From Thiosocius teredinicola (GTDB taxonomy: Bacteria; Pseudomonadota; Gammaproteobacteria; Chromatiales; Chromatiaceae), in assembly GCF_002009425.1 (NCBI RefSeq), contig NZ_CP019936.1, forward strand, positions 2,095,297 to 2,159,296: DNA of 64,000 nucleotides, in the 5' to 3' direction. Below, one piece after another: positions 1-64,000 of the stretch. The position numbers and the translations under genes are program-made. Below the pieces are notes generated by a model. The model ran no database searches, was not told the DNA's origin, and saw only the letters and a list, made by a program, of their open reading frames with translations. How positions within the stretch are numbered: position 1 is the stretch's first letter; each line of letters begins with the position of its first letter.

Positions 1-3000
1 GCGATTTGGCGCTCGGATACAGTGCCGAACTTCAATAGCGACTGGCACCAAGCATTTGTTGACATGACCGGCGACGGATTGTCGGATTTTGTCCAGCACT
101 ATCAGGGTAAATCGGGTGGCCGAGTTTGGGTGCATTCAAACATCGGCGGAGTATCGAGGCACATAACGGAGTTCAAGGACAGCTTGGGCGCAAAGATTGC
201 TGTGCGATATGACGCTCTTACTACCAAGGGTTTCTATGTGAAAGGTGAAGGAGGAGTTCACCCAACGCCCAACTTGCAGATGCCAATGTGGGTCGTCTCG
301 GACGTCGAGAAAAGCAATGGTTTAGGAGGAACGACGAGTACCGGCTATCGTTACGGCGGCCTGCGAGCCCACGTACAAGGCCGCGGCCTGCTTGGCTTCG
401 CCTGGGACGAAGCCACTGACGAATCAACCGGTGTAACCACACGCACCGAATACCACCAAGACTATCCGTTTACCGGCATGCCTAAAGCGGTCACCACCTA
501 TGCCGCGGATGGTACGGTTCTTTCGTCAACCACAACGACCTACGAAGATCTCTACGCGGTCCACCCCGAAACTCGCCCTGATGGCTCGGTGTGGGACTAC
601 GAAACCCACTTCCCGTATCTGGTAGAAAAGGTCGAGAAATCCTACGAACTCGACGGCACACTGGTATCAACGGCGATCACGCGCCAATCCAACTACGATG
701 CCTACGGCAACGTCGGCACGGTCGAGGTCATCACCGAAGCCGGTGGCGAGACCTTCTCCAAAGTCACGACCAGTAACTACGACAACATCGTCACCGCTGA
801 CAAATGGCATCTTGGCCGTTTGCGCGATGCAACTGTTGTCCATACTCACTCGAACGGCAGCACCGAAACGCGCAAGTCCGCGTTCACCTACTATGCGGAA
901 ACAGGTCTGCTCAAGGATGAAATCATTGAGCCGGACCAACCGGCCTACCGCCAAGTCACCACCTATGAGTACGACGCCTTCGGCAACAAAGTACGCGTCG
1001 CCGTGTCGGCCGACGGGCTGCCCACGCGCATCAGTACGTCGGGCTATGATCCAAGCGGGCGTTTTGCCACCAGCGTGCAGAATGCGCTCGGCCATGCCGA
1101 AGCACGCACGTTTGATCATGCAACCGGTAAGGCGCTGAGCCTGACCGGCCCGAACAATCTGACCACACGATGGGAATACGACGGATTGGCGCGTGTCGAA
1201 CGCGAACTGCGTGCCGACGGCACCGAAACCCTCACCACGCGCACCTGGGTCGATGCGAGCGATGCCCATGCACCGGTCGCCGCCTACTACAAGGTCACCG
1301 AAGAGATTAGCGGCAGCGCGCCGGCCTCGGTCTACTACGACCAGCTAGGCAGAGTCATCCGTAAACTCAGCACCGGTTTTGACGGCAAAGCCATCTATCA
1401 AGATACCGAATATGACGAACAAGGGCGTGAGTACCGCTCATCGCTGCCGTATTTCGTCGATGATCCCGCCTACTGGGTGATCAATCACTATGACGAAGTC
1501 AATCGCGTCGTCAAAAAGAGCTTCGATACCGGCAAAGGCACGGTCGTCACGCAGATCGACTACCAGGGTCTGACGACGGTCGAAACCAATACCCTCGGTC
1601 AGGTCAAACGCACCACGAAGAATGCCCTGGGCAAAGTCGTCCTGGTCGAGGAAGAAGAGGGCGGTAAGGTCACCTATGAATACGATGCCATCGGTAACCT
1701 GCTGAAGACCCATCAGCACGATGACGCCAGCGCCAAGGTGGTCACTACCGAGCTGTGGTACGACGTGCGTGGCCAGAAAACGGCTATGCAAGACCCGGAC
1801 ATGGGCTACTGGACCTACCAGCACAACGCCTTCGGCGAACTGGTCAGCCAGACCGACGCCAAGAACCGGTCTGTTTCCATGACCTACGACAACCTGGGCC
1901 GTATGATCCGACGCGTCGAACCGGAAGGCGAAACGGTCTGGACGTACGACACAGCGCAAAAAGGTATCGGCAAGCTGTACAAGGTCGAGCAGTTCGACAC
2001 CACGGGCACTCTGCTGTACAGCACCGAACACAGCTACGACAACTTCGGGCGAGAGATCGTCTCGGTCAATGCCTTCGACGGCAAGGTGTTCAACACCGCG
2101 GTGGAATACGACGCCTTCGGCCGTGTCGCCAAGAGCTGGCGCCCGAACGGCTTCGAGACCGAAAACCTCTACAACCAGTACGGCTACCTGTTGGCCAAGC
2201 GCAGTCCGAGCAACCACGTCAATGACTACGATGCCCAGCATCTGGCCGGCCTCTACGATGACGCCGTCACCAGTGCGCAGTCGGCACTGGATGCTGCTGC
2301 AGACCTGCTCGATCGACAGGCCTACTTCCTGACCAAGGCGGCAGAATACGAGGCCTTGGGCGACACTGCAGTCAACCTCCCGCAGGACCTGCTCGATCAT
2401 CTACAGGAGGCAGCCGAGCTCTCACATTACGCGGCACAAGCCTTGTCTGCGGATATCGACAATGCCCTGACGCTGGCCGAGCAACTGATCGTCGTCGCCG
2501 GTGGTCTGCGCGATCGCATGGAGCAGGCCGAGCTGTGGGTTGATGCGTCGCAGTCGGAAACGCTCGATGCGATGCTGGCCGACCCGGCCTACGTCACGTG
2601 GTGGCGAGCTACCAGCCGTGATGCCGCTGGTCGTCTCACCGGCCACCGCACCGGCAACGGCCTGGTCACGATCCAGGACTACGACCGTGCAACCGGTCAG
2701 CTCAACACCATCCAGACCGGTTTCGGTCACGGCGACCTGATCCGCCACCTCGATTACGAGTACGACGCGCTCGACAATGTGCAGGCACGCCGCGACCGCA
2801 TTCAGGATGCGCACGAAACCTTCGACTACGACGGACTCAACCGCCTCGTAACGTCGACGGTCGACGGCACGGCCGATGGCATTGCGTATCACGCCGAAAC
2901 CACCTATGTGTACGACGCCCTCGGCAATATGCTGAACAAGTCCGATGTCGGAACTTACCTGTACGGCAACGCTGCCAAGAGTGTCGGCAATGCCGGTCCG

Positions 3001-4776
3001 CATGCACTTAGCCATGCGGCTAACGACGAGTACATCTACGACGACAACGGCTCGATCACCGAAGGCGGTGGCCGTACCATCACCTGGACGAGCTTCAATA
3101 AGCCGACCAGCTTCCAGAAAGACGGCACCGTGGTGCAGTTCCACTATGGTCCGGATCGCGCGCGCTACAAGAAAACCGTGGGCGGCATGGTCGGCTTCGA
3201 CGAAACCACTTTGTACCTCGGCAAGAGCTACGAACGGGTCGAGAAGTCGAATGGCGAGGTCACCCACAAGTACTTCATCTACGCCGACGACGGTCTGGCC
3301 GCGATCCATATCGAGCACGAAGACGGCAACGGCGTCATCGACGAATCGCGCGATGAAACCCGGTACCTGCACCGCGATGCGCTGGGCAGTATCGACACGA
3401 TCACCGATGGGCAGGGCGTCATCGTCGAGCGCACCGGGTATTCACCGTTCGGTGAGCGACGCGCCGGCGACTGGCGCACGATCGGGGGCCTGAACCTTGC
3501 GCTGTACACCAATCGGGGCTTCACCGGGCACGAGCATATAGACGAAGTCGGCCTGATCCATATGAACGGGCGGGTTTACGACCCGCAGCTTGGGCGGTTC
3601 CTGAGTGCCGATCCGCATGTGCAGGCGCCGTATAGCTCGCAGAGTTATAACCGGTATGCCTACGCGATGAACAATCCGTTGAAGTATACGGATCCGAGTG
3701 GGTATTTCTTTAAGAAGCTGTTTAAGAGCATCAAGAAAGCGTTCAAGTCCATTGGGAAGTTTCTGAAGAAATATGGTCGGGTGATCGTTGCGATTGCAGC
3801 AGCAGCGTTCATAGGGCCGGCTGCTGCTGGGGCGCTTGGCTTCACTTCAGGAACGCTGGCGTTCAGTATCGCAGCTGGAGCCGTTGGAGGGTTCGTAAGT
3901 GGAGCAATACTAGGTGGAAGCCTGAAGGCAGGATTAAAAGGAGCTTTGTTTGGTGGAATAAGCGCTGGTCTTGCTTTCGATATCGGGCACGGTTCAATCG
4001 GAAATTGGCTGGAGGGTGCCTTTGACGGCGCTGTCGCAGTTGCAAGGGACATAGCCCATGGTATTGCGCAAGGGATTGTCAGCGAACTTTCTGGAGGAGA
4101 CTTTAAGTCTGGATTCCTAGGTGGTGCGCTGGGGCACTATGCTGGTCGCAGAGCCCAACACTATTTTGGCAACATGGAGGGAGCTACGGGCGTGGCGGCA
4201 CGGACAACCGTAGCAGCCGTAGCAGGTGGGACTGCGTCTACCCTCGGTGGAGGGAAATTCGGGAACGGTGCCATAAGTGCAGCGTTCTCCCATCTGTTCA
4301 ACAATGAGGGACAATCGATTTGCAAGGGTAGCTGCCATGGGTACGATGGAACGCCCGGGCGCAGCATGACGAAGAACGAGCAGCTTGTTTTGACCGTGTC
4401 TTCGATGGTGGTGCCAGGAAGCGGTTTTTTCAGCGCGGTGCGAAGTTTGTTTAATGGTCTGCGTTCGATAACTCTTTATCGCGCGGTGGGGCCTGCTGAA
4501 CTCTTAGATATTCAGGCAACAGGCCAGTTAATAAATCGCGGATCCGCGGAAGGCAAGTATTTCACTAGTTCGGCTGCATACGCTTCCGATTACGCGAGAC
4601 AGGCAGTAAATTCTTTTGGTGACCCGGCCTATACGATAGTGTCCACAAGAGTTCGGATATCTTCGCTGCCGACTCCCGTGAGTGTAGACGGGGGAATTCC
4701 AGCTTACGTGCTGTCGAACGATTCGCTACAAAGTTTACGGCCAGAGATCCTCAACTATATGGCATTACCGCACTAA
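1..4776 (+). CDS. RHS/YD-repeat polymorphic toxin (5' end outside window)
   Basis: The reading frame is open from base 1, so the N-terminus is missing; the GTG at 22 is internal. The first ~150 residues (GDGLSDF, then GGLRAHVQGRGLLGF) resemble the SpvB/TcdB-type region before RHS repeats. Dozens of YD repeats (YDAFGN, YDNLGR) follow, interrupted by a helical insertion at about 2250-2560. The RHS-associated core (DPQLGRFLSADP...NNPLKYTDPSG, ending near 3705) marks the usual self-cleavage boundary. After it come a basic and a glycine/alanine-rich hydrophobic stretch (3706-4310), then a variable tip (4471-4773: LYRAVG, GKYFTSS, YARQAV) that looks like an ADP-ribosyltransferase fold. The family builds a shell around a C-terminal toxin delivered to competitors. 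Toxin identity is inference; the RHS call is firm. Confidence 0.9.
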   Translation, partial: AIWRSDTVPNFNSDWHQAFVDMTGDGLSDFVQHYQGKSGGRVWVHSNIGGVSRHITEFKDSLGAKIAVRYDALTTKGFYVKGEGGVHPTPNLQMPMWVVSDVEKSNGLGGTTSTGYRYGGLRAHVQGRGLLGFAWDEATDESTGVTTRTEYHQDYPFTGMPKAVTTYAADGTVLSSTTTTYEDLYAVHPETRPDGSVWDYETHFPYLVEKVEKSYELDGTLVSTAITRQSNYDAYGNVGTVEVITEAGGETFSKVTTSNYDNIVTADKWHLGRLRDATVVHTHSNGSTETRKSAFTYYAETGLLKDEIIEPDQPAYRQVTTYEYDAFGNKVRVAVSADGLPTRISTSGYDPSGRFATSVQNALGHAEARTFDHATGKALSLTGPNNLTTRWEYDGLARVERELRADGTETLTTRTWVDASDAHAPVAAYYKVTEEISGSAPASVYYDQLGRVIRKLSTGFDGKAIYQDTEYDEQGREYRSSLPYFVDDPAYWVINHYDEVNRVVKKSFDTGKGTVVTQIDYQGLTTVETNTLGQVKRTTKNALGKVVLVEEEEGGKVTYEYDAIGNLLKTHQHDDASAKVVTTELWYDVRGQKTAMQDPDMGYWTYQHNAFGELVSQTDAKNRSVSMTYDNLGRMIRRVEPEGETVWTYDTAQKGIGKLYKVEQFDTTGTLLYSTEHSYDNFGREIVSVNAFDGKVFNTAVEYDAFGRVAKSWRPNGFETENLYNQYGYLLAKRSPSNHVNDYDAQHLAGLYDDAVTSAQSALDAAADLLDRQAYFLTKAAEYEALGDTAVNLPQDLLDHLQEAAELSHYAAQALSADIDNALTLAEQLIVVAGGLRDRMEQAELWVDASQSETLDAMLADPAYVTWWRATSRDAAGRLTGHRTGNGLVTIQDYDRATGQLNTIQTGFGHGDLIRHLDYEYDALDNVQARRDRIQDAHETFDYDGLNRLVTSTVDGTADGIAYHAETTYVYDALGNMLNKSDVGTYLYGNAAKSVGNAGPHALSHAANDEYIYDDNGSITEGGGRTITWTSFNKPTSFQKDGTVVQFHYGPDRARYKKTVGGMVGFDETTLYLGKSYERVEKSNGEVTHKYFIYADDGLAAIHIEHEDGNGVIDESRDETRYLHRDALGSIDTITDGQGVIVERTGYSPFGERRAGDWRTIGGLNLALYTNRGFTGHEHIDEVGLIHMNGRVYDPQLGRFLSADPHVQAPYSSQSYNRYAYAMNNPLKYTDPSGYFFKKLFKSIKKAFKSIGKFLKKYGRVIVAIAAAAFIGPAAAGALGFTSGTLAFSIAAGAVGGFVSGAILGGSLKAGLKGALFGGISAGLAFDIGHGSIGNWLEGAFDGAVAVARDIAHGIAQGIVSELSGGDFKSGFLGGALGHYAGRRAQHYFGNMEGATGVAARTTVAAVAGGTASTLGGGKFGNGAISAAFSHLFNNEGQSICKGSCHGYDGTPGRSMTKNEQLVLTVSSMVVPGSGFFSAVRSLFNGLRSITLYRAVGPAELLDIQATGQLINRGSAEGKYFTSSAAYASDYARQAVNSFGDPAYTIVSTRVRISSLPTPVSVDGGIPAYVLSNDSLQSLRPEILNYMALPH

Positions 4777-5087
4777 TGATGAAAGCTGATGTTGTTATTA
4801 CTGTACGTTTTTTGACCCAAGAGGAAGGTGGAAGAAATACGCCAATCGTGAGTGATAGCTACGGTTGCCCACTAATGCTCGGCGATGAAGGTTTTGACTG
4901 TAGATTTGTCCTCGACGGCAAGACGTGTTTTGAGCTTGGGAAGGAGTATGCGATTCCGATCAAGTTCTTGAATCGCGATAAAGCCTTCGAATCGCTTAAG
5001 GCAAATTCGGAAATATCCCTATGGGAAGGCAAGACCATTGCAACTGGCCGAATAGTTGATGTTTGCGACAGGGGATTTGATAGTTGA
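4776..5087 (+). CDS. Probable immunity protein with EF-Tu domain III-like barrel
   Basis: 103 residues. The ATG overlaps the stop of the RHS toxin (TAATG), the normal position of a cognate immunity gene. The sequence has the landmarks of the C-terminal beta-barrel (domain III) of elongation factor Tu: EEGGRNTP at residues 16-23, a following SYGCPL strand, a central IPIKFL strand and the closing WEGKTIATGRIV segment, in the same order and spacing as EEGGRHTPF...GYRPQF...REGGRTVGAGVV in EF-Tu. No GTPase domain is present. Role as antidote is inferred from position; resemblance to EF-Tu is read from the sequence. It could bind the toxin directly or act as a decoy if the toxin modifies EF-Tu. Confidence 0.7.
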   Translation: MMKADVVITVRFLTQEEGGRNTPIVSDSYGCPLMLGDEGFDCRFVLDGKTCFELGKEYAIPIKFLNRDKAFESLKANSEISLWEGKTIATGRIVDVCDRGFDS

Positions 5088-5166
5088 ATAATGGAGTCCG
5101 ATTCCTTTTGCGAGTACTCGATATCATGGGGTGGTCGGCGTTCTGTTGTGGAATCACCATCGCAGA

Positions 5167-5349
5167 AATCAAGGGGTCAGAGTTCTTGATCTGGTGATCC
5201 ACAAGACCCCGAGCGACTAGTCTTTCCCATTCATACCTTCAACTTGCCAACGCAAAAAAAATCAAGGGGTCAGAGTACTTGATCTGTTGATCCGCCAGGC
5301 TCCGAGCGACTAGTCTTTCCCATTCATGCCTTCAACTTGCCAACGCAAA
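5167..5349 (+). repeat. Tandem ~93-bp direct repeat at left end of RAYT element
   Basis: Two units, 5167-5259 and 5260-5349, each starting aatcaaggggtcagag and ending tcaacttgccaacgcaa, differ at a handful of positions. The second unit ends just before the transposase start codon, so the repeat also forms its 5' untranslated region. Confidence 0.85.
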
Positions 5350-5359
5350 GGACTGCACT

Positions 5360-6070
5360 ATGGCACGTAGACCTCGACACGTAGTGCCAGGACAAGCATT
5401 GCATCTCATCCAACGTGGTAACAATCGGCAGGCGATATTCTTTGCCGACGAAGACTATCAGTTCTACTATGAAGCTTTGCAAGACGCGGCACACCGCTAT
5501 CAATGTGCCGTACATGCATATGTCTTCATGACCAATCATGTGCACTTGCTGTTGACTCCCTCTAGTGAGGACGGACCTTCACGAGTGATGCAGTCTGTCG
5601 GTCGTCGCTATGTACGGTATGTGAACACAGCCTACCGGCGAACAGGCACGTTGTGGGAAGGGCGTTTCAAGTCGGCCATCGTCGATTCTGAGCGATATCT
5701 TTTGGTGTGTAGTCGCTACATAGAGATGAATCCAATACGCGCTGGTATGGTGAGCGCGCCACAGCAATACCGCTGGTCGAGCTACCGGGGTAATGCGCAG
5801 GGTCAGGCGGACAGCTTGCTTTCATCGCATGACGTGTATCAAAGGTTGGGTCAGGACCTCGCGAGCTGTAGGGAAGGGTATCGCCAGTTGTTTGAAAGGC
5901 AACTGGATGTCGTAACGCTCGGGCAGATTCGCTTGGCCACAGAGACAGGCGCTGTGATTGGCAACGATCGATTTCGCGACGAGATAGAGCTAGCGTTGAA
6001 TCGTCGGGTCCGACCCTATCGCCATGGTGGCGACCGCAAAAGCAAGGCCTTTCGCGATCAAGAACTCTGA
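5360..6070 (+). CDS. REP-associated tyrosine transposase (RAYT, TnpA_REP)
   Basis: 236 residues, full length for the Y1_Tnp/TnpA_REP family. The HUH motif is in MTNHVHLLLTP (about residue 57-67) and the catalytic tyrosine is expected in SRYIEMNP (about 119). N-terminal RRPRHVVPGQALHLIQRGNN is typical of the family, and the C-terminal RPYRHGGDRKS stretch is basic. These single-strand DNA transposases recognise REP hairpins. Here REP-like ends flank the gene, and the stop codon lies within the right-end repeat. It appears intact. It separates the toxin/immunity pair from the signalling genes downstream. Confidence 0.92.
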   Translation: MARRPRHVVPGQALHLIQRGNNRQAIFFADEDYQFYYEALQDAAHRYQCAVHAYVFMTNHVHLLLTPSSEDGPSRVMQSVGRRYVRYVNTAYRRTGTLWEGRFKSAIVDSERYLLVCSRYIEMNPIRAGMVSAPQQYRWSSYRGNAQGQADSLLSSHDVYQRLGQDLASCREGYRQLFERQLDVVTLGQIRLATETGAVIGNDRFRDEIELALNRRVRPYRHGGDRKSKAFRDQEL

Positions 6071-6080
6071 CCCCTTGATT
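6056..6080 (-). repeat. Inverted copy of REP-like end
   Basis: An exact 25-bp reverse complement of 5167-5191. It supplies the last codons and TGA stop of the transposase on the plus strand, and the last codons and stop of the diguanylate cyclase on the minus strand. Confidence 0.85.
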
Positions 6081-6993
6081 CGGCTTCAACCACCCGATTC
6101 CTCCCGGCTTGTTTGGCACGATACAGCGCGCCGTCAGCGTCTTGAATCATCTTATCTAGCGGCACCCCTGCCGCTTGCGCAGGGCAGCTGATGCCCATCG
6201 ACAAGGTCACGGGAATGGACTTTCCGTCGAAGACAAATTGGTGTTGCTCTACCGCCGACCGGATTCGTTCGGCCCAATCGCCGGCAGCATCCTGTTCTGT
6301 TCTGCATAACAGCAGCACGAATTCTTCGCCGCCGAACCGCGCGAGCAGGTCTTCTTTGCGGATGTGGCTGCGAAGAATATCGACAAGTTCTTTGAGCACA
6401 TGGTCGCCGGCCGGGTGGCCGTGGTTGTCGTTGATGCGTTTGAAATGATCGATGTCGCACATCATCAGCGACGTACGACTCCCCGTTCTCTCTGCGTTGG
6501 CCAGTTCCTGTTCGGCACGGGCCATGAAGGCACGCCGATTCAACGCGCTGGTGAGCGGGTCGGTATTGGCCGCTTCGTAGAGCTTGCGCTCCGCCTCGAT
6601 CTCGGTAGCGCGCTTGAACTCGATTTTCATCTCGCTGGCGCCGGCAAGCACTCTGGAGGTCGGTTGCACGATCGCGCGATCGATACGCTCGCCATCGAGG
6701 AATGTTCCATTGGTCGATTGAAAATCGATGATCTCGATCCTTTCGCCGTCGACGAGAAAGGCGCCGTGGCTACGCGACAGTTTGGGGTCGGTCAGGACAA
6801 TGTCGGCATCGTGGCCACGTCCGAAACTGTTGCGTGCACGCGCCAGTGCAAACAACTGACCCTCGTCTGAACCCGACAGGATGACGAGGTAAGGTTCAGG
6901 TTTCGGCGTTGTATCGGGTCGACTATCGTCGCCAACGGTGCTCTCGAGGATCGTTTCAGCGAGATTTTGTGTTATCGAGTCTTGGTCGCTCAT
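6058..6993 (-). CDS. FHA domain diguanylate cyclase
   Basis: Probable c-di-GMP synthase with a phosphothreonine-binding sensor. The N-terminal FHA domain shows SFGRGHDADIVL and LSRSHG...STNGTFLDG; the GGDEF domain has DIDHFKRINDNHGH and an intact GGEEF active site, with an RKED inhibitory site five residues upstream. The start at 6993 (MSDQDSITQN) is preferred because a longer frame would run into the kinase gene; this leaves a 25-nt gap to the kinase stop, so the two genes probably form an operon. The last residues (SRGQSS) come from the RAYT end repeat, so the original tail was replaced, but the catalytic domain is complete. Confidence 0.92.
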   Translation of the reverse strand: MSDQDSITQNLAETILESTVGDDSRPDTTPKPEPYLVILSGSDEGQLFALARARNSFGRGHDADIVLTDPKLSRSHGAFLVDGERIEIIDFQSTNGTFLDGERIDRAIVQPTSRVLAGASEMKIEFKRATEIEAERKLYEAANTDPLTSALNRRAFMARAEQELANAERTGSRTSLMMCDIDHFKRINDNHGHPAGDHVLKELVDILRSHIRKEDLLARFGGEEFVLLLCRTEQDAAGDWAERIRSAVEQHQFVFDGKSIPVTLSMGISCPAQAAGVPLDKMIQDADGALYRAKQAGRNRVVEAESRGQSS

Positions 6994-7018
6994 CGGCAGC
7001 CGCGTGCACAAACAGGTT

Positions 7019-8704
7019 TCAGAATCGCGCGGAGCGGGCAGCGGGAGGCTGTCTTCCGTCGGCGCGGTGGAAGTCTGGCACACATGCTACGCCGCTGGTG
7101 TCGAAAGATTCACATTGGCCGGTTTCCTCTCCGCGCGGGCTGCGTATCTTGCACGTGCTGCCCACTGAACGATTGCGGCAGGCATCGAACGCCTGCTGAG
7201 GTGGCCGCGGTCGTTGATTTGCGAACGCCGGCTGTGTCGGCCGGAGTCTTTCGGGCGGTGGCGCAGTCGCTGCCTCACGCGGTCGCGTCGATGGTGGAGG
7301 TGCGCTTTCGACAGGTGGCGGTGGTGCGAGCACCTGAGGTGCCGATGGCTGGCCAGAGACGCGTGGCGCGCCGGCAACTTCTGCCGGTTGTCGCTGTTGA
7401 TGCTCGACCGGCGCTGGCTGAGCTGTCGTCTCGGTTGTTGGGTTCGGCGGCGTTGGCGAAGGTGCTCGTACGACGGTTGTTGGCTTGGCCGGCATGTTCG
7501 GTCGGGCCACTTGATCGCCACTCTGCGGCGTGTCCGGCTGCCATTTGCTCCAGACCAACAGCCCGACAGCCAGGATCAGAGCCAATGCGATCCAACGGTT
7601 CAGCCCCCCGCGGGTATCCGGCGGCTGGCTGTCGAAGATGACCGTCTGCGGCGACGACGCTGCGATCGGTCGTGGCGGCGCTGCGGAGGCGACAGTTGGC
7701 GCGAGCGTGGCGACGGTAGCGGTGCCGTCTTGATGGAAGTCGCCGCTCAGCGCGTTGCGCAGCGCCATGGCGGTTTGGGGGCGATTCCCGGGTTCGACGG
7801 CGAGCCCTCGCATGATCGCCTGACTGAATCGCTTGCTCAGGTTCTTGTTGAACACGATGGGCGGCAACAGCTTGTCTTCGTGCTGTCGTTCGATGGCGTC
7901 CTGTGGAACCTTGCCGGTGACCATGTAGTAAAGGGTAGCGGCAACGCCGTAGACATCGGTCCACGGACCTTGGCGACCTTTGGCATGGTACTGCTCGAAC
8001 GGCGCAAACCCAGCCGACAACATCACGGTCATGGTCTTGGTGACACCCGCCAAGGCCATACGCGCTGCACCGAAATCCAACAGCATCGGTGTCGCCTTGT
8101 CGGTGAGGTAGATGTTCTGTGGTTTGATGTCGCGGTGCAGGAATCCCTTCGCATGCACCTCTTTAAGCCCGTCGAGAATCGGCAGCATGATCTGCAGCGC
8201 CAATGTTTCGCTCAGCGGGCCTTGCTCGCTCTTGACGAACTCGTCCAGCGATTGGCCACGGTGAAAGTCCATGACCAGGTAGGCGGTGTTGTTGGCAGGA
8301 AAATAATCGCGCACGCGAACAATGTTCGGGTGCGAAAACTGCGCCAGCGTCTTGGCCTCCTTCATGAAGACCTGCAGGCCGGTATCGAAGGCTGCGGCAT
8401 CTTCGTCTGAGTTCGGCAATACCGAGATGGTCCCCGCCTCGCGAGACACGGATGACAGCGGCAGAAACTCTTTGATCGCCGCAGCGGTTTCGAGCACCTT
8501 GTCCCACGCCAGATAGGTGATGCCGAACCCGCCGGGTTTTCCCAACACCCGGCCGATCACGAAGCGGTCGTTGAGTAGGGTGCTTTCAGGCATCGCGACC
8601 GGGCTCCGCGGCAGACTGCCGGGCGCTGTGTTGCAATGTGGGCACAGTGCCTGGTCGCCTTTGACGGCCATGCAGTTCAGGCAAATTGTCTCGATATCTA
8701 CCAT
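7019..8704 (-). CDS. Transmembrane Ser/Thr protein kinase with zinc-ribbon N-terminus
   Basis: 561 residues. A zinc-ribbon-like start (CLNC...CPHC) is followed by a Hanks-type kinase domain (about 45-305) with glycine loop GKPGGFGITYLA, lysine in AAAIKEF, catalytic HRDIKPQN and DFGAAR, and an APFEQY version of the APE motif. A proline-rich linker, one membrane helix (about 366-388), a long Pro/Thr-rich stretch and a short Cys-containing domain (about 515-550) follow, so the C-terminus should be periplasmic. All key catalytic residues are visible. The next gene encodes an FHA domain, which binds phosphothreonine, so that cyclase is the likely target or partner (inference). Confidence 0.92.
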   Translation of the reverse strand: MVDIETICLNCMAVKGDQALCPHCNTAPGSLPRSPVAMPESTLLNDRFVIGRVLGKPGGFGITYLAWDKVLETAAAIKEFLPLSSVSREAGTISVLPNSDEDAAAFDTGLQVFMKEAKTLAQFSHPNIVRVRDYFPANNTAYLVMDFHRGQSLDEFVKSEQGPLSETLALQIMLPILDGLKEVHAKGFLHRDIKPQNIYLTDKATPMLLDFGAARMALAGVTKTMTVMLSAGFAPFEQYHAKGRQGPWTDVYGVAATLYYMVTGKVPQDAIERQHEDKLLPPIVFNKNLSKRFSQAIMRGLAVEPGNRPQTAMALRNALSGDFHQDGTATVATLAPTVASAAPPRPIAASSPQTVIFDSQPPDTRGGLNRWIALALILAVGLLVWSKWQPDTPQSGDQVARPNMPAKPTTVVRAPSPTPPNPTTETTAQPAPVEHQQRQPAEVAGAPRVSGQPSAPQVLAPPPPVESAPPPSTRPREAATAPPPERLRPTQPAFANQRPRPPQQAFDACRNRSVGSTCKIRSPRGEETGQCESFDTSGVACVPDFHRADGRQPPAARSARF

Positions 8705-9339
8705 CTCGCCAGCATTCGAGTCAGTTGCGGTTTAGTGCCGGGAATAGGGCGCGCTGAGCGGCCGACGGCACGTCAGGAAGCTAAATCCAGATCGGTTAGT
8801 TCCCTGTAGCGGCGGGTGCGGCCGCATCATGAGGATTTTCCGACGTCGAGCCGGATGCTGGATGTGCACCTGGTATCGCGGCGCTTGAACCGGCGGGCAC
8901 TCGACACCCGCTGGGGCGGCTCGAACGCGCAGGGTGGCCGCCGGCGACAAAGTGGCAGAGTTTGGACGCAACTTGCGACATGGCACCGCACGAACGTACA
9001 TGTTTACGCAAAACCGATGCCCCGGCATTGATATTTTGTCGCTTATTCTTCTTGGCGGGATGGATCATATTGTGCAGTGCAAAAGCGACACAACGCCCGT
9101 CCGTTTATCTTTTTCTTTATATTTCATCGAACCGTTGATCTAACTTGTGAAACGGCGCAAGCTCTTCAGGGTAGCTTACCGGCTGTAATGTGCATCAGTC
9201 GGGCATCGAGCAGCGACTCTTTCGAAGTGTTCGTGGGAGTAGCAGGGATAGGGCTTCGAAACGCTGAGTGGCTTGATCGTCGGGCTACTGCAGATGGTAG
9301 TTATCGATACGACACATTCATTTGATCAGGGAGATGATT
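8705..9339. other. Divergent intergenic region
   Basis: 635 bases between the kinase (minus) and the VPLPA-CTERM gene (plus). No credible coding sequence. An AT-rich block at about 9020-9140 contains TATTTTGTCG (9032-9041), a motif also present upstream of the Cys-rich small gene at 29968-29977. Promoters for both genes should be here, but none is clear enough to place. Confidence 0.5.
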
Positions 9340-10065
9340 ATGAATAGGTTGATCACGATTGGCGGATTCTCCGCTGCTATCGCGTTATCAGGTTACGGAC
9401 ATGCTGCGCTCATAACCGAGGGACTCACCTATACAGTCGCTTCGGCACCGAGCGAAATCCACACGCATTCCGATCCGAGTTGCTGTGACTCCTCTCCGTT
9501 TGGCAATCCTCCGGACAAGGCTGAAGTTGGCGCCTTTTCAGGAGAGCCGGGGTTCGTGGAAGAGATTCGCGGGTTCTCTGAATTCGATCTGACCGGTGTC
9601 ACAAGCGGCTCGCCTGCTTATCTGACGTTCGACGTGTACAACGACGGCGGTCTATTTCTCGATGTCGCCCCAGTGGTGCCGAACAACGATTTTCCGTTTT
9701 TCGGCCCGATCACGATCGAGGCATTCGAAGCCGATGGCAATTTCACCTTCTCGGATGTCACCGACAATTTCTTTATCGCCACGTCGATTGTGATCGATAC
9801 CTTCGACACCTCGCCGCTCTCAGTCGGCGACATTCTCAGCTTCGACGTGCAATCTGTCGTGAGTGATGCGATCGACAATGGCTGGAGCGCCTTGGGCGTG
9901 CGTTTGCGTGCAGACCCAGTGGTATTGAGTGGGGCGTGGACGTTTGATCAGTTGGGCCTGACGACAACGGATGAATCAACCGGCGTGCCGTTGCCGGCTA
10001 CTTTCGCTTTCTTGTTGATCGGCGTGGCTGCAATGGGTGCAAGCAGAAAGCAAATGCTGACCTAG
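9340..10065 (+). CDS. Exported VPLPA-CTERM (exosortase-target) protein
   Basis: 241 residues. Start ATG at 9340 follows CAGGGAG with good spacing; upstream TTG and ATG codons in frame are less suitable. The signal peptide ends near ALSGYGHAA. The body is acidic, rich in D/F/T and beta-like, with one adjacent cysteine pair (SCCDSS). The C-terminus is a sorting tripartite tail: VPLPATFAFL, a short hydrophobic helix and a basic end (SRKQ), matching the VPLPA variant of PEP-CTERM. Such proteins are processed by an exosortase and occur in bacteria that make exopolysaccharide, consistent with the locus that follows. No exosortase lies in this window. Molecular role unknown. Confidence 0.85.
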   Translation: MNRLITIGGFSAAIALSGYGHAALITEGLTYTVASAPSEIHTHSDPSCCDSSPFGNPPDKAEVGAFSGEPGFVEEIRGFSEFDLTGVTSGSPAYLTFDVYNDGGLFLDVAPVVPNNDFPFFGPITIEAFEADGNFTFSDVTDNFFIATSIVIDTFDTSPLSVGDILSFDVQSVVSDAIDNGWSALGVRLRADPVVLSGAWTFDQLGLTTTDESTGVPLPATFAFLLIGVAAMGASRKQMLT

Positions 10066-10086
10066 GGAGGTTAAAGCCGCTGATAG

Positions 10087-10132
10087 GGCAGGATGCTTCG
10101 ACGGGCTATTGGGCGAAGGGTCCTGCCTTTTT
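10087..10132 (+). terminator. Intrinsic terminator of the VPLPA-CTERM gene
   Basis: GGCAGGA (10087-10093) pairs with TCCTGCC (10121-10127), with a further TGCTTCG/CGAAG inner stem, followed by TTTTT. It sits 20 bases after the stop codon. Confidence 0.85.
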
Positions 10133-10258
10133 CGATATCGGGTGAACTGCCTTGGTTTACGATCAGTTGTGTGATCGTTACGGTCAATCCAAGCGCATTT
10201 GTTTAGCCATGCATCGCCCGATCGCTCGATCAGGCCGACTAAGAAACGCGTACTCCTT

Positions 10259-10343
10259 TCAAGAAAGCTCGCAGTGATGCAGCTTCGCCGAGCAGGCGCC
10301 GATATGCCAGCCGTCGCAGCTCTTGCGGTGGCTGCAGGGGAAA
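10259..10343 (-). pseudogene. 3' fragment of Cys-rich small gene (copy of 29629-29865)
   Basis: On the minus strand this stretch encodes FPCSHRKSCDGWHIGACS followed by AKLHHCELS and a stop. This aligns residue for residue with the last 27 residues of the Cys-rich protein at 29629-29865 (CPCGHRKSCDGLQICTCS, VKLQQYELS, stop). The 5' two-thirds is missing, and the fragment begins about 15 bases after the epsG stop, so it is a remnant left by recombination or duplication. Confidence 0.75.
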
Positions 10344-10357
10344 GGTGTGGCCGAAGC

Positions 10358-11236
10358 TCAGTGCTGGTTCAGTACCGAACCACAAACGATAGCACCGGCT
10401 TGATGCAGCTCTTGCCGGAGTGTCTTCAGCACATCGACCGGGGTCGAGTCTTTGCGGGCAATCACCAGCGCTCCGTCGGCCCTCACCGATACCGTCTGCG
10501 CATCCGCATATTGCCCCGCGGGCGGCGTATCAATGAGCACGACGTCAAACGCGTCGGCGCTTTGCTTCAGCAGCCCGGCAAAAGCGCGCCTTGCCAACAG
10601 CTCTTGCGGGTTGGGGGGCTGGGCCCCTGCAGGCAAAACCGACAAAGCCCTGATATCCGGTACGGGCTGAATGCACTGAGGCCCACCGCGCCTGGAGAGC
10701 ACGGCCGCCAACCCGAGGCGGTTATCGAGACCAAACCAACGGTGCAAGGTCGGCTGCCGCATGTTGGCGTCGATAACCAGTGTTCTTTGACCCAGCTGGG
10801 AGAAAACCACGGCCAGGTTTGCGGTCAGCCAGGAGCGGCCATCCCCTTGGTTCGGACTGACGATCGCGAGCGTTTTGCGCGAAGGGGCATCGGAGAACCA
10901 ACGGAGCAGAAGCTGGCTTCTGAGTGCGCGTAGTGCCTCGATCTGGGGTGAGCCGGGATCGAACGCAGCGGTAACCTCCGTCGATATCAACGAGGTTTGC
11001 GGTGACAGGCAGGGAAAATCGAACTGGCGATTCAGCGCGTATTGAATGTCGTCTTTGGTGATGAGGCCAAGTTTGAGCCCCGCGGCGCCAAACTGCAGAT
11101 TCTCTTCGGATTGCTTCTGGAGGATTCGTTCTGCATCGGTGGGGCTCAGGCGGCCCGCACGGATCAGGATCGCCCCCATCGGCACATCGTTGTTGGGAAA
11201 CTGAAACGGAGTCAGTTGCGCCGGCTTGTTTTGCAT
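10358..11236 (-). CDS. epsG: Chain-length-type tyrosine kinase, EpsG family
   Basis: About 292 residues from the ATG at 11236, which has GGGTGA upstream; a longer form would start at 11266 without a ribosome site. An N-terminal region of the GspE-N type (GAILIRAGRLS...QFGLK-like) precedes a ParA/Wzc-like ATPase domain. Its Walker A is SPNQGDGRSW, with Arg in place of the usual Lys, as in other EpsG proteins; Walker A' is LVIDANMRQP and Walker B is VVLIDTPP. These bacterial tyrosine kinases work with a Wzz-type partner (EpsF, next gene upstream) to control polysaccharide length and export. There is no clear C-terminal tyrosine cluster. Confidence 0.88.
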   Translation of the reverse strand: MQNKPAQLTPFQFPNNDVPMGAILIRAGRLSPTDAERILQKQSEENLQFGAAGLKLGLITKDDIQYALNRQFDFPCLSPQTSLISTEVTAAFDPGSPQIEALRALRSQLLLRWFSDAPSRKTLAIVSPNQGDGRSWLTANLAVVFSQLGQRTLVIDANMRQPTLHRWFGLDNRLGLAAVLSRRGGPQCIQPVPDIRALSVLPAGAQPPNPQELLARRAFAGLLKQSADAFDVVLIDTPPAGQYADAQTVSVRADGALVIARKDSTPVDVLKTLRQELHQAGAIVCGSVLNQH

Positions 11237-11322
11237 AGCGTTCACCCGAAGACCTCGAGACGTCATAAACCGATTAAGGATGAACTGGGGCGATGACGCA
11301 AGTGTTGCATGATTCAGATCCT

Positions 11323-12684
11323 CTAGTGCTTGGATGCCATATTGGCGCCGGGAATAACCCCCAGCACAGGCGCCTCGAGCGACGTTGCCAGATCGTCTCG
11401 CGAGCGAACCCGTGGATTGAAAAATTCCAGGAGGTAAGCGAGACCGAAGCCCAAGGTCATGCCCATCACGACGCTCAATGCCATATTGCGCATCACTTTC
11501 GGACTCGAAGGCCGCGTCGCCGGTATCGCCGGGGTAAGGACGACAACGTTGGTCTGCTGCGTCTGTTTCTCCAGGTTACTCTGCGCAAGACGTTGCGTGA
11601 CCAGATCGAACGTGTTCTGGGCGTGCTCAACATCCCGCTGCAATACGGCTATCTGGTCGCGTTGCGCCCGCAGCTGCAATACATGGGCTTTCTGCGCCTC
11701 CACGGCGGCCTTGATCTCGGTCAGGCGGCTTTCGCTGACCAGATTTGTCGTGCTGAGCGAATTGGCAACACGCTTCGTTTCGGCGCGGATTTTGCCGCGC
11801 AGGCCGGCAATCTCGGTCTCGACGCGTTGCCGCTCGGGGTGATTGCTCCCGAGTCTCACGGACAACTGATCGCGCTGTGTTTCCAGTTTGGCAAGGTCCG
11901 ACTTGAGCGATTGAATGAGGCTGTTCTGCATGACTTCCGGCAGGGTGTCCGGCGAGCTGCTCTGACTCAGTCGGGAGGCACTGTCCGCCCGTTGACCTTG
12001 CGCGGTGCTCAACTGGCTCGACAACTCACTGAGACGGGCAACCTCGATATCCAGGCGCTCGTCGTCGACGGCGACGATGCCGTGCTCCTGCTGATAGTCC
12101 GAAAGGCGTTTGCGAGCGCTTTCCAGTTCGTCGCGCAACGACTGCGACCGGCCGCTGGACCACTCCGAATACTGCCGTGCGGGGTCGACCTTGAGCTCCA
12201 GGTTTGTCTCGATGTACGCCTGGGCAAAAGCGTTTGCGATAGCCGCGGCGCGTTCAGGATTCGCCCCGCTGTAACTGATATAGATAACGTTGCTGTCACG
12301 CCCGGGATAGACTTCGAGATTGTCTTTGACCACCAGGGCCATCCACGAGACGAGCGTTCCCTCACCGCCGGTTTTGTCGAGCCAGCGCTCGCGTACGCCG
12401 GGCAGTTTATCCAGTTCGAGCATCTCGACCACGCGTTGCGCGACGCGGACCGAAGAGATGATGTCGACCTGCGTAGCGACGTAGCTGGTGAGCGTCTGAC
12501 CAGGCAGGGTGGAGCCGTAGGTGAAATCCGCCTGACGCACGTCGATCACTACCGATGCCGTGGAGGTGTATTTTTCCGGCAGGTAGGCATTCAGCGCAGC
12601 CGCCGCACCGACGACGAGCACAAACGTGAGCAGCACTATCCTCCAGCGTGCCCGCACCAGCCTCAGTAGTTGGATGATGGTCAT
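11323..12684 (-). CDS. epsF: Polysaccharide co-polymerase / chain length determinant EpsF
   Basis: 453 residues with the Wzz/PCP layout: an N-terminal membrane helix (WRIVLLTFVLVVGAAAALNAY), a large periplasmic domain with long coiled coil (about 170-370), and a second helix near the C-terminus (NMALSVVMGMTLGFGLAYLLE) preceded by a proline-containing segment (AIPATRPSSP). AAGGCA precedes the ATG. It should span the inner membrane and pair with the EpsG kinase and the EpsE outer-membrane exporter to set chain length. It lies 15 bases downstream of epsE. Confidence 0.92.
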   Translation of the reverse strand: MTIIQLLRLVRARWRIVLLTFVLVVGAAAALNAYLPEKYTSTASVVIDVRQADFTYGSTLPGQTLTSYVATQVDIISSVRVAQRVVEMLELDKLPGVRERWLDKTGGEGTLVSWMALVVKDNLEVYPGRDSNVIYISYSGANPERAAAIANAFAQAYIETNLELKVDPARQYSEWSSGRSQSLRDELESARKRLSDYQQEHGIVAVDDERLDIEVARLSELSSQLSTAQGQRADSASRLSQSSSPDTLPEVMQNSLIQSLKSDLAKLETQRDQLSVRLGSNHPERQRVETEIAGLRGKIRAETKRVANSLSTTNLVSESRLTEIKAAVEAQKAHVLQLRAQRDQIAVLQRDVEHAQNTFDLVTQRLAQSNLEKQTQQTNVVVLTPAIPATRPSSPKVMRNMALSVVMGMTLGFGLAYLLEFFNPRVRSRDDLATSLEAPVLGVIPGANMASKH

Positions 12685-12699
12685 AGCATTGTGCCTTGA

Positions 12700-13557
12700 T
12701 CAGAACAGGCTTTCCTTCACATAGATGACATCATTCGGGGCGAGCGCCTGGTTCAAGTCCGGCTCGATGACCTCGATGTTGTTCGATTTACCACGCCGGT
12801 GAATCCGCAGCCCGCTTTGCGTTCCGCGAGGATTGATACCGCCCCCGGTCGCCAATCCTTGCATCACGGTCATCTTGTCTTCAAGACGGTAGATGCCGGG
12901 TTTGTTGACCGCACCATAGATGTAGAAGCTTGGGGCCCGTTGCACATAGATGCGGTCGCCGTCGTGCAGGAGCATATCCTTGCTGAAGTCGCCTGCGGCG
13001 AAAACCTCCGGGATATTCACCGTGACCCGCAACGGCTTGCCGTCGCGCTCGCCGACGAGGACTACGATATCGCTGCCTGTCGACGAGATACCGCCCGCCG
13101 TGGCGAGCATGTCGGACAAGCGTGTTTTGAGGGTTTCGAGGGGATAGCGACCGGGTCGATTCACGTGCCCCAATACCGCAACCTGATTGCCCCTGATCTG
13201 AATCGGCAGGATGCTGACCTGCGGCTGAAGGACATACCCTCCGTCGCGCAGATGATCGGCAATGTTACGTTCGGCATTGGCGATGCTGCGTCCACCGACG
13301 GCGACGCTGCCGATCAGCGGGAAGGTTATGTTGCCGTTTTCCGACACCCTGGCTTCGGTGGTCAGATCCGGGTTTTGAAACACCGTTATCCGAATCACAT
13401 CGCCGGCCCCGAGGGCGTATTCCCGGTCTTGCGCCCAGGATTGAGTGCCCATCGCCAGCAGGATAAAAAGCATCACTGCGGCAAGTCCGTTGACTTTCCA
13501 GGTCGGCGACGTGTTGTCGAGTTTCATCATGCCTCTGTTCGATTTCATTGTTTCCAT
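12700..13557 (-). CDS. epsE: Polysaccharide export protein EpsE (Wza/OPX family)
   Basis: 285 residues. Signal peptide WKVNGLAAVMLFILLAMG...SWA, then a Poly_export domain (YALGAGDVIRITVFQNPDLT...GNITFPLIGSV) and two SLBB domains (VNRPGRYPLE; VNKPGIYRLE). No lipobox cysteine is seen, unlike E. coli Wza. An internal ATG at 13527, preceded by AGAGG, is an alternative start that better centres the signal peptide. The family forms the outer-membrane channel for capsule or exopolysaccharide. First of an epsE-epsF-epsG run. Confidence 0.92.
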   Translation of the reverse strand: METMKSNRGMMKLDNTSPTWKVNGLAAVMLFILLAMGTQSWAQDREYALGAGDVIRITVFQNPDLTTEARVSENGNITFPLIGSVAVGGRSIANAERNIADHLRDGGYVLQPQVSILPIQIRGNQVAVLGHVNRPGRYPLETLKTRLSDMLATAGGISSTGSDIVVLVGERDGKPLRVTVNIPEVFAAGDFSKDMLLHDGDRIYVQRAPSFYIYGAVNKPGIYRLEDKMTVMQGLATGGGINPRGTQSGLRIHRRGKSNNIEVIEPDLNQALAPNDVIYVKESLF

Positions 13558-13799
13558 AGCCGTGTTCCGCTACATCGACACCGCGACGTCCCGGGTTGAA
13601 AGTGCTGCAAGGCTCGCATCGTGGTGAGCATGCCGTATCAATTCTGCCCGCCCGGCGGCGAAGGGCAAATGCATAGATCTCAAATACCGTGCAAAGGTTC
13701 GGCCCGTCGCCGGCTTCTCGCTTTTTGTCACGCCCGTGAGCGAGGGTGCTTCGATGTGAACCCACATGCCGGCAGCGAAAAGGTGCATGGCTTTCATCA

Positions 13800-15038
13800 T
13801 CAGAAAAGGAGACGCATCGTCAATTCGGTAACATTTGCATCGAACTCGGCAGACGCTCGGTCGCTCTCACGTTCAATGTAAGTCTGCGACAATTCCAGAT
13901 TGAGATTGTCCAAGGGTTGGTACGCCACGCTGGCCCGAAAGCGATTGGTCGTGTCGTCGAGGTCGGTCGAATTGACGACGAAACCCGGATCGCCTTCGAA
14001 GTCACGTTTCTTGATCTCCCACAGACCTGAAACGCTGATGCGTTCGGTCGGCGTCCATGACGGCGCGACCGAGAAGGCAGTGACGACAACGAAGTTATTG
14101 ATCAGATCCTCTCGCGCGCCGATCTCCCGGCGTGCCGTGGTGCGAAGCTTGGTTTTGCCCGAGATATCCCAGTCGTGTTGAATGCGCGCAGTCACGCCTG
14201 AGAAATCCTTGGCGCCAAGGTTTTCGTACTCGCGTTCCGTCAGGCCAACGTAGCCGGACAGCTTGGATGCACCGGTGAACTTCCACTCCCCGGCAAGGCG
14301 GATATCTTTCTGCGTGTAGCCTTCGTCTTGGGTGGACGTGGCGATCCGGTTGGGGTACTCGCCGTCGGTATATCGGCCGGTCAGTGCCAAACGGTTTCCC
14401 GACCCCGGGCGGTACGTGACGCCCAGGTCGTAGATCATCGCCTGGTACTCGGCCGACTCCGACGCGGTATCGCTGAGCGAGGAGTCGTACTGCTCAACGC
14501 CACCGCTGACTGCCCAATCCGGGTGAAACCAATAGTTTGCCGTTCCCCCCAGGGTTCGTTGTTCGTTGATACTGACTTCGTCGTCAATCGTAAGGATCTC
14601 GGAAAAGTCGCGCGGGACTTCGTCATAGTTCGCGTTGAGCAGACCCGTCCACCGGCTTCCCACGGCCCATCGCCACGCGGCAGATGCGCCTTTCGTCGTG
14701 TAATCCAACTCGTCCCACTTATCGAAGGCGACGGATGACACGCGCGCGGATGCACTGACGAATTGGCGACTGTAGCGTTTTGCGAACCGGGCCTTGGCCG
14801 AGGTAACGCTTAGGGTGTCGGAGCGACTGCCATCGCCGGGAGGGGATTCATCATCCGACAGGCGAAACAGGTTGTCGTCATGCCGAAACGATTGGCTGAT
14901 CACGAACTGGAGCGGGTCTTCGTCGTCTGCGGCGTGACTCGATGTCACGGCAATCAAACAGATCACCGCCGTCAGGCCGGGCAGCCCGCGTAGTGGCCGC
15001 GTGCGCTCGAACCCGGCTGTCGTGCCACTTGTTTCCAT
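13800..15038 (-). CDS. epsL: Outer-membrane beta-barrel protein, EpsL family
   Basis: About 412 residues from ATG 15038, chosen because the signal peptide (LRGLPGLTAVICLIAVTSSHA) follows directly and because longer forms overlap the sulfotransferase gene. The mature protein is a series of amphipathic beta strands with many aromatic and charged turns, and ends NVTELTMRLLF with the terminal phenylalanine used by the Bam machinery. It fits the EpsL family found next to epsE/F/G in exosortase-associated EPS loci, where it probably assists export through the outer membrane. Family assignment rests on context and barrel pattern. Confidence 0.75.
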   Translation of the reverse strand: METSGTTAGFERTRPLRGLPGLTAVICLIAVTSSHAADDEDPLQFVISQSFRHDDNLFRLSDDESPPGDGSRSDTLSVTSAKARFAKRYSRQFVSASARVSSVAFDKWDELDYTTKGASAAWRWAVGSRWTGLLNANYDEVPRDFSEILTIDDEVSINEQRTLGGTANYWFHPDWAVSGGVEQYDSSLSDTASESAEYQAMIYDLGVTYRPGSGNRLALTGRYTDGEYPNRIATSTQDEGYTQKDIRLAGEWKFTGASKLSGYVGLTEREYENLGAKDFSGVTARIQHDWDISGKTKLRTTARREIGAREDLINNFVVVTAFSVAPSWTPTERISVSGLWEIKKRDFEGDPGFVVNSTDLDDTTNRFRASVAYQPLDNLNLELSQTYIERESDRASAEFDANVTELTMRLLF

Positions 15039-15096
15039 CTTCTGTTGCAACGGTGCTTCTCGATCTTCGGGGGCATGCATATCTGGGGAAAGCGGG

Positions 15097-15783
15097 CTAA
15101 CTCTTGTCACCGAACTGGTAGCCGAACAGTTCGATATCGTCTGCGTAGGTTTCATCCGCCAACGCTTTGGTCTCCGCATCGTAAAAATCCGCATAGTGTT
15201 TGCCGGAACCTTTCAGGGCATGCGGCAGCTGTATTTCGTCGATGCCCATGCGTTCGCAGGCTACCGAGAAGTCCTGCTGCAGCGATTCAAATCGACAGAT
15301 GTAATCCATTGGGATCTTGCCATCGAAATCTTTCAGCCAGTGTGTCTGTGGTTTGAGCATGCCTCGGCCGCGGAATCGCTTGAAGAACGTCTTGAAGTCA
15401 ATGTCGGCATCGACGCCCAGTAGCCGCTGATGCTCGGCGTCGCGTTTAACATTCTGATACCAGGAAAAAGCCCTTGCCCACGGATTTCGAACGACCGTGA
15501 ATTTGAAGTACTGTTCGATCTGATGTTTGTTGGCAGAAACTCTATTTCGTGCGTTGGGGTGACTCGTGAAAGGATAAACCGTCGCTTTAATGACTTCTTT
15601 TACATTGTCTACGCTGGAAAAGCTGGATAGCGCCAGCGATGGCCACAGCATCATGCGGAATGTCCGGTGGTCCTGGCCTTCGCGTCCAGCGTGGCCGTCG
15701 AGGTGGCCGAAAGCCGTTTCAATGCTGGTTCCAGCTGCCTTCGGGATATGTACAAAAATACAATGATGATCATGCGAAATCAT
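15097..15783 (-). CDS. Sulfotransferase family 2 protein
   Basis: 228 residues. The PAPS 5'-phosphosulfate loop is IFVHIPKAAGTSIE near the N-terminus and the 3'-phosphate site is FTVVRNPWARAFSWYQ at about 95-110, the two hallmarks of sulfotransfer_2 enzymes. It would transfer sulfate from PAPS to a carbohydrate. It sits between the DUF4838 gene and epsL on the same strand, so the likely acceptor is the exopolysaccharide. GTTGAGA upstream of the ATG may serve as ribosome site. Confidence 0.88.
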   Translation of the reverse strand: MISHDHHCIFVHIPKAAGTSIETAFGHLDGHAGREGQDHRTFRMMLWPSLALSSFSSVDNVKEVIKATVYPFTSHPNARNRVSANKHQIEQYFKFTVVRNPWARAFSWYQNVKRDAEHQRLLGVDADIDFKTFFKRFRGRGMLKPQTHWLKDFDGKIPMDYICRFESLQQDFSVACERMGIDEIQLPHALKGSGKHYADFYDAETKALADETYADDIELFGYQFGDKS

Positions 15784-15836
15784 TAGATATTCTCAACTCA
15801 ACAGCCAATCTTTTGTCAAAACTGTGCGGTAAAACA

Positions 15837-18800
15837 CTATTTTTTTCGCACCGCGACGATTCTATCCACGAGTACGCCGGTCGTATCTTTGTCGGTCTGG
15901 GATTGAACATAGATTCCTCGCTGATGATTTACCTCACGCTCGAACGGTCCCCCGGGCACCTTTATATATTGATATCCTGAATCATTGGCCGCTTTGCGCA
16001 CGGCGCGAAACAGGGTCATGGGTGGATAGCTGCCGACATTCGCATAGGGTTCTGCGCTCACTGCCGCGGTACGCTCGGGGCGCATGGCGACGTAGAGATC
16101 CCATGCGCCGACCGACGGTAACTTGTCCAACTTGAACTGAATCAGCCAGCCTTTCTTGCCGGCCGGAATCCGCGCGGCACCGCCATCGGAGGCGTCGGCA
16201 TCGGCAACGATCGACGTGGCCGCGTATCGATTGAGCGACAGGTCCTGAAAATCGTGCCAATCATTGGCCGCCGTCAGCAGCGAGGCGGGCGGGGGCGTTG
16301 GATCTTTCCGTTTGACGCGCAGCATGCGCTCCATCTTCTTGAGGTCGCCGCCTTGGCGATACCATTTCACACCCGCAGCCTTGGCGGAAGCCATCAGTCT
16401 TGCAATGCGCGCCGCGTTGTCACGCGGCCAGACGATTCCCTTTGCATCCGCTTCGTTTCGCAGATCCAGGTGGCGCGCGGCCGCGACATAGTCGATCGGC
16501 ATGCGTGCCGCTCTGACGTGCTTCAGCCGAACGGGATCGTCGGCTGCCAGTTTCTCCGCCCGATCGAAAAAGGCGTCTACCTCGGACACAAATTCGAGAT
16601 TGAACATCTTCAGATCGACCTGGGTTTTCTCGGCCAGTACATCACCGCTTTGTCGGATCGCACGATGCATCAGGTCGATGTACTGCATGACCGGTTGTGC
16701 AGCGGGTCCGTAGTAGAGCTCGCAGAACTCACGAACGACTTCCTCGGGATCGAGGTCCGGATTCCATAGAAGTCTCGACAGCATCCATGCCCGCAACTGG
16801 GCAAACTCGGCCGAGGGCGTGTTCCAACTCCCTTCGGCAAAGTACCCCTGCACGTTCTCCAAGGTTGCGAGCCACTTGACGCTTTCGGCGATAGGGTAAA
16901 TGTTTGGCGTCGGTTGGAGAAAGCCCGAAAAGTTGGCGATGTGATCCCATACCAAAACATGTCGTGCGCGCTCGTTCCAACCGACCAGGTCGGCACCCAG
17001 TTGCAGGTTGTTGCCCTTGTTCAGCGCACTTGAGTAGTCGACATTGATGGTCATCGGAAAAACCAGGATGTGGTCCGGTACGCTCAGCTTGTCGGGCGGT
17101 GTCATGCTCCAGTGATAGGCATTGAATGCAAGTTTGGCGCCAGGTAGCGATTCGCGCACGATCTCGGCCACCTCGATCATCATGTCGAGCCGCGGCGCCG
17201 AGGGCATGCCGCCGTGCTGTTCGGCGAAGGCCGCGCTTTGTCGGTCCATGTCCCATCCCCAGTCCATATCGAGGATGCCGAACCAGATTGCCCGGTAGTC
17301 TTTTTGTCTGCGCAGTTGTTCGATGACGGATTCGGCTGTCTTGCGGCGCAGAGCAGGGTTCATCATGGCGACTTGTCCACCGGTGAACCACTCGGGATGG
17401 ACTTTGGCGTTCTTCTTGCGCTGCGCGAGTTGCCAGAAGTTCGCTGAGCCGCCCTTGGCCAACCAGCTCTGGTCCCAGACGTCGATCTCCGGAGGCGAGT
17501 CCAAGAACGACGGACCGTGGGATTCGCCGTTGAGCAGATTGTGCGCGCGAAAACGCTTGTCCTCGCCTTCGTGGCTCAGGATTTCACGGTACGAGAATCT
17601 GGGGATCTGCACAGTGTCGAAATGCTCGACAGACAGGCGATGCATGTTGGGCACATGAGTGAAATCGGGACTCAGCCACTTCACGCCGAGTTTGCGGTCG
17701 AGAAACCAATAAACGCCATACATGGCACCGCGGGCTGTACCGCCGCCGATCACGATCCGCTGCCCTTCAGCGCGGATTGCGAATCCGTCGGCCCCCAGCG
17801 AGTCAGTATCGAGCGCCGGGAAAAAGCGCGCCATCCAGTCAGGGCCTGCACCCACGCCGATGAGTCCTTGTGCATCCGGTGTCATACCTTCTTGTATGGG
17901 TAGAAAGTCGGCGCCCGACATGCGTTGCAGGTACTCGGCCAGCTCGCCGACCGCGTTCAGGACGACCACGTCCGGCGATTTCTGCACGGCTATACGCAGA
18001 TGGGGTACCTGTGCGTCGGCAATCAGCAGCGCGGTCGAGTCGTCGTTCCACCCGGACGGTAAGCGCCCCGGCGGCATTTGTCCGATAAGCTTTGCGCGAA
18101 GTTCTTTCAGTTTTATTGACGCCGGGGTTGCAGCGGCTTCGGTCGTGGCCACGGTTTCGATGGCGTCGAAATAGGCCAAGCCCGGGGTGCCCTTCTTTTT
18201 GCGCAGGTACAGCAGCAGCTCATTTGCGCCATGAGGGGCAGTGACTACGGTCGAGTATTGACGCCAGTCCGAATCGCCTCCGGTTACCAGTAACGCACGT
18301 TCCGTTCGGCGCTTCAGTTTGATGCGCTCCGGTCCGAACCATCCGGGTGAGACACCGTTGCCTCGAAAGCTCAGCTGTACAAACACCGAATCATTCGGTG
18401 CACCGACAGACTTCACGGCCAGCGAGATCCGATAGTTCTGTCCCGCTTGCACCGGTCGTCGGTCTTGCGCGACAAATCCGCTGTCGAGTTCGAGTGCATG
18501 GTTGCCGGCAAACGACGTCGAATCGACGATCTTTCCCGTCTTTCCCCACCAGGGGCGTCGACCTTGCTCGAATCCCCCGTTGCGCATGATGCGTGTCGGC
18601 TCGACGACGCCGGGTGGCAGTGCGTTTACGCTCAGCGTATCGAACACCGCGGTTGCGTGATCCGCGGCATCAAGATCGGCTCGAAGGTAGATGTCGAGAT
18701 AGTGTGTACCCGCGGGTATGTGCTGTGCCGGGATTCGTCCCGTCAATCGTTCCCAGCCCGCGGTCTCGTTGGCTGCCAGCACGGCCGACTGGCCCCGGTC

Positions 18801-19175
18801 CATCCAGTAGCGCGGTATCTCGCCTTCAAGCCAGGAACCGAGCACCTTGTCACCGGCGTTCTTTGCCAGGACGGCGATGCCGGCGCTGTGTGGGCGGCAA
18901 TCGGTGCATTTGACCCACGCCGTCACTTCGAGATCGCGTGGGTTGGAGACCTCGATGCGACCAACCGACGGTGACATGGCAAAGCCACCGTGCACGGCCA
19001 GCCCATTGCCTTCTCGTCCTTCATGCGCGGTTGGCTTACCCGAACCACGCCACGCATTGCGGTTCTCGAAGTCGTGCAGCAACAACGACTCGTTTCGCCC
19101 GTCGACAGCGGCAACGACACTCGACGCCAAGATCACAAGCGAAAACAACAACACGCGCTGACGATCCAGGGGCAT
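15837..19175 (-). CDS. Large secreted DUF4838 (glycoside-hydrolase-like) protein
   Basis: 1112 residues from ATG 19175, where the signal peptide begins (MPLDRQRVLLFSLVILASSVVAA). The first ~370 residues look like two carbohydrate-binding jelly rolls (LLLHDFENRNAWRGSG; NGGFEQGRRPWWGKTG). A GH67/GH20-like N-domain follows (LAEYLQRMSGADF...YGVYWFLDRKLGVKWLSP), then the DUF4838 region (about 530-800, with YHWSMTPPDKL and FAEGSWNTPSAEFAQLRAWMLSRLLWNPD). This is a presumed polysaccharide-active enzyme; substrate unknown. It is the first gene of the minus-strand EPS run, so it may trim or degrade the polymer made here. Confidence 0.8.
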   Translation of the reverse strand: MPLDRQRVLLFSLVILASSVVAAVDGRNESLLLHDFENRNAWRGSGKPTAHEGREGNGLAVHGGFAMSPSVGRIEVSNPRDLEVTAWVKCTDCRPHSAGIAVLAKNAGDKVLGSWLEGEIPRYWMDRGQSAVLAANETAGWERLTGRIPAQHIPAGTHYLDIYLRADLDAADHATAVFDTLSVNALPPGVVEPTRIMRNGGFEQGRRPWWGKTGKIVDSTSFAGNHALELDSGFVAQDRRPVQAGQNYRISLAVKSVGAPNDSVFVQLSFRGNGVSPGWFGPERIKLKRRTERALLVTGGDSDWRQYSTVVTAPHGANELLLYLRKKKGTPGLAYFDAIETVATTEAAATPASIKLKELRAKLIGQMPPGRLPSGWNDDSTALLIADAQVPHLRIAVQKSPDVVVLNAVGELAEYLQRMSGADFLPIQEGMTPDAQGLIGVGAGPDWMARFFPALDTDSLGADGFAIRAEGQRIVIGGGTARGAMYGVYWFLDRKLGVKWLSPDFTHVPNMHRLSVEHFDTVQIPRFSYREILSHEGEDKRFRAHNLLNGESHGPSFLDSPPEIDVWDQSWLAKGGSANFWQLAQRKKNAKVHPEWFTGGQVAMMNPALRRKTAESVIEQLRRQKDYRAIWFGILDMDWGWDMDRQSAAFAEQHGGMPSAPRLDMMIEVAEIVRESLPGAKLAFNAYHWSMTPPDKLSVPDHILVFPMTINVDYSSALNKGNNLQLGADLVGWNERARHVLVWDHIANFSGFLQPTPNIYPIAESVKWLATLENVQGYFAEGSWNTPSAEFAQLRAWMLSRLLWNPDLDPEEVVREFCELYYGPAAQPVMQYIDLMHRAIRQSGDVLAEKTQVDLKMFNLEFVSEVDAFFDRAEKLAADDPVRLKHVRAARMPIDYVAAARHLDLRNEADAKGIVWPRDNAARIARLMASAKAAGVKWYRQGGDLKKMERMLRVKRKDPTPPPASLLTAANDWHDFQDLSLNRYAATSIVADADASDGGAARIPAGKKGWLIQFKLDKLPSVGAWDLYVAMRPERTAAVSAEPYANVGSYPPMTLFRAVRKAANDSGYQYIKVPGGPFEREVNHQRGIYVQSQTDKDTTGVLVDRIVAVRKK

Positions 19176-20515
19176 TGCAGCTACCAATTTTGTCGCATAG
19201 TCCTGAGTTAACCGGGCAGTCCGTCCAATCAGTTTCCATGCACACGATTGGGAAGTACAGCGGCAGGCCCGGGCAAAGGACGTTAACGTCGAACGCACCA
19301 CGTTTTGCTTGTGGTACACGACGCTTCAAGCGTTCTTGAGCGCACATCAGGGCCGTGCTTTTGCGGTGTGCAGGCGTGGTTCATCGGCGTCATTGAAGGA
19401 CAGCGAACTGCCGGACCGTTGTGCGAGACATTGTTAATCGCGCGCTCTGTTGATTGAGTCATCGGGTTGGCCCGAGCAGCGCGCCAACGGCGCTGGGTTT
19501 CGAACGGTTGCCGATGGCGTCGCCAAGCTGATTGCGGTCTCAAGTGAGAGGTACGTCACATGATCGCAGGGGGCGGATAGGGTGACCACGTTCTGCTAGA
19601 CGGATCAATGCCCAAATTTGGTGCCAAAAGGGGGCTCTCCTGATCACTTACGGGGCGAAAATTTACGATTGGTTCACGCAAACGGCCATGCAATTAACTT
19701 ACGCTCGCGCCATCCAGCATCCACGTCGCAGCACGTATTTTTTGTCTCCACTGGCGTCAATTTTGCTTCGCCCGATCCACCATGTTGCAGAACACGACGA
19801 ACCACAAAACAACGGCGATGGCAGAAGTGGACGAACATTTTGCTTCAGTCGATGAGTGCTCACAGTTTGGCACGCGTTTTGTCGACCGCACCAAAGAACC
19901 CTGGTGTGAATTCACGCTAAGGTTTGCCTATTGCGCGTGTGGGCTGCCGGATGTCGGTGAGGCATGACGTCGTTGGGTTTTTGGGGTCGGGTTTGTCATC
20001 TGCACGCCCCGTTAGTGTTGTGTTGGCATAGGTACGTTTTGATCTCTTGGCGGATGGCGAAACACACGTTTGTCACGAAGTCCGGATATACAGCGGGTTT
20101 CACATTGTTTGATGCGGCTTGTGACAGCAGTGAAGCTCAGCTTGGCCCTGGCTGGCCCGGTTCCGAAATGCGTTTGCTCTTTGGCAGTGGTGCGGATGTT
20201 CATTGACCAATATCGCATAGCGACCGCCCGCGTGGTTGACGCGGCAAGCGGGGCGTTCCCCGATTCATACGACACCGACTCATTGATTCGTGGTCAGACA
20301 AACGCCGGTGCCGTTCTGCGACAGCGCATATCAGCCGTACTGGGCGAAACGGCCACCGCGGGTCGGTACCGCCCTCCAACACGTAGACCCGGTTTGCCGA
20401 TCGATGCTCCAGCAATGCTCGAACGCGGCTGTGCGCTGACTGCCTTACAAAGAGGACTGGCGATTCCGTTTCAAGCGTGCATGAAACACGAAGCGTTATT
20501 CACAGGTGATATTGG
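19176..20515. other. Divergent intergenic region in the EPS locus
   Basis: 1.34 kb between the minus-strand DUF4838 gene and the plus-strand glycosyltransferase operon. No credible gene: short frames lack ribosome sites and recognisable motifs. A weak sigma-54-like element, TGGCACGCGTTTTGTC, lies at 19868-19883 on the plus strand (T instead of C in the -12 GC). The other half of the region probably carries the promoter of the epsL/epsE-side operon. Confidence 0.45.
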
Positions 20516-21745
20516 ATGAACCCGCTGGCAGGCCGGTATGAAAAGCAGGGAGACGCGGGTGAGTATCGACCACCAAAAACCTACAGCACTACGGATAGCT
20601 CGCCGGAGAGACGCGTGACCCCGATCCGCCGCGTGCTCATGGTAGGCGCTCCGTGGCATCACATGGGGCAAAGGAGCGGAATGACGCCGTTGGTCGCTGC
20701 TTTGTCGGCGCGTTTTGATCTCGTGCGTACCGCGCCGAGCCGTTTGGACAAGCTGACGGTATTGCTGCGGCGAGCCCTACAGAAACTGCGCGACAAGGTG
20801 ACGGGCAAGTCGCGGAAGCTATCCTGGAGCCCTTTTTACGATCTGCAGAAATGGACGGTGGAGACCTGCGCCATCCGCAAGCTCAAGAGCGAACAGTTCG
20901 ATGCCGTGGTGTTTGAATCCATCGAGGACTACTTCCAACAGTTTGCGGCCATCAGAGAAAGGTTTCCCGGCCTGCGCGTAATCGGAATATCGCATCAGCC
21001 GCCGGGCTGGTGGCGACTGTTTGCGCCTGACTCGCAAGGGCGGCTCGACGCCTTCGATGAGGTGATCTGCCTCTCCCGGCATGCGCAGACTTATCTGACA
21101 GATGCTGTCGGTCACCCCAACGTTCACCGTCTGCCGCATGGTGTGGATAGCGAGTTCTTTTGCGACAGCGCGACGGTACCTCCGCTACCGGGGTTCAATG
21201 TGCTGTTCTGCGGGAAATGGCTGCGGGATTTTGAAGCCCTGGAGCGAACGGTGAGCAAAGCCTTGTCGACACATCCCGACTGGGTATTCCACCTGGTCGT
21301 GCCGGCAGGCGCGCGCAATATTGAGCAACACTTCCGGTTGGCCCGTTTCGACAACGTGCAGTGGTACTCGGGCGTGAGCGATGAGGATCTTCGCGACCTG
21401 TATATCAAATGTCAGGTTCTTTACCTGCCGCTGCTCGATGCGACCGCAAACAACGCGATTCTCGAGGCGATGGCGTGTGGCCTGCCGATACTGACCAACG
21501 GTGTCGGCGGCATTGCGGACTATCTCTCGGACGACACGGCCCAGTACATCAAGGGCGATTGGATGGAGGGTGCGGTGGAACAGCTGGCATGGTGCCAATC
21601 AAATCCGGCTGCACTCGCGGCGCAGGCCAAAGCTGCGCGGCAGAAAGTGGAGAACGAACTTGATTGGCGCATCGTGGCGGCGCGGTTCGCCGACGTTATT
21701 GGCGGCGCAGATCCGCGCGAAAGTGTAGAAGGAACGCATCAGTGA
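20516..21745 (+). CDS. Glycosyltransferase, GT-B fold (group 1 type)
   Basis: 409 residues. AGGTGA precedes the ATG. The first ~35 residues are poorly structured; a GTG at about codon 36 (VTPIRRVLMVGAPWHHMGQRSG) is an alternative start, right at the first Rossmann strand. The C-terminal domain has the donor-site pattern LPLLDATANNAILEAMACGLPILTNGVGGIADYL, with the conserved glutamate of GT4-type enzymes. First gene of a six-gene plus-strand operon with overlaps or very short gaps. It transfers a sugar during repeat-unit assembly on the cytoplasmic face; donor and acceptor unknown. Confidence 0.85.
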   Translation: MNPLAGRYEKQGDAGEYRPPKTYSTTDSSPERRVTPIRRVLMVGAPWHHMGQRSGMTPLVAALSARFDLVRTAPSRLDKLTVLLRRALQKLRDKVTGKSRKLSWSPFYDLQKWTVETCAIRKLKSEQFDAVVFESIEDYFQQFAAIRERFPGLRVIGISHQPPGWWRLFAPDSQGRLDAFDEVICLSRHAQTYLTDAVGHPNVHRLPHGVDSEFFCDSATVPPLPGFNVLFCGKWLRDFEALERTVSKALSTHPDWVFHLVVPAGARNIEQHFRLARFDNVQWYSGVSDEDLRDLYIKCQVLYLPLLDATANNAILEAMACGLPILTNGVGGIADYLSDDTAQYIKGDWMEGAVEQLAWCQSNPAALAAQAKAARQKVENELDWRIVAARFADVIGGADPRESVEGTHQ

Positions 21746-22614
21746 TCAACGCAAATTTCTTTTGGCATGGACCGTCCCTGAGTCTCTATGAATCCGCATG
21801 CCTCAAGTCGTTCGTGCGGCAGGGCATCGAGGTGCGATTGCACACGTTCAACGAACATCTGCGGGCGCCCGAAGGGGTAAAGATTGTCGATGCGCGGCTG
21901 CTGGCCGATGAATCCGAGGTGCTTGCCTATACCCAGGGCGGACATGCCGGTTCGATCGCTGCTTTCACCGATATCTTTCGTTACCGCGTGTTACAGAAAC
22001 AGCCCGGCTGGTGGTTCGATACCGATGTCGTATGTCTGAAAGACGGGGCGGAGTTGGAAAAGCTGCAAGCGGGCGTCAGTGGCATTCTGGTTGGGGAAGA
22101 GGCCCAGGGAAAGCTCAACGGCGCCGTACTGTATGTCGGCGACACCGCAGCCGCCGCGGAACTGGAGCGATTGGCGAATGCCAAGGGCTTTGTGTTTGAG
22201 TGGGGCGACATTGGGCCGCAACTGATTACCCAATATCTTGCGGATCGGCCGGAGCGCGTAAAGGTCGCGCCGCCATTGGCTTTCTATCCTGTGCATTACC
22301 TTGAGACGGCGATGCTGCTACGCCAGGAAGACGCGGACGAATGTCAGCGGCGGGTGCAGAGTTCCGTTTGTGTGCACCTGTGGAATGAGTTCTTGCGGCG
22401 CTGGGAGATTCCTAAAAACATGCTGCCACCGGAAGGAAGTTTCCTGCATCGGCTGTTTACCCAATTGGAGATGACGGTGGCGGCTGATGCGTGTCTGCCG
22501 CCAGCCAGTTTCGAGGCACTGCGACACAATGGAGACATCGGACGCGTCGGCACCAAAGCGTTGCGCATGATCAAACGGGCCAAGCAGATCAAGGAAACCA
22601 TGGTCGGACGTTGA
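21742..22614 (+). CDS. DXD-type glycosyltransferase (GT32/capsule type)
   Basis: 290 residues from GTG 21742, which overlaps the previous stop (GTGA) and has AAGGAA upstream. VINANFFWHGPSLSLYESACLKSFVRQG at the start and AAFTDIFRYRVLQKQPGWWFDTDVVCLKD contain the DXD metal and nucleotide-sugar site of the Gly_transf_sug class. Short, soluble, GT-A fold. Translationally coupled to its upstream partner, so it presumably adds a residue to the same repeat unit. Sugar specificity cannot be read. Confidence 0.82.
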   Translation: MINANFFWHGPSLSLYESACLKSFVRQGIEVRLHTFNEHLRAPEGVKIVDARLLADESEVLAYTQGGHAGSIAAFTDIFRYRVLQKQPGWWFDTDVVCLKDGAELEKLQAGVSGILVGEEAQGKLNGAVLYVGDTAAAAELERLANAKGFVFEWGDIGPQLITQYLADRPERVKVAPPLAFYPVHYLETAMLLRQEDADECQRRVQSSVCVHLWNEFLRRWEIPKNMLPPEGSFLHRLFTQLEMTVAADACLPPASFEALRHNGDIGRVGTKALRMIKRAKQIKETMVGR

Positions 22615-22630
22615 GTCGCTCATTGTCGCT

Positions 22631-23842
22631 ATGCTCGATACTGCTTCAGTCAATACGATTGCCACGAGCGCGAAAACGGATCGTTTCGCGCTGCTCGACT
22701 GGAGTTTTCTCGCGGGTTTGATGTTGTTGTCGCTGCAGGTTGTGTCGGCCGGTCCGGCACAAACAGGCCACCTCTGGGCCAGCGCCATGTTGGCATACCT
22801 GATCCTGCAGCGACGCGTAACCGCCACGCCGATCGAACTGGGTATCTTTCTTGCCTTCTTTACCGTGGCGCTGATCAATACGGTGATGGTCGATGTTCAT
22901 CGAATCAAGGACGAGTTCCAGATTCTGAAATTCGCGGTGGTTTATCCGGCGTTTTTCATCGTCGGACGTTTTTATGGTCAGTACTACTTCAAGCGTCGCT
23001 TGCCTTTAGGCGTCTGGTTCATCGCGGGATTCGTCGTTGTTCAATGGTTGATACAGCATTTTCAGCTGCCGGTGATCCATCAACCGCTGCAGTTTCAGGA
23101 AGGTTCTCTCCACGGCACATTCCGGGAGCGTAACTGGTTTGCCGTCATGCTTTTTTTTATGGCGTACATCGTTATGTTGAAGACGCCTTCGCGCATGCTT
23201 TCTGCGATTGAGTTTCTCGCCATCTGCGTGCTTGTGACATTGCTGAGTGGCTCCAAGTCTGTGCTGGTGGCGGGCGGTATCGCGTTGCTGTTCGCGTTTC
23301 GCGGCCATCTCACGCTCAAAGTGCTGGGCGTGATCGTGGGCGGGGCGATATTCATCGAATTGTTTGCGTGGCAATTGAGCGGAGATCTACTGCGGGTCCG
23401 GCTTGAAGATGAGCGCGGTCTGGCGGCCGTATTGTCCTGGGATCTCATCCAGCGCGACTGGCTGGGTTACGGATTCGGTTTTGTCGAAGCACATTTCGGT
23501 GGATGGTGGATCTCGGTACAGGGGCTTGGCTACGGGGTGGCCTCGGTGTTTTCCGCACCGATTGACTTCCTGCTGATCGCGGGTCCGTTCGGCGTATTGT
23601 TCTGGTTGGTGTTCTTCGCGGGGGTCGGCTTGGGCTGGCGCGCGGTATTGATCCTTGCGCCGGTGGCATCTTGGTCGCTGATCAACCCTATGCATCAGTC
23701 CGAAATCGTATACCTGATGCTCGGCTACCTGGTTGCGTGGGCAAGACTTCAGCAGGCTCAAGCAACGGTCACGGCAACGACGCCGGTCGGCGTGCAAACA
23801 GATTCACATGACGCAGCCACAGCTGCAGGATGTCGCTCTTGA
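22631..23842 (+). CDS. O-antigen polymerase/ligase-like membrane protein (Wzy-type)
   Basis: 403 residues with about ten to eleven hydrophobic segments and a larger periplasmic loop (about 135-170, LQFQEGSLHGTFRERN). LLSGSKSVLVAGGIALLFAF and the second half resemble the Wzy_C / O-antigen ligase superfamily. Best interpreted as the polymerase joining lipid-linked repeat units, given its place among glycosyltransferases. It overlaps the next gene by 13 bases. No Wzx flippase was found in the window. Confidence 0.78.
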   Translation: MLDTASVNTIATSAKTDRFALLDWSFLAGLMLLSLQVVSAGPAQTGHLWASAMLAYLILQRRVTATPIELGIFLAFFTVALINTVMVDVHRIKDEFQILKFAVVYPAFFIVGRFYGQYYFKRRLPLGVWFIAGFVVVQWLIQHFQLPVIHQPLQFQEGSLHGTFRERNWFAVMLFFMAYIVMLKTPSRMLSAIEFLAICVLVTLLSGSKSVLVAGGIALLFAFRGHLTLKVLGVIVGGAIFIELFAWQLSGDLLRVRLEDERGLAAVLSWDLIQRDWLGYGFGFVEAHFGGWWISVQGLGYGVASVFSAPIDFLLIAGPFGVLFWLVFFAGVGLGWRAVLILAPVASWSLINPMHQSEIVYLMLGYLVAWARLQQAQATVTATTPVGVQTDSHDAATAAGCRS

Positions 23843-24696
23843 GCCTCAAGTTCTCTCTCATCATGGCGACGCTCGGGCGTTCGGACGAAATCGTGCGGCT
23901 GTTCGACTCGTTCGTTGCACAGTCGTATCAGAATTTCGAGGTGATCGTCATCGATCAGAATGACGATGACCGGGTATCGAAAATCGTTGACCAGTACAGC
24001 GATCGGATCGATATCAAGTATCTGCGGTCCGAAAAGGGGCTTTCTCGGGCGCGCAACGTGGGTTTGAAGCATGTGAGCGGACAGCTCGTCGCCTTCCCGG
24101 ATGACGACTGCTGGTATGCGCCGCATATTCTGGGCTATGTGGCGCAGCGTTTCGAAGGCCGGCCGGACTTGGCCGGCCTGACTGGCTGCAGTGAAGACGG
24201 CCACGGTAATCGGTCGCAAGGCCGCTGGGCAGAACAGCCCATGGATGTTACGCGGTTCAACGTCTGGACCTGTGCGACCTCGTATACGATCTTTCTCAGG
24301 GCCGAAGCAGTGCAACGATTGAATGGCTTCGATGAGGCGCTGGGCGTCGGATCGGGTACCAAGTGGGGCGCCGGCGAAGAGGTGAATTACCTGCTCGGTG
24401 TCATCGATTCGGGCGAACACGTGGCCTACGACCCCGAACTCTGCATATTCCATCCGGAGCCCTTGTTGGAGATGAACGAGAAGGCGTTCAGCCGGGCGCG
24501 ACTCTACAACCGAGGGTTTGGCAGGGTTCTGGGGACGAACAACTACCCGTCGTATTTCGTAATGTATCTCATCGCGCGATCTATCGCGGGATGCGCCGTG
24601 TCCGCACTGAAGTTCGATTTCGGGCGCGCACGCTACTACTGGATCGCCGCATCGCAACGCTTCATGGGATGGCGCGATGGGCGTGGATTGGCCTGA
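23830..24696 (+). CDS. Glycosyltransferase family 2
   Basis: 288 residues, GT-A fold. FSLIMATLGRSDEIVRLFDSF opens the domain, VIVIDQNDDDRV follows, and LVAFPDDDCWYAPHILG carries the metal-binding DDD. KWGAGEEVNYLLG is the second acidic motif, likely containing the catalytic base. The last 60 residues are amphipathic and may contact the membrane. Start ATG 23830 lies inside the end of the polymerase gene, so translation is coupled. Confidence 0.87.
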   Translation: MSLLSLKFSLIMATLGRSDEIVRLFDSFVAQSYQNFEVIVIDQNDDDRVSKIVDQYSDRIDIKYLRSEKGLSRARNVGLKHVSGQLVAFPDDDCWYAPHILGYVAQRFEGRPDLAGLTGCSEDGHGNRSQGRWAEQPMDVTRFNVWTCATSYTIFLRAEAVQRLNGFDEALGVGSGTKWGAGEEVNYLLGVIDSGEHVAYDPELCIFHPEPLLEMNEKAFSRARLYNRGFGRVLGTNNYPSYFVMYLIARSIAGCAVSALKFDFGRARYYWIAASQRFMGWRDGRGLA

Positions 24697-24711
24697 GCAA
24701 CGAGGTAACAG

Positions 24712-25746
24712 GTGCTAACGGTATTTTCCGATTCGCGATGGCCTGAGAAGACCGGCATCGGCAACGTGTTGGCGGCGATGAAGATGTATGTGCCGAACGA
24801 TCTGTCGGTCGTGGATCTGGAAATCCCGGGCAGCGTCGGCAGTCCGATGTCGCCGTTGGCCATCAGTCGCGCGCTGAACACGTACGACGCACAAGACAGC
24901 GTGTTCTGGTCCGCGGGCTTTGTTCCTCCGCTTCCGGGCCGATTCCCGTCGGTGGTGACGGTCCATGATCTGACGCATCTGCATTTTTACAGCCGCAAGC
25001 ACGCCCTCTACTACAACTGGGTCTACAAGCCGTTGTACCGGCGGTGCACGCAGATCGTGTGTGTGTCGGACTACACCCGGCGCGAGTTTTTGGAGTGGTC
25101 CGGTATCTCGCCCGACCGGGTATCGACCGTGTACAACGGCGTGACGCCTGAGTTTTACGCCAATGAAGCAACGTATCCCTGTGAATTCCCCTATGTGTTG
25201 TATCCGGGAAATCGACGTACGTACAAGAATCTGGACCGACTGATAAAGGCCTATGCGGCCAGCCGGTTGCCGAAGAAGGGTATACGCCTCGGGCTGACCG
25301 GTCATCCGGATAGCGCATTGACCGGTTTGGCCGGTCGTCTGGGCATCCAGGACCTGCTGCATTTCTTCGGATGGGTGGAAGACGAGGAACTGCCGGCGCT
25401 GTATCGCGGCGCATTGGCAGTGGCGTTCGTTTCTCTTTATGAAGGGTTCGGTCTTCCCATCATCGAGGCGATGGCCTCAAGGGTGCCGGTGCTGACGTCG
25501 AACGTGTCGGCAATGCCGGAGGTGGCGCAGGATGCGGCGGTCATTGTCGATCCCTACGATGTTTCTGCGATCACCAAAGGGTTGGACCGTTTGGCGGAAG
25601 AGGCATCGCTGCGGGACGATCTGGTGGCCAGGGGTATGACGAGGGCACGTGCGTTCGACTGGAGACGTTCGGCGGACCAGCTGTGGGATGTCGTGGAAAG
25701 GGCGGCCAAGGGCAAAACACCGGCGTACGGGAGTGCCATGCAATGA
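24712..25746 (+). CDS. Glycosyltransferase family 4 (GT-B)
   Basis: 344 residues, GTG start with GAGGTAA upstream. N-domain: SVVTVHDLTHLHFYS and QIVCVSDYTRREFLEWSGI; C-domain: YVLYPGNRRTYKNLDRLIKAY and the donor-site motif AFVSLYEGFGLPIIEAMASRVPV with the EX7E pair. This is the mannosyl/rhamnosyltransferase-like GT4 pattern. The stop overlaps the next gene (ATGA). Likely adds one sugar of the repeat unit; specificity unknown. Confidence 0.9.
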   Translation: MLTVFSDSRWPEKTGIGNVLAAMKMYVPNDLSVVDLEIPGSVGSPMSPLAISRALNTYDAQDSVFWSAGFVPPLPGRFPSVVTVHDLTHLHFYSRKHALYYNWVYKPLYRRCTQIVCVSDYTRREFLEWSGISPDRVSTVYNGVTPEFYANEATYPCEFPYVLYPGNRRTYKNLDRLIKAYAASRLPKKGIRLGLTGHPDSALTGLAGRLGIQDLLHFFGWVEDEELPALYRGALAVAFVSLYEGFGLPIIEAMASRVPVLTSNVSAMPEVAQDAAVIVDPYDVSAITKGLDRLAEEASLRDDLVARGMTRARAFDWRRSADQLWDVVERAAKGKTPAYGSAMQ

Positions 25747-26573
25747 GTACAGTGGGTCGTGTCAACGCGGTGATCGTGAACTATCGAACACCGGACCTGG
25801 TTCTGAAGTGTGTGCATTCGATTATCGAGCACGGCGTAGCCGCCGCGGGCGACATCATTGTTGTCGAAAACGCTTCTCCCGACGATTCGCTGGAAAAACT
25901 CACCGAGCCACTCAAGGCGCTGAACGTGCAGTTGCTGGCGTCGCAGAAAAATGACGGTTTCGGCGCGGGCGTCAATATCGGTGTTTCGCACGCCGACAAG
26001 CCCTACGTTGTCGTACTCAATCCCGATACCTATTTCGAGGACGGGTCATTTTCCAGGGCCATCGATTATTTCGAGCAGCATCCGGAAACCGGCCTGCTCG
26101 GTCTCAACCTGGTTTATCCGGGCGGCGAGCGGCAGTTCTCGGCGCGTCGCTTCTACAGTCTCGTCGATGTGGCGGCCAGGCGATTACCCATTGGCAACTG
26201 GTGGCCATTCAAGCGCTTGGTCGACAGGCATCTGATGGTGAAAGCGTGGCACAGCGGAGACGCATTCGAGGCGGAGTGGGTGATGGGCACCGGATTTGTG
26301 GTGCGTCGAGAGCTTTTTCAGCAGATCGAGGGCATGGACGAGGCGTATTTCCTCTATATGGAGGATGTCGACCTGTGTGCACGGGTCTGGCGGGCCGGCT
26401 TTTCGGTGGTCTGCCTGCCGCAAGCGCGTTTGGTACATGACCACCAGCGAAGCAGCGCCGCCCAACCTTTCAGCTGGGCGGGCAAGATGCATATCAAGAG
26501 CCTGCTCTATTTTCGCCGCAAGTTCTGTGTACCGGTCTTTCGTCCACCGGGTGTGGCCGGAATACTAAAGTGA
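25743..26573 (+). CDS. Glycosyltransferase family 2 (rhamnosyltransferase-like)
   Basis: 276 residues from ATG 25743, which overlaps the preceding stop (ATGA). VNAVIVNYRTPDLVLKCVHS, NDGFGAGVNIGV and VVLNPDTYFEDGSF are typical of WbbL-like GT2 enzymes, with the acidic site in NPDTYFED and the ..YFLYMEDVDLCARVWRAG motif later. Last gene of the plus-strand run; the next gene is on the opposite strand and ends 100 bases further on. Confidence 0.9.
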   Translation: MSTVGRVNAVIVNYRTPDLVLKCVHSIIEHGVAAAGDIIVVENASPDDSLEKLTEPLKALNVQLLASQKNDGFGAGVNIGVSHADKPYVVVLNPDTYFEDGSFSRAIDYFEQHPETGLLGLNLVYPGGERQFSARRFYSLVDVAARRLPIGNWWPFKRLVDRHLMVKAWHSGDAFEAEWVMGTGFVVRRELFQQIEGMDEAYFLYMEDVDLCARVWRAGFSVVCLPQARLVHDHQRSSAAQPFSWAGKMHIKSLLYFRRKFCVPVFRPPGVAGILK

Positions 26574-26674
26574 TGTGGTTCACATTTATTTTGTGGTGAA
26601 CCATGACTTTCCGGCCGCTAGCGAGCCCATTTCGGATATCGAAATCGGGCGTTATTGATTAGTGGAATGATGAA

Positions 26675-28084
26675 TCAGTACGCCGATTTATCATTGAACC
26701 CGACCAGCATCGTGCGCACGACTATCTTCAAATCCAGCCAAAGGCTCCAGCTGCGGATGTAGTCAATATCATGTTCAACGCGGCGCGACATTTTATCGGG
26801 TGAATCCGTTTCGCCGCGCCAACCGTTGACTTGTGCCCATCCGGTGATACCCGGTTTGACTTTATGCCGCAACATGTAGCCTGAAATGATCCGACGATAG
26901 TGTTCGTTGTGAGCGACGGCATGTGGCCGCGGGCCGACGACAGACATATCGCCTTTCAAGACGTTGATGAACTGCGGCAACTCATCGAGTGAGGTCTTGC
27001 GCAGGAAGGCGCCGAGCGGCGTGACTCGCGCGTCGCCCTTTGTTGCCTGAACGACCTTATCGCCGTCGTCACATGTCGTCATACTCCGAAACTTCCATAC
27101 CCGAATTTCTTTCCCGTCCACGCCATAGCGTCTCTGCTTGAAAATGACCGGTCCGGGCGAGCTGAGCTTGACCCCGATTGCGATGGCCAACATCGGAATA
27201 GCACAGATAGAAAGAATGATCAGCGAAAGCACGATGTCTTCGCTGCGCTTCAACCATCCGCTGGTACCGAAATAAGGAGACTCGTAAACGCTCAGCGTTG
27301 GAATTCGGCCAATATTGATAAGTTGCGAATGCAGCAGGTCGAAGACGAACAGGTCCGGCACAACGTGCACGGCGACGGCGGAGTCGGCGAGCTCGTTGAT
27401 GATCCGCAAGGCGCGATCGCGGCCGGTCGACGACAGGGCAATATAGATCAGGTCGACGTCCCCGTTTCTGGCCAGAACGATGGCGTCATTGATCGAACCC
27501 CGCAGTTGCTCGCTGGGAATGGAAGCGGAGACCCGGTCGGGGTTGTTGTGCCTGTCGTCGAAGAAACCTACGAGTTTGAGCCCGTAGGCCGGTGAGTTTT
27601 CCAGAATACTGCCCAACTCTGCACCGTTTTTCTCGGCACCGATAATGGCAACACGACGGCTATTGTAACCGGCAGTCCTCAACATCGAGAGAACATATTT
27701 AATCGCAATTCGCCAAGCGATCACGGCTATTGGCGTAGCCAACATCCACGTGATGATGACCGGGCGTGAGAAACTGCCCGCGGCCCCGAGGAAAACCCCA
27801 AGCACAAGGAGAAAGAAGACGGTGAGTCCCCATGCAACCAGAATCGGTATCGCTTGCTGCGTGACGCTGGCGCCGCGATAAGATCGATACACCGAGTGCG
27901 CTTCGCCGGTGATTGCAAACACAGTCGTCGCCAGCAGCATGGCAACCCAGTAAGGAGTCGCAAACTCCGCGCCTGCAAGCATTGTCGAAATGAGCAATGT
28001 GCCGCAGATCAATAACGTATCGGATATCCGATAGATAGCATCCAGCTTTGACTGGTGCTGCCGAAGTAAACCTTGTCCGTGCAC
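26675..28084 (-). CDS. Undecaprenyl-phosphate sugar phosphotransferase (WcaJ/EpsB type)
   Basis: 469 residues, GTG start with TAGGAG upstream. Four to five N-terminal membrane helices, a CoA-binding-like middle domain (VAIIGAEKNGAELG), a further helix, and a bacterial sugar transferase domain with KQRRYGVDGKEIRVWKFRSM, TSLDELPQFINVLKGDMSVVGPRP and KPGITGWAQVNGWRGET. The enzyme attaches the first sugar phosphate to undecaprenyl phosphate and so starts repeat-unit synthesis. It is transcribed alone and behind a sigma-54 promoter at 28372-28387, about 275 bases of leader upstream of the start codon. Confidence 0.93.
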   Translation of the reverse strand: MHGQGLLRQHQSKLDAIYRISDTLLICGTLLISTMLAGAEFATPYWVAMLLATTVFAITGEAHSVYRSYRGASVTQQAIPILVAWGLTVFFLLVLGVFLGAAGSFSRPVIITWMLATPIAVIAWRIAIKYVLSMLRTAGYNSRRVAIIGAEKNGAELGSILENSPAYGLKLVGFFDDRHNNPDRVSASIPSEQLRGSINDAIVLARNGDVDLIYIALSSTGRDRALRIINELADSAVAVHVVPDLFVFDLLHSQLINIGRIPTLSVYESPYFGTSGWLKRSEDIVLSLIILSICAIPMLAIAIGVKLSSPGPVIFKQRRYGVDGKEIRVWKFRSMTTCDDGDKVVQATKGDARVTPLGAFLRKTSLDELPQFINVLKGDMSVVGPRPHAVAHNEHYRRIISGYMLRHKVKPGITGWAQVNGWRGETDSPDKMSRRVEHDIDYIRSWSLWLDLKIVVRTMLVGFNDKSAY

Positions 28085-28118
28085 AACTACTACTCCTAAT
28101 GCAGGCGAAATTCTAATC

Positions 28119-28171
28119 AGTCCTACAGGCTTTCCAGCATCGGATTGAGGCTGTGCCTTTTTCGGCGGACT
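28119..28171 (-). other. Possible structured mRNA leader of the WcaJ/EpsB gene
   Basis: In the minus-strand leader, AGTCC (28167-28171) can pair with GGACT (28119-28123), enclosing a region with two AGGC/GCCT pairing options. No match to a riboswitch family known to me. Confidence 0.35.
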
Positions 28172-28371
28172 ACGTCGCTCGGCGGTTTTTAGTTTACTTT
28201 TTTAACGTAACGAAACTGTGACCGTTGTTGGTTAAGCAATGTGAACAGAGTTGGTAAACGATCTACTGTTCAAATGGCGAGAATGCACGCTCAATAAAAA
28301 CTCGAAAATCAGATGTGCAACGTGCTTTGAAAGTCATGCATTTCGCCCCAAGATTCTACTTCGTTTACCAA

Positions 28372-28387
28372 AGCAAGCCGCATGCCA
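28372..28387 (-). promoter_or_regulatory. Sigma-54 promoter for the WcaJ/EpsB gene
   Basis: On the minus strand the sequence is TGGCATGCGGCTTGCT, fitting TGGCACG-N4-TTGCW with one mismatch and exact GG-N10-GC spacing. Transcription would start near 28360. Sigma-54 control is known for exosortase-associated EPS loci regulated by PrsK/PrsR; neither gene is in this window. Confidence 0.75.
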
Positions 28388-28687
28388 CATAACTAAATGC
28401 AGCAAAAACAAATAGTTAGAAGTTTCGGTATTTGCTTGGCCGGTCGTTCTTAGTGCAGTGATTGCTGCGATGCATCAAAGTGGTGATCAAAACACTGATC
28501 ACCAGTCGGTTACGCGATTTGCGAAAGGGTGAAATGCGCACTTCTATAGTTATCAGTTTGTATAACTGAGTCACAGTTTTTCACTTGAAAGCTAACTATA
28601 AGGGGCCGGCCGTATTGGGGCGCATACCGTGCTGACTCCACGGTGTGTGCAAGCAGGCAATCGTCTCGCCCTGCGATCCTCTGATCA

Positions 28688-28834
28688 GAGAACGGCCTGG
28701 TGGAATGCTTCATGCGCAGGATGAAGGCGCAATGCCGTCAGATGCATTCCTTTGAAGGGATCAGCTGGTCGCGAGAAATCATCATGCGCTGGTTGTGCCA
28801 CTGCGACCGAGCGGCACCAACCGTCCTTCGCTAA
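28688..28834 (+). pseudogene. Remnant of IS3-type transposase (integrase core C-terminus)
   Basis: Reads ENGLVECFMRRMKAQC, HSFEGISWSREIIMRW, then a stop, matching the ENGxVERxxRTLKxQC...RFExLxxA segment of DDE integrase-core transposases. The frame is closed by a stop six bases upstream and no start or DD residues remain. A decayed IS fragment. Confidence 0.7.
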
Positions 28835-29628
28835 TCAGGTGCCTGCGCAACTCACCGCGTGGGTACGCCATGATCGTCGGTCACTGCATGGCTAATAAAC
28901 TGTTCCGATATGGCATCGGAGAACCTGATCGGTCAGCACCGCGAACTGCGGCACATGGCCATGGTGTTCCAATGGCATAGCGTCGCGCGTGATCGACGCC
29001 GGGTTAAGACCCAGACGGTGAAATACAGAAAGGCCATTGCTTATCCCACTGACGGCTGCGCGCTCGACACTGGCCGGAAGCGGGTGGTAAAGCTGGCGGG
29101 TGGCCTGGGTGGAGTTCCGCCGGAGTTTCGCGCACACCGCCATCACGCAATGCTGCTACGGCGACGCCTGACAGTTCACGAGTAGCACCGCAGATACCCA
29201 TCGAGATCAATAGGCAAGAGCGGCCATCGAAGGGACGGGATACTTCGGTGGAAGCCACTGCGCATCAACAAGGGCATGCTGCCATCTTGTGTTGGGACAC
29301 GCCGGACTGCTGGGGAAGTTGCCTTTGCTGCCCAGTTTTCTGGTTGAGCTGGGTAGAGGGCTTTAAGCGAAGCTGTCGGATGGTGATGATCAAAGGCTCG
29401 GATGTGCCATACCCATTCGTCAGCGATACAGACCGATGAGCGCGCGATCGACAATTCAGGAATAGGTTGTTCGCCAAGCGCTGGCTGAGGTGCGTACTTC
29501 AGTACTTGGATGTTGCCGACAGCAACAGAAAACGCGCCGACAACGATCCGGGCACGCGGTGGCGGTTTAGCGGCGTGACCGGGTGGGTGGGGAGCGGCAC
29601 GAGGCCGCTCTCGACAGATAGTGCGGGC
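28835..29628. other. Non-coding/decayed stretch
   Basis: About 800 bases downstream of the transposase remnant. Several short frames on both strands lack ribosome sites and recognisable motifs. Probably debris of mobile DNA; nothing else supported. Confidence 0.4.
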
Positions 29629-29865
29629 TTAAGAAAGCTCGTATTGCTGCAGCTTCACTGAGCAGGTGCAGATCTGCAGGCCGTCACAGCTCTTGCGGTG
29701 GCCGCAGGGGCATGTCTCCAGACACTTCAGAACATCGACATCTCTGTTCGTGTACTTCATGCAGGCACAGAAGCTGGTGTCTTCAAGGCAGGCGAAATCG
29801 AAATCACAGCGTTCCGCTCGTAGGGCGTGCTCACCGATACTGCGGGTTTCCTGGGTTCCTCGCAT
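29629..29865 (-). CDS. Small cysteine-rich protein
   Basis: 78 residues with 10 cysteines, in clusters CLEDTSFCAC and KCLETCPCGHRKSCDGLQIC. ATG 29865 has GGGGAG at ideal distance, which supports expression. No signal peptide. The Cys/His pattern suggests metal (zinc or iron-sulfur) binding. I do not recognise the family. A clear homologue of the last 27 residues lies at 10259-10343 beside epsG, so this family has been duplicated or rearranged around the EPS locus. Confidence 0.6.
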   Translation of the reverse strand: MRGTQETRSIGEHALRAERCDFDFACLEDTSFCACMKYTNRDVDVLKCLETCPCGHRKSCDGLQICTCSVKLQQYELS

Positions 29866-30404
29866 GTCCGTCTCCCCGTCGCGTTTCTGCGTTGTTGAGT
29901 GCGAGACAGCATGCGGTGCCTATCGCAACAAGGTAAATTAGTAATAACCCCAACAGGCATGCGTTTATATTTTGTCGTTTACAACTAAATGCCGGGCTGT
30001 ACTCAATCTAAATCCGTTTCCCGGCACATCGTTGGATTTGGGCGAATTTGTGCGGTGCGGAAAAATATTGCGTAAGTTAAGCCATTGAAAAAACGTTGAA
30101 AATAGGCATTTTGCACGGCTGGGAATCTAACGATTTGCGGCAATCCGCTTTATTTGTTCGGGTATCAATATGTGATAGGTGTCCCTGATCCTTTTATATC
30201 TGCGTTCAACTGCTTCGTAGTGGATGTCCGGACCCTGCGCGAATAGATGTGTCGTTGTGCAGGCCGACAAAGGTTTCTCGCCTGATCGCCGGGCCGGTTC
30301 GGCAGTGTCGGGCAATCTCGGCTAGTGGATTCAGTGCCCATCATTCGCCTGTCTTGGTGCCGGCAGCGATGCTGCCGGCTAACGCTTACCCGATTACTGC
30401 TGCA
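29866..30404. other. Intergenic region
   Basis: AT-rich near 29930-30130, with TATTTTGTCG at 29968-29977. A minus-strand frame at 30127-30315 has no ribosome site and is not called. The distal end has the hairpin listed separately. Confidence 0.4.
30359..30379 (-). terminator. Stem-loop after the EF-hand gene
   Basis: GCCGGCAGC-gat-GCTGCCGGC: nine perfect base pairs with a three-base loop, 25 bases past the stop of the minus-strand EF-hand gene. There is no U-run, so it may stabilise the mRNA end rather than terminate by itself. Confidence 0.5.
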
Positions 30405-30995
30405 TCACTGCTGATCGGGCTTCAGCTCAAAGGCGCTGAACTCAGCGCGGTCGATTTCCATGTCGTTGTTGGTATCCATGTCCTGCCATGACTGGCTCAA
30501 CTGTTCGCTCTTGGCGCCTTCGGTGCGGCTCAGTTTGCCGTCGCCGTCTTCGTCATACTTGGCGAACTCGTCATCCTCTGGGCGCAGACTGCTGTAATCC
30601 GAACCACCGTGCTCCTTGCTGTCCGAACCGTAGATGCCGGTTTCGGCATTCGGTTGCGCAGCAGGACCGCTGGGTTGTTCTGCCATGTCGCCGCTGCTTT
30701 CCGGACGGATACCACTGTAGTCCGGGCCACCATGTTTGCGGCTGTCTTCACCGGTGATGCCGGTTTCGGCCGACGGTGAATCACCGGCCTCTACGACACC
30801 TGGGTTACCGTCGTCGCCTTGAGGGCGCAACTGGCTGTAGTCGGCACCGCCGAGTTTCTCGCTGTCTTTGCTGTAGATGCCGGTATCGGTGGTGTCGCCT
30901 GCGAAAGCCGCGGTGGCCGGCAGGGCGACCAGGCTGAGTGCAGCAATCATCGCTGCAACGCGCGGGAATCGTTTCGTGTGAACATGCTTGCTCAT
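30405..30995 (-). CDS. Exported EF-hand protein with three novel repeats
   Basis: 196 residues from ATG 30995, preceded by GAGGAG. The signal peptide runs MIAALSLVALPATAAFA. Three copies of a ~20-residue repeat follow: TGIYSKDSEKLGGADYSQLR, TGITGEDSRKHGGPDYSGIR, TGIYGSDSKEHGGSDYSSLR, separated by acidic/proline linkers. The C-terminus has two EF-hand loops, DEDGDGKLSRTE and DTNNDMEIDRAE, the latter with Asn substitutions. A periplasmic or secreted calcium-binding protein is likely; function unknown. I do not recognise the repeat. Confidence 0.8.
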   Translation of the reverse strand: MSKHVHTKRFPRVAAMIAALSLVALPATAAFAGDTTDTGIYSKDSEKLGGADYSQLRPQGDDGNPGVVEAGDSPSAETGITGEDSRKHGGPDYSGIRPESSGDMAEQPSGPAAQPNAETGIYGSDSKEHGGSDYSSLRPEDDEFAKYDEDGDGKLSRTEGAKSEQLSQSWQDMDTNNDMEIDRAEFSAFELKPDQQ

Positions 30996-31348
30996 GGATA
31001 TCTCCTCGTAACTCTCGTTGTTCAAACCTTCGTTACACAACGCGTCGGTCGGTAACGGTGTGCTTACCAGGGAGCAAGTGAGGTGCCAATATCCGCAAAC
31101 TTGCGCAGTGTTGCGCTAAGTGGATATTTCTACAGCTGTTTCTGCGACTACCTGCGTCGCCAGGAGATTGTCGGCCGACAATGGCTTGAGTCAAACGAGT
31201 GGAAATCGGCCTCGGCATGCGTAAATGCACCGAGCGTTCAGCCCGGCCAAGCCGATCGGTTGATATGCAGCGAATGATGCGATGGGCGATCACCACCGGG
31301 GTGTTCAACCCGGCAGTGACCGCTGCATTGTGTTGGGAGCGGCTCGGC
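30996..31348. other. Intergenic region
   Basis: 353 bases between two same-strand genes, holding the EF-hand gene promoter. No gene or clear regulatory site seen. Confidence 0.4.
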
Positions 31349-32932
31349 TTACTTACCGCGCCATTGCACGCTGTACAGATCGTGGCGACGATCGCGCAGG
31401 TTTTGCACCGTGCCCGAGTTGCGCGCCATCTTCAGAGTGTCGGGGCGCAGGTCCGCAAAGGCGACCATCTCTACGTTCGGCGTGGTGTCGGCGGCGACGC
31501 CATCGCGTGCGAACGGAAAATCGCAAGGTGTGAGGATACAGCTCTGGCCGTACTGGATATCCATGTTGGCCACGCCCGGCAGGTTGCCGACGTTGCCCGA
31601 CATCACGACGTAGAACTGGTTCTCCACGGCACGTGCCTGACAGCAATAACGCACACGCAGATACGACTGCCGCTCGTCGGTGCAGAAGGGTACGAACAGG
31701 ATCTGCGCACCCTGGTCGGCCAAATGCCGCGCGAGTTCGGGAAACTCCGAGTCGTAGCAGATCAACACGCCGATCGGCCCGCAGTCGGTATCGATGGCGT
31801 TCAGTACGCTGCCACCTTCGATGTTCCACCAGTACACCTCGTTGGGCGTCGGGTGGATCTTGGGTTGTTCGAAGATCGCACCGTTGCGCAGAAACACGTA
31901 GGCGATGTTTTCGACGCGTCCGTTCGGCATCAGCGTTGGATGCGAACCGCCGATGATATTGATGTTGTAGCGGATCGCCATGTCACGCAGCGCCTCTTTG
32001 AAGCGCGGCGTATGCCGGCTCAAGGCCTCGATCGATTCGGCGGGATTGAGTTCCTGGTTTTCGATCGACAGCAACTGCAGGGCGAACATCTCGGGGAACA
32101 CGACGAAGTCGCCCTTGTAGTCGGAAACCACCTCGACGAAGTATTCGATGAACGACAGGAACTCGTCGAACGATTTCACCCGTCGCTGCATGTATTGCAC
32201 GGTACCGACGCGGATCGTGTCCGGCAGACGACCGCCGTAGCGCTTCTGACGGCCCTCGAGCTGTTCCTGGTCGACCTTCGGATTGTTCCAGGTGAGGTGA
32301 ACGCCGTAGCCCATCGATTGTTGATCGGCATCGAGGTAGTGCGGGATCACCCCGATCACCTCGAAACCGTTGCGCAACTGAAACGACAGCACCGGATCGC
32401 GTTGCTTCTTCTGCACCACCTGCTCGACATAGGCCTCGGCGCTGCCGAATTTCTTGATGCGTCGTGCCAGCGTCGGCAGACGGCCGGCAAATACGATGCC
32501 TTTCAGGCCGAGTGATTGGCACAGCTTCTTGCGTTCGTTGTACAGGCGCTGACCGATGCGATAGCCACGCAGATCCGGATCGACGCACACCTCCATGCCG
32601 TACAGCCAGTCACCCTGCGGGTCGTGGCGCGACGCATAGCCGTTGCCGGTGATCTCGGTCCAGTTGTGTTTGCCCAGGCCTTCACTCTCCGCGACGCGGA
32701 ACGTGGCGCAATAGCCGACGACTTTGTCGCCGATGACGGCCACAAACTGGCCTTCGGGAAAGTTGTTGATCTGTCCGGTCAACGGCCCTTCGGTGTAACC
32801 GTACATTCCGGTGCCGGTATAGACCTTGGCACTCAACCCAGCAATCGCTGGGATATCGGTCAGCTTGGCGTTGCGCACCTCGAGGCGGCTGCGCGGGTCG
32901 TCGAGGGCGTTGGAAAGGTCGTCTGCGGACAT
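31349..32932 (-). CDS. GNAT acetyltransferase - carbon-nitrogen hydrolase fusion
   Basis: 527 residues from ATG 32932 (MSADDLSNAL); upstream in-frame sequence is not domain-like. The N-terminal GNAT domain (about 15-190, GVCVDPDLRGYRIGQRLYNERKKL-like acetyl-CoA loop) is followed by a nitrilase-superfamily amidase domain (about 225-500). The Glu-Lys-Cys triad is visible in VFPEMFALQLL, EQPKIHPTPNE and GVLICYDSEFPEL. Such two-domain proteins are widespread but their substrate is unknown; amide hydrolysis and N-acetylation are inferred from the domains. Confidence 0.9.
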   Translation of the reverse strand: MSADDLSNALDDPRSRLEVRNAKLTDIPAIAGLSAKVYTGTGMYGYTEGPLTGQINNFPEGQFVAVIGDKVVGYCATFRVAESEGLGKHNWTEITGNGYASRHDPQGDWLYGMEVCVDPDLRGYRIGQRLYNERKKLCQSLGLKGIVFAGRLPTLARRIKKFGSAEAYVEQVVQKKQRDPVLSFQLRNGFEVIGVIPHYLDADQQSMGYGVHLTWNNPKVDQEQLEGRQKRYGGRLPDTIRVGTVQYMQRRVKSFDEFLSFIEYFVEVVSDYKGDFVVFPEMFALQLLSIENQELNPAESIEALSRHTPRFKEALRDMAIRYNINIIGGSHPTLMPNGRVENIAYVFLRNGAIFEQPKIHPTPNEVYWWNIEGGSVLNAIDTDCGPIGVLICYDSEFPELARHLADQGAQILFVPFCTDERQSYLRVRYCCQARAVENQFYVVMSGNVGNLPGVANMDIQYGQSCILTPCDFPFARDGVAADTTPNVEMVAFADLRPDTLKMARNSGTVQNLRDRRHDLYSVQWRGK

Positions 32933-33128
32933 AGGGTCTCCGAACACAAGGGTGCAGGGGTAGTGGTACAACTCGATAGATTCTAGCGCGGTGGATCGCC
33001 GAAAAAAGCAGTTGCAACGACTATTTTTTCGCCGCCCCAGATGGCTCGGCGAGCGCAGTGGCAATGGGCGAAAATCGGCAGTCGCCCACGGGCTCAGGCG
33101 CAGGGGAGCGCAGGGCGGCGAAATGGGA

Positions 33129-33932
33129 TCAGTCGACCGGGATCACGCGCAGTTCGAGGCTGCGATCCTGCGAGCGATGTGTCTGAACGTGGCGTCCGAA
33201 CTCGTTGCGGTTGTTCGAGTCGTCGCCGCCGATTGCGCCGAGCATCAACCATTGCCCGATCGCGCCCTGCAGTACCGTCGATGCTTCCTGGTTGATGAAC
33301 CGTCCACCGGATGCTGCGCGACTGTGTTGCTGGAAGATCTCGACGGTGACGTGGTCGCCATGCACTCGTGGAACGGCGTAGAAACCGCTGCCGGTGTCGC
33401 GGTACTGCATATTGAATCCCTGAACCACGCTGTTGCCGATCACCTGCTGGTGTGCCGAGTAGACCGGCACCGATTGACCGGCGCGAATCAGTGCGGGGCG
33501 TCCGTCGAGCGCCTGGACACGTTGCAGGCTGTCGTCCTGCCCGCGGGTCTGTGCCTCCTGGTAGGTGATCTGTGCCTTGCTGCCCGGTGGGACGCGGCCT
33601 AACCGCACATTGTCGGTGTTCACCCCGTAACCGATATCGCGACGCGAACTGCTGAGGCTGCCGGACTGGCGCACCTCGATGATCAGGCGGCGCGGCGGTC
33701 GGTCGAGTTGTTGCAACGTGGCGCGCACCGTGGCGATCTGTTGTGGTGTGCCGCTGACGACCAGCTTGTCGTGATAGGCCGAGACGCTGCCGTTCGGGCC
33801 GACCAAGGGGCGGATGGTATCGACCAACGCGGCGGCCGGTTGGCTGCGGATTTGGATGACCGCCGACTCACCGTGAGCAGCCATCGAGCTCACGAACAGC
33901 AGTAGAAGTGGAATCAGACGATTACATCGCAT
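33129..33932 (-). CDS. Exported secretin-N-domain-like protein
   Basis: 267 residues from ATG 33932. Signal peptide LIPLLLLFVSSMAAHG. VIQIRSQPAAALVDTIRPLVGPNGSVSAYHDKLVV and QQIATVRATLQQLDRPPRRLIIEVRQ form a NolW/secretin-N-type fold, as in the periplasmic part of type II/III secretins. The rest (VPVYSAHQQ...AVPRVHGDHVTVEIFQQHS...ELRVIPVD) resembles the start of a secretin domain, but the pore-forming region is absent. Stand-alone relative of GspD; function unknown. Confidence 0.75.
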   Translation of the reverse strand: MRCNRLIPLLLLFVSSMAAHGESAVIQIRSQPAAALVDTIRPLVGPNGSVSAYHDKLVVSGTPQQIATVRATLQQLDRPPRRLIIEVRQSGSLSSSRRDIGYGVNTDNVRLGRVPPGSKAQITYQEAQTRGQDDSLQRVQALDGRPALIRAGQSVPVYSAHQQVIGNSVVQGFNMQYRDTGSGFYAVPRVHGDHVTVEIFQQHSRAASGGRFINQEASTVLQGAIGQWLMLGAIGGDDSNNRNEFGRHVQTHRSQDRSLELRVIPVD

Positions 33933-33966
33933 GGCGCGCCCCGACGATAACCCAATCACTAAGAGT

Positions 33967-34407
33967 TTAGGCGTTCTCGGCATCGAGTGACATGCGCATC
34001 GCGCGATGATCGATACCGGCATCGACAAACACCTCCCCCTCGGCGACAAAGCCAAGGCGTCGATAGAACGGCTCGGCTGTGCACTGGGCGTGCAGAAACA
34101 CCTCCGCATAACCACGCTGACGGGCGATGTCGATGAGCCTGTTCATCAAGGCCGAGCCGATGCCGCGCCCGCGCCATTCCTTAAGCACCGCCATGCGCCC
34201 GATGTGCCCGTCGGTGAGCATGCGTGCGGTCGCAATGGGTTTGCCATCGCCGTTCAATGCCAAAAGATGTAGCGCCTCGCGGTCGTAGTGGTCGCGTTCC
34301 AGCTCGGGTGGCACGGACTGTTCGTCAACGAACACCGTGAAGCGGATACCCAGCAATGCGTCCTGTTGCGAGCTCCAATCGGCCTCGACGACCTGGTAGT
34401 CACTCAT
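33967..34407 (-). CDS. GNAT family N-acetyltransferase
   Basis: 146 residues. IRFTVFVDEQSVPPELERDHYD at the start and MAVLKEWRGRGIGSALMNRLIDIARQRG (acetyl-CoA pyrophosphate loop RGRGIG) define an ElaA/YjcF-like GNAT fold. The start at 34407 overlaps the end of roxA by 8 bases, indicating an operon and coupled translation. Substrate unknown. Confidence 0.88.
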   Translation of the reverse strand: MSDYQVVEADWSSQQDALLGIRFTVFVDEQSVPPELERDHYDREALHLLALNGDGKPIATARMLTDGHIGRMAVLKEWRGRGIGSALMNRLIDIARQRGYAEVFLHAQCTAEPFYRRLGFVAEGEVFVDAGIDHRAMRMSLDAENA

Positions 34408-35587
34408 CGGCATCCTCCGCTTCGAGCACGCCCTCGTTGAGCAGGTCGAGCACGACCGTGCGGCTGTCTGCATTGTCGGCCAGCAGCGCCGAGACCGTCC
34501 GTGTATCGAGTCGGCGATGCATGCACAGCGTATTCACCGTGGCCGTTGCCGCGGCAGGGTAGATGCGGTGCTCGCCCTGATAGAACAACGCAGGCGCGCC
34601 GTCGGGCAATGCCTGCCAGGCCAGGCGGGCGAACGGATGGCGCACGAGCGCGTGGCCGCCGCGCAGCCACGCCGTCAGATCGGCGTCGCTCCACGGCGAT
34701 TCCGGTGGCTCGATCTGAAACTGCGTCTTGGCTTCGGTCAGGTGATCGCCAAGCCACAGCGCGAACGCCGTGCTGTCGAGCGTCGGTAGGGCGGCGAACA
34801 GGCGCGCGGCATTGTCGATCGCGCCAGGTGTGATCTGTCCCAGGTGGTCGGCGTCGATATCGTCGGGGTCCTGCAGGCGTTGCGCGGCGCACTGATCGAC
34901 CAGGTACTGAAACCAATCGGCCGCCAGCTCTTGCTGATTGGGCGAGCGAAAACCCAATGAGTAGGTCATGCAATCGCCCTCTGCGGTACCCCAATGGGCG
35001 ACACCCGGCGGCAGATACAGGATATCGCCGGGCTCAAGCAGCCAATCGTCGCTGGTGATGAAATGCGAGAGGATGCGTTGCTCGAGGCCGGGGATCAGGT
35101 CGTCGTCGGTGTAGCGGCGATCGCTGATGCGCCAGCGGCGTCTGCCCTGCGCCTGCATCAGGAACACATCGTAGGCATCGGTGTGCGGGCCGACGCCGCC
35201 TTGATCAGTGGCGTAACTGATCATGATGTCGTCGATGCGCCAGCTCGGCACGAAATCGAACAGGTCGATCAAAGCGGCGACGTCCGGTACGAACTTGTCG
35301 ACATCCTGCACCAGCAGCGTCCAATGCGATTCGGGCAGCGATGCAAAGTCCTGTTCGTCGAACGGGCCGTGCTGAACCGTCCATGCGGTTTCACTCTGCT
35401 CGATGATCAAGCGCGATTCGAACTCGTTTTCGCAGGCCAGCCCGGCCAATTCGTCGGGCATCAGCTGAAAGTGCTGTGGCGAGATTGCAGCGCGCATCAA
35501 CAGTGGCTTTTTCTGCCAGTAGTCGCGCAGAAAGGTTTCGCGGTCGATGCCGTCGGGCAACCGGATCGTTGTGTGTTGCCCGGTCAT
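34400..35587 (-). CDS. roxA: 50S ribosomal protein L16 arginine hydroxylase (JmjC cupin)
   Basis: 395 residues, similar in length to E. coli RoxA/YcfD. 2-oxoglutarate/Fe(II) oxygenase with the metal site HTD in GGVGPHTDAYDVFLMQ and the distal His in LPPGVAHWGTAEGD; the opening PLLMRAAI and the winged C-terminal region match the family. It hydroxylates an arginine of L16. The start at 35587 comes only about 20 bases after an intrinsic terminator-like hairpin and overlaps the stop of a short upstream frame (ATGA), hinting at leader control. Confidence 0.9.
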   Translation of the reverse strand: MTGQHTTIRLPDGIDRETFLRDYWQKKPLLMRAAISPQHFQLMPDELAGLACENEFESRLIIEQSETAWTVQHGPFDEQDFASLPESHWTLLVQDVDKFVPDVAALIDLFDFVPSWRIDDIMISYATDQGGVGPHTDAYDVFLMQAQGRRRWRISDRRYTDDDLIPGLEQRILSHFITSDDWLLEPGDILYLPPGVAHWGTAEGDCMTYSLGFRSPNQQELAADWFQYLVDQCAAQRLQDPDDIDADHLGQITPGAIDNAARLFAALPTLDSTAFALWLGDHLTEAKTQFQIEPPESPWSDADLTAWLRGGHALVRHPFARLAWQALPDGAPALFYQGEHRIYPAAATATVNTLCMHRRLDTRTVSALLADNADSRTVVLDLLNEGVLEAEDADE

Positions 35588-35606
35588 CGAATTGCCGCAT
35601 CGACAC

Positions 35607-35644
35607 AAAAAAACGGACCGGCCTCAGATACGAGGGCGGTCCGT
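35607..35644 (-). terminator. Intrinsic terminator-like hairpin in front of roxA
   Basis: Minus strand: ACGGACCG...CGGTCCGT stem with inner GAGG/CCTC pairs, followed by seven U residues (35613-35607). It may end the transcript of the upstream EamA gene or a small RNA, or act as an attenuator of roxA. Confidence 0.75.
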
Positions 35645-35778
35645 AGGGAGTTACGAGCCCAGGTGCCGTGGGTTCGGCGGTTGGCTACCGTCGACGACAC
35701 CCTTGGGATCACGTCGCAGCCTAGGATCATCACTGTCTGCATGTTGAGGCGCTTATCACATTCGAACCCATACATAAT

Positions 35779-36660
35779 TTAACCGGCCTTGGCCGGCAAC
35801 GGCGTGCTGTGGGGCATGCCGCGTCCCACCAGGACGGCCGATAACAGCACCAGCAGCGTGCCGGCAATGGTTGACCAACCCAATGTCTGCTGCCAAAAGA
35901 ACCAACCGAGCGCGGCGCCGAACACGACCGAAAAGAACGTGAAGGGACCGAGTCGTGCTGCCGGTGCGCAGGCCATGCCGCGTGTCAGCAGCAACTGGCC
36001 GGCGGTCGCCAGTCCGCCGACCATCAGTAGCCACAGGAGCTGCGATGAAGTTGGTGTGCGCCACAGCCAAATTAAAGGTATCGCCGAAACGAGGGTGCCG
36101 ATCAGTGCGAAATAGAACACCGTGCGTGAGGCAGGTTCGGTAGCCGACAGCTTGCGCACGGCAACCTTGGCTATGGCAGCGAGTATGCCGCCCAGCGAGG
36201 CGATCAGTGCGACCGGTGCCATGCTGCTGAAGTCCGGGGTGAGAATAACGGCGACGCCGGCGAATCCGATAGTGATCGCGGCCAGCACGTGCCAGGTAAA
36301 ACGCTCGGCGAGCCACAGCAAGGCAACCAGGGGTATGAACAAGGGCGCTGTGAGTTTCAACAGCATTGCATTGGCGAGCGACGGCATATGGGCGATGGCG
36401 TAGTAGAAGCAATACATCGCACCCAGGCCGGCAGCACCGCGCAACAGGTGAAGATGCGGAACACGGGTGCGCATGTCGCGGTAATCGGGGTGCGAGGCGA
36501 GGCTGGCGAGCAGCGCGAGCCCGACGACGTTGCGTGCGAAAACCACCATGCCGTTGTTCAGATCAACGGATACCATGCGGATGCTCGCTCCCATGAGTGC
36601 GAACATCAGTTCGGCGGCGACAATCAACAGCGCGCCGCTGATCAGGCGGTTATCAACCAA
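35779..36660 (-). CDS. EamA/DMT-family transporter
   Basis: 293 residues with ten hydrophobic helices in two EamA repeats of five (first ISGALLIVAAELMFALMGASIR, second SMAPVALIASLGGILAAIAKVAVRK). This is the drug/metabolite transporter architecture of the inner membrane; substrate not predictable. The frame opens with a TTG at 36660 and no strong ribosome site, so the exact start is uncertain. Confidence 0.85.
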   Translation of the reverse strand: MVDNRLISGALLIVAAELMFALMGASIRMVSVDLNNGMVVFARNVVGLALLASLASHPDYRDMRTRVPHLHLLRGAAGLGAMYCFYYAIAHMPSLANAMLLKLTAPLFIPLVALLWLAERFTWHVLAAITIGFAGVAVILTPDFSSMAPVALIASLGGILAAIAKVAVRKLSATEPASRTVFYFALIGTLVSAIPLIWLWRTPTSSQLLWLLMVGGLATAGQLLLTRGMACAPAARLGPFTFFSVVFGAALGWFFWQQTLGWSTIAGTLLVLLSAVLVGRGMPHSTPLPAKAG

Positions 36661-36919
36661 GGTACATCGCAGGCGGAGAATAGGGCTTCAGTCTAGCAAT
36701 CGTGGCCAGTTCGCGTCTAAAAAAAGGCTATTTGCCGGCAGTTGGCGTCTAATCCGCCGGAATTTCCCGGCCGGGGCTTGCAGTTCGCGCCATAGCTGGT
36801 TTAATGCGCCCCTGTAGGGTCAGTTCTACGGAGCTCGTACTGGTTTGACAGGCGCTGGCTGATTCTCGATTAACAATAGATTTCCGCAAAAAAATCTCGA
36901 CAAGCTGGGGAGGAAAACC

Positions 36920-37663
36920 ATGTTTGAAAGTGCGGGTAAGAATAAAATCGCTGCGTTGCTGGCACCTGTAGGTCTGGTGTTAGGTCTGACGGCCGGAGCC
37001 GTTCAGGCAGCTGACGAAGGCCCTTTCGTTACGAGTAACCAGGGCGAAGGCGTCGTGACCGGTTACGGCGAGTGCTGGCAGGGTGTCGGCGGCTCGGATT
37101 CGGCCACCGGTTGTACCGCGCCTGCCATGCCGGGCGATTCCGATGGCGACGGCGTACCGGACGACAAAGACAAGTGCCCCGGCACCCCGGCTGGCGCGCC
37201 GGTCGATGCCGATGGCTGCCCGCTGGATAGCGATGGCGACGGCGTACCGGACTACAAAGACAAGTGCCCGGGTACCCCGGCAGGTGCGAAGGTCGATGCC
37301 AACGGCTGCCAGATCGCTGGCGACGTTGTGATCAACACCACCACCGATCACTTCGATTTCGACAGCGCCACGTTGAAGCCGGCGATGGAAGCCGAACTCG
37401 ACAACGTCGCCAACCAGGTGAATGCCTCGAAGGGTGACGAGACGCTCGAGATCGTCGGTCACACCGACAGCACCGGTGCAGAGGCTTACAACCAGGGCCT
37501 GTCGGAGCGTCGTGCTCAGGCTGCCGCTGACTATCTCGCCGGCAAGGGCATCAGCCCGAACAGCATGACCGTCAAGGGCATGGGTGAGAGCTCGCCGGTT
37601 GCCGACAACGGCACCCGCGAAGGACGTGCGATGAACCGTCGCGTTGAGATCCTGACGAAGTAA
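36920..37663 (+). CDS. OmpA-family protein with calcium-binding TSP3 repeats
   Basis: 247 residues. GGGGAGGAAAACC precedes the ATG. Signal peptide IAALLAPVGLVLGLTAGAVQA. Two thrombospondin-3-type repeats (DSDGDGVPDDKDKCPGTPAG and DSDGDGVPDYKDKCPGTPAG) bind calcium, followed by an OmpA_C domain: FDFDSATLKPAMEAELD, IVGHTDSTGAEAYNQGLSERRA, VKGMGESSPVADN, NRRVEI. It should anchor the outer membrane to peptidoglycan; no N-terminal beta-barrel is present. Confidence 0.93.
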   Translation: MFESAGKNKIAALLAPVGLVLGLTAGAVQAADEGPFVTSNQGEGVVTGYGECWQGVGGSDSATGCTAPAMPGDSDGDGVPDDKDKCPGTPAGAPVDADGCPLDSDGDGVPDYKDKCPGTPAGAKVDANGCQIAGDVVINTTTDHFDFDSATLKPAMEAELDNVANQVNASKGDETLEIVGHTDSTGAEAYNQGLSERRAQAAADYLAGKGISPNSMTVKGMGESSPVADNGTREGRAMNRRVEILTK

Positions 37664-37683
37664 TTCGCAAGATCGCGTCCAAT

Positions 37684-37714
37684 AAAAAGCCGCACCTTCG
37701 GGTGCGGCTTTTTT
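37684..37714 (+). terminator. Bidirectional terminator between ompA-like gene and purB
   Basis: AGCCGCACC-ttcg-GGTGCGGCT (37688-37708 region) flanked by A-run and T-run, serving both convergent genes. Confidence 0.9.
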
Positions 37715-37763
37715 GTTTGCGCCGCCGCGATCAACAGCGGTACGCGTTACGCGTGAGCGCTAT

Positions 37764-39155
<1,392 letters not shown>

Positions 39156-39166
39156 TCAAGCCGCGC

Positions 39167-39172
39167 ATTATA
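39167..39172 (-). promoter_or_regulatory. -10 box of purB
   Basis: TATAAT on the minus strand, 36 bases upstream of the purB ATG; no strong -35 seen. Confidence 0.5.
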
Positions 39173-39222
39173 CGGGGTGAGACGCCTCATGTGGCCTGCA
39201 AGGCCAGAAAAACCGGCAGCAA

Positions 39223-39244
39223 AAACCCGGCCGAAGCCGGGTTT
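39223..39244 (-). terminator. Hairpin after the LEA-like lipoprotein gene
   Basis: AAACCCGGC-cgaa-GCCGGGTTT, 30 bases past the stop; the minus-strand transcript continues with TTTTGC. Confidence 0.75.
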
Positions 39245-39273
39245 CGATATCAAAGCGGTCGGTAAGCGGGAGC

Positions 39274-39777
39274 TTACTCGGTGGCCGGCGGGAAGCCGTC
39301 GCCCTCGCGCTGATTCTGCTTGGCCTCGTCGATGATCTCCGATCCCTTCTCCTTGGCCGAATCGTACAGCTCACCGGCTTTCTGCTTGGTGGCATCGTAG
39401 GCGGCCGAGGTTTTCTCCTTGGCGGCATCGTAGACTTCCGAGGCCTTGTCTTTGGTGGCGTCATACGCTTCGGACGTCGACTCCTTGGCCGAGTCGTACA
39501 ACTCGCCTGATTTCTCCTTGGTCGCCTCGTAGGCTGCGGAGGTTTTCTCTTTGGCCGTTTCGTAATAGCCCTTGCCGGCCTCGGCGGTGTCGCTGGCGGC
39601 CTGCTTGGTAGCTTCGCCGATCGCGCTACCGGCCTCTTTGGTCTCTTTGACCGCGGTATCGACCTTTTGCTGCAGTTCGCTCGGTTGCTCGGTAGCTGCC
39701 TGATCGGTGCTTTCTTCCTGGCTGCATGCGCCGAGCACGAACGGCAGCGACAAAAGGGTGATTTTCCAAAGTTTCAT
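39274..39777 (-). CDS. Lipoprotein with LEA-like 11-residue repeats
   Basis: 167 residues. Lipobox LPFVLGAC places the mature N-terminus at Cys18. Residues about 70-150 are seven consecutive 11-residue units of the type xTSAAYEATKE / KSGELYDSAKE, alternating Lys/Glu with Ala/Tyr on one face. This is the pattern of group 3 LEA/apolipoprotein-like amphipathic helices. Probably a membrane-anchored stress or desiccation protein, by analogy only. Confidence 0.8.
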   Translation of the reverse strand: MKLWKITLLSLPFVLGACSQEESTDQAATEQPSELQQKVDTAVKETKEAGSAIGEATKQAASDTAEAGKGYYETAKEKTSAAYEATKEKSGELYDSAKESTSEAYDATKDKASEVYDAAKEKTSAAYDATKQKAGELYDSAKEKGSEIIDEAKQNQREGDGFPPATE

Positions 39778-39846
39778 GTGTCTGCTCTCCGGCGATTGTT
39801 ATAGCTGAAACAGTCAATCACCCGAAAAGTTGCCGCGCAAGTTGAG

Positions 39847-40476
39847 TCAGTTGGCAAATCTGTCGACCATGTCACGCGCCGACTCGGCAATGGCACGGCG
39901 CTTGAATAGCAGCTGCCATTTCTTGCCGCCGGCCTGGCGCCAGAGAACGGCCGCGCGGATGCCGGCAAGCAATACGGCGCGAATGCGAGCCGTGTTTTCC
40001 GGGTTCTGCAGATGCAGCGGCTCGCCTTGCACCATGATGCGCGGGCCGAGTGGGCTTATCTGCTCTTGATAGATCTGCGAAAGCTGCTCGTTCTGCACTG
40101 ATTCGCTCAGATCGAAGTGGTTGAGGCGGCGGGCGAGGGCCGACAGATCGGTGTGCAGGTTCTGCATCCCGTTATCGCTGCGCATCAGCCGGTCGGCGAG
40201 GTGGATGACCGAGATGACATACCGTGAGATTTCCATATCCGGTCGCTGCGGTTTTTCCAGTTGCGAGGTCAGCGTGCGCAACCCGATCGTTACACCGCCG
40301 ATGCCGCCGAACACGCCTGCCACCGATTCGGGCTCGAAATCGAACAGCGATTGGCGCGCCGCACGAAACGCATTGGCATCGCATTGGCCCGTGCGCGCGA
40401 TATCACGCGCCAGTTTGGCCGCCTGAAAAACACCGGACAGGGCAATGATGCGATCGTTGTTCGAATAGCTGGCCAT
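39847..40476 (-). CDS. hflD: HflD family protein (high frequency lysogenization)
   Basis: 209 residues, the family's usual size. RIIALSGVFQAAKLARDIARTG opens the all-helical domain, and GGIGGVTIGLRTLTSQLEKP matches family features. Peripheral inner-membrane protein known in E. coli for binding lambda CII; its native role is unclear. The ATG is 7 bases downstream of the mnmA stop, the usual pairing. Confidence 0.92.
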   Translation of the reverse strand: MASYSNNDRIIALSGVFQAAKLARDIARTGQCDANAFRAARQSLFDFEPESVAGVFGGIGGVTIGLRTLTSQLEKPQRPDMEISRYVISVIHLADRLMRSDNGMQNLHTDLSALARRLNHFDLSESVQNEQLSQIYQEQISPLGPRIMVQGEPLHLQNPENTARIRAVLLAGIRAAVLWRQAGGKKWQLLFKRRAIAESARDMVDRFAN

Positions 40477-40483
40477 GTTGCGA

Positions 40484-41554
40484 TCAGTCGATGATTCCGC
40501 CACCGAGGCAGCATTCACCGTCGTACAAAACGACCGACTGTCCCGGGGTCACCGCACGTTGCGGTTGCTCGAATATGACGGACAGCGTATCGCCTTCTAC
40601 CGATGCCGTACATGCCTGCAACGGTTGACGATGCCGACAGCGCGCCATACAGCGTATCGTCTGCGTCGGGCCGGCGCCGTCCACCCAATGCAATTGTCTT
40701 GCGGTGAGCCGGTCGCGGAACAACAGCGGGTTGTCGTGACCTTGGGCAACCACCAAGCGGTTGTTGACCAGATCCTTGGCAACGACGTACCAGGGTTCGT
40801 CGGGCGCATCGGCGACGCCGCCGATACCCAGCCCCTGGCGTTGTCCCAGGGTGTAGTACATCAGCCCTTGATGCTCGCCGATGCATTTGCCGTCGGCGGT
40901 GCGGATCTCGCCGGGATTGGCCGGCAGGTACTGCGCGAGGAAGTCGCGAAATCGACGCTCACCGATAAAGCAGATGCCGGTGCTGTCTTTCTTCTTGTGA
41001 TTGGGAAAGCCGGCCTGCTCGGCCAATCTGCGCACGTCCTGCTTGTCGATGTCGTTCAGCGGAAACAGGGTATGGCGCAGAGCATGTTGTCCGAGCATAT
41101 ACAGAAAATAGGTCTGGTCCTTGTTGGCATCGTGCGCAGTCAATAAGTGGCACTGTTGTTCGTCGCAGGCGACACCCGCGTAGTGCCCGGTTGCGATCTT
41201 GTCGGCGCCCAGGTGCAGCGCATAGTCGAGGAATGCCTTGAACTTGATCTCGCGGTTGCACAGCACGTCCGGGTTGGGGGTGCGACCGGCGCGGTACTCG
41301 TCGAGGAAATAGGCAAACACCCGATCCCAATACTCGCTGGCGAAGTTGATCGTATGCAGCGGGATCGATAACTGCTCGGCGACCGCACGTGCATCGGCAA
41401 GGTCTTCGGCCGCAGCGCAGTAGTCGGCGTCGTCGTCTTCTTCCCAGTTCTTCATGAACAGGCCTTCGACCTGCCAGTCCTGGTCGAGCAGGCGCAAGGC
41501 GGCGACCGACGAATCGACGCCACCGGACAGGCCGACAATGACTTTACCTTTCAT
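40484..41554 (-). CDS. mnmA: tRNA-specific 2-thiouridylase
   Basis: 356 residues from [16 protein letters not shown] (PP-loop SGGVDSS); an in-frame ATG three codons earlier is possible. Catalytic Cys in [11 protein letters not shown] and the second in [16 protein letters not shown]. It thiolates U34 of tRNA for Lys, Glu and Gln in the cytoplasm, using sulfur from the Tus relay. Directly upstream of hflD. Confidence 0.95.
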
Positions 41555-41624
41555 GGGTTGCACACGCTGCGATTGAACAAGACATCTTCAGATTTGACGG
41601 TCAGTATCGGGGCAGGGCGACCAT

Positions 41625-42257
41625 TCAGAACGTGAAGCCATCCGGCTTCCAGCCATCTTTCCAGGTTTGCAGATCGACCACGTCCGGCGGCTGACCGTTG
41701 TCGCGAAACCACGAGTCGATGACCCACTGTTTGCCCGTCTGGTTCTCGGTGAGCATGGCCGAGTAGTGCGGCATGCCGCCATAGAAGATCATGCCGCGGT
41801 TGGCACGACTGCTGACCCGGTGAAAGCGCAACAGCCCTGCCTGCTCGAACAACGTCAGATAGGTGGTGGTGTTGGCCGATTCGTCGATGCAATCCATCTG
41901 CGGTTCGAGCGTGCCGAAACTGCCGAGGTCGCCCGCGATATCACCCGATGTGCCGGCCAGCTCGCCGGTGACGTGCTCCATTTCGGCGACCGCTGCGCGC
42001 ACCTGCTCGCGTTCGGCCGCGGCGTCTGCGGCCGGCTGGCGCAGGTGTCGGCTGACCTGCTGCCAGTGGCGCTCGTCGATCTCGACATGCTTGACGCTCG
42101 CGCAGCCATGGTGGAAGCACACCGGCACCTGCTCGCGAGTCAAGGTCTGCGGGTAGTCATACAGACGGTAGAGCTCGGCATAGGGCGTGACGTTGTCTTC
42201 AGCGACTATGCACCCGGCAAGGGTGAGCGTGACAATCAAGGTACTAAACAAACGCAT
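41625..42257 (-). CDS. Predicted lipoprotein of unknown function
   Basis: 210 residues. Lipobox LTLAGC near residue 16. The rest includes VPVCFHHGCASVKHVEIDERHW, a helical middle, and GGMPHYSAMLTENQTGKQWVIDSWFRDNG. The Cys/His/Asp arrangement (CIDESANTTTYLTLFEQAGLL...HYSAM...DSW) resembles a papain/transglutaminase-like fold, but this is tentative. It starts inside the end of the Nudix gene (14-base overlap), so translation is coupled. Confidence 0.75.
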   Translation of the reverse strand: MRLFSTLIVTLTLAGCIVAEDNVTPYAELYRLYDYPQTLTREQVPVCFHHGCASVKHVEIDERHWQQVSRHLRQPAADAAAEREQVRAAVAEMEHVTGELAGTSGDIAGDLGSFGTLEPQMDCIDESANTTTYLTLFEQAGLLRFHRVSSRANRGMIFYGGMPHYSAMLTENQTGKQWVIDSWFRDNGQPPDVVDLQTWKDGWKPDGFTF

Positions 42258-42690
42258 GCAGCACCTCGAGCGGTAGGGGGGAGCGATGCAGGGCATCGTC
42301 GATACATTGCAACACCATCGGGCTACGTGGTTGGAGTGCACCGTCCGCGATCTGGGCGCGTGACAGCCAATGCGTGGCGATGATGTCCGGGTCGAGCGAA
42401 TGGCCCGGCACCGGATCGCCGACGTCGCCGGCAAAACAGAAACGCAGGTAGCTGCGATCGGTGCTGGGTACCTGCCATTGGTAAACGCCGACCAGTCCTG
42501 CTGGCGTGAAGTGGCACCCGGTCTCTTCAAGCACCTCGCGGCACACCGCCTCGATCAGTGTTTCGCCCTGCTCGAGATGGCCGGCGGGCTGGTTGATGAC
42601 GGACACGCCTTGCGGGCGTTCTTCGACGACGAGAAAAGCATCCTGGCGGCGTACAACTGCCGCAACCGTAACCGAGGGAGACCAGCGCAT
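42244..42690 (-). CDS. Nudix hydrolase (NudJ-like)
   Basis: 148 residues. Complete Nudix box GHLEQGETLIEAVCREVLEE followed by TG. VTVAAVVRRQDAFLVVEER and the YLRFCFAGDV strand are like NudJ/YmfB, which hydrolyses nucleoside tri- and diphosphates and HMP-PP and is typically next to mnmA and rluE in gammaproteobacteria, as here. Magnesium-dependent, cytoplasmic. Confidence 0.9.
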   Translation of the reverse strand: MRWSPSVTVAAVVRRQDAFLVVEERPQGVSVINQPAGHLEQGETLIEAVCREVLEETGCHFTPAGLVGVYQWQVPSTDRSYLRFCFAGDVGDPVPGHSLDPDIIATHWLSRAQIADGALQPRSPMVLQCIDDALHRSPLPLEVLHAFV

Positions 42691-42708
42691 GGTGGCGATT
42701 CTACCACC

Positions 42709-43329
42709 TCAGCGTCGTGTGCCTCGCGGAGACTTGTGCACTTTTGGCCGCGCCGGCGAGCGTGGCCGGGTGTTGCTGCGGGTAGGCGATTCCACTTGCA
42801 GTGCTTTCCATTCGCCGGGTTGCAGATTGCCGAGTGACCAGTCGCCGATCGCGACGCGCACCAGGCGCAGCGTCGGAAAACCGATCGCCGCTGTCATGCG
42901 ACGCACCTGGCGGTTGCGCCCTTCGTGAATCCGGATCTCCAGCCACTGGGTGGGGATGTTGGCGCGAAACCGCACCGGTGGGTCGCGCGGCCATAGCCCG
43001 GGCGCGTCGATCAGGCGCACCTTGGCCGGTTTGGCCGGCCCATCTTTGAGTGTCACACCGTCGCGCAGGGGCTTGAGGTCGGCGTCGCTCGGCACGCGTT
43101 CCACCTGTGCCCAGTAGGTCTTCCAGGTCTTTTTGCGCGGTTCGGTCAGCTGGTGGGCGAGGGCGCCGTCGTCGGTTAGCAAAAGCAGGCCCTCGCTGTC
43201 GCGGTCCAGGCGGCCGGCCGGGTAGACGTTTGGCAGGGAAATGAAGTCGGCCAGCGTCGCGCGACCCTCACGATCGGTGAATTGGGTGAGCACGTTGTAG
43301 GGTTTATTGAACAGTATCAATTGAGGCAT
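42709..43329 (-). CDS. rluE: 23S rRNA pseudouridine synthase RluE-type
   Basis: 206 residues. RsuA/RluB-E family: opening [16 protein letters not shown], catalytic aspartate in [19 protein letters not shown], and later [23 protein letters not shown]. Short, without an S4 domain, as in RluE (which targets U2457). The basic tail ([20 protein letters not shown]) may contact rRNA. Divergent from icd. Confidence 0.9.
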
Positions 43330-43399
43330 GGAATGAAGCCTACGTCGACTCGGTGCTAGAATTCAGCTCTTCGTAAGACCCACAAGCGGATGGAGCTCC

Positions 43400-44656
43400 A
43401 TGGCATTCGACAAGATTCAGATCCCGAGCGACGGCGACAAGATTACCGTCAACGCCGATTACTCTCTCAATGTTCCGGCCAACCCGATTATCCCTTACAT
43501 CGAGGGCGACGGCATCGGTGTGGATATCAGCCCGGTCATGATGAAGGTTGTCGATGCCGCGGTGGCCAAGGCCTATGGCGGTGACCGCAAGATCGCCTGG
43601 ATGGAGATCTATGCCGGCGAGAAGTCGACGCGCGTCTACGGCGAAGGCGTGTGGCTGCCGGACGAAAGTCTCGAGGCGGTCAAGGACTATGTCGTCTCGA
43701 TCAAAGGCCCGCTGACCACGCCGGTGGGTGGCGGTATCCGCTCGCTCAACGTGACGCTGCGCCAAGAGCTTGACCTCTACGTCTGCCTGCGCCCGGTGCG
43801 TTACTTCAACGGCACGCCCAGCCCCTTGCTGCATCCCGAATACACCGACATGGTGATCTTCCGCGAGAACTCCGAAGACATCTATGCCGGCGTCGAGTGG
43901 CAGTCGGGTTCCGCCGAGGTCAAGAAGGTCATCGACTTCCTAATCAACGAGATGGGCGTGACCAAAATCCGCTTCCCTGAAACCTCCGGTATCGGCGTAA
44001 AGCCGGTGTCGAGCGAGGGCACCAAACGTCTCGTACGCAAGGCTATCCAATATGCGATCGACAACGATCGTGCCTCGGTAACGCTGGTGCACAAAGGCAA
44101 CATCATGAAGTTCACCGAAGGTGCCTTCAAAGAGTGGGGCTATGAACTGGCCAAGGAAGAGTTTGGTGCAACCGAACTCGACGGTGGCCCGTGGTGCACC
44201 TTCAAGAACCCGAGAACCGGTAAAGAAATCGTTGTAAAAGACGTCATCGCCGATGCGTTCCTGCAGCAGATTCTGCTGCGTCCGAAGGAGTACGACGTCA
44301 TCGCCACCTTGAACCTCAATGGTGACTATGTCTCCGACGCCCTGGCTGCACAGGTCGGTGGTATTGGTATCGCACCGGGTGCGAACCTTTCCGACTCCGT
44401 CGCGATGTTCGAGGCAACGCATGGCACCGCGCCGAAGTATGCCGGACAGGACAAGGTAAACCCGGGTTCGCTGATCCTGTCGGCCGAAATGATGTTGCGT
44501 CACATGGGTTGGGTAGAGGCTGCCGACCTGATCATTACGTCAATGGAAACGACCATCGGCGCGAAGACCGTGACCTACGACTTCGAGCGCCTGATGGACG
44601 ATGCCAAGCTGCTGAGTTGCTCGGAGTTCGGCGACGCGATGATCGCCAATATGTAA
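43400..44656 (+). CDS. icd: NADP-dependent isocitrate dehydrogenase
   Basis: 418 residues, E. coli Icd type. [17 protein letters not shown] at the start; substrate loop [20 protein letters not shown]; phosphorylatable serine region [16 protein letters not shown]; metal-binding [16 protein letters not shown]; cofactor region [20 protein letters not shown]. Converts isocitrate to 2-oxoglutarate and CO2 in the TCA cycle. Likely -10 TAGAAT at about 43353. Confidence 0.97.
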
Positions 44657-44690
44657 TCGATGCTCGCCATAGCGGTGAGACAATAAAAAA

Positions 44691-44715
44691 AGCCTGCCGC
44701 TCGGCAGGCTTTTTA
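44691..44715 (+). terminator. Terminator between icd and cspD
   Basis: AGCCTGCC-gctc-GGCAGGCT stem (44691-44710) followed by TTTTATTTTT, with an A-run on the other side; works for both convergent genes. Confidence 0.9.
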
Positions 44716-44756
44716 TTTTTTGTCGACGCGATGCGCCGGATCAGTGGTTATATGCG

Positions 44757-44969
44757 TTACACGGCTGACGCGGCGTGTAGATTTTGTGCATGTAAACCTT
44801 TCGGGCCTTGCTCAACCTCGAACTCTACCCGTTGTCCTTCTTTGAGCGTTCGATATCCTTCCATATCGATTGCCGAAAAATGCACAAATACGTCTTGTTC
44901 TCCGTCATCCGGGGTTACGAAACCGTAACCTTTTGCGTTGTTAAACCACTTCACAACACCGGTGGCCAT
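44757..44969 (-). CDS. cspD: Cold-shock domain protein CspD-like
   Basis: 70 residues from ATG 44969, with GGAGGAG directly upstream. RNP1 KGYGFVTPD and RNP2 VFVHFSAI are intact in the OB fold; the C-terminal extension matches CspD, which binds single-stranded DNA/RNA and inhibits replication in stationary phase in E. coli. Location next to clpS/clpA is the conserved gammaproteobacterial arrangement. Confidence 0.92.
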
Positions 44970-45432
44970 AAGCACTCCTCCAAAGCTAACTCTACAACGA
45001 TGGTGCTCCCTTCTTTTCCCAGCCATAAGTAGAACTTAGGCGCTGGTCGGGTTCTTATTTCGTGCACCATGTTGGAGTATATCTGCACAATGAGAATGGT
45101 CAAACTAACCTCATTCTTTTTCATAAAAACAGGTAATAAACAAATACTGAAATAACTGATAAAACAAGAAGATGCAGGAACTACCTTCGGCGCCGACGTG
45201 ATGAGTCGGCGTTCAAGAAATGCGTTATTTCGGTGCTTTTCCCCAATAAATTTATGTGCACTTGCACAAAAATTGGGCTGTTTCGAGCCTTGAAAAATGA
45301 TCGATCGAACCGCACTTTCAACCGCGTCCCATCGCTACTTTTCAGCGCCTAATCCGCCATAGGAAGAGCGTGCGACACTGGTAGAATCGGCTGCATGTAA
45401 GGTTGAACGATTGGACTAGACTTAGGCGGATT
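44970..45432. other. cspD-clpS divergent regulatory region
   Basis: 463 AT-rich bases without a gene. Contains an inverted repeat TGTGCA-ct-TGCACA (45253-45266), a CGCCGAC/GTCGGCG hairpin (45191-45211), and a possible clpS -10 box TAGAAT at about 45382. Size suggests regulated divergent promoters. Confidence 0.5.
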
Positions 45433-45756
45433 ATGAGCAAAGACAACGAACACCAAGGTAGTGACGGTGATCTCGCGGTCGAACAATCGCGGCCGAAACT
45501 GAAGCGACCGCCACTGTTTAAAGTGCTGCTCCTTAACGACGACTACACTCCTATGGAGTTCGTCGTTCATGTGCTGGAGCAGTTCTTTGGCATGAATCGT
45601 GAAAAGGCTACTCAGGTCATGTTGCACGTCCACACCCGGGGCATGGGAGTCTGCGGGGTGTTCTCAAAGGACGTGGCCGAGACCAAGGTGGCCCAGGTGA
45701 ACGAACACTCGCGTGCGAACCAGCATCCCTTGCTGTGCACGCTGGAAGAGGCCTGA
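45433..45756 (+). CDS. clpS: ClpS adaptor protein
   Basis: 107 residues from ATG 45433. Core [20 protein letters not shown] and [24 protein letters not shown] match ClpS, including the N-degron pocket residues (NDDYTPM, VHTRG). It delivers N-end-rule substrates to ClpAP. Followed by clpA; together with aat and ate in this block it forms the N-degron pathway. Confidence 0.96.
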
Positions 45757-45833
45757 TCATCGAGGTGCGGAACCTGCGGGCTTTGGGTTAACTCAGAGCG
45801 TAAACATAACGAGCGGTTACTGGATGCTGAGAC

Positions 45834-48095
45834 ATGTTGAGTAAAGAGCTGGAATTTACCCTCAACCAGGCTTTCAAAAATGCCCGGGAGAAACAGCACG
45901 AGTTCATGACGATCGAGCATCTGCTGCTCGCGTTGCTGGATAACCCCGCTGCCGCCCAGGTGCTGCGTGCCTGCGGTGCCGATATCGAAAGCCTTCGCAA
46001 AGACATCGACAGTTTCCTGGAAGAAACGACACCCCTGATCATGGACGACGACAGTCGGGAGACGCAGCCGACACTGGGTTTCCAACGGGTGCTGCAGCGT
46101 GCCGTGTTTCACGTGCAGTCGTCGGAAAAGAAAGAGGTTACCGGCGCCAATGTGCTGGTTGCGATCTTCAGCGAACAGGAGTCGCAGGCGGTGTACTTCC
46201 TCGACCGCCAGAACATCACCCGCCTCGACGTAGTGAATTACATCTCGCACGGAATCTCGAAGGTATCGAGCGACGAACCGAGCGATCATGCCGCCGACAA
46301 CGAAGCGGCGGATGCAGAAACCGGCGAAGGTCGCCAGGAAAGTGCGCTCGAAACCTACGCGACCAACCTCAACGATCAGGCGCGTCGCGGCAAAATCGAC
46401 CCGCTGATCGGCCGTCAACTCGAGGTCGATCGTACCGTGCAGATCCTCTGCCGCCGGCGCAAGAACAACCCGTTGTTCGTCGGTGAGGCCGGCGTCGGTA
46501 AAACCGCAATCGCCGAAGGGCTCGCCAAGAAGATCGTCGATGGCGAGGTGCCCGATGTGTTGACCGGTTGCACCCTATACGCACTCGATATGGGCGGGCT
46601 GGTTGCGGGCACCAAGTATCGCGGCGATTTCGAGAAGCGTTTGAAGGCGGTGCTGGCCGACCTCAAGCGTCAGCCCGAGGCAATCCTGTTCATCGACGAG
46701 ATCCACACGATCATCGGCGCCGGCGCGGCTTCCGGCGGTGTGATGGACGCGTCGAACCTGATCAAGCCGGTATTGGCGTCGGGCGAGCTACGCTGCATCG
46801 GTTCGACCACTTACCAGGAATACCGTGGCATCTTCGAAAAAGACCGCGCACTCGCGCGCCGCTTCCAGAAGATCGATATCAACGAGCCTTCGGTTGAGGA
46901 GACGATTCAGATCCTCAAGGGGCTGAAGACGCGCTTCGAAGAACATCACCAGGTGAAGTATTCGGTCAAGGCGCTGCGTGCGGCGGCCGAGCTCGCCGAC
47001 AAGTACATCAACGACCGGCACATGCCCGACAAGGCGATCGACGTGATCGACGAAGCCGGTGCGGCCAACCAGTTGCTCGCCGTGTCGAAACGCAAGAAAA
47101 GCGTCTCGGTCGGTGACATCGAAGGAATCGTCGCCAAGATCGCACGCATTCCGCCGCGCAAGGTGTCGGCGACCGATACCGAGGCACTGCGCAACCTGCA
47201 GCGCGACCTGGAGATGGTCGTGTTCGGTCAGAACCAGGCAATCGAGGCCCTGTCGGCGGCGATCCGTATGAACCGCTCAGGCCTGGGCACGGATCAGAAG
47301 CCGGTCGGCAGCTTCCTGTTTGCCGGTCCTACCGGTGTCGGCAAGACCGAGGTGACCCGGCAGTTGGCGCGCGTGCTCGGCCTGGAGCTGATCCGTTTCG
47401 ATATGTCCGAGTACATGGAACGGCACACGGTGTCGCGATTGATCGGTGCGCCGCCCGGCTACGTCGGCTACGACCAGGGCGGTCTGCTGACCGAAGAGAT
47501 CAACAAGCATCCGCATTCGGTGCTGCTGCTCGACGAGATCGAAAAGGCGCACCCAGATGTGTTCAACCTGCTGTTGCAGGTCATGGATCACGGTACGTTG
47601 ACCGACAACAATGGTCGCAAGGCCGACTTCCGCAACGTGATCATCATCATGACCACCAACGCCGGGGCCAGCGAATCGAGCCGTGCCTCGATTGGGTTCA
47701 TGACCCAGGATCACAGCAGCGATGCGATAGGTGCGATCGAAAAGCTGTTCACGCCCGAGTTCCGCAACCGTCTCGACTCGATTATTCAGTTCAACGGTCT
47801 CGATCAGAAGACCATCATGAACGTGGTCGACAAGTTCCTGTTCGAACTCGAGCAGCAACTGCATGAAAAGCAAGTCGCGATGAGCGTCGAGCCCGAGGTG
47901 CGGGAGTGGCTGGCAGGCAAAGGCTACGATCCGAAGATGGGTGCGCGTCCGATGGCCCGGGTGATCCAGGAGCACATCAAGAAGGCGTTGGCGGAGGAGC
48001 TGCTGTTCGGCCGGCTATCGCAGGGTGGTGCTGTGCGGATCGGGGTTGCCGACGGTGAACTGACGTTCGATTTTGAAGGGGCGCTGGTGCACTGA
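45834..48095 (+). CDS. clpA: ATP-dependent Clp protease ATPase subunit ClpA
   Basis: 753 residues. Clp N-domain (LEFTLNQAFKNAREKQHEFMTIEHLLLALL), first AAA+ with Walker A GEAGVGKTA and Walker B ILFIDEIHT, second AAA+ with GPTGVGKTE and VLLLDEIEKAHPDV, and the IGF loop for ClpP docking in ASIGFMTQ. Unfolds substrates for ClpP, with ClpS as adaptor. Confidence 0.97.
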   Translation: MLSKELEFTLNQAFKNAREKQHEFMTIEHLLLALLDNPAAAQVLRACGADIESLRKDIDSFLEETTPLIMDDDSRETQPTLGFQRVLQRAVFHVQSSEKKEVTGANVLVAIFSEQESQAVYFLDRQNITRLDVVNYISHGISKVSSDEPSDHAADNEAADAETGEGRQESALETYATNLNDQARRGKIDPLIGRQLEVDRTVQILCRRRKNNPLFVGEAGVGKTAIAEGLAKKIVDGEVPDVLTGCTLYALDMGGLVAGTKYRGDFEKRLKAVLADLKRQPEAILFIDEIHTIIGAGAASGGVMDASNLIKPVLASGELRCIGSTTYQEYRGIFEKDRALARRFQKIDINEPSVEETIQILKGLKTRFEEHHQVKYSVKALRAAAELADKYINDRHMPDKAIDVIDEAGAANQLLAVSKRKKSVSVGDIEGIVAKIARIPPRKVSATDTEALRNLQRDLEMVVFGQNQAIEALSAAIRMNRSGLGTDQKPVGSFLFAGPTGVGKTEVTRQLARVLGLELIRFDMSEYMERHTVSRLIGAPPGYVGYDQGGLLTEEINKHPHSVLLLDEIEKAHPDVFNLLLQVMDHGTLTDNNGRKADFRNVIIIMTTNAGASESSRASIGFMTQDHSSDAIGAIEKLFTPEFRNRLDSIIQFNGLDQKTIMNVVDKFLFELEQQLHEKQVAMSVEPEVREWLAGKGYDPKMGARPMARVIQEHIKKALAEELLFGRLSQGGAVRIGVADGELTFDFEGALVH

Positions 48096-48131
48096 GCTGG
48101 TGCTGTCTGCCCTGATAAAGGGCAACGGCAA

Positions 48132-48350
48132 TCAGCGTTCGCGGTAGACGATGCGGCCTTTGGTGAGGTCGTAGGGGGTGAGTTCCACCTTCACTTTGTC
48201 GCCGGTGAGGATGCGGATGTAGTGTTTGCGCATCTTGCCGGAGATATGTGCAGTTACCACGTGCCCGTTCTCGAGCTCAACGCGGAACATCGTGTTCGGC
48301 AACGTGTCGACCACGGTGCCTTCCATTTCGATAACGTCTTCTTTCGCCAT
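48132..48350 (-). CDS. infA: Translation initiation factor IF-1
   Basis: 72 residues, exact family size. [38 protein letters not shown] and [16 protein letters not shown] are the conserved S1/OB-fold signature. Convergent with clpA. Confidence 0.97.
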
Positions 48351-48403
48351 GTATTCCTGTCCGATTATGCGTACCCGACCAGGGGCCGCTCACAAGGCGC
48401 GGT

Positions 48404-48409
48404 ATTATA
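48404..48409 (-). promoter_or_regulatory. -10 box of infA
   Basis: TATAAT on the minus strand about 55 bases upstream of the infA ATG, with TTTCCA about 17 bases further upstream as possible -35. Confidence 0.6.
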
Positions 48410-48435
48410 GCAAAGCGAAGTAGGGCTGGAAACGT

Positions 48436-49167
48436 TTAACTGGGCAAAGGAACGCCGGCTTCAAGCCGAAGCCATTGCCCCTGCTGCCACAGTTCGATCG
48501 GACGGAAATTCACCTTGTAGGCCATCTTGCGGCATTCCTGGATCCAGTAGCCCAGGTACAGGTAGGACAATCGGCGGGCGCGGGCGTAGCGGATCTGGCT
48601 CAGGATGGCGAAGGTGCCCAGCGAGCGATCCGCATAGTCGGGATCGAAAAAGGTGTACACGGCCGACAAGCCGTCTGTCGGCATGTCGGTAACGGCAACC
48701 GCCATCAACTGCTTGCTGCGGCGAAACTCCAGAAACTGGGTATCGCACCAGTCGGTCTGCAGGAAGCTCATATAGTCGTCGCTCGAGGCGTTGGCCATGT
48801 CGCCATCCTCGTGCCGGGCGCGCGTGTAGCGTTGGTAGAGCGCGTAGTGCTCGTCGTTGAATACCGCCGGGTGGTCGTAGACCTCGATATCGCGATTGGC
48901 CTTGATCACGCGTCGGTGGGCGCGACGTGGGGCGAAGTCGTCGACCGGCACGCGTACCGAAACGCACTGCTGGCAATGATCGCAGCGTGGCGAATACACC
49001 ATGGAGCCACTGCGTCGGAAACCGTAGCGCAGCAATTCGCTGTAGGTCGACATGTCCATCGCTTGGTCGGGGTCGGTGAACAGCGTATTGCTCTGTCGCC
49101 CGGGCAAGTAGCTGCAGGCGTGCGGCGCCGACAGGTACAGGGGCAGGTGACGCTTCATGCGGTTCAT
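48436..49167 (-). CDS. bpt: Aspartate/glutamate leucyltransferase (arginyltransferase family)
   Basis: 243 residues from ATG 49167, which overlaps the aat stop (ATGA). Family landmarks: HACSYLPGRQSNTLF, the N-terminal cysteine motif CDHCQQCVSVRVPV, and YLYLGYWIQECRKMAYKVNFRP. The enzyme adds Leu to N-terminal Asp/Glu, making N-degrons for ClpS. Translationally coupled to aat, which does the same for Lys/Arg. Confidence 0.93.
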   Translation of the reverse strand: MNRMKRHLPLYLSAPHACSYLPGRQSNTLFTDPDQAMDMSTYSELLRYGFRRSGSMVYSPRCDHCQQCVSVRVPVDDFAPRRAHRRVIKANRDIEVYDHPAVFNDEHYALYQRYTRARHEDGDMANASSDDYMSFLQTDWCDTQFLEFRRSKQLMAVAVTDMPTDGLSAVYTFFDPDYADRSLGTFAILSQIRYARARRLSYLYLGYWIQECRKMAYKVNFRPIELWQQGQWLRLEAGVPLPS

Positions 49168-49886
49168 TGCGCCCACCGCATGTGTGCAACCGGGGTGCGT
49201 TCGATGCGTCCGAGCGGGCGGCCCGGCTTGTCGACGGCAGCCGCGATCTTCGAATGAAAGGCCTCCCGGCCGATCTCGCGCGCGCCGAGGCTCGCGAGAT
49301 GATCGGTGTGGATCTGGCAGTCAATCAGCTGGAAGGGATGTTCGAGGGCAATCTCGGCCAGCTTGGCGAAGGCCAGCTTGGAGGCGTTGGGCTTGCGACT
49401 GAACATGGATTCACCATAGAACATTTCGCCGATAGCGACACCATACAGACCGCCGACCAAAGATTCACCTTGCCAAATCTCGAGCGAGTGGGCGTATCCG
49501 TTGCGATGCAGTTCGCAATAGGCACGGATCATCTCAGGTACCAGCCAGGTACCTTCCTGCTGGCTGCGCGGTGCGGCGCAGGCGCGGATGACACCCTCGA
49601 AGTCGTGGTTGATGCTGACCTCGAAAGCGCCTTGGCGCATCACCTTGCGCAGGCTGCGTGACACGTGCACCTCGTCCGGGTGCAACACCATGCGCGGGGC
49701 GGGGCTCCACCACAGAATGGGCTGGCCTGCGCTGTACCACGGAAAGATGCCCTGCCGGTAGGCCGTCAGAATCCTTTCCTGCAACAGGTCGCCGCCGATG
49801 GCGAGCAGGCCGTTCGGGTCTTTCTCCGCCAGGCGCGTTTCGGGAAAACCGACGTCCGGCGGCGTGCCATCCAAATCGAATATCAC
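49164..49886 (-). CDS. aat: Leucyl/phenylalanyl-tRNA-protein transferase
   Basis: 240 residues. GLLAIGGDLLQERILTAYRQGIFPWY, WWSPAPRMVL, GYAHSLEIWQ and GGLYGVAIGEMFYGESMFSR are diagnostic. Transfers Leu or Phe from tRNA to N-terminal Lys/Arg. GTG start at 49886 overlaps the stop of the upstream gene (GTGA). Confidence 0.95.
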   Translation of the reverse strand: MIFDLDGTPPDVGFPETRLAEKDPNGLLAIGGDLLQERILTAYRQGIFPWYSAGQPILWWSPAPRMVLHPDEVHVSRSLRKVMRQGAFEVSINHDFEGVIRACAAPRSQQEGTWLVPEMIRAYCELHRNGYAHSLEIWQGESLVGGLYGVAIGEMFYGESMFSRKPNASKLAFAKLAEIALEHPFQLIDCQIHTDHLASLGAREIGREAFHSKIAAAVDKPGRPLGRIERTPVAHMRWAQ

Positions 49887-51031
49887 CTTGTGTCCGTCAC
49901 CCGGTAGGGACTGCGGGTTTGCATCTCGTTGATGTAATCCTGCATCCCGGCACGTTCGTAGTCGAGATGTTTTGCAATCGCCTCGCGGAAGCGTGGATCG
50001 GCGACCCAGTGGGCCGACAAGGTCTCGGTCGGCAGGAATCCGCGTGCCACCTTGTGCTCGCCCTGGGCGCCGGGCTCGAAGCGTTGCAGACCGCGTTGGA
50101 TGCAGAAGTCCAGGCCCTGGTAATAGCAGGCCTCGAAGTGCAGGTTGTCGAAGAATTCACTGCAGCCCCAGTGTCGGCCGTACAGGGTGTTTTCACCGAC
50201 CAGGCAGAACGCTGCGGCCACCGGATGAGCGTCGTGATCGGCCATGACCAGCAGCACGCCATCCGGCAACGAGCGCGCGAGCGATTCGAAGAAGCCGAGC
50301 GACAAGGTTGGTATACCGCCACGCTTGTCGAACGTCGACTCGTAGAAGTGGTGGAAGATGCGCCAGTCCTCCGGCGTGGCCGTATGCCCATCGAGCAGGC
50401 GGAAAGTGACCCCGGCCTCGACCACGCGCCGCCGCTCCTTGCGGATGTTCTTGCGTTTGCCGGAGCTCAGGGTCGCCAGGAACGCCTCGAAATCCGCGTA
50501 GCCCTGGTTCTCCCAATGAAACTGGCAGCCGACGCGACGCATCAGGCCGATGTCTTCGAGCGCCTCGGTCTCGTGCGGCAATGTGAACAACCAATGCAGC
50601 GACGATACGCCCATCTGCTCGGCAAGCTCCTGGCCGGCAGCGATCAAGCCCGTTGCGGTGCCCTCGGGTGCGTTCGGGTGGGTGAGCAGCTTGGGGCCGG
50701 TCGCCGGCGTATACGGCGAGGCGCTGACCAGCTTGGGATAGTACTCGAGTCCCTGGCGCGCGTAGGCATCCGCCCACGCCCAGTCGAACACGAACTCGCC
50801 GTAGGAGTTGAACTTGAGGTAAAGCGGCGCGGCGCCGACCAGTTGCCCATCGTCGTTCCACAAGGCGAGGTGACGCGGTAACCAGCCGTAGCGTTCACCG
50901 AGGCAGCCTTCGGCTTCGAGGGCGGCGAGAAACTCGTGTCGCAGAAACGGATAGGCGGCAACGCCGAGTGCGTTCCATGCGTCGCGGTCGATCTCGGCGA
51001 TGTGTTCGACGATCTTCAATCGCAAAGTCAC
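49883..51031 (-). CDS. GNAT/FemAB-like protein (COG3146, DUF482)
   Basis: 382 residues, GTG start. FLRHEFLAALEAEGCLGERYGWLPRHLAL, APLYLKFNSYGEFVFDWAWADAY and GEHKVARGFLPTETLSAHW are hallmarks of COG3146, which contains two GNAT-like folds as in FemAB aminoacyl transferases. Exact reaction unknown. It is the first gene of an operon with aat and the leucyltransferase, each overlapping by 4 bases, so a link to aminoacyl transfer is plausible. Confidence 0.88.
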   Translation of the reverse strand: MTLRLKIVEHIAEIDRDAWNALGVAAYPFLRHEFLAALEAEGCLGERYGWLPRHLALWNDDGQLVGAAPLYLKFNSYGEFVFDWAWADAYARQGLEYYPKLVSASPYTPATGPKLLTHPNAPEGTATGLIAAGQELAEQMGVSSLHWLFTLPHETEALEDIGLMRRVGCQFHWENQGYADFEAFLATLSSGKRKNIRKERRRVVEAGVTFRLLDGHTATPEDWRIFHHFYESTFDKRGGIPTLSLGFFESLARSLPDGVLLVMADHDAHPVAAAFCLVGENTLYGRHWGCSEFFDNLHFEACYYQGLDFCIQRGLQRFEPGAQGEHKVARGFLPTETLSAHWVADPRFREAIAKHLDYERAGMQDYINEMQTRSPYRVTDTR

Positions 51032-51254
51032 ACCTGCACTTGCGAATGTAGCGAATGATGAGAGAAACGGTATGATCTCTGTGCCGGCCGGTCAACCAGA
51101 AGGCAGCTCAAAAATGCCTTTGTGTTCGATCGCGGTGCCGCGATGCTTTGAGCAGTTTTTCGCAAGCGCCGCGGCTGGTGCTCAACCCAATACTTCGATC
51201 GCCAGCGGTCTGGGTAGCGGGTGGGATAAAGATTCTCGCTCGGTTACCGACATA

Positions 51255-51956
51255 ATGGCCGTGAACCCGAAAACTGATCTATTGAGTATTCCGCCCGGAT
51301 CGGTGCTGCAGATCCAATCGGCCTCGCCGGAGAATGCACCGCGACATTCGGTGCGCCTGATCGGCTATCTGCCGGGCGGCAGCCTTGTGACCACCGCGCC
51401 GACGCACAATGGCCGGGTCAGCATCCTGCGTGAAGGTCAGCGGTTCAATATCCGCGTACTCAAGGGTGAGCGGGTGCTGGGTTTCAAGGCACGGGTGCTC
51501 GACACCGCGATGCGTCCTTACCCCCATCTGCATTTCGAATACCCGGAAGAGGTCGAACAGATACTGATCCGCAACGGTTCGCGGGTCAGCGCCGATATCG
51601 ACGTGTCGGTGCGCAACACCAAGGACGAGAACATCGACCAGAACTTTCGGCCCGGCACGATTGTCGACCTCAGCGAGACCGGCGCCAAGATCGCCACGGA
51701 TGTCGAGGTGGCGGAGGATGGCGAGCGCCTGCACATGAAGTTCCACCTGCTGATCTCGGGCGGCAAAGAGGAACTGGGCCTGTTGGCCGACGTGCGCAAT
51801 GCAACCGAGCGCATAGAGGAAAACGAAGGCATAGAACACTCGGTGTTCTATACCGGCGTGCAGTTTCGTGCGCTGAGCCGGTTCCAGCAGATCCTGCTGC
51901 ATGCCTGGGTGACCAACCAGGTGCTGAAAGATGCCTTGTGGGGCCAGCGGGACTGA
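51255..51956 (+). CDS. PilZ-domain c-di-GMP receptor, YcgR-like
   Basis: 233 residues from ATG 51255; upstream in-frame sequence is not conserved-looking. An N-terminal YcgR/flagellar-brake domain (LLSIPPGSVLQIQ...RLIGYLPGGSLVTTAP) is followed by PilZ with both binding motifs, RNGSR and DLSETG, so it should bind c-di-GMP. It could slow flagella or regulate other outputs, and would be an acceptor for the GGDEF enzyme at 6.1-7.0 kb or others. Confidence 0.88.
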   Translation: MAVNPKTDLLSIPPGSVLQIQSASPENAPRHSVRLIGYLPGGSLVTTAPTHNGRVSILREGQRFNIRVLKGERVLGFKARVLDTAMRPYPHLHFEYPEEVEQILIRNGSRVSADIDVSVRNTKDENIDQNFRPGTIVDLSETGAKIATDVEVAEDGERLHMKFHLLISGGKEELGLLADVRNATERIEENEGIEHSVFYTGVQFRALSRFQQILLHAWVTNQVLKDALWGQRD

Positions 51957-51999
51957 AACCGCCGCGCCTGACGCGCACCGTTCGAATCCGATGCAAACA

Positions 52000-52034
52000 A
52001 AAACGGCGGCGCCTTTCTGGCACCGCCGTTTTCG
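52000..52034 (+). terminator. Bidirectional terminator between PilZ gene and trxB
   Basis: AAAACGGCGG (52000-52009) pairs with CCGCCGTTTT (52023-52032); both strands end in T-rich sequence. Confidence 0.85.
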
Positions 52035-52051
52035 CTGTAATCAGCGCAATC

Positions 52052-53029
<978 letters not shown>

Positions 53030-53129
53030 CTATTACGGCTTTTTTGAGCGCGCCTGTGGCGCGGCGATGCGCGATGGTATCGGCTCACGGCCGGCCATAC
53101 TATAAGAGACCCCGTACGGAGGTAAAACC

Positions 53130-54188
53130 ATGAGTTTGAAGGTGGGTGTACCGAAGGAAATCAAACCGCTCGAAGGGCGTGTGGCCCTGACGCCAACCGC
53201 GGCTGGCGACCTGACCCACCAAGGGATCGAGGTCGGTATCGAGAGTGGCGCGGGCATTCCGAGTGGCTATCCAGACAGCGATTACGCACATCACGGCGTG
53301 CAGATCCTGCCCGATGCAGACGCGTTGTACGACTGGGCCGAGCTGGTGGTGAAGGTCAAGGAGCCGATTGAACCGGAGTTGCATCGGCTCAAGCGCAATC
53401 ACCTGCTGTTCTGCTACCTGCATCTTGCACCGAACCCGACGCTCACCCGGAAACTGTGCGATATCGGGTTGACCGCGATCGCCTTCGAGACGGTGGTCGA
53501 TCAGGGTCGTCTGCCGATCCTGGTGCCGATGAGCGACATCGCCGGTCGTATCGCGATCCAGGTCGGCGCGCACCTGCTGCATATTCCGCAGGGTGGCCCC
53601 GGCATTCTGCTCGGCGGGCTGGCGGCGGTGGAGCGGGGCAACGTGGTAGTGTTCGGCGCCGGTACGGCCGGCGGTGCAGCCGTACGCGCTGCCTCGGCAT
53701 TGGGCGCGAACGTTACCGTGTTCGACAAGAACCCGCAGCAACTGGCGCACATGCATCACCTGGCTCCGAACATCACGGCGCTGGTGCCGACCAAATCGGT
53801 GGTCGACGAGAAGGTTGCCGACGCCGATCTGGTCGTCGGTGCAGTGCTGCTGCCGGGCGCTGCTGCGCCACGCGTCGTCTCTCGCGCACAGGTCGCGCAG
53901 ATGCGGCCGGGTAGCGTGATCGTCGATATCTCGGTCGACCAGGGCGGGTGTGTGGAGACCACGCGACCGACCACCTACGATGATCCGACCTACCTTGAAG
54001 AAGGTGTCCGCCATTTCTGCGTTACCAACATGCCCGGCGCCGTCCCGCGCAGCGCCACCCAGGCGTTGTCCGCGGCGATGGTGCCTTATTTGAAGGTTCT
54101 GCTGACACCCGACTGGCAGGCTGACCCGCGACTAGCCGGCGGGGTGAACGTTCACGACGGCAAGGTCGTTCACCCGGCACTCTTGTAG
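53130..54188 (+). CDS. ald: Alanine dehydrogenase
   Basis: 352 residues, slightly short for the family (~370). VGVPKEIKPLEGRVALTPTA, KVKEPIEPELHRL, NAD motif VVFGAGTAGGAAVRAASALGA, and PGAVPRSATQALSAAMVPY. Converts L-alanine to pyruvate and ammonia with NAD. ACGGAGGTAAAACC precedes the ATG; possible -10 TACTAT around 53098. Confidence 0.94.
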   Translation: MSLKVGVPKEIKPLEGRVALTPTAAGDLTHQGIEVGIESGAGIPSGYPDSDYAHHGVQILPDADALYDWAELVVKVKEPIEPELHRLKRNHLLFCYLHLAPNPTLTRKLCDIGLTAIAFETVVDQGRLPILVPMSDIAGRIAIQVGAHLLHIPQGGPGILLGGLAAVERGNVVVFGAGTAGGAAVRAASALGANVTVFDKNPQQLAHMHHLAPNITALVPTKSVVDEKVADADLVVGAVLLPGAAAPRVVSRAQVAQMRPGSVIVDISVDQGGCVETTRPTTYDDPTYLEEGVRHFCVTNMPGAVPRSATQALSAAMVPYLKVLLTPDWQADPRLAGGVNVHDGKVVHPALL

Positions 54189-54386
54189 GAAACGCTTGTT
54201 TCGCGCCACTTCGGCCGGATTTGCGCGCATTTAGCGACAGATGCCCGATGGGTCGCGGCAGATTTTGCTAGTATGCGCTGCCGCGACGCCCGCTGTCGCC
54301 GCCCGCCGGTCTGTGCAATAATTCGCAAATTACCTTTAGAAGACTTTATAAATTATTGTTTGTTTTATGAATTTGGTGTTCGTGAG

Positions 54387-56657
54387 ATGCATGCAACGCT
54401 GAACAAGCGACTCAAGGAAGGGGCCTTTCTGCTGCTGTTGGCGATCGGTGTCTACTTCCTGATGGCGTTGTTCTCGTACTCCAAGGACGATCCCAGTTGG
54501 CTGTTCGAGAGCGGCAAGCAACACGCCGACAATGCGGGCGGTGTCGCCGGCGCCTGGGTGGCCAGCGTGTTGTTCCTGTTGTTCGGCAAGGTCGCCTACC
54601 TGTTCCCGGTGATGATCGCCTGGGGCGGCTGGGTCATGTTCCGTGAGCGCGACGAGGAAGAGCACAGCGTCTATCTACGGGTCGCGCGTTGGGTCGGCTT
54701 CGTACTGACCGTGCTGAGCGCGACCGCGTTGGCATCAATGCACTTTGGATTCAGCGATGAGCTGCCTCGCGGGCCGGGTGGCATCACCGGCGACCTGATC
54801 GGTTCGTCGGGTCAGGCCGTGTTGAACCAGGCCGGCGCCAGTCTGCTGTTGCTGGCCTTGTTGCTGACCGGTTTCACGTTGTTCACCGGCGTGTCGTGGT
54901 TGGGCGTCATGGATGGTTTGGGCGGCTTCATTCTCAATGCGTGGCGACAGGCGACCATGTTGATCGGCAGTGCTGCCGAGCGGCGCGAAGCCAACAAGAT
55001 GAAGCAGGAACGCCAGGAGGTGTTCAAGAAAGAGCAGGAACGCACCCGCGACAAACCGCCGCCGATCATCGAGAAGAAAGAGCCGACCATCAAGTCGAGC
55101 GTGCGGGTCGAGAAGGAACGCCAGATGACCTTGCTCGAACCCGAACCGAATACCGAACTACCGCCGTTGAGCCTGCTCGATCCGCCGCAGCACAGCGGCA
55201 AGGGTCTGTCGACCGAGGCGTTGCAGGCTTTGTCGGGTCAGGTCGAGCGCAAGCTGGCCGACTTCGGTATTACCGCCGAAGTTACCGCGGTGCATCCCGG
55301 CCCGGTCGTTACCTTGTTCGAGCTGTTGCTCGCAGCCGGCACTAAGGTCAGCAAGGTTACCAACCTGTCGAAAGACCTGGCACGTGCACTGTCGACCGTC
55401 TCGGTGCGCGTGGTCGAGGTGATTCCGGGCAAGTCGGTGATCGGCCTGGAGATTCCGAACGAACACCGCGAGATGGTCTACCTCAGTGAAACCCTGCGCT
55501 CGGAGGCCTATGACCGTTCCAAGTCGCCACTGACGCTGGCGCTGGGCAAGGACATTGTCGGCGAGCCGGTGGTTGCCGATCTGGCCAAGATGCCGCACGC
55601 GTTGATCGCCGGTACCACGGGTTCGGGTAAATCGGTCGCGGTCAACGCGATGATTCTCAGCCTGTTGTACAAGGCGACCGCAGAAGACATCCGCATGATC
55701 ATGATCGATCCCAAGATGCTGGAGCTGTCGGTCTACGAAGGTATCCCGCACCTGTTGACGCCGGTCGTGACCGACATGAAAGAGGCGGCGAACGCGCTGC
55801 GCTGGTGTGTCGCCGAGATGGAACGGCGCTATCGCCTGATGGCCTCGCTCGGCGTGCGCAACATCGCCGGCTACAACAAGAAGGTCAAAGAGGCGGCCAA
55901 GGCCGGCGAACCGATCAAAGACCCTTTGTTCAAACCCGAGCCCGATCCGATCACCGGCGATCTGCCGGAGATACCCGATCTGCATCCGATGCCGTACATC
56001 GTCGTTGTCGTCGATGAGTTCGCCGACATGATGATGGTCGTTGGCAAGAAGGTCGAAGAACTGATCGCACGCCTCGCGCAGAAGGCGCGCGCCGCCGGTG
56101 TTCACCTGTTGCTGGCAACGCAGCGTCCGTCGGTCGACGTCATCACCGGTCTGATCAAGGCGAACATCCCGACGCGTATCGCTTTCCAGGTCTCGTCGCG
56201 TGTCGATTCGCGCACTATTCTCGATCAGATGGGCGCCGAGGCATTGTTGGGGCACGGCGACATGCTGTACCTGCCGCCGGGCACCAGTTTCCCGCAGCGT
56301 ACGCACGGTGCTTTCGTCGACGATCACGAGGTGCACCGCGTGGTCAGTCACCTGAAGCAGAGCGGGCAGCCTAACTATGTCGACGAAATTCTGCAGGAAC
56401 CTACCGAGGCGATACCGGGTCTATCTGCCGAGGCTTCCGGTGTCGATACAGAGGATCAGGATCCGTTGTTCGACGATGCCGTGAAGGTAGTTACCGAAAC
56501 GCGACGTGCGTCCGTTTCGGGCGTGCAGCGTCGGTTGAAGATCGGATACAACCGCGCGGCGCGCTTGGTCGAAGAAATGGAACGGATCGGTATCGTCAGC
56601 ACCGCCGATGAGCGCGGTAACCGCGAAGTGCTGGCGCCACCACCGGTAACGGACTGA
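54387..56657 (+). CDS. ftsK: DNA translocase FtsK
   Basis: 756 residues from [12 protein letters not shown]. Four N-terminal membrane helices, a short charged linker (about 200-310, [13 protein letters not shown]), alpha/beta motor with Walker A GTTGSGKS and Walker [13 protein letters not shown], and a C-terminal gamma winged-helix ([27 protein letters not shown]) that reads KOPS. Coordinates chromosome dimer resolution and division at the septum. The start is chosen at the first ATG before the membrane domain; no strong ribosome site. The stop overlaps lolA. Confidence 0.96.
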
Positions 56658-57280
56658 TGAAATTCAAGATACTCGTGGCGGCAGGCTTGTACCTGTTGCA
56701 TTCGCTCGCGATAGCGGGCCCGGCGCGCGATGCGCTGGACAACTTCATGCAGGGCCTGTCGACGCTGCAGGCCAAGTTCGAACAATCGGTGCTCGATACC
56801 GAGCAGGCGACGACCGGCCAGATGCACGGCCTGTTTCTGCTCGAACGTCCCGGTCATTTTCGCTGGGACTATGTCTCACCGAACAAGCAGGTGATCCTCG
56901 CCGATGGGCGTGACGTCTGGGTTATCGAAGAAGAGCTCAAGCAGGTCACCCGCCATTATCAGGACTGGGCACTAAAAGGTACGCCGGCGGCGTTTCTCGC
57001 CAACGAGCGTTCAGTGGACGATGACTTCGAGGTCGTCGATATCGGCGAACGGCGTGGCCTTCAGTGGTTGGAACTGATTCCGCGCGACAAGGAAAGCGAT
57101 TTCGTGCGTGTGTTGCTGGCGTTCGAGGGTAATGAGTTGCGCCTGCTCGAGCTGTACGACAACTACGGCCAGATCTCACGCTTCCGCTTCTTCGATGTGC
57201 AGCGCAATGTCCCGATCGATCCCCAACTGTTTGTATACCAGGGTCACGACGACTGGGATGTGTTGCAGGGCGATCGGTAG
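56657..57280 (+). CDS. lolA: Outer-membrane lipoprotein carrier LolA
   Basis: 207 residues, start overlapping the ftsK stop (TGATG). Signal peptide ILVAAGLYLLHSLAIA. LSTLQAKFEQSVLDTEQ, GLFLLERPGHFRWDYVSPN and LLELYDNYGQISRFRFFDVQRN match LolA. Shuttles lipoproteins through the periplasm. ftsK-lolA-rarA is a conserved order; here the next genes downstream are not rarA but a redox operon. Confidence 0.95.
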   Translation: MKFKILVAAGLYLLHSLAIAGPARDALDNFMQGLSTLQAKFEQSVLDTEQATTGQMHGLFLLERPGHFRWDYVSPNKQVILADGRDVWVIEEELKQVTRHYQDWALKGTPAAFLANERSVDDDFEVVDIGERRGLQWLELIPRDKESDFVRVLLAFEGNELRLLELYDNYGQISRFRFFDVQRNVPIDPQLFVYQGHDDWDVLQGDR

Positions 57281-57314
57281 TCGGGCCAAGGCGCCCGGGA
57301 TCTGATTAGCCGGC

Positions 57315-57344
57315 GTCTGCGCGGCCAGCTCATGCCGCGCAGAC
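57315..57344 (-). terminator. Hairpin between convergent lolA and globin operon
   Basis: GTCTGCGCGGC-8 nt-GCCGCGCAGAC: eleven perfect base pairs, no U-run on either side; likely a shared 3' end. Confidence 0.65.
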
Positions 57345-57355
57345 CGGTCGTGTCA

Positions 57356-57781
57356 TCAAGCGGCCGATGCGTCTTTGTACTCGGCACCATCGATCATCAC
57401 TTTGGCGACCGTCGTGTAGGTGACGGTCCATGCCTCTTTGACTTCCGGCGTGAACGCATCGCCGAGACCCTGCTCGAGCGTCCACAGGAAGGCATCGCCC
57501 ACCTTGTCGTAGTCTTCGGCTTTCACGCCGTAGTCGACGTGTGCCTTGCCGGATTGCTTCAACGGCTCGATCAATGATTCGAGATTATCGAGGCCGTTGA
57601 CGGCGGTGTTGAGCATGGCCATCAGCTTGCGGCCCTGTTCTTTCATGTCGCCTTTGAAATACGGCTTCACTTCCGGATATTTCTCGAACAGTCGGCCGTA
57701 GAACAATTCTGCGGCCTGTTCTTTGATCGGCAGAACCTTGATCCACGAATCTTTGACGAGTTGTTTCTGTTGCGGGGTCAT
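57356..57781 (-). CDS. Single-domain globin
   Basis: 141 residues, complete globin fold. Proximal His81 in GKAHVDYGV, distal Gln49 in KEQGRKL, CD1 Phe42 in PYFKGD; these fit flavohaemoglobin/VGB-like myoglobin-type globins rather than truncated ones. AGGAGT precedes the ATG. No reductase domain. Last gene of the five-gene redox operon, 5 bases after the cytochrome stop; NO scavenging or oxygen/NO sensing is a plausible role. Confidence 0.9.
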   Translation of the reverse strand: MTPQQKQLVKDSWIKVLPIKEQAAELFYGRLFEKYPEVKPYFKGDMKEQGRKLMAMLNTAVNGLDNLESLIEPLKQSGKAHVDYGVKAEDYDKVGDAFLWTLEQGLGDAFTPEVKEAWTVTYTTVAKVMIDGAEYKDASAA

Positions 57782-57786
57782 GAATT

Positions 57787-58197
57787 TTACTCCTGGTGCT
57801 TCACGTAATATTCGGCCAGGGTCGCCATGTAGTCGACGGCCAGGCGGACTTCTTCATCGGTCAGTTTGTCGTTGCCGCCGCGTGGCGGCATGTACGTATA
57901 GTCGGGACCGTAAAAACCTTCTATAGCGTGTTGGTACAGCGTGGCCCGGTCTTGGGCGAGGCGAGGACGCCATGCGTCCGGTTCCATCGGGATCGGCGCG
58001 CCGGCGATGCCATAGCCGTGGCAGCCTTCACACGTTCCCAACCAGATGGTGCGTCCCTGCACCAAGGCTTTGTCCTCGAACTGCCGGTACGCCGGGTTGT
58101 CGCCCGCGATAGCTGAAGACATCAGCATCGATAACAACAAGATCAGGCGACCTTGCACGGGATCAGCCTTCAACCGGGATGCGGATAACGACACCAC
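57787..58197 (-). CDS. Periplasmic monohaem c-type cytochrome
   Basis: 136 residues. Hydrophobic export segment LILLLSMLMSSAIAG, one haem site GTCEGCHG, and the distal Met ligand probably in YTYMPPRGG. This is a class I cytochrome c (cytochrome_C_3/CBB3-like). The frame overlaps the end of the DUF3365 gene by 35 bases, showing a tight operon. Likely electron carrier for neighbours. Confidence 0.87.
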   Translation of the reverse strand: MVSLSASRLKADPVQGRLILLLSMLMSSAIAGDNPAYRQFEDKALVQGRTIWLGTCEGCHGYGIAGAPIPMEPDAWRPRLAQDRATLYQHAIEGFYGPDYTYMPPRGGNDKLTDEEVRLAVDYMATLAEYYVKHQE

Positions 58198-58771
58198 CCA
58201 TCACGTCACCGAGTTTGAAATCACGGCGCGGCGTATCTTTGTGGTCGTTGTGGCAAGAGACGCAGACCGGTGCGACTGCCGTGTCGGCGTAGACAGCGGT
58301 GAAGTACTTGGTGCCGCCGAGCTCTTCCACGGTGTAGTAGTTCTGGCCCTTGTTATCGGCAACGAATTTCAGACCGGCTTTTTCGGCCTCGGTCTTGGGT
58401 GCGTTCTGCTTGTTCACCGGCCACATGGACTGCAGCGAGTAGCTGAATTTCACATCCGGCAGCTTCTCGGCGCGCTTGGCAACCAGCTCTGAACCGAAGC
58501 GGAACATCTGGGCGGGCAGCACCAGTGCCTTCTCATCTTCGAAGTGTTCACTGGCGGTGATCACTTTCTCTTTCTTGGCGAGTCGGTTGACGATCTTCTG
58601 CGTGTATACGGTGCGGTCAGAGTCCATAACCAGGTGCAGGGCATCGGCCATGGTCTTCGGAGAGATCATCGGCTTGTCGGCAACGTCCTCGGCAACGCTA
58701 ACGCCGGTCGCGGTGGCGACTGCGCCGAGCAAGGTGAGAGCGATCATGTTTTTGCGGCTGTGTTGTTTCAT
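58163..58771 (-). CDS. Tll0287-like (DUF3365) haem-binding protein
   Basis: 202 residues. Signal peptide NMIALTLLGAVATATGVSVA. The N-terminal half is helical (TVYTQKIVNRLAKKE); the C-terminal part has a PAS-like fold with one CXXCH (VAPVCVSCHNDHKD). Resembles the DUF3365/Tll0287 family, soluble c-type haem proteins or sensor domains found with respiratory systems. Exact role unknown. Gap of 64 bases to the upstream multihaem gene. Confidence 0.85.
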   Translation of the reverse strand: MKQHSRKNMIALTLLGAVATATGVSVAEDVADKPMISPKTMADALHLVMDSDRTVYTQKIVNRLAKKEKVITASEHFEDEKALVLPAQMFRFGSELVAKRAEKLPDVKFSYSLQSMWPVNKQNAPKTEAEKAGLKFVADNKGQNYYTVEELGGTKYFTAVYADTAVAPVCVSCHNDHKDTPRRDFKLGDVMGGVVIRIPVEG

Positions 58772-58835
58772 TACTTTACCTTCTGACTACGAATGTTCCG
58801 GAGAACGAAATGCCGGTCTTCGCCGGCGTTGGGAT

Positions 58836-60239
58836 TCATTGCGCGGCCTCGGCTTTTTCGCGCAGATAGCGTTCCTGGTCGGCGCGTGCGAGATCGAGCG
58901 ATTCGACATGTCTGCTCGGTCGGCCCGTGAAGTTGTTGTCGATCAGCGATTGATCGGCCAGCGCATCGATCGAAAAGCCCAGGCCATGACAATGCAGGCA
59001 GGCTGGGCGGATCATCTTGCTGTTGGGTGACAGCGTCGCGCTCTGGTTGTGATCGACGAGCTTGCGACTCATCCAGTCGTTGACGTCGAAATCGATGCGC
59101 GGCATGTGGCACGTTGCACATGACACGCCGGTGCCGGCATCCGCCTTGCCGCCGACTTCGGCCTGCCACAGTTCGGCATGTGGCGATGCCTCGTAGGCCA
59201 CGGAGTGCTCATCGTTGTGACAGGCGAGGCAGGCATCCACCGCCGCGTAGGCGGCGTCGAAGCGGTGGCCGCCATGGCAGCTGTTGCAGGTCAGTTCGGC
59301 ATGTGCTGCCTTGTCGTTCATCGGCAGGCGTGCCATGTCGGGACGCATCGGTGAAAGGTCGGCGGCCAGGCGCATACCGTGCTTGCCGAGCTTGAAGCGC
59401 GCGACTTCGTGGTTGTGGCAGCTGTTGCAGCCCTCGACACCCGGTTTGTCGACCCAGGCGGTCAGCTCGCCCTGCGCATCGCGCGGCTGATGGCAGGCAC
59501 TGCAATTGACGCCGGCCTTGGCATGCGCCGTCTCCAACCAGTCGCGATCGATCTCTTCGTCGGCTGCGAACTCGGGCGGCGCGTCTTTGTCGGCCAGGGT
59601 GAGCGGTTCGACCGGATAGTGGTCGCGTGGGTACTCCATGATCTCGTCGATGACCGAGCCGAACTCACGCAGCGGTACCTTGGGCTTGTCGCTCAAGTCG
59701 GCGTCGTCCATATGCTTGACGAGAAAGTCGGTATACAGGGCGCGATTGTTGTGAAAGTTGTGGCAGCCTGAATTGGCACAGGTATCGAATGCCATGCCGA
59801 CATGCGATGGTCGGTTTTCGCCGACATCCACGTGGCAGTGGTAGCAGACATCGACAGGCTGCGTAACGCCATTCTTGCGCGTGATCTCCGGCCGGTGTTC
59901 GACGTGACAGCTCACGCATTGCAGGGCATTGATCTTTTCCAGGCGGTCAGCATTGCGCGGGTCTTTAAACTTGGTGCGGGGATGTGAATCGTGCGGTTTG
60001 ACGCGTTCCTCACCGTGACAATCGATACAAGCCTGCTGCAGCACCTCGCCACCACCGAGCGGATCGGTATGGCAGCTGTCGCAGGCGTCGGCGAGTTGGT
60101 GATGGCCGTTGCTCAGCGGTCCCGGCATGAACACGGTTTTGTCACCTGCCTCGAACATCACGTAACCGAACGCGCCGGCCGCACCGAGACTGGCGACAAT
60201 CCATAGCAACCACAGCTTCATCGTTGACTTCTTCGCCAT
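58836..60239 (-). CDS. Membrane-anchored multihaem cytochrome c (11 haem motifs)
   Basis: 467 residues from ATG 60239. One N-terminal helix (KLWLLWIVASLGAAGAFGYV) anchors it facing the periplasm. Ten CXXCH sites are visible (CDSCH, CIDCH, CVSCH, CYHCH, CSACH, CNSCH twice, CLACH, CATCH, CLHCH) plus one CX4CH (CANSGCH), giving up to eleven haems. Many additional His can serve as distal ligands. The pattern suggests the cytochrome c3/NapC-related electron-transfer class rather than a known reductase. Starts 11 bases after the oxidoreductase stop, so it is the probable periplasmic acceptor. Confidence 0.9.
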   Translation of the reverse strand: MAKKSTMKLWLLWIVASLGAAGAFGYVMFEAGDKTVFMPGPLSNGHHQLADACDSCHTDPLGGGEVLQQACIDCHGEERVKPHDSHPRTKFKDPRNADRLEKINALQCVSCHVEHRPEITRKNGVTQPVDVCYHCHVDVGENRPSHVGMAFDTCANSGCHNFHNNRALYTDFLVKHMDDADLSDKPKVPLREFGSVIDEIMEYPRDHYPVEPLTLADKDAPPEFAADEEIDRDWLETAHAKAGVNCSACHQPRDAQGELTAWVDKPGVEGCNSCHNHEVARFKLGKHGMRLAADLSPMRPDMARLPMNDKAAHAELTCNSCHGGHRFDAAYAAVDACLACHNDEHSVAYEASPHAELWQAEVGGKADAGTGVSCATCHMPRIDFDVNDWMSRKLVDHNQSATLSPNSKMIRPACLHCHGLGFSIDALADQSLIDNNFTGRPSRHVESLDLARADQERYLREKAEAAQ

Positions 60240-60250
60240 GTCTGCGCCGC

Positions 60251-62248
60251 TCAGTACCAGTACGTCTTGAAGATGTGCCAGCCGAGCAATGCCGGTACGG
60301 GCCAGAACAACAGGATGTGAAACCACACACTCTGTCGGCGCAGACGGGTCGCGATCGCGCCGCCGATACGGTGTTCAAGTGCGATGACGCCGCTGGAGAA
60401 GCCCCCCAGCAGCAGCATCAGGCTGAAGCTCGCCATCAGCAGAAAGTTCAGGCCGTTACCCAAACGCAGGCCGGTGTGTGCGAGCAGCGTGACCACCACC
60501 AGCAGACCCAGCACGATATGGGCGAGGCGCCAGCCATCGAACTTGCCGAGGCGGTTGAGCACGGGGGTGCGTTTGCGCAGCGAAACCAGCAAGCCGATGA
60601 CGAACAGGCCGAGAATCGTAAAGCCGGTGATCTGTTTGAGCAGGCCGTCGCGCCACAGCACGTCCCAGTGCCACGCGTGCTGCACTGAATCGGCATAGGG
60701 GATGGCTGGCGCGAACAGCATCAGCAGTGCACCGATCAACGCGATGGTGCCGGAGACGAGCAGGGTGCGCGATAACGCGACGGGCTTGAGTGCGCCGCCG
60801 CCGATGAGATCGTTGACCAGCGGCTTGCATGAGCCGCAGACCGAGCTGGCGCCAGTGGCCTTGCAGACCGCTTCTGTGGTGCAGGCCCCCTTGGCGATGG
60901 CGTCGCTCAAGGTGCCGCGCGTGACGTTGGTGCATTGGCACACGATGGTTGTTGCCGGCCAGGCAGCGACGCTCTGGCTGTCTTCGGCCGGCCAGATGAA
61001 ACCGGTGCGCAGAAAACGCATGATCTGCCAGGGCCAGATGACAGCGGTTCGACCGATGAAGGTCTGCAGCCGGACGGTTTCGTTCCAGTCGCCGATGCCG
61101 ATCGCGCCGATCAGTCGATGTTGCTTGACCAGAATCTTGCGGTAGATGCCTTTGTCGTCATCACGGTACACATAGGCCTTGCCGTTGTGCCGGTTCTCGC
61201 CGGCGCCCATCGGTCCCATGCTGAACACCTGGGTACCGACCACCTTGAGGCGCGAAGCAGCGACCGAACCGGCGTAGTGACTTTCGATGCCGGCGATATC
61301 GGCGGCGGCAACGGCGGCCTGTTCCAGGCCCGGTGCGACCAGGCCGTAGACCTCGCCGCGGTGTTCGGCGCATTCACCGACGGCATAGATATCGTCGTCG
61401 GAGGTGCGCATACGGTCATCGACCTGGATGCCGCGACCGAACTTGAGATGGAACTCCTTCGCCAAGCCGATATTGGGGCGGATGCCGGTCGCGACGACGA
61501 TCGTGTCGCACTTGATCGTCAGGCCGGAGCGCAGTTGAACACCGGTGACACGTTCGCCACCCAGCACCTCGGCGACGCCGTCGCCGATGACGACCCGAAC
61601 GCCCAGCGATTCCACGTCGTGTTGCAGTTCGGCAGCGCCGTCTTCGTCGAGCTGGTGACCGAGCAGGCGGTCTGCATGTTCGACGACCGTTACCTGCGTG
61701 TTGGCGCGTTGCATACCGCGCGCCGCTTCCAGACCGAGCAAACCGCCGCCGAGAACCACGGTGTGGTGGCTGCGGACCCGGCGAGCCAGCAGCTTGTTGG
61801 TGTCGTCGAGATCGCGGAAGGTGAACACGCCGCTCTTGTCGATGCCTGGGATATTCGGCACAAATGGTGACGACCCCGTCGCCAGGATCAATCTGGAATA
61901 CGGTTGTACCTGGCCGCTGTTGTCGGTGATCCGCTTGTGGTCGCGATCGATCGATTCGACCCGGTAGCCGATGCGTTCTTCGAAGCATGCGCCGAGCGGC
62001 GGATCAAGCGGTTGTGCCAGACCTTGCCAGTCGACCTCGCCGGCGAGCCAGGATGACAAACGGACGCGGTTGTAGGGTTCGTGTTGTTCGTCGCCGTAGA
62101 TGATGACGGACTGCCCGGGCAGCCGCTGCAGCAACTCGCGAGCCACGCGCATACCGACCGGGCCGTTGCCGACGACCACGATGGGGGCGACCGGTGCCGA
62201 TGCTTCGGCTGCCTGCGAGGGGCTCAGCGCTTCTGCGACCTGGCTCAT
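60251..62248 (-). CDS. NirB-like FAD/NAD(P)-BFD-membrane b-haem oxidoreductase
   Basis: 665 residues from MSQVAEALSPS (62248); frames from 62281 or earlier are less likely. FAD motif IVVVGNGPVGMR (about 23-34), ATGSSPFVPNIPG, NAD motif VVLGGGLLGLEAARG (about 168) and FAD motif DDIYAVGECAEH match the front of assimilatory NirB. BFD-type [2Fe-2S] site: CQC at about 434-436 and CGSC at about 470. The siroheme domains of NirB are absent; instead five to six helices follow with H-X13-H pairs His577/His591 and His644/His658, the pattern for two stacked b haems as in ferric reductases and NOX. Predicted to pass NAD(P)H electrons across the membrane. Partial family match only; reaction unknown. Confidence 0.85.
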   Translation of the reverse strand: MSQVAEALSPSQAAEASAPVAPIVVVGNGPVGMRVARELLQRLPGQSVIIYGDEQHEPYNRVRLSSWLAGEVDWQGLAQPLDPPLGACFEERIGYRVESIDRDHKRITDNSGQVQPYSRLILATGSSPFVPNIPGIDKSGVFTFRDLDDTNKLLARRVRSHHTVVLGGGLLGLEAARGMQRANTQVTVVEHADRLLGHQLDEDGAAELQHDVESLGVRVVIGDGVAEVLGGERVTGVQLRSGLTIKCDTIVVATGIRPNIGLAKEFHLKFGRGIQVDDRMRTSDDDIYAVGECAEHRGEVYGLVAPGLEQAAVAAADIAGIESHYAGSVAASRLKVVGTQVFSMGPMGAGENRHNGKAYVYRDDDKGIYRKILVKQHRLIGAIGIGDWNETVRLQTFIGRTAVIWPWQIMRFLRTGFIWPAEDSQSVAAWPATTIVCQCTNVTRGTLSDAIAKGACTTEAVCKATGASSVCGSCKPLVNDLIGGGALKPVALSRTLLVSGTIALIGALLMLFAPAIPYADSVQHAWHWDVLWRDGLLKQITGFTILGLFVIGLLVSLRKRTPVLNRLGKFDGWRLAHIVLGLLVVVTLLAHTGLRLGNGLNFLLMASFSLMLLLGGFSSGVIALEHRIGGAIATRLRRQSVWFHILLFWPVPALLGWHIFKTYWY

Positions 62249-62313
62249 GTGACTGCTCAAACTTCCACTACTGGCAAACATCAATGGGGCAAGCAACGGA
62301 AACGGCGAACAAC

Positions 62314-62363
62314 AAAAAAGGCACCGATGCAATCTGCGGTTACGCAGATGCAAGGGCGCCTTT
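62314..62363 (-). terminator. Intrinsic terminator in the leader of the redox operon
   Basis: Minus strand: AAAGGCGCCC...GGTGCCTTT outer stem with inner TTGCATCTGCG-taac-CGCAGATTGCA, followed by six U (62319-62314), 66 bases before the first start codon. As it lies downstream of the promoter it must be read through, i.e. it is an attenuator. Confidence 0.88.
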
Positions 62364-62370
62364 GCCTAAT

Positions 62371-62418
62371 GACCAACGTTGGTCAACCAGATTGTGTTCG
62401 CCGCAGCAACGTTGCTGC
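62371..62418 (-). promoter_or_regulatory. Dual-hairpin ANTAR antiterminator target
   Basis: Two stem-loops in order: GCAGC-AACGUU-GCUGC (62418-62403) and GACC-AACGUU-GGUC (62384-62371; an extra U-A pair possible), 18 bases apart, upstream of the terminator. Both hexaloops have A at position 1 and G at position 4, the recognition rule of ANTAR RNA-binding proteins such as NasR and NasT. Confidence 0.8.
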
Positions 62419-62435
62419 TTGCTGTCTAACGAAAT

Positions 62436-62451
62436 AGCAAATGCGGTGCCA
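62436..62451 (-). promoter_or_regulatory. Sigma-54 promoter of the redox operon
   Basis: Minus strand TGGCACCGCATTTGCT, nearly identical to consensus TGGCACG-N4-TTGCW with exact GG-N10-GC spacing. Start of transcription expected near 62425, a few bases before the first ANTAR hairpin. Confidence 0.82.
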
Positions 62452-62584
62452 GAACTTAAGATACGGATTAAATCGTCTGTTGTTCAACGGTTTAGCTTTG
62501 GCGAGACGGTTCGCCCAGATGCGAACTACATTGCAAATTGAGCTAAGTCAGTGCACGTGATTTCGCCTTGGGCCCTCAAACAGT

Positions 62585-62599
62585 GCGCCTGTGCGGCGC
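62585..62599. promoter_or_regulatory. Possible enhancer-binding site (NtrC-like)
   Basis: GCGCC-TGTGC-GGCGC, a perfect inverted repeat with the 5-base spacing of NtrC sites (GCACC-N5-GGTGC) but one different base per half. Centred about 166 bases upstream of the predicted sigma-54 start site. Confidence 0.35.
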
Positions 62600-62650
62600 G
62601 ATCGCGTGGTGGCAGGCGCAATTGTGGCGCATCGAATACATGGGCACGGA

Positions 62651-62656
62651 TACAAT
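62651..62656 (+). promoter_or_regulatory. -10 box of rarA
   Basis: TACAAT located 8 bases before the rarA ATG; predicts a leaderless or near-leaderless mRNA. Confidence 0.45.
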
Positions 62657-62664
62657 AGCGCGCT

Positions 62665-64000
62665 ATGTACGCAGACGATTTATTCGACGACCCGGACCGT
62701 GCACTGCAGGGGCGCCCGCTGGCCGACCGTATGCGCCCGGCGACATTGCAGGAATACATGGGGCAGGAGCACCTGCTGGGTGAGGGCAAGGCATTGCGCC
62801 GTGCGATCGAGACCGGGCGTTTGCATTCGATGATCTTTTGGGGACCACCCGGTACCGGCAAGACGACGCTTGCGCGTCTGTTGGCGGGTCGATCCGGCTA
62901 TGCATTCGAAACCCTGTCGGCTGTGCTGGCGGGTGTGAAAGACATTCGCGCTGCCGTCGATAAGGCGCGCCAGATACGGGCGCAGAGCGGCAAGGGAACC
63001 GTGCTATTCATCGATGAGGTGCACCGCTTCAACAAGAGTCAACAGGACGCGTTTCTGCCGCACGTCGAAGACGGCACGCTGTTGTTCGTCGGCGCGACCA
63101 CCGAGAACCCATCGTTCGAGTTGAACAATGCGCTGTTATCACGTGCGCGTGTCTACGTGCTCAAGTCGTTGCAGCGTGACGCGATCGAGGCGTTGCTGAA
63201 TCGGGCCCTCAACGACACCGAGCGCGGGCTGGGTGAGCTGAAACTGAAGATCAGCGACACTGCGATGCAACTGCTGGCCGATGCCGCAGACGGCGACGCC
63301 AGACGTGCAATCAACCTGCTGGAGATTGCTGCGGATCTGGCAACGGACGGCCGAATCGACGACGAAGCCGTCGGCGAAGTGGTTGCGGGGCAGGTCCGGC
63401 GCTTCGATAAAGGTGGCGAGGCGTTCTATGACCAGATATCCGCCTTGCACAAATCCGTACGCGGCTCATCGCCCGACGGTGCGTTGTACTGGTTGTGTCG
63501 CATGCTCGATGGCGGTTGCGATGCTTTATATATCGCACGCCGGGTCGTGCGCATGGCATCCGAAGACATCGGCAACGCCGACCCGCGCGGCCTGGAACTC
63601 GCACTGAACGCCTGGCAGGTTCAGGAGCGTCTCGGCAGTCCTGAGGGGGAACTGGCAATCGCCCAGGCAGTCGCTTACCTCGCCTGCGCCGCCAAGAGCA
63701 ACGCGGTGTACAGCGCCTTCAACGAGGCGATGGCCGCTGCCAAGCAGTCGGGTTCGCTGGAAGTACCGATCCACCTGCGCAACGCACCGACGCGTTTGAT
63801 GAAAGAACTGGGCTACGGCAAAGCCTACCGCTACGCCCACGATGAACCTGGGGCCTATGCCGCCGGTGAGACTTATCTGCCCGACGAACTCGCCGCGCGT
63901 CGCTTCTATCATCCGGTCGACCGCGGTCTCGAAATCAAGATCGGCGAAAAACTCGATCAATTGCGCGCGTTGGATGAGAAGGCGGGCAAATCGCCGTCCG
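62665..64000 (+). CDS. rarA: Replication-associated recombination protein A (3' end at window edge)
   Basis: 445 codons are visible without a stop, about the full family length, so only a few residues are missing. AAA+ ATPase of the RarA/MgsA/WRNIP1 family: LADRMRPATLQEYMGQEHLLGEG, Walker A FWGPPGTGKTT, Walker B VLFIDEVHRFNKSQQDAFLPH, sensor 1 GATTENPSFELNNALLSR, and the tetramerisation part ALYWLCRMLDGGCDALYIARR. Acts at stalled forks. No ribosome site precedes the ATG. Confidence 0.95.
   Translation, partial: MYADDLFDDPDRALQGRPLADRMRPATLQEYMGQEHLLGEGKALRRAIETGRLHSMIFWGPPGTGKTTLARLLAGRSGYAFETLSAVLAGVKDIRAAVDKARQIRAQSGKGTVLFIDEVHRFNKSQQDAFLPHVEDGTLLFVGATTENPSFELNNALLSRARVYVLKSLQRDAIEALLNRALNDTERGLGELKLKISDTAMQLLADAADGDARRAINLLEIAADLATDGRIDDEAVGEVVAGQVRRFDKGGEAFYDQISALHKSVRGSSPDGALYWLCRMLDGGCDALYIARRVVRMASEDIGNADPRGLELALNAWQVQERLGSPEGELAIAQAVAYLACAAKSNAVYSAFNEAMAAAKQSGSLEVPIHLRNAPTRLMKELGYGKAYRYAHDEPGAYAAGETYLPDELAARRFYHPVDRGLEIKIGEKLDQLRALDEKAGKSPS

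Follow-up and report, generated by a model that had tools for sequence, protein, structure and literature searches.

The locus at 57356–62451 (minus strand) of the window, the 64-kb stretch of Thiosocius teredinicola DNA analysed here, raises the question of what a membrane-bound NAD(P)H oxidoreductase, three c-type cytochromes and a globin do behind a leader of the nitrate-assimilation (nas) type, and in particular which way electrons run through them and to what acceptor. The five genes lie on the same strand with spacings of 11 and 64 bases, an overlap of 35 and a gap of 5, so that coordinates and spacing arithmetic confirm the gaps of at most 64 bases, or overlaps, of the preliminary description. 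Its domain list is borne out as well, by Pfam and motif counts for the FAD/[2Fe-2S], 11-haem, DUF3365, monohaem and globin proteins and by four invariant membrane histidines for the b-haem module. The best explanation, held tentatively and at somewhat under an even chance, is that the operon is an accessory to nitrate assimilation which exports electrons, with periplasmic NO or nitrite as the likely acceptor. This reading is built on the gene set, its conservation, the ligand residues, the leader and the genomic link to nas; from these we infer contact with a regulator, the direction of the electrons, the acceptor, the contacts between the proteins and the physiological role.

The first gene (60251–62248; all five are on the minus strand) starts at the ATG at 62248, a longer TTG frame from 62353 extending into the leader. 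By Pfam, invariant ligands and an AF2 model, its product is a NirB/NasC-like FAD–NAD(P)H oxidoreductase with a BFD [2Fe-2S] domain (Pyr_redox_2, Rubredoxin_C and Fer2_BFD) and a membrane cytochrome b domain. Across 71 sequences Cys 437, 439, 471 and 474 and His 577, 591, 644 and 658 are invariant, the four membrane histidines forming two HX13H pairs, and the nucleotide-site glycines are invariant too. These ligands fit the path proposed earlier, from NAD(P)H through FAD, [2Fe-2S] and two membrane b haems to a multihaem c protein. The AF2 model (mean pLDDT 91.9) places five long helices in the membrane domain, against four from a hydropathy script. No Pfam family exceeded its cut-off over the b-haem domain (PF01794 reached 15.5 bits against 28), the cytochrome b domain had no PDB match up to an E of 10, and the 50 Foldseek matches listed of 1794 were flavoproteins with at most 440 aligned columns, uninformative for the membrane half.

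The gene 1 product is not the assimilatory nitrite reductase NirB, whose model scored 398.6 bits against a cut-off of 578.35 and matched only at positions 1–465 of 794, the sirohaem half being absent. The FAD and NAD(P)H domains and the BFD cluster of a NasC/Flp-type donor are present, NasC itself carrying a BFD cluster, but hydropathy and the helices of the model show that the protein is not soluble as such a donor would be. In ferric reductases and NADPH oxidases FAD takes electrons from NAD(P)H and hands them on to two b haems, held by two histidine pairs some 13–14 residues apart in two transmembrane helices; gene 1 has this spacing but falls short of PF01794. No NapC_NirT domain was matched by Pfam at E 0.05 in any of the five proteins, which speaks against a quinol dehydrogenase of the NapC/NrfH/CymA kind.

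The second gene (58836–60239) encodes an 11-haem c-type cytochrome with an N-terminal membrane anchor, recognised from haem motifs, conserved histidines and an AF2 model (pLDDT 85.3, pTM 0.84). The earlier count of eleven haem motifs is correct: ten CXXCH and one CX4CH occur in 70/70 sequences (70 of 81, those of ≤380 residues in one frame being left out), and Pfam matches are to c3/c7-type multihaem families. Because eleven extra histidines are conserved besides the motifs, all the haems appear to be six-coordinate, though one invariant histidine might be non-ligating and leave one haem open. The matter bears on whether the 11-haem protein, or the DUF3365 protein, is itself an assimilatory catalyst that reduces periplasmic nitrite (or hydroxylamine) to ammonium. 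In favour of such a catalyst, parts of the C-terminal half of gene 2 are remotely similar to NrfA, the eight-haem nitrite reductase and HAO, the best Foldseek match to that superfamily having an E of 1.6e-3 and a TM of 0.28. NrfA-type nitrite reductases have an open active-site haem, with CXXCK in most; here CXXCK is absent from 70/70 sequences, PF02335 scores 21.8 bits, under its cut-off of 24.1, and each haem has a candidate second histidine. Gene 2 is thus not an NrfA-type enzyme, and with the nitrite reductases counted below the catalyst hypothesis becomes distinctly unlikely.

The third gene (58163–58771) encodes a stand-alone DUF3365/Tll0287-like (sCache_heme) monohaem c protein (PF11845, 67.6 bits against a cut-off of 24.1). 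Both cysteines and the histidine of its CXXCH are kept in 79/79 homologues, and it is the most conserved member of the module, with a mean identity of 66% over 78 loci. It does not belong to the Tll0287 subtype with an axial cysteine: 29/79 homologues have no cysteine beyond CXXCH, no additional one is conserved, and at the position of the cysteine shared with Tll0287 a proline stands in 78/79, albeit in a distant alignment. We infer the cysteine common to 5B82 and L001, the other DUF3365 gene in this genome, to be the axial one; L001 does not mark a second module, the partner genes being absent within 3.5 kb around it. According to the sections of PMC12889525 drawn on here, stand-alone DUF3365 proteins make up nearly half of the family, and P. 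putida has one that showed weak NO binding and was interpreted as a redox protein.

The fourth gene (57787–58197, GTG start) encodes a monohaem cytochrome c (Cytochrome_CBB3, 5.6e-11) in which Met103 is present in 43/43 sequences, as would suit a His/Met electron carrier. Such a carrier would suit a redox overflow valve, by which cells fed nitrate would discharge excess NAD(P)H on a terminal oxidase, using the 11-haem protein and the small cytochrome c as the route. Among the best 80 of 235 loci, however, the monohaem cytochrome was recognised in 42 and was missing or unrecognised in 38, and no terminal oxidase was found among the shared neighbour clusters that could be identified from rough gene calls made by script, which leaves a valve with little probability. 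The fifth gene (57356–57781) encodes a single-domain globin (PF00042, 69.1 bits against a cut-off of 22; best PDB matches 3wfw and 3s1i) with an N-terminus that is not hydrophobic. Tyr28 and Gln49 are found in 62/62 sequences and His81 and Tyr91 in 61/62; by offset to Hmp we take these to be TyrB10, GlnE7, HisF8 and TyrG5. By family and residues the protein is a single-domain globin of the NO-dioxygenase type, predicted to remove NO.

Might the five genes be unrelated redox genes that stand together by chance? Of 235 related loci the best 80 were compared. In these the cytochrome b gene adjoins the 11-haem gene in 79/79 that were testable, and the DUF3365 gene follows the 11-haem gene directly in 73/77 and lies upstream in the other 4. 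The hosts, among them cultured species such as Sedimenticola hydrogenitrophicus, Filomicrobium insigne, Cerasicoccus frondis and Halochromatium glycolicum, cover several phyla, so that the gene set singled out by the preliminary description is not confined to close relatives, and an order kept across phyla leaves a chance neighbourhood next to no credibility. A globin of either type lies within 4.5 kb in 61/73 of the same loci; since it is absent from 12/73 and the monohaem cytochrome is recognised in only about half, these two members are not obligate. Alignment A2 had 68 rows (69 less the near-duplicate L055 and the truncated L075, with the window added), A3 had 71 (73 less L037, L055 and L077, with the window added) and A4 had 23, picked for spread.

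A nas gene is present in 38/80 of these loci (best 80 of 235) and in 31/57 over 15 kb, and 42/80 lack one, as counted by similarity to the genes of this genome, which may miss distant ones. The 11-haem gene occurs in 22/274 gammaproteobacterial genomes (∼8%), of which 19/22 encode an ANTAR protein against 68/252 of the others (Fisher p = 5e-8) and 18/22 a full-length NirB against 106/252 (Fisher p 5e-4). A NasA-like hit is found in 19/22, five at only 36–38% identity, and G213 has two core gene sets yet no ANTAR, NirB or NasA-like hit. G044, G086 and G162 lack NirB but encode a different long NIR_SIR protein, a nitrite or sulfite reductase. With NirB in 18/22 the idea that the module replaces NirB is rejected, and these reductases likewise count against a periplasmic route from nitrite to ammonium. 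In the present genome the only ANTAR protein heads the nas cluster and a NasS-like protein lies four genes on, the names NasT and NasS being given by architecture and place.

An Rrf2-cluster gene stands beside the DUF3365 or globin gene in five loci (L071, L093, L094, L097 and L102); in the four tested, NsrR ranks first or close to first among the matches, all of which fall below the curated NsrR cut-off. Near the DUF3365/FAD gene of eight loci, a search for NsrR boxes gave one hit in L093 (2 mismatches) and one in L084, against a background of 9 in 85 kb, none of them convincing.

The direction of flow could also be reversed, with the respiratory chain or sulfur oxidation feeding periplasmic cytochromes, and electrons passing from these through the 11-haem protein, the b haems and [2Fe-2S] to nitrate or nitrite reductase, sparing NAD(P)H. 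Gene 1 does resemble the FAD and BFD donors found in nas systems; in the nas cluster of the genome the NirB model matches only NirB itself and a BFD stretch of the nitrate reductase, so that the cluster shows no donor gene of its own. The potentials of nitrate and nitrite would permit electrons from c-type cytochromes, and several hosts are, going by their record names, presumably sulfur oxidisers or phototrophs. Yet Pelagicoccus and Cerasicoccus, which we take to be heterotrophs, also carry the module; the nucleotide-site glycines of gene 1 are invariant, and the globin and Rrf2 neighbours would be left unexplained. Electron import is judged unlikely.

The leader points to nitrate assimilation as well. 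An exact TGGCACN5TTGC element at 62437–62451 (this and the following features are on the minus strand) has the GG and GC of a sigma-54 type −24/−12 promoter at the correct spacing and is the predicted promoter. The exact pattern occurs twice in the window, once in the leader, and with ≤2 mismatches 88 times against 79 by chance, which is no enrichment. Exact sites occur in 9/72 orthologous leaders against 14/2100 background windows, sites with ≤1 mismatch in 36/72 against 60/2100, and another exact match lies upstream of the nas operon of this genome (L126:2593).

Downstream of this element a hairpin scan and folding place an upstream hexaloop hairpin, GCAGC[AACGTT]GCTGC with an A1/G4 loop, at 62403–62418 and a probable ANTAR P1 hairpin, again with the hexaloop AACGTT, at 62370–62385. 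A P2 scan adds a probable P2 hairpin, GGC[AAAGGC]GCC, at 62355–62366, whose 3 bp stem overlaps the 5' arm of the terminator; P2 and intrinsic terminator (GGCGCC ... GGTGCC TTTTTT) together span 62314–62370, from a 25.6-bit match to the covariance model R1 and the fold. Dual hairpins with A at position 1 and G at position 4 of their hexaloops are the ANTAR rule set out in the relevant part of PMC3369931; here both stems have at least 3 bp and the second hairpin lies over the terminator. The same part of that paper reports that P1–P2 linkers of 5–12 bases work in E. faecalis and that a 3-base linker impaired induction, against which the 3–5 bases of the window are short.

The leader fold has a z of −6.17, and the window holds one other hexaloop hairpin pair with A1/G4 loops, at 49559. 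A scan for perfect-stem pairs found 13/68 leaders against 23/1721 background windows, and a looser one 19/72 against 31/2100. P2 followed by a T-run occurs in 29/72 orthologous leaders, which account for 34 hits; in the 2.62 Mb searched on both strands 37 hits lie outside the leaders, and many of the latter precede nas genes. Rfam listed no family up to E 1 over 57000–63500. R1, built on alignment A5 of leaders from other genomes (34/46, the 12 omitted being duplicates, atypical or very short), is independent of the window in its training sequences but not in its conception, the P2 pattern that selected those leaders having been devised after the window leader was seen. In the whole 4.79 Mb genome it gave three matches: the nas leader first, the operon leader second and a plain terminator between convergent genes third. 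The claim of a sigma-54, ANTAR and terminator leader as in nas operons thus stands, with a counterpart before the nas operon of a genome that has an ANTAR protein.

There is reason, then, to sketch how electron export might proceed. Nitrogen limitation would allow sigma-54-driven transcription to start; NasS and NasT would sense nitrate or nitrite, and NasT, by holding the ANTAR hairpins, would keep the terminator from forming. In the gene 1 protein NAD(P)H would donate hydride to FAD, and electrons would move on to the BFD [2Fe-2S] cluster, from which they would cross by the two b haems to the membrane-anchored periplasmic 11-haem cytochrome, a putative store and distributor. The 11-haem cytochrome has more the look of a wire than of an enzyme. 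Of the periplasmic haems only that of the DUF3365 protein lacks an assignable sixth ligand, which makes this protein, together with the small cytochrome c, the foremost candidate for the point of contact with the acceptor. That acceptor would most likely be NO or nitrite arising or leaking during nitrate and nitrite reduction, and the cytoplasmic globin would clear NO on the inner side, possibly with the FAD protein as its reductase. Against electron export we count the short linker, the presence of P2 and T-run in only 29/72 leaders, the 42/80 loci without a nas gene, the non-obligate globin and monohaem cytochrome, the Rrf2 matches below the NsrR cut-off and the lack of a convincing NsrR box, the weak NO binding of the P. 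putida protein, the case of G213 and the possible open haem of the 11-haem protein. A more specific form, that of a quinone-independent, NAD(P)H-driven exporter with a dedicated 11-haem cytochrome, a DUF3365 protein that is the terminal NO or nitrite enzyme and not a sensor or carrier, and wiring to NasT across several phyla, must be called doubtful.

In about 8% of the sampled gammaproteobacterial genomes (22/274), and in members of several other phyla, nitrate assimilation seems to be coupled with an electron conduit through the membrane; in the open-access literature searched, no system of such composition was found, in line with the preliminary description, which knew of no described complex so composed. 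To our knowledge the feeders of periplasmic multihaem cytochromes use quinol, and a direct NAD(P)H route, if true, would amount to a bioenergetic arrangement of a new type. Stand-alone DUF3365 proteins would gain a metabolic setting from it, and how assimilatory users of nitrate cope with NO and nitrite would become a question that can be tested by deletion in cultured hosts.

Known systems resemble the operon in parts. With the N-terminal modules of NasC and NirB, gene 1 shares the FAD, NAD(P)H and BFD [2Fe-2S] domains, but it lacks the sirohaem domain and is fused to a membrane b-haem domain. It shares with ferric reductases and NADPH oxidases a course that begins at NAD(P)H, passes through FAD and reaches two b haems on spaced histidine pairs, whereas its flavin domain is of another family, a [2Fe-2S] cluster is added and the apparent partner is an 11-haem c protein. 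Gene 2 has remote sequence and fold similarity to NrfA, the eight-haem nitrite reductase and HAO in parts of its C-terminal half, and differs in having eleven haem motifs and, for every one of them, a second histidine as candidate ligand. Gene 3 passes the PF11845 cut-off, like the stand-alone sCache_heme proteins in the portion of PMC12889525 used here, and unlike Tll0287 has no conserved cysteine outside CXXCH. The closest parallel in setting is narK-bjgb-flp-nasC of Bradyrhizobium japonicum, where, in the text of PMC4724949 relied on here, globin and flavoprotein are co-transcribed with nitrate reductase under NasS–NasT and a globin mutant is NO-sensitive. Both systems combine NasS–NasT control (predicted here), a single-domain globin, an FAD/NAD(P)H oxidoreductase and a tie to nitrate assimilation. 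The B. japonicum operon contains the nitrate reductase gene itself, and a membrane cytochrome b, multihaem cytochrome and DUF3365 protein are not named in that text (PMC4724949); protection from NO was demonstrated there and is a possible role here.

The five genes of the operon (window 57356-62451, minus strand) encode, in order, a FAD/[2Fe-2S]/membrane fusion protein (gene 1, 665 residues), an 11-haem cytochrome anchored in the membrane at its N-terminus (467 residues), a DUF3365 protein (202 residues), a monohaem cytochrome c (136 residues) and a globin (141 residues), and the gene and domain check of the window upheld their preliminary description as five consecutive same-strand redox genes. 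On the plus strand, the upstream flank resembles rarA and the downstream flank ftsK-lolA. No NCBIfam model matched the 11-haem protein above its cut-off, and the Pfam matches above cut-off were generic ones of the c3/c7 type only.

An alignment of five 11-haem proteins, run against GTDB genomes, returned 235 stretches with relatives, and the best 80 were examined. Among these 80 loci, assigned by record title to Gamma-, Beta- and Alphaproteobacteria, Verrucomicrobia, Poribacteria and Nitrospirota, a cytochrome b domain immediately precedes the 11-haem gene in all 79 long enough to test and DUF3365 immediately follows it in 73 of 77 (in L093, L094, L097 and L102 it lies upstream instead, at most 7 kb off). 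Of 73 loci, 61 have a single-domain or truncated globin no more than 4.5 kb away, and in 42 of 80 a monohaem cytochrome could be recognised. DUF3365 is the best conserved member, with a mean identity to the window of 66% against 46–59% for the others. Given these adjacency counts, the core consists of cytochrome b, the 11-haem protein and DUF3365, often accompanied by the monohaem cytochrome and the globin; the search for the same gene order elsewhere, proposed at the outset as a check, thus found the core kept in several phyla. One gammaproteobacterial genome (G213) has, at L131:4986-6236, a gene that joins a GPP34 (GOLPH3-like) domain (6.3e-42) to a membrane domain related to that of cytochrome b; an 11-haem-like gene and DUF3365 come after it, with no FAD/[2Fe-2S] part seen there. 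G213 also has the usual core set on a different contig (L130). At L094:5082-8017 a truncated globin and gene 1 are separated by two genes of cytochrome c assembly, ResB and Cytochrom_C_asm.

Within the core, the four BFD cysteines and four membrane-part histidines of gene 1 are invariant across 71 aligned products. The four histidines fall into two HX13H pairs within helices of the predicted model, the arrangement of ferric reductase/NOX-type transmembrane cytochromes with two haems. The membrane part has five long helices in the predicted model (a hydropathy script called four), and the positive loops would agree with a flavin side facing the cytoplasm. All 70 of the 11-haem proteins compared retain the eleven haem motifs and ten further histidines; an eleventh, H46, is kept in all 69 with a residue there, H176 is next best at 67 of 70, and CXXCK occurs in none of the 70. 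There is one further histidine for each haem, which suggests six-coordination throughout and a protein that works as a wire or store. The AlphaFold model (pLDDT 85.3, pTM 0.84) contains no haems; its nearest solved structure, HAO, is remote (E 1.6e-3, TM 0.28), and profile matches to NrfA and the eight-haem nitrite reductase are likewise remote and cover short stretches only.

An exact match to the sigma-54 pattern TGGCACN5TTGC lies upstream of gene 1 (62437-62451), and downstream of it a hairpin scan gave GCAGC[AACGTT]GCTGC and TGACC[AACGTT]GGTCA, together with GGC[AAAGGC]GCC, the 3' half of which starts the terminator stem. According to one study (PMC3369931), the marks of ANTAR targets are A1 and G4 in the loops, stems no shorter than 3 bp, and a second hairpin that overlaps the terminator; the window leader shows all of these, and its linker of 3–5 bases is short by that account. 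Exact sigma-54 matches occur in 9/72 orthologous leaders versus 14/2100 background windows, and matches with at most one mismatch in 36/72 versus 60/2100. In 29 of 72 loci the region upstream of gene 1 contains the second hairpin followed by a T-run, with 34 matches there against 37 in the remainder of 2.62 Mb, both strands counted.

The genome of T. teredinicola is one contig of 4.79 Mb, in which a nitrate assimilation (nas) cluster at 1.30–1.31 Mb, some 0.84 Mb from the operon, holds the sole ANTAR protein found (a NasT-like response regulator), NrtA, NrtB, NrtC, a second NMT1_2 protein (NasS-like), NirB (above its curated cut-off), NirD, a molybdopterin reductase and MobB. The names of NrtB, NrtC and NirD rest on their place and on similarity to clusters at related loci; the molybdopterin reductase, which passes no cut-off and whose top models (formate dehydrogenase, 499.7 bits; assimilatory NasC, 468 bits) both fall short, is taken to be the nitrate reductase because of its place. 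The nas leader, too, matches the sigma-54 pattern exactly and has hairpins, with GACAATGGCGTC ahead of the terminator. A covariance model was trained on 34 leaders from other genomes, excluding both leaders of this genome, although the hairpin pattern that selected them was devised after the window leader had been seen. It made three matches in the genome, with rough E-values. The nas leader scored highest at 27.9 bits (E 0.007), followed by the window leader at 25.6 bits (E 0.027); the third, at 25.1 bits (E 0.035), was an ordinary terminator lying between convergent genes, which marks the limit of the model. RNA fold z was -6.17 for the window leader and -3.49 for the nas leader. The sigma-54 site, hairpins and covariance-model match bear out the preliminary description's predicted sigma-54, ANTAR and terminator signals as in nas operons.

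At least one nas gene lies in 38 of the best 80 of 235 loci (31 of 57 among those longer than 15 kb): NasT-like ANTAR in 26, NrtB in 25, NrtA/NasS in 32, NirB in 8, NirD in 7 and NasA in 10. In 274 evenly drawn gammaproteobacterial genomes the 11-haem gene (E<=1e-40) is present in 22, and an ANTAR protein accompanies it in 19/22 versus 68/252 genomes without the gene (Fisher p 5e-8) and full-length NirB in 18/22 versus 106/252 (p 5e-4), p values that overstate independence because the genomes share descent. A NasA-like match (E<=1e-120) occurs in 19 of the 22, at least 50% identical to the T. teredinicola enzyme in 14 and just 36–38% identical in five (G049, G079, G160, G190, G301), of which the first three have it adjoining NirB. 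Among the 22, no ANTAR protein was found in G016, G172 and G213, no full-length NirB in G044, G086, G162 and G213, and no NasA-like match in G044, G172 and G213; G044, G086 and G162 each have another long NIR_SIR protein that could be a nitrite or sulfite reductase. This co-occurrence indicates that the module accompanies nitrate assimilation; a role as replacement for its enzymes was rejected, given the NirB and NasA-like genes in those 18 and 19 genomes. An outer-membrane porin-like gene, perhaps a nitrate or nitrite pore, often adjoins the module, after it (L128, L129, L133, L044, L096) or before it (L038, L066, L098, L110); Pfam gave Alginate_exp for L098, the sole member scanned. A PP2C phosphatase/protein kinase gene lies near the module at L058, L061, L066, L070 and L071 (Pfam on L071 only); at four of these loci it adjoins a NarK-type transporter.

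Towards the ends of the path, one Met is invariant in the small cytochrome (43/43), and the globin keeps residues matching the NO-dioxygenase pocket of Hmp. The module DUF3365 has no conserved Cys besides CXXCH, and 29 of 79 sequences lack any further Cys. A second DUF3365 protein of the genome (L001:1414-1980, contig C1:3796465), with no module partner genes in the 3.5 kb stretch examined, matches Tll0287 (5B82) and keeps its Cys, probably an axial one; in a distant alignment 78 of 79 module proteins have Pro there, followed by a conserved Ala-Gln-Met whose Met could be a haem ligand. On the periplasmic side, the DUF3365 haem is the one for which no sixth ligand could be assigned. A stand-alone sCache_heme of P. 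putida was found to bind NO weakly and to have a redox role (PMC12889525), which counts against a simple sensor. Rrf2 regulators neighbour the module at five loci, and NsrR was the best or nearly best match in the four tested, yet under cut-off. Upstream of the module at L047:4193-6748, on the opposite strand, are two Rrf2-cluster regulators and a truncated globin, in a region that reads as also holding a 2Fe-2S/FAD reductase. An operon of Bradyrhizobium japonicum under NasS-NasT control includes a globin and a flavoprotein that protect against the NO arising in nitrate assimilation (PMC4724949). With this parallel, the Rrf2 neighbours and two possibly open haems, one on each side, we favour protection from NO or nitrite among the candidate roles of the module.

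The proposal that no complex of this composition had been described agrees with searches of an open-access library, in which no listed title or abstract gave such a description (subscription journals lie mostly outside that scope). The parts are known families, the assembly is not known, and the module would be a new wiring scheme with a proposed function. It lacks a defining feature tested for each of NirB, NasC/Flp, NrfA, NapC and ferric reductase, and has the defining features tested for the ANTAR leader, DUF3365 and globin.
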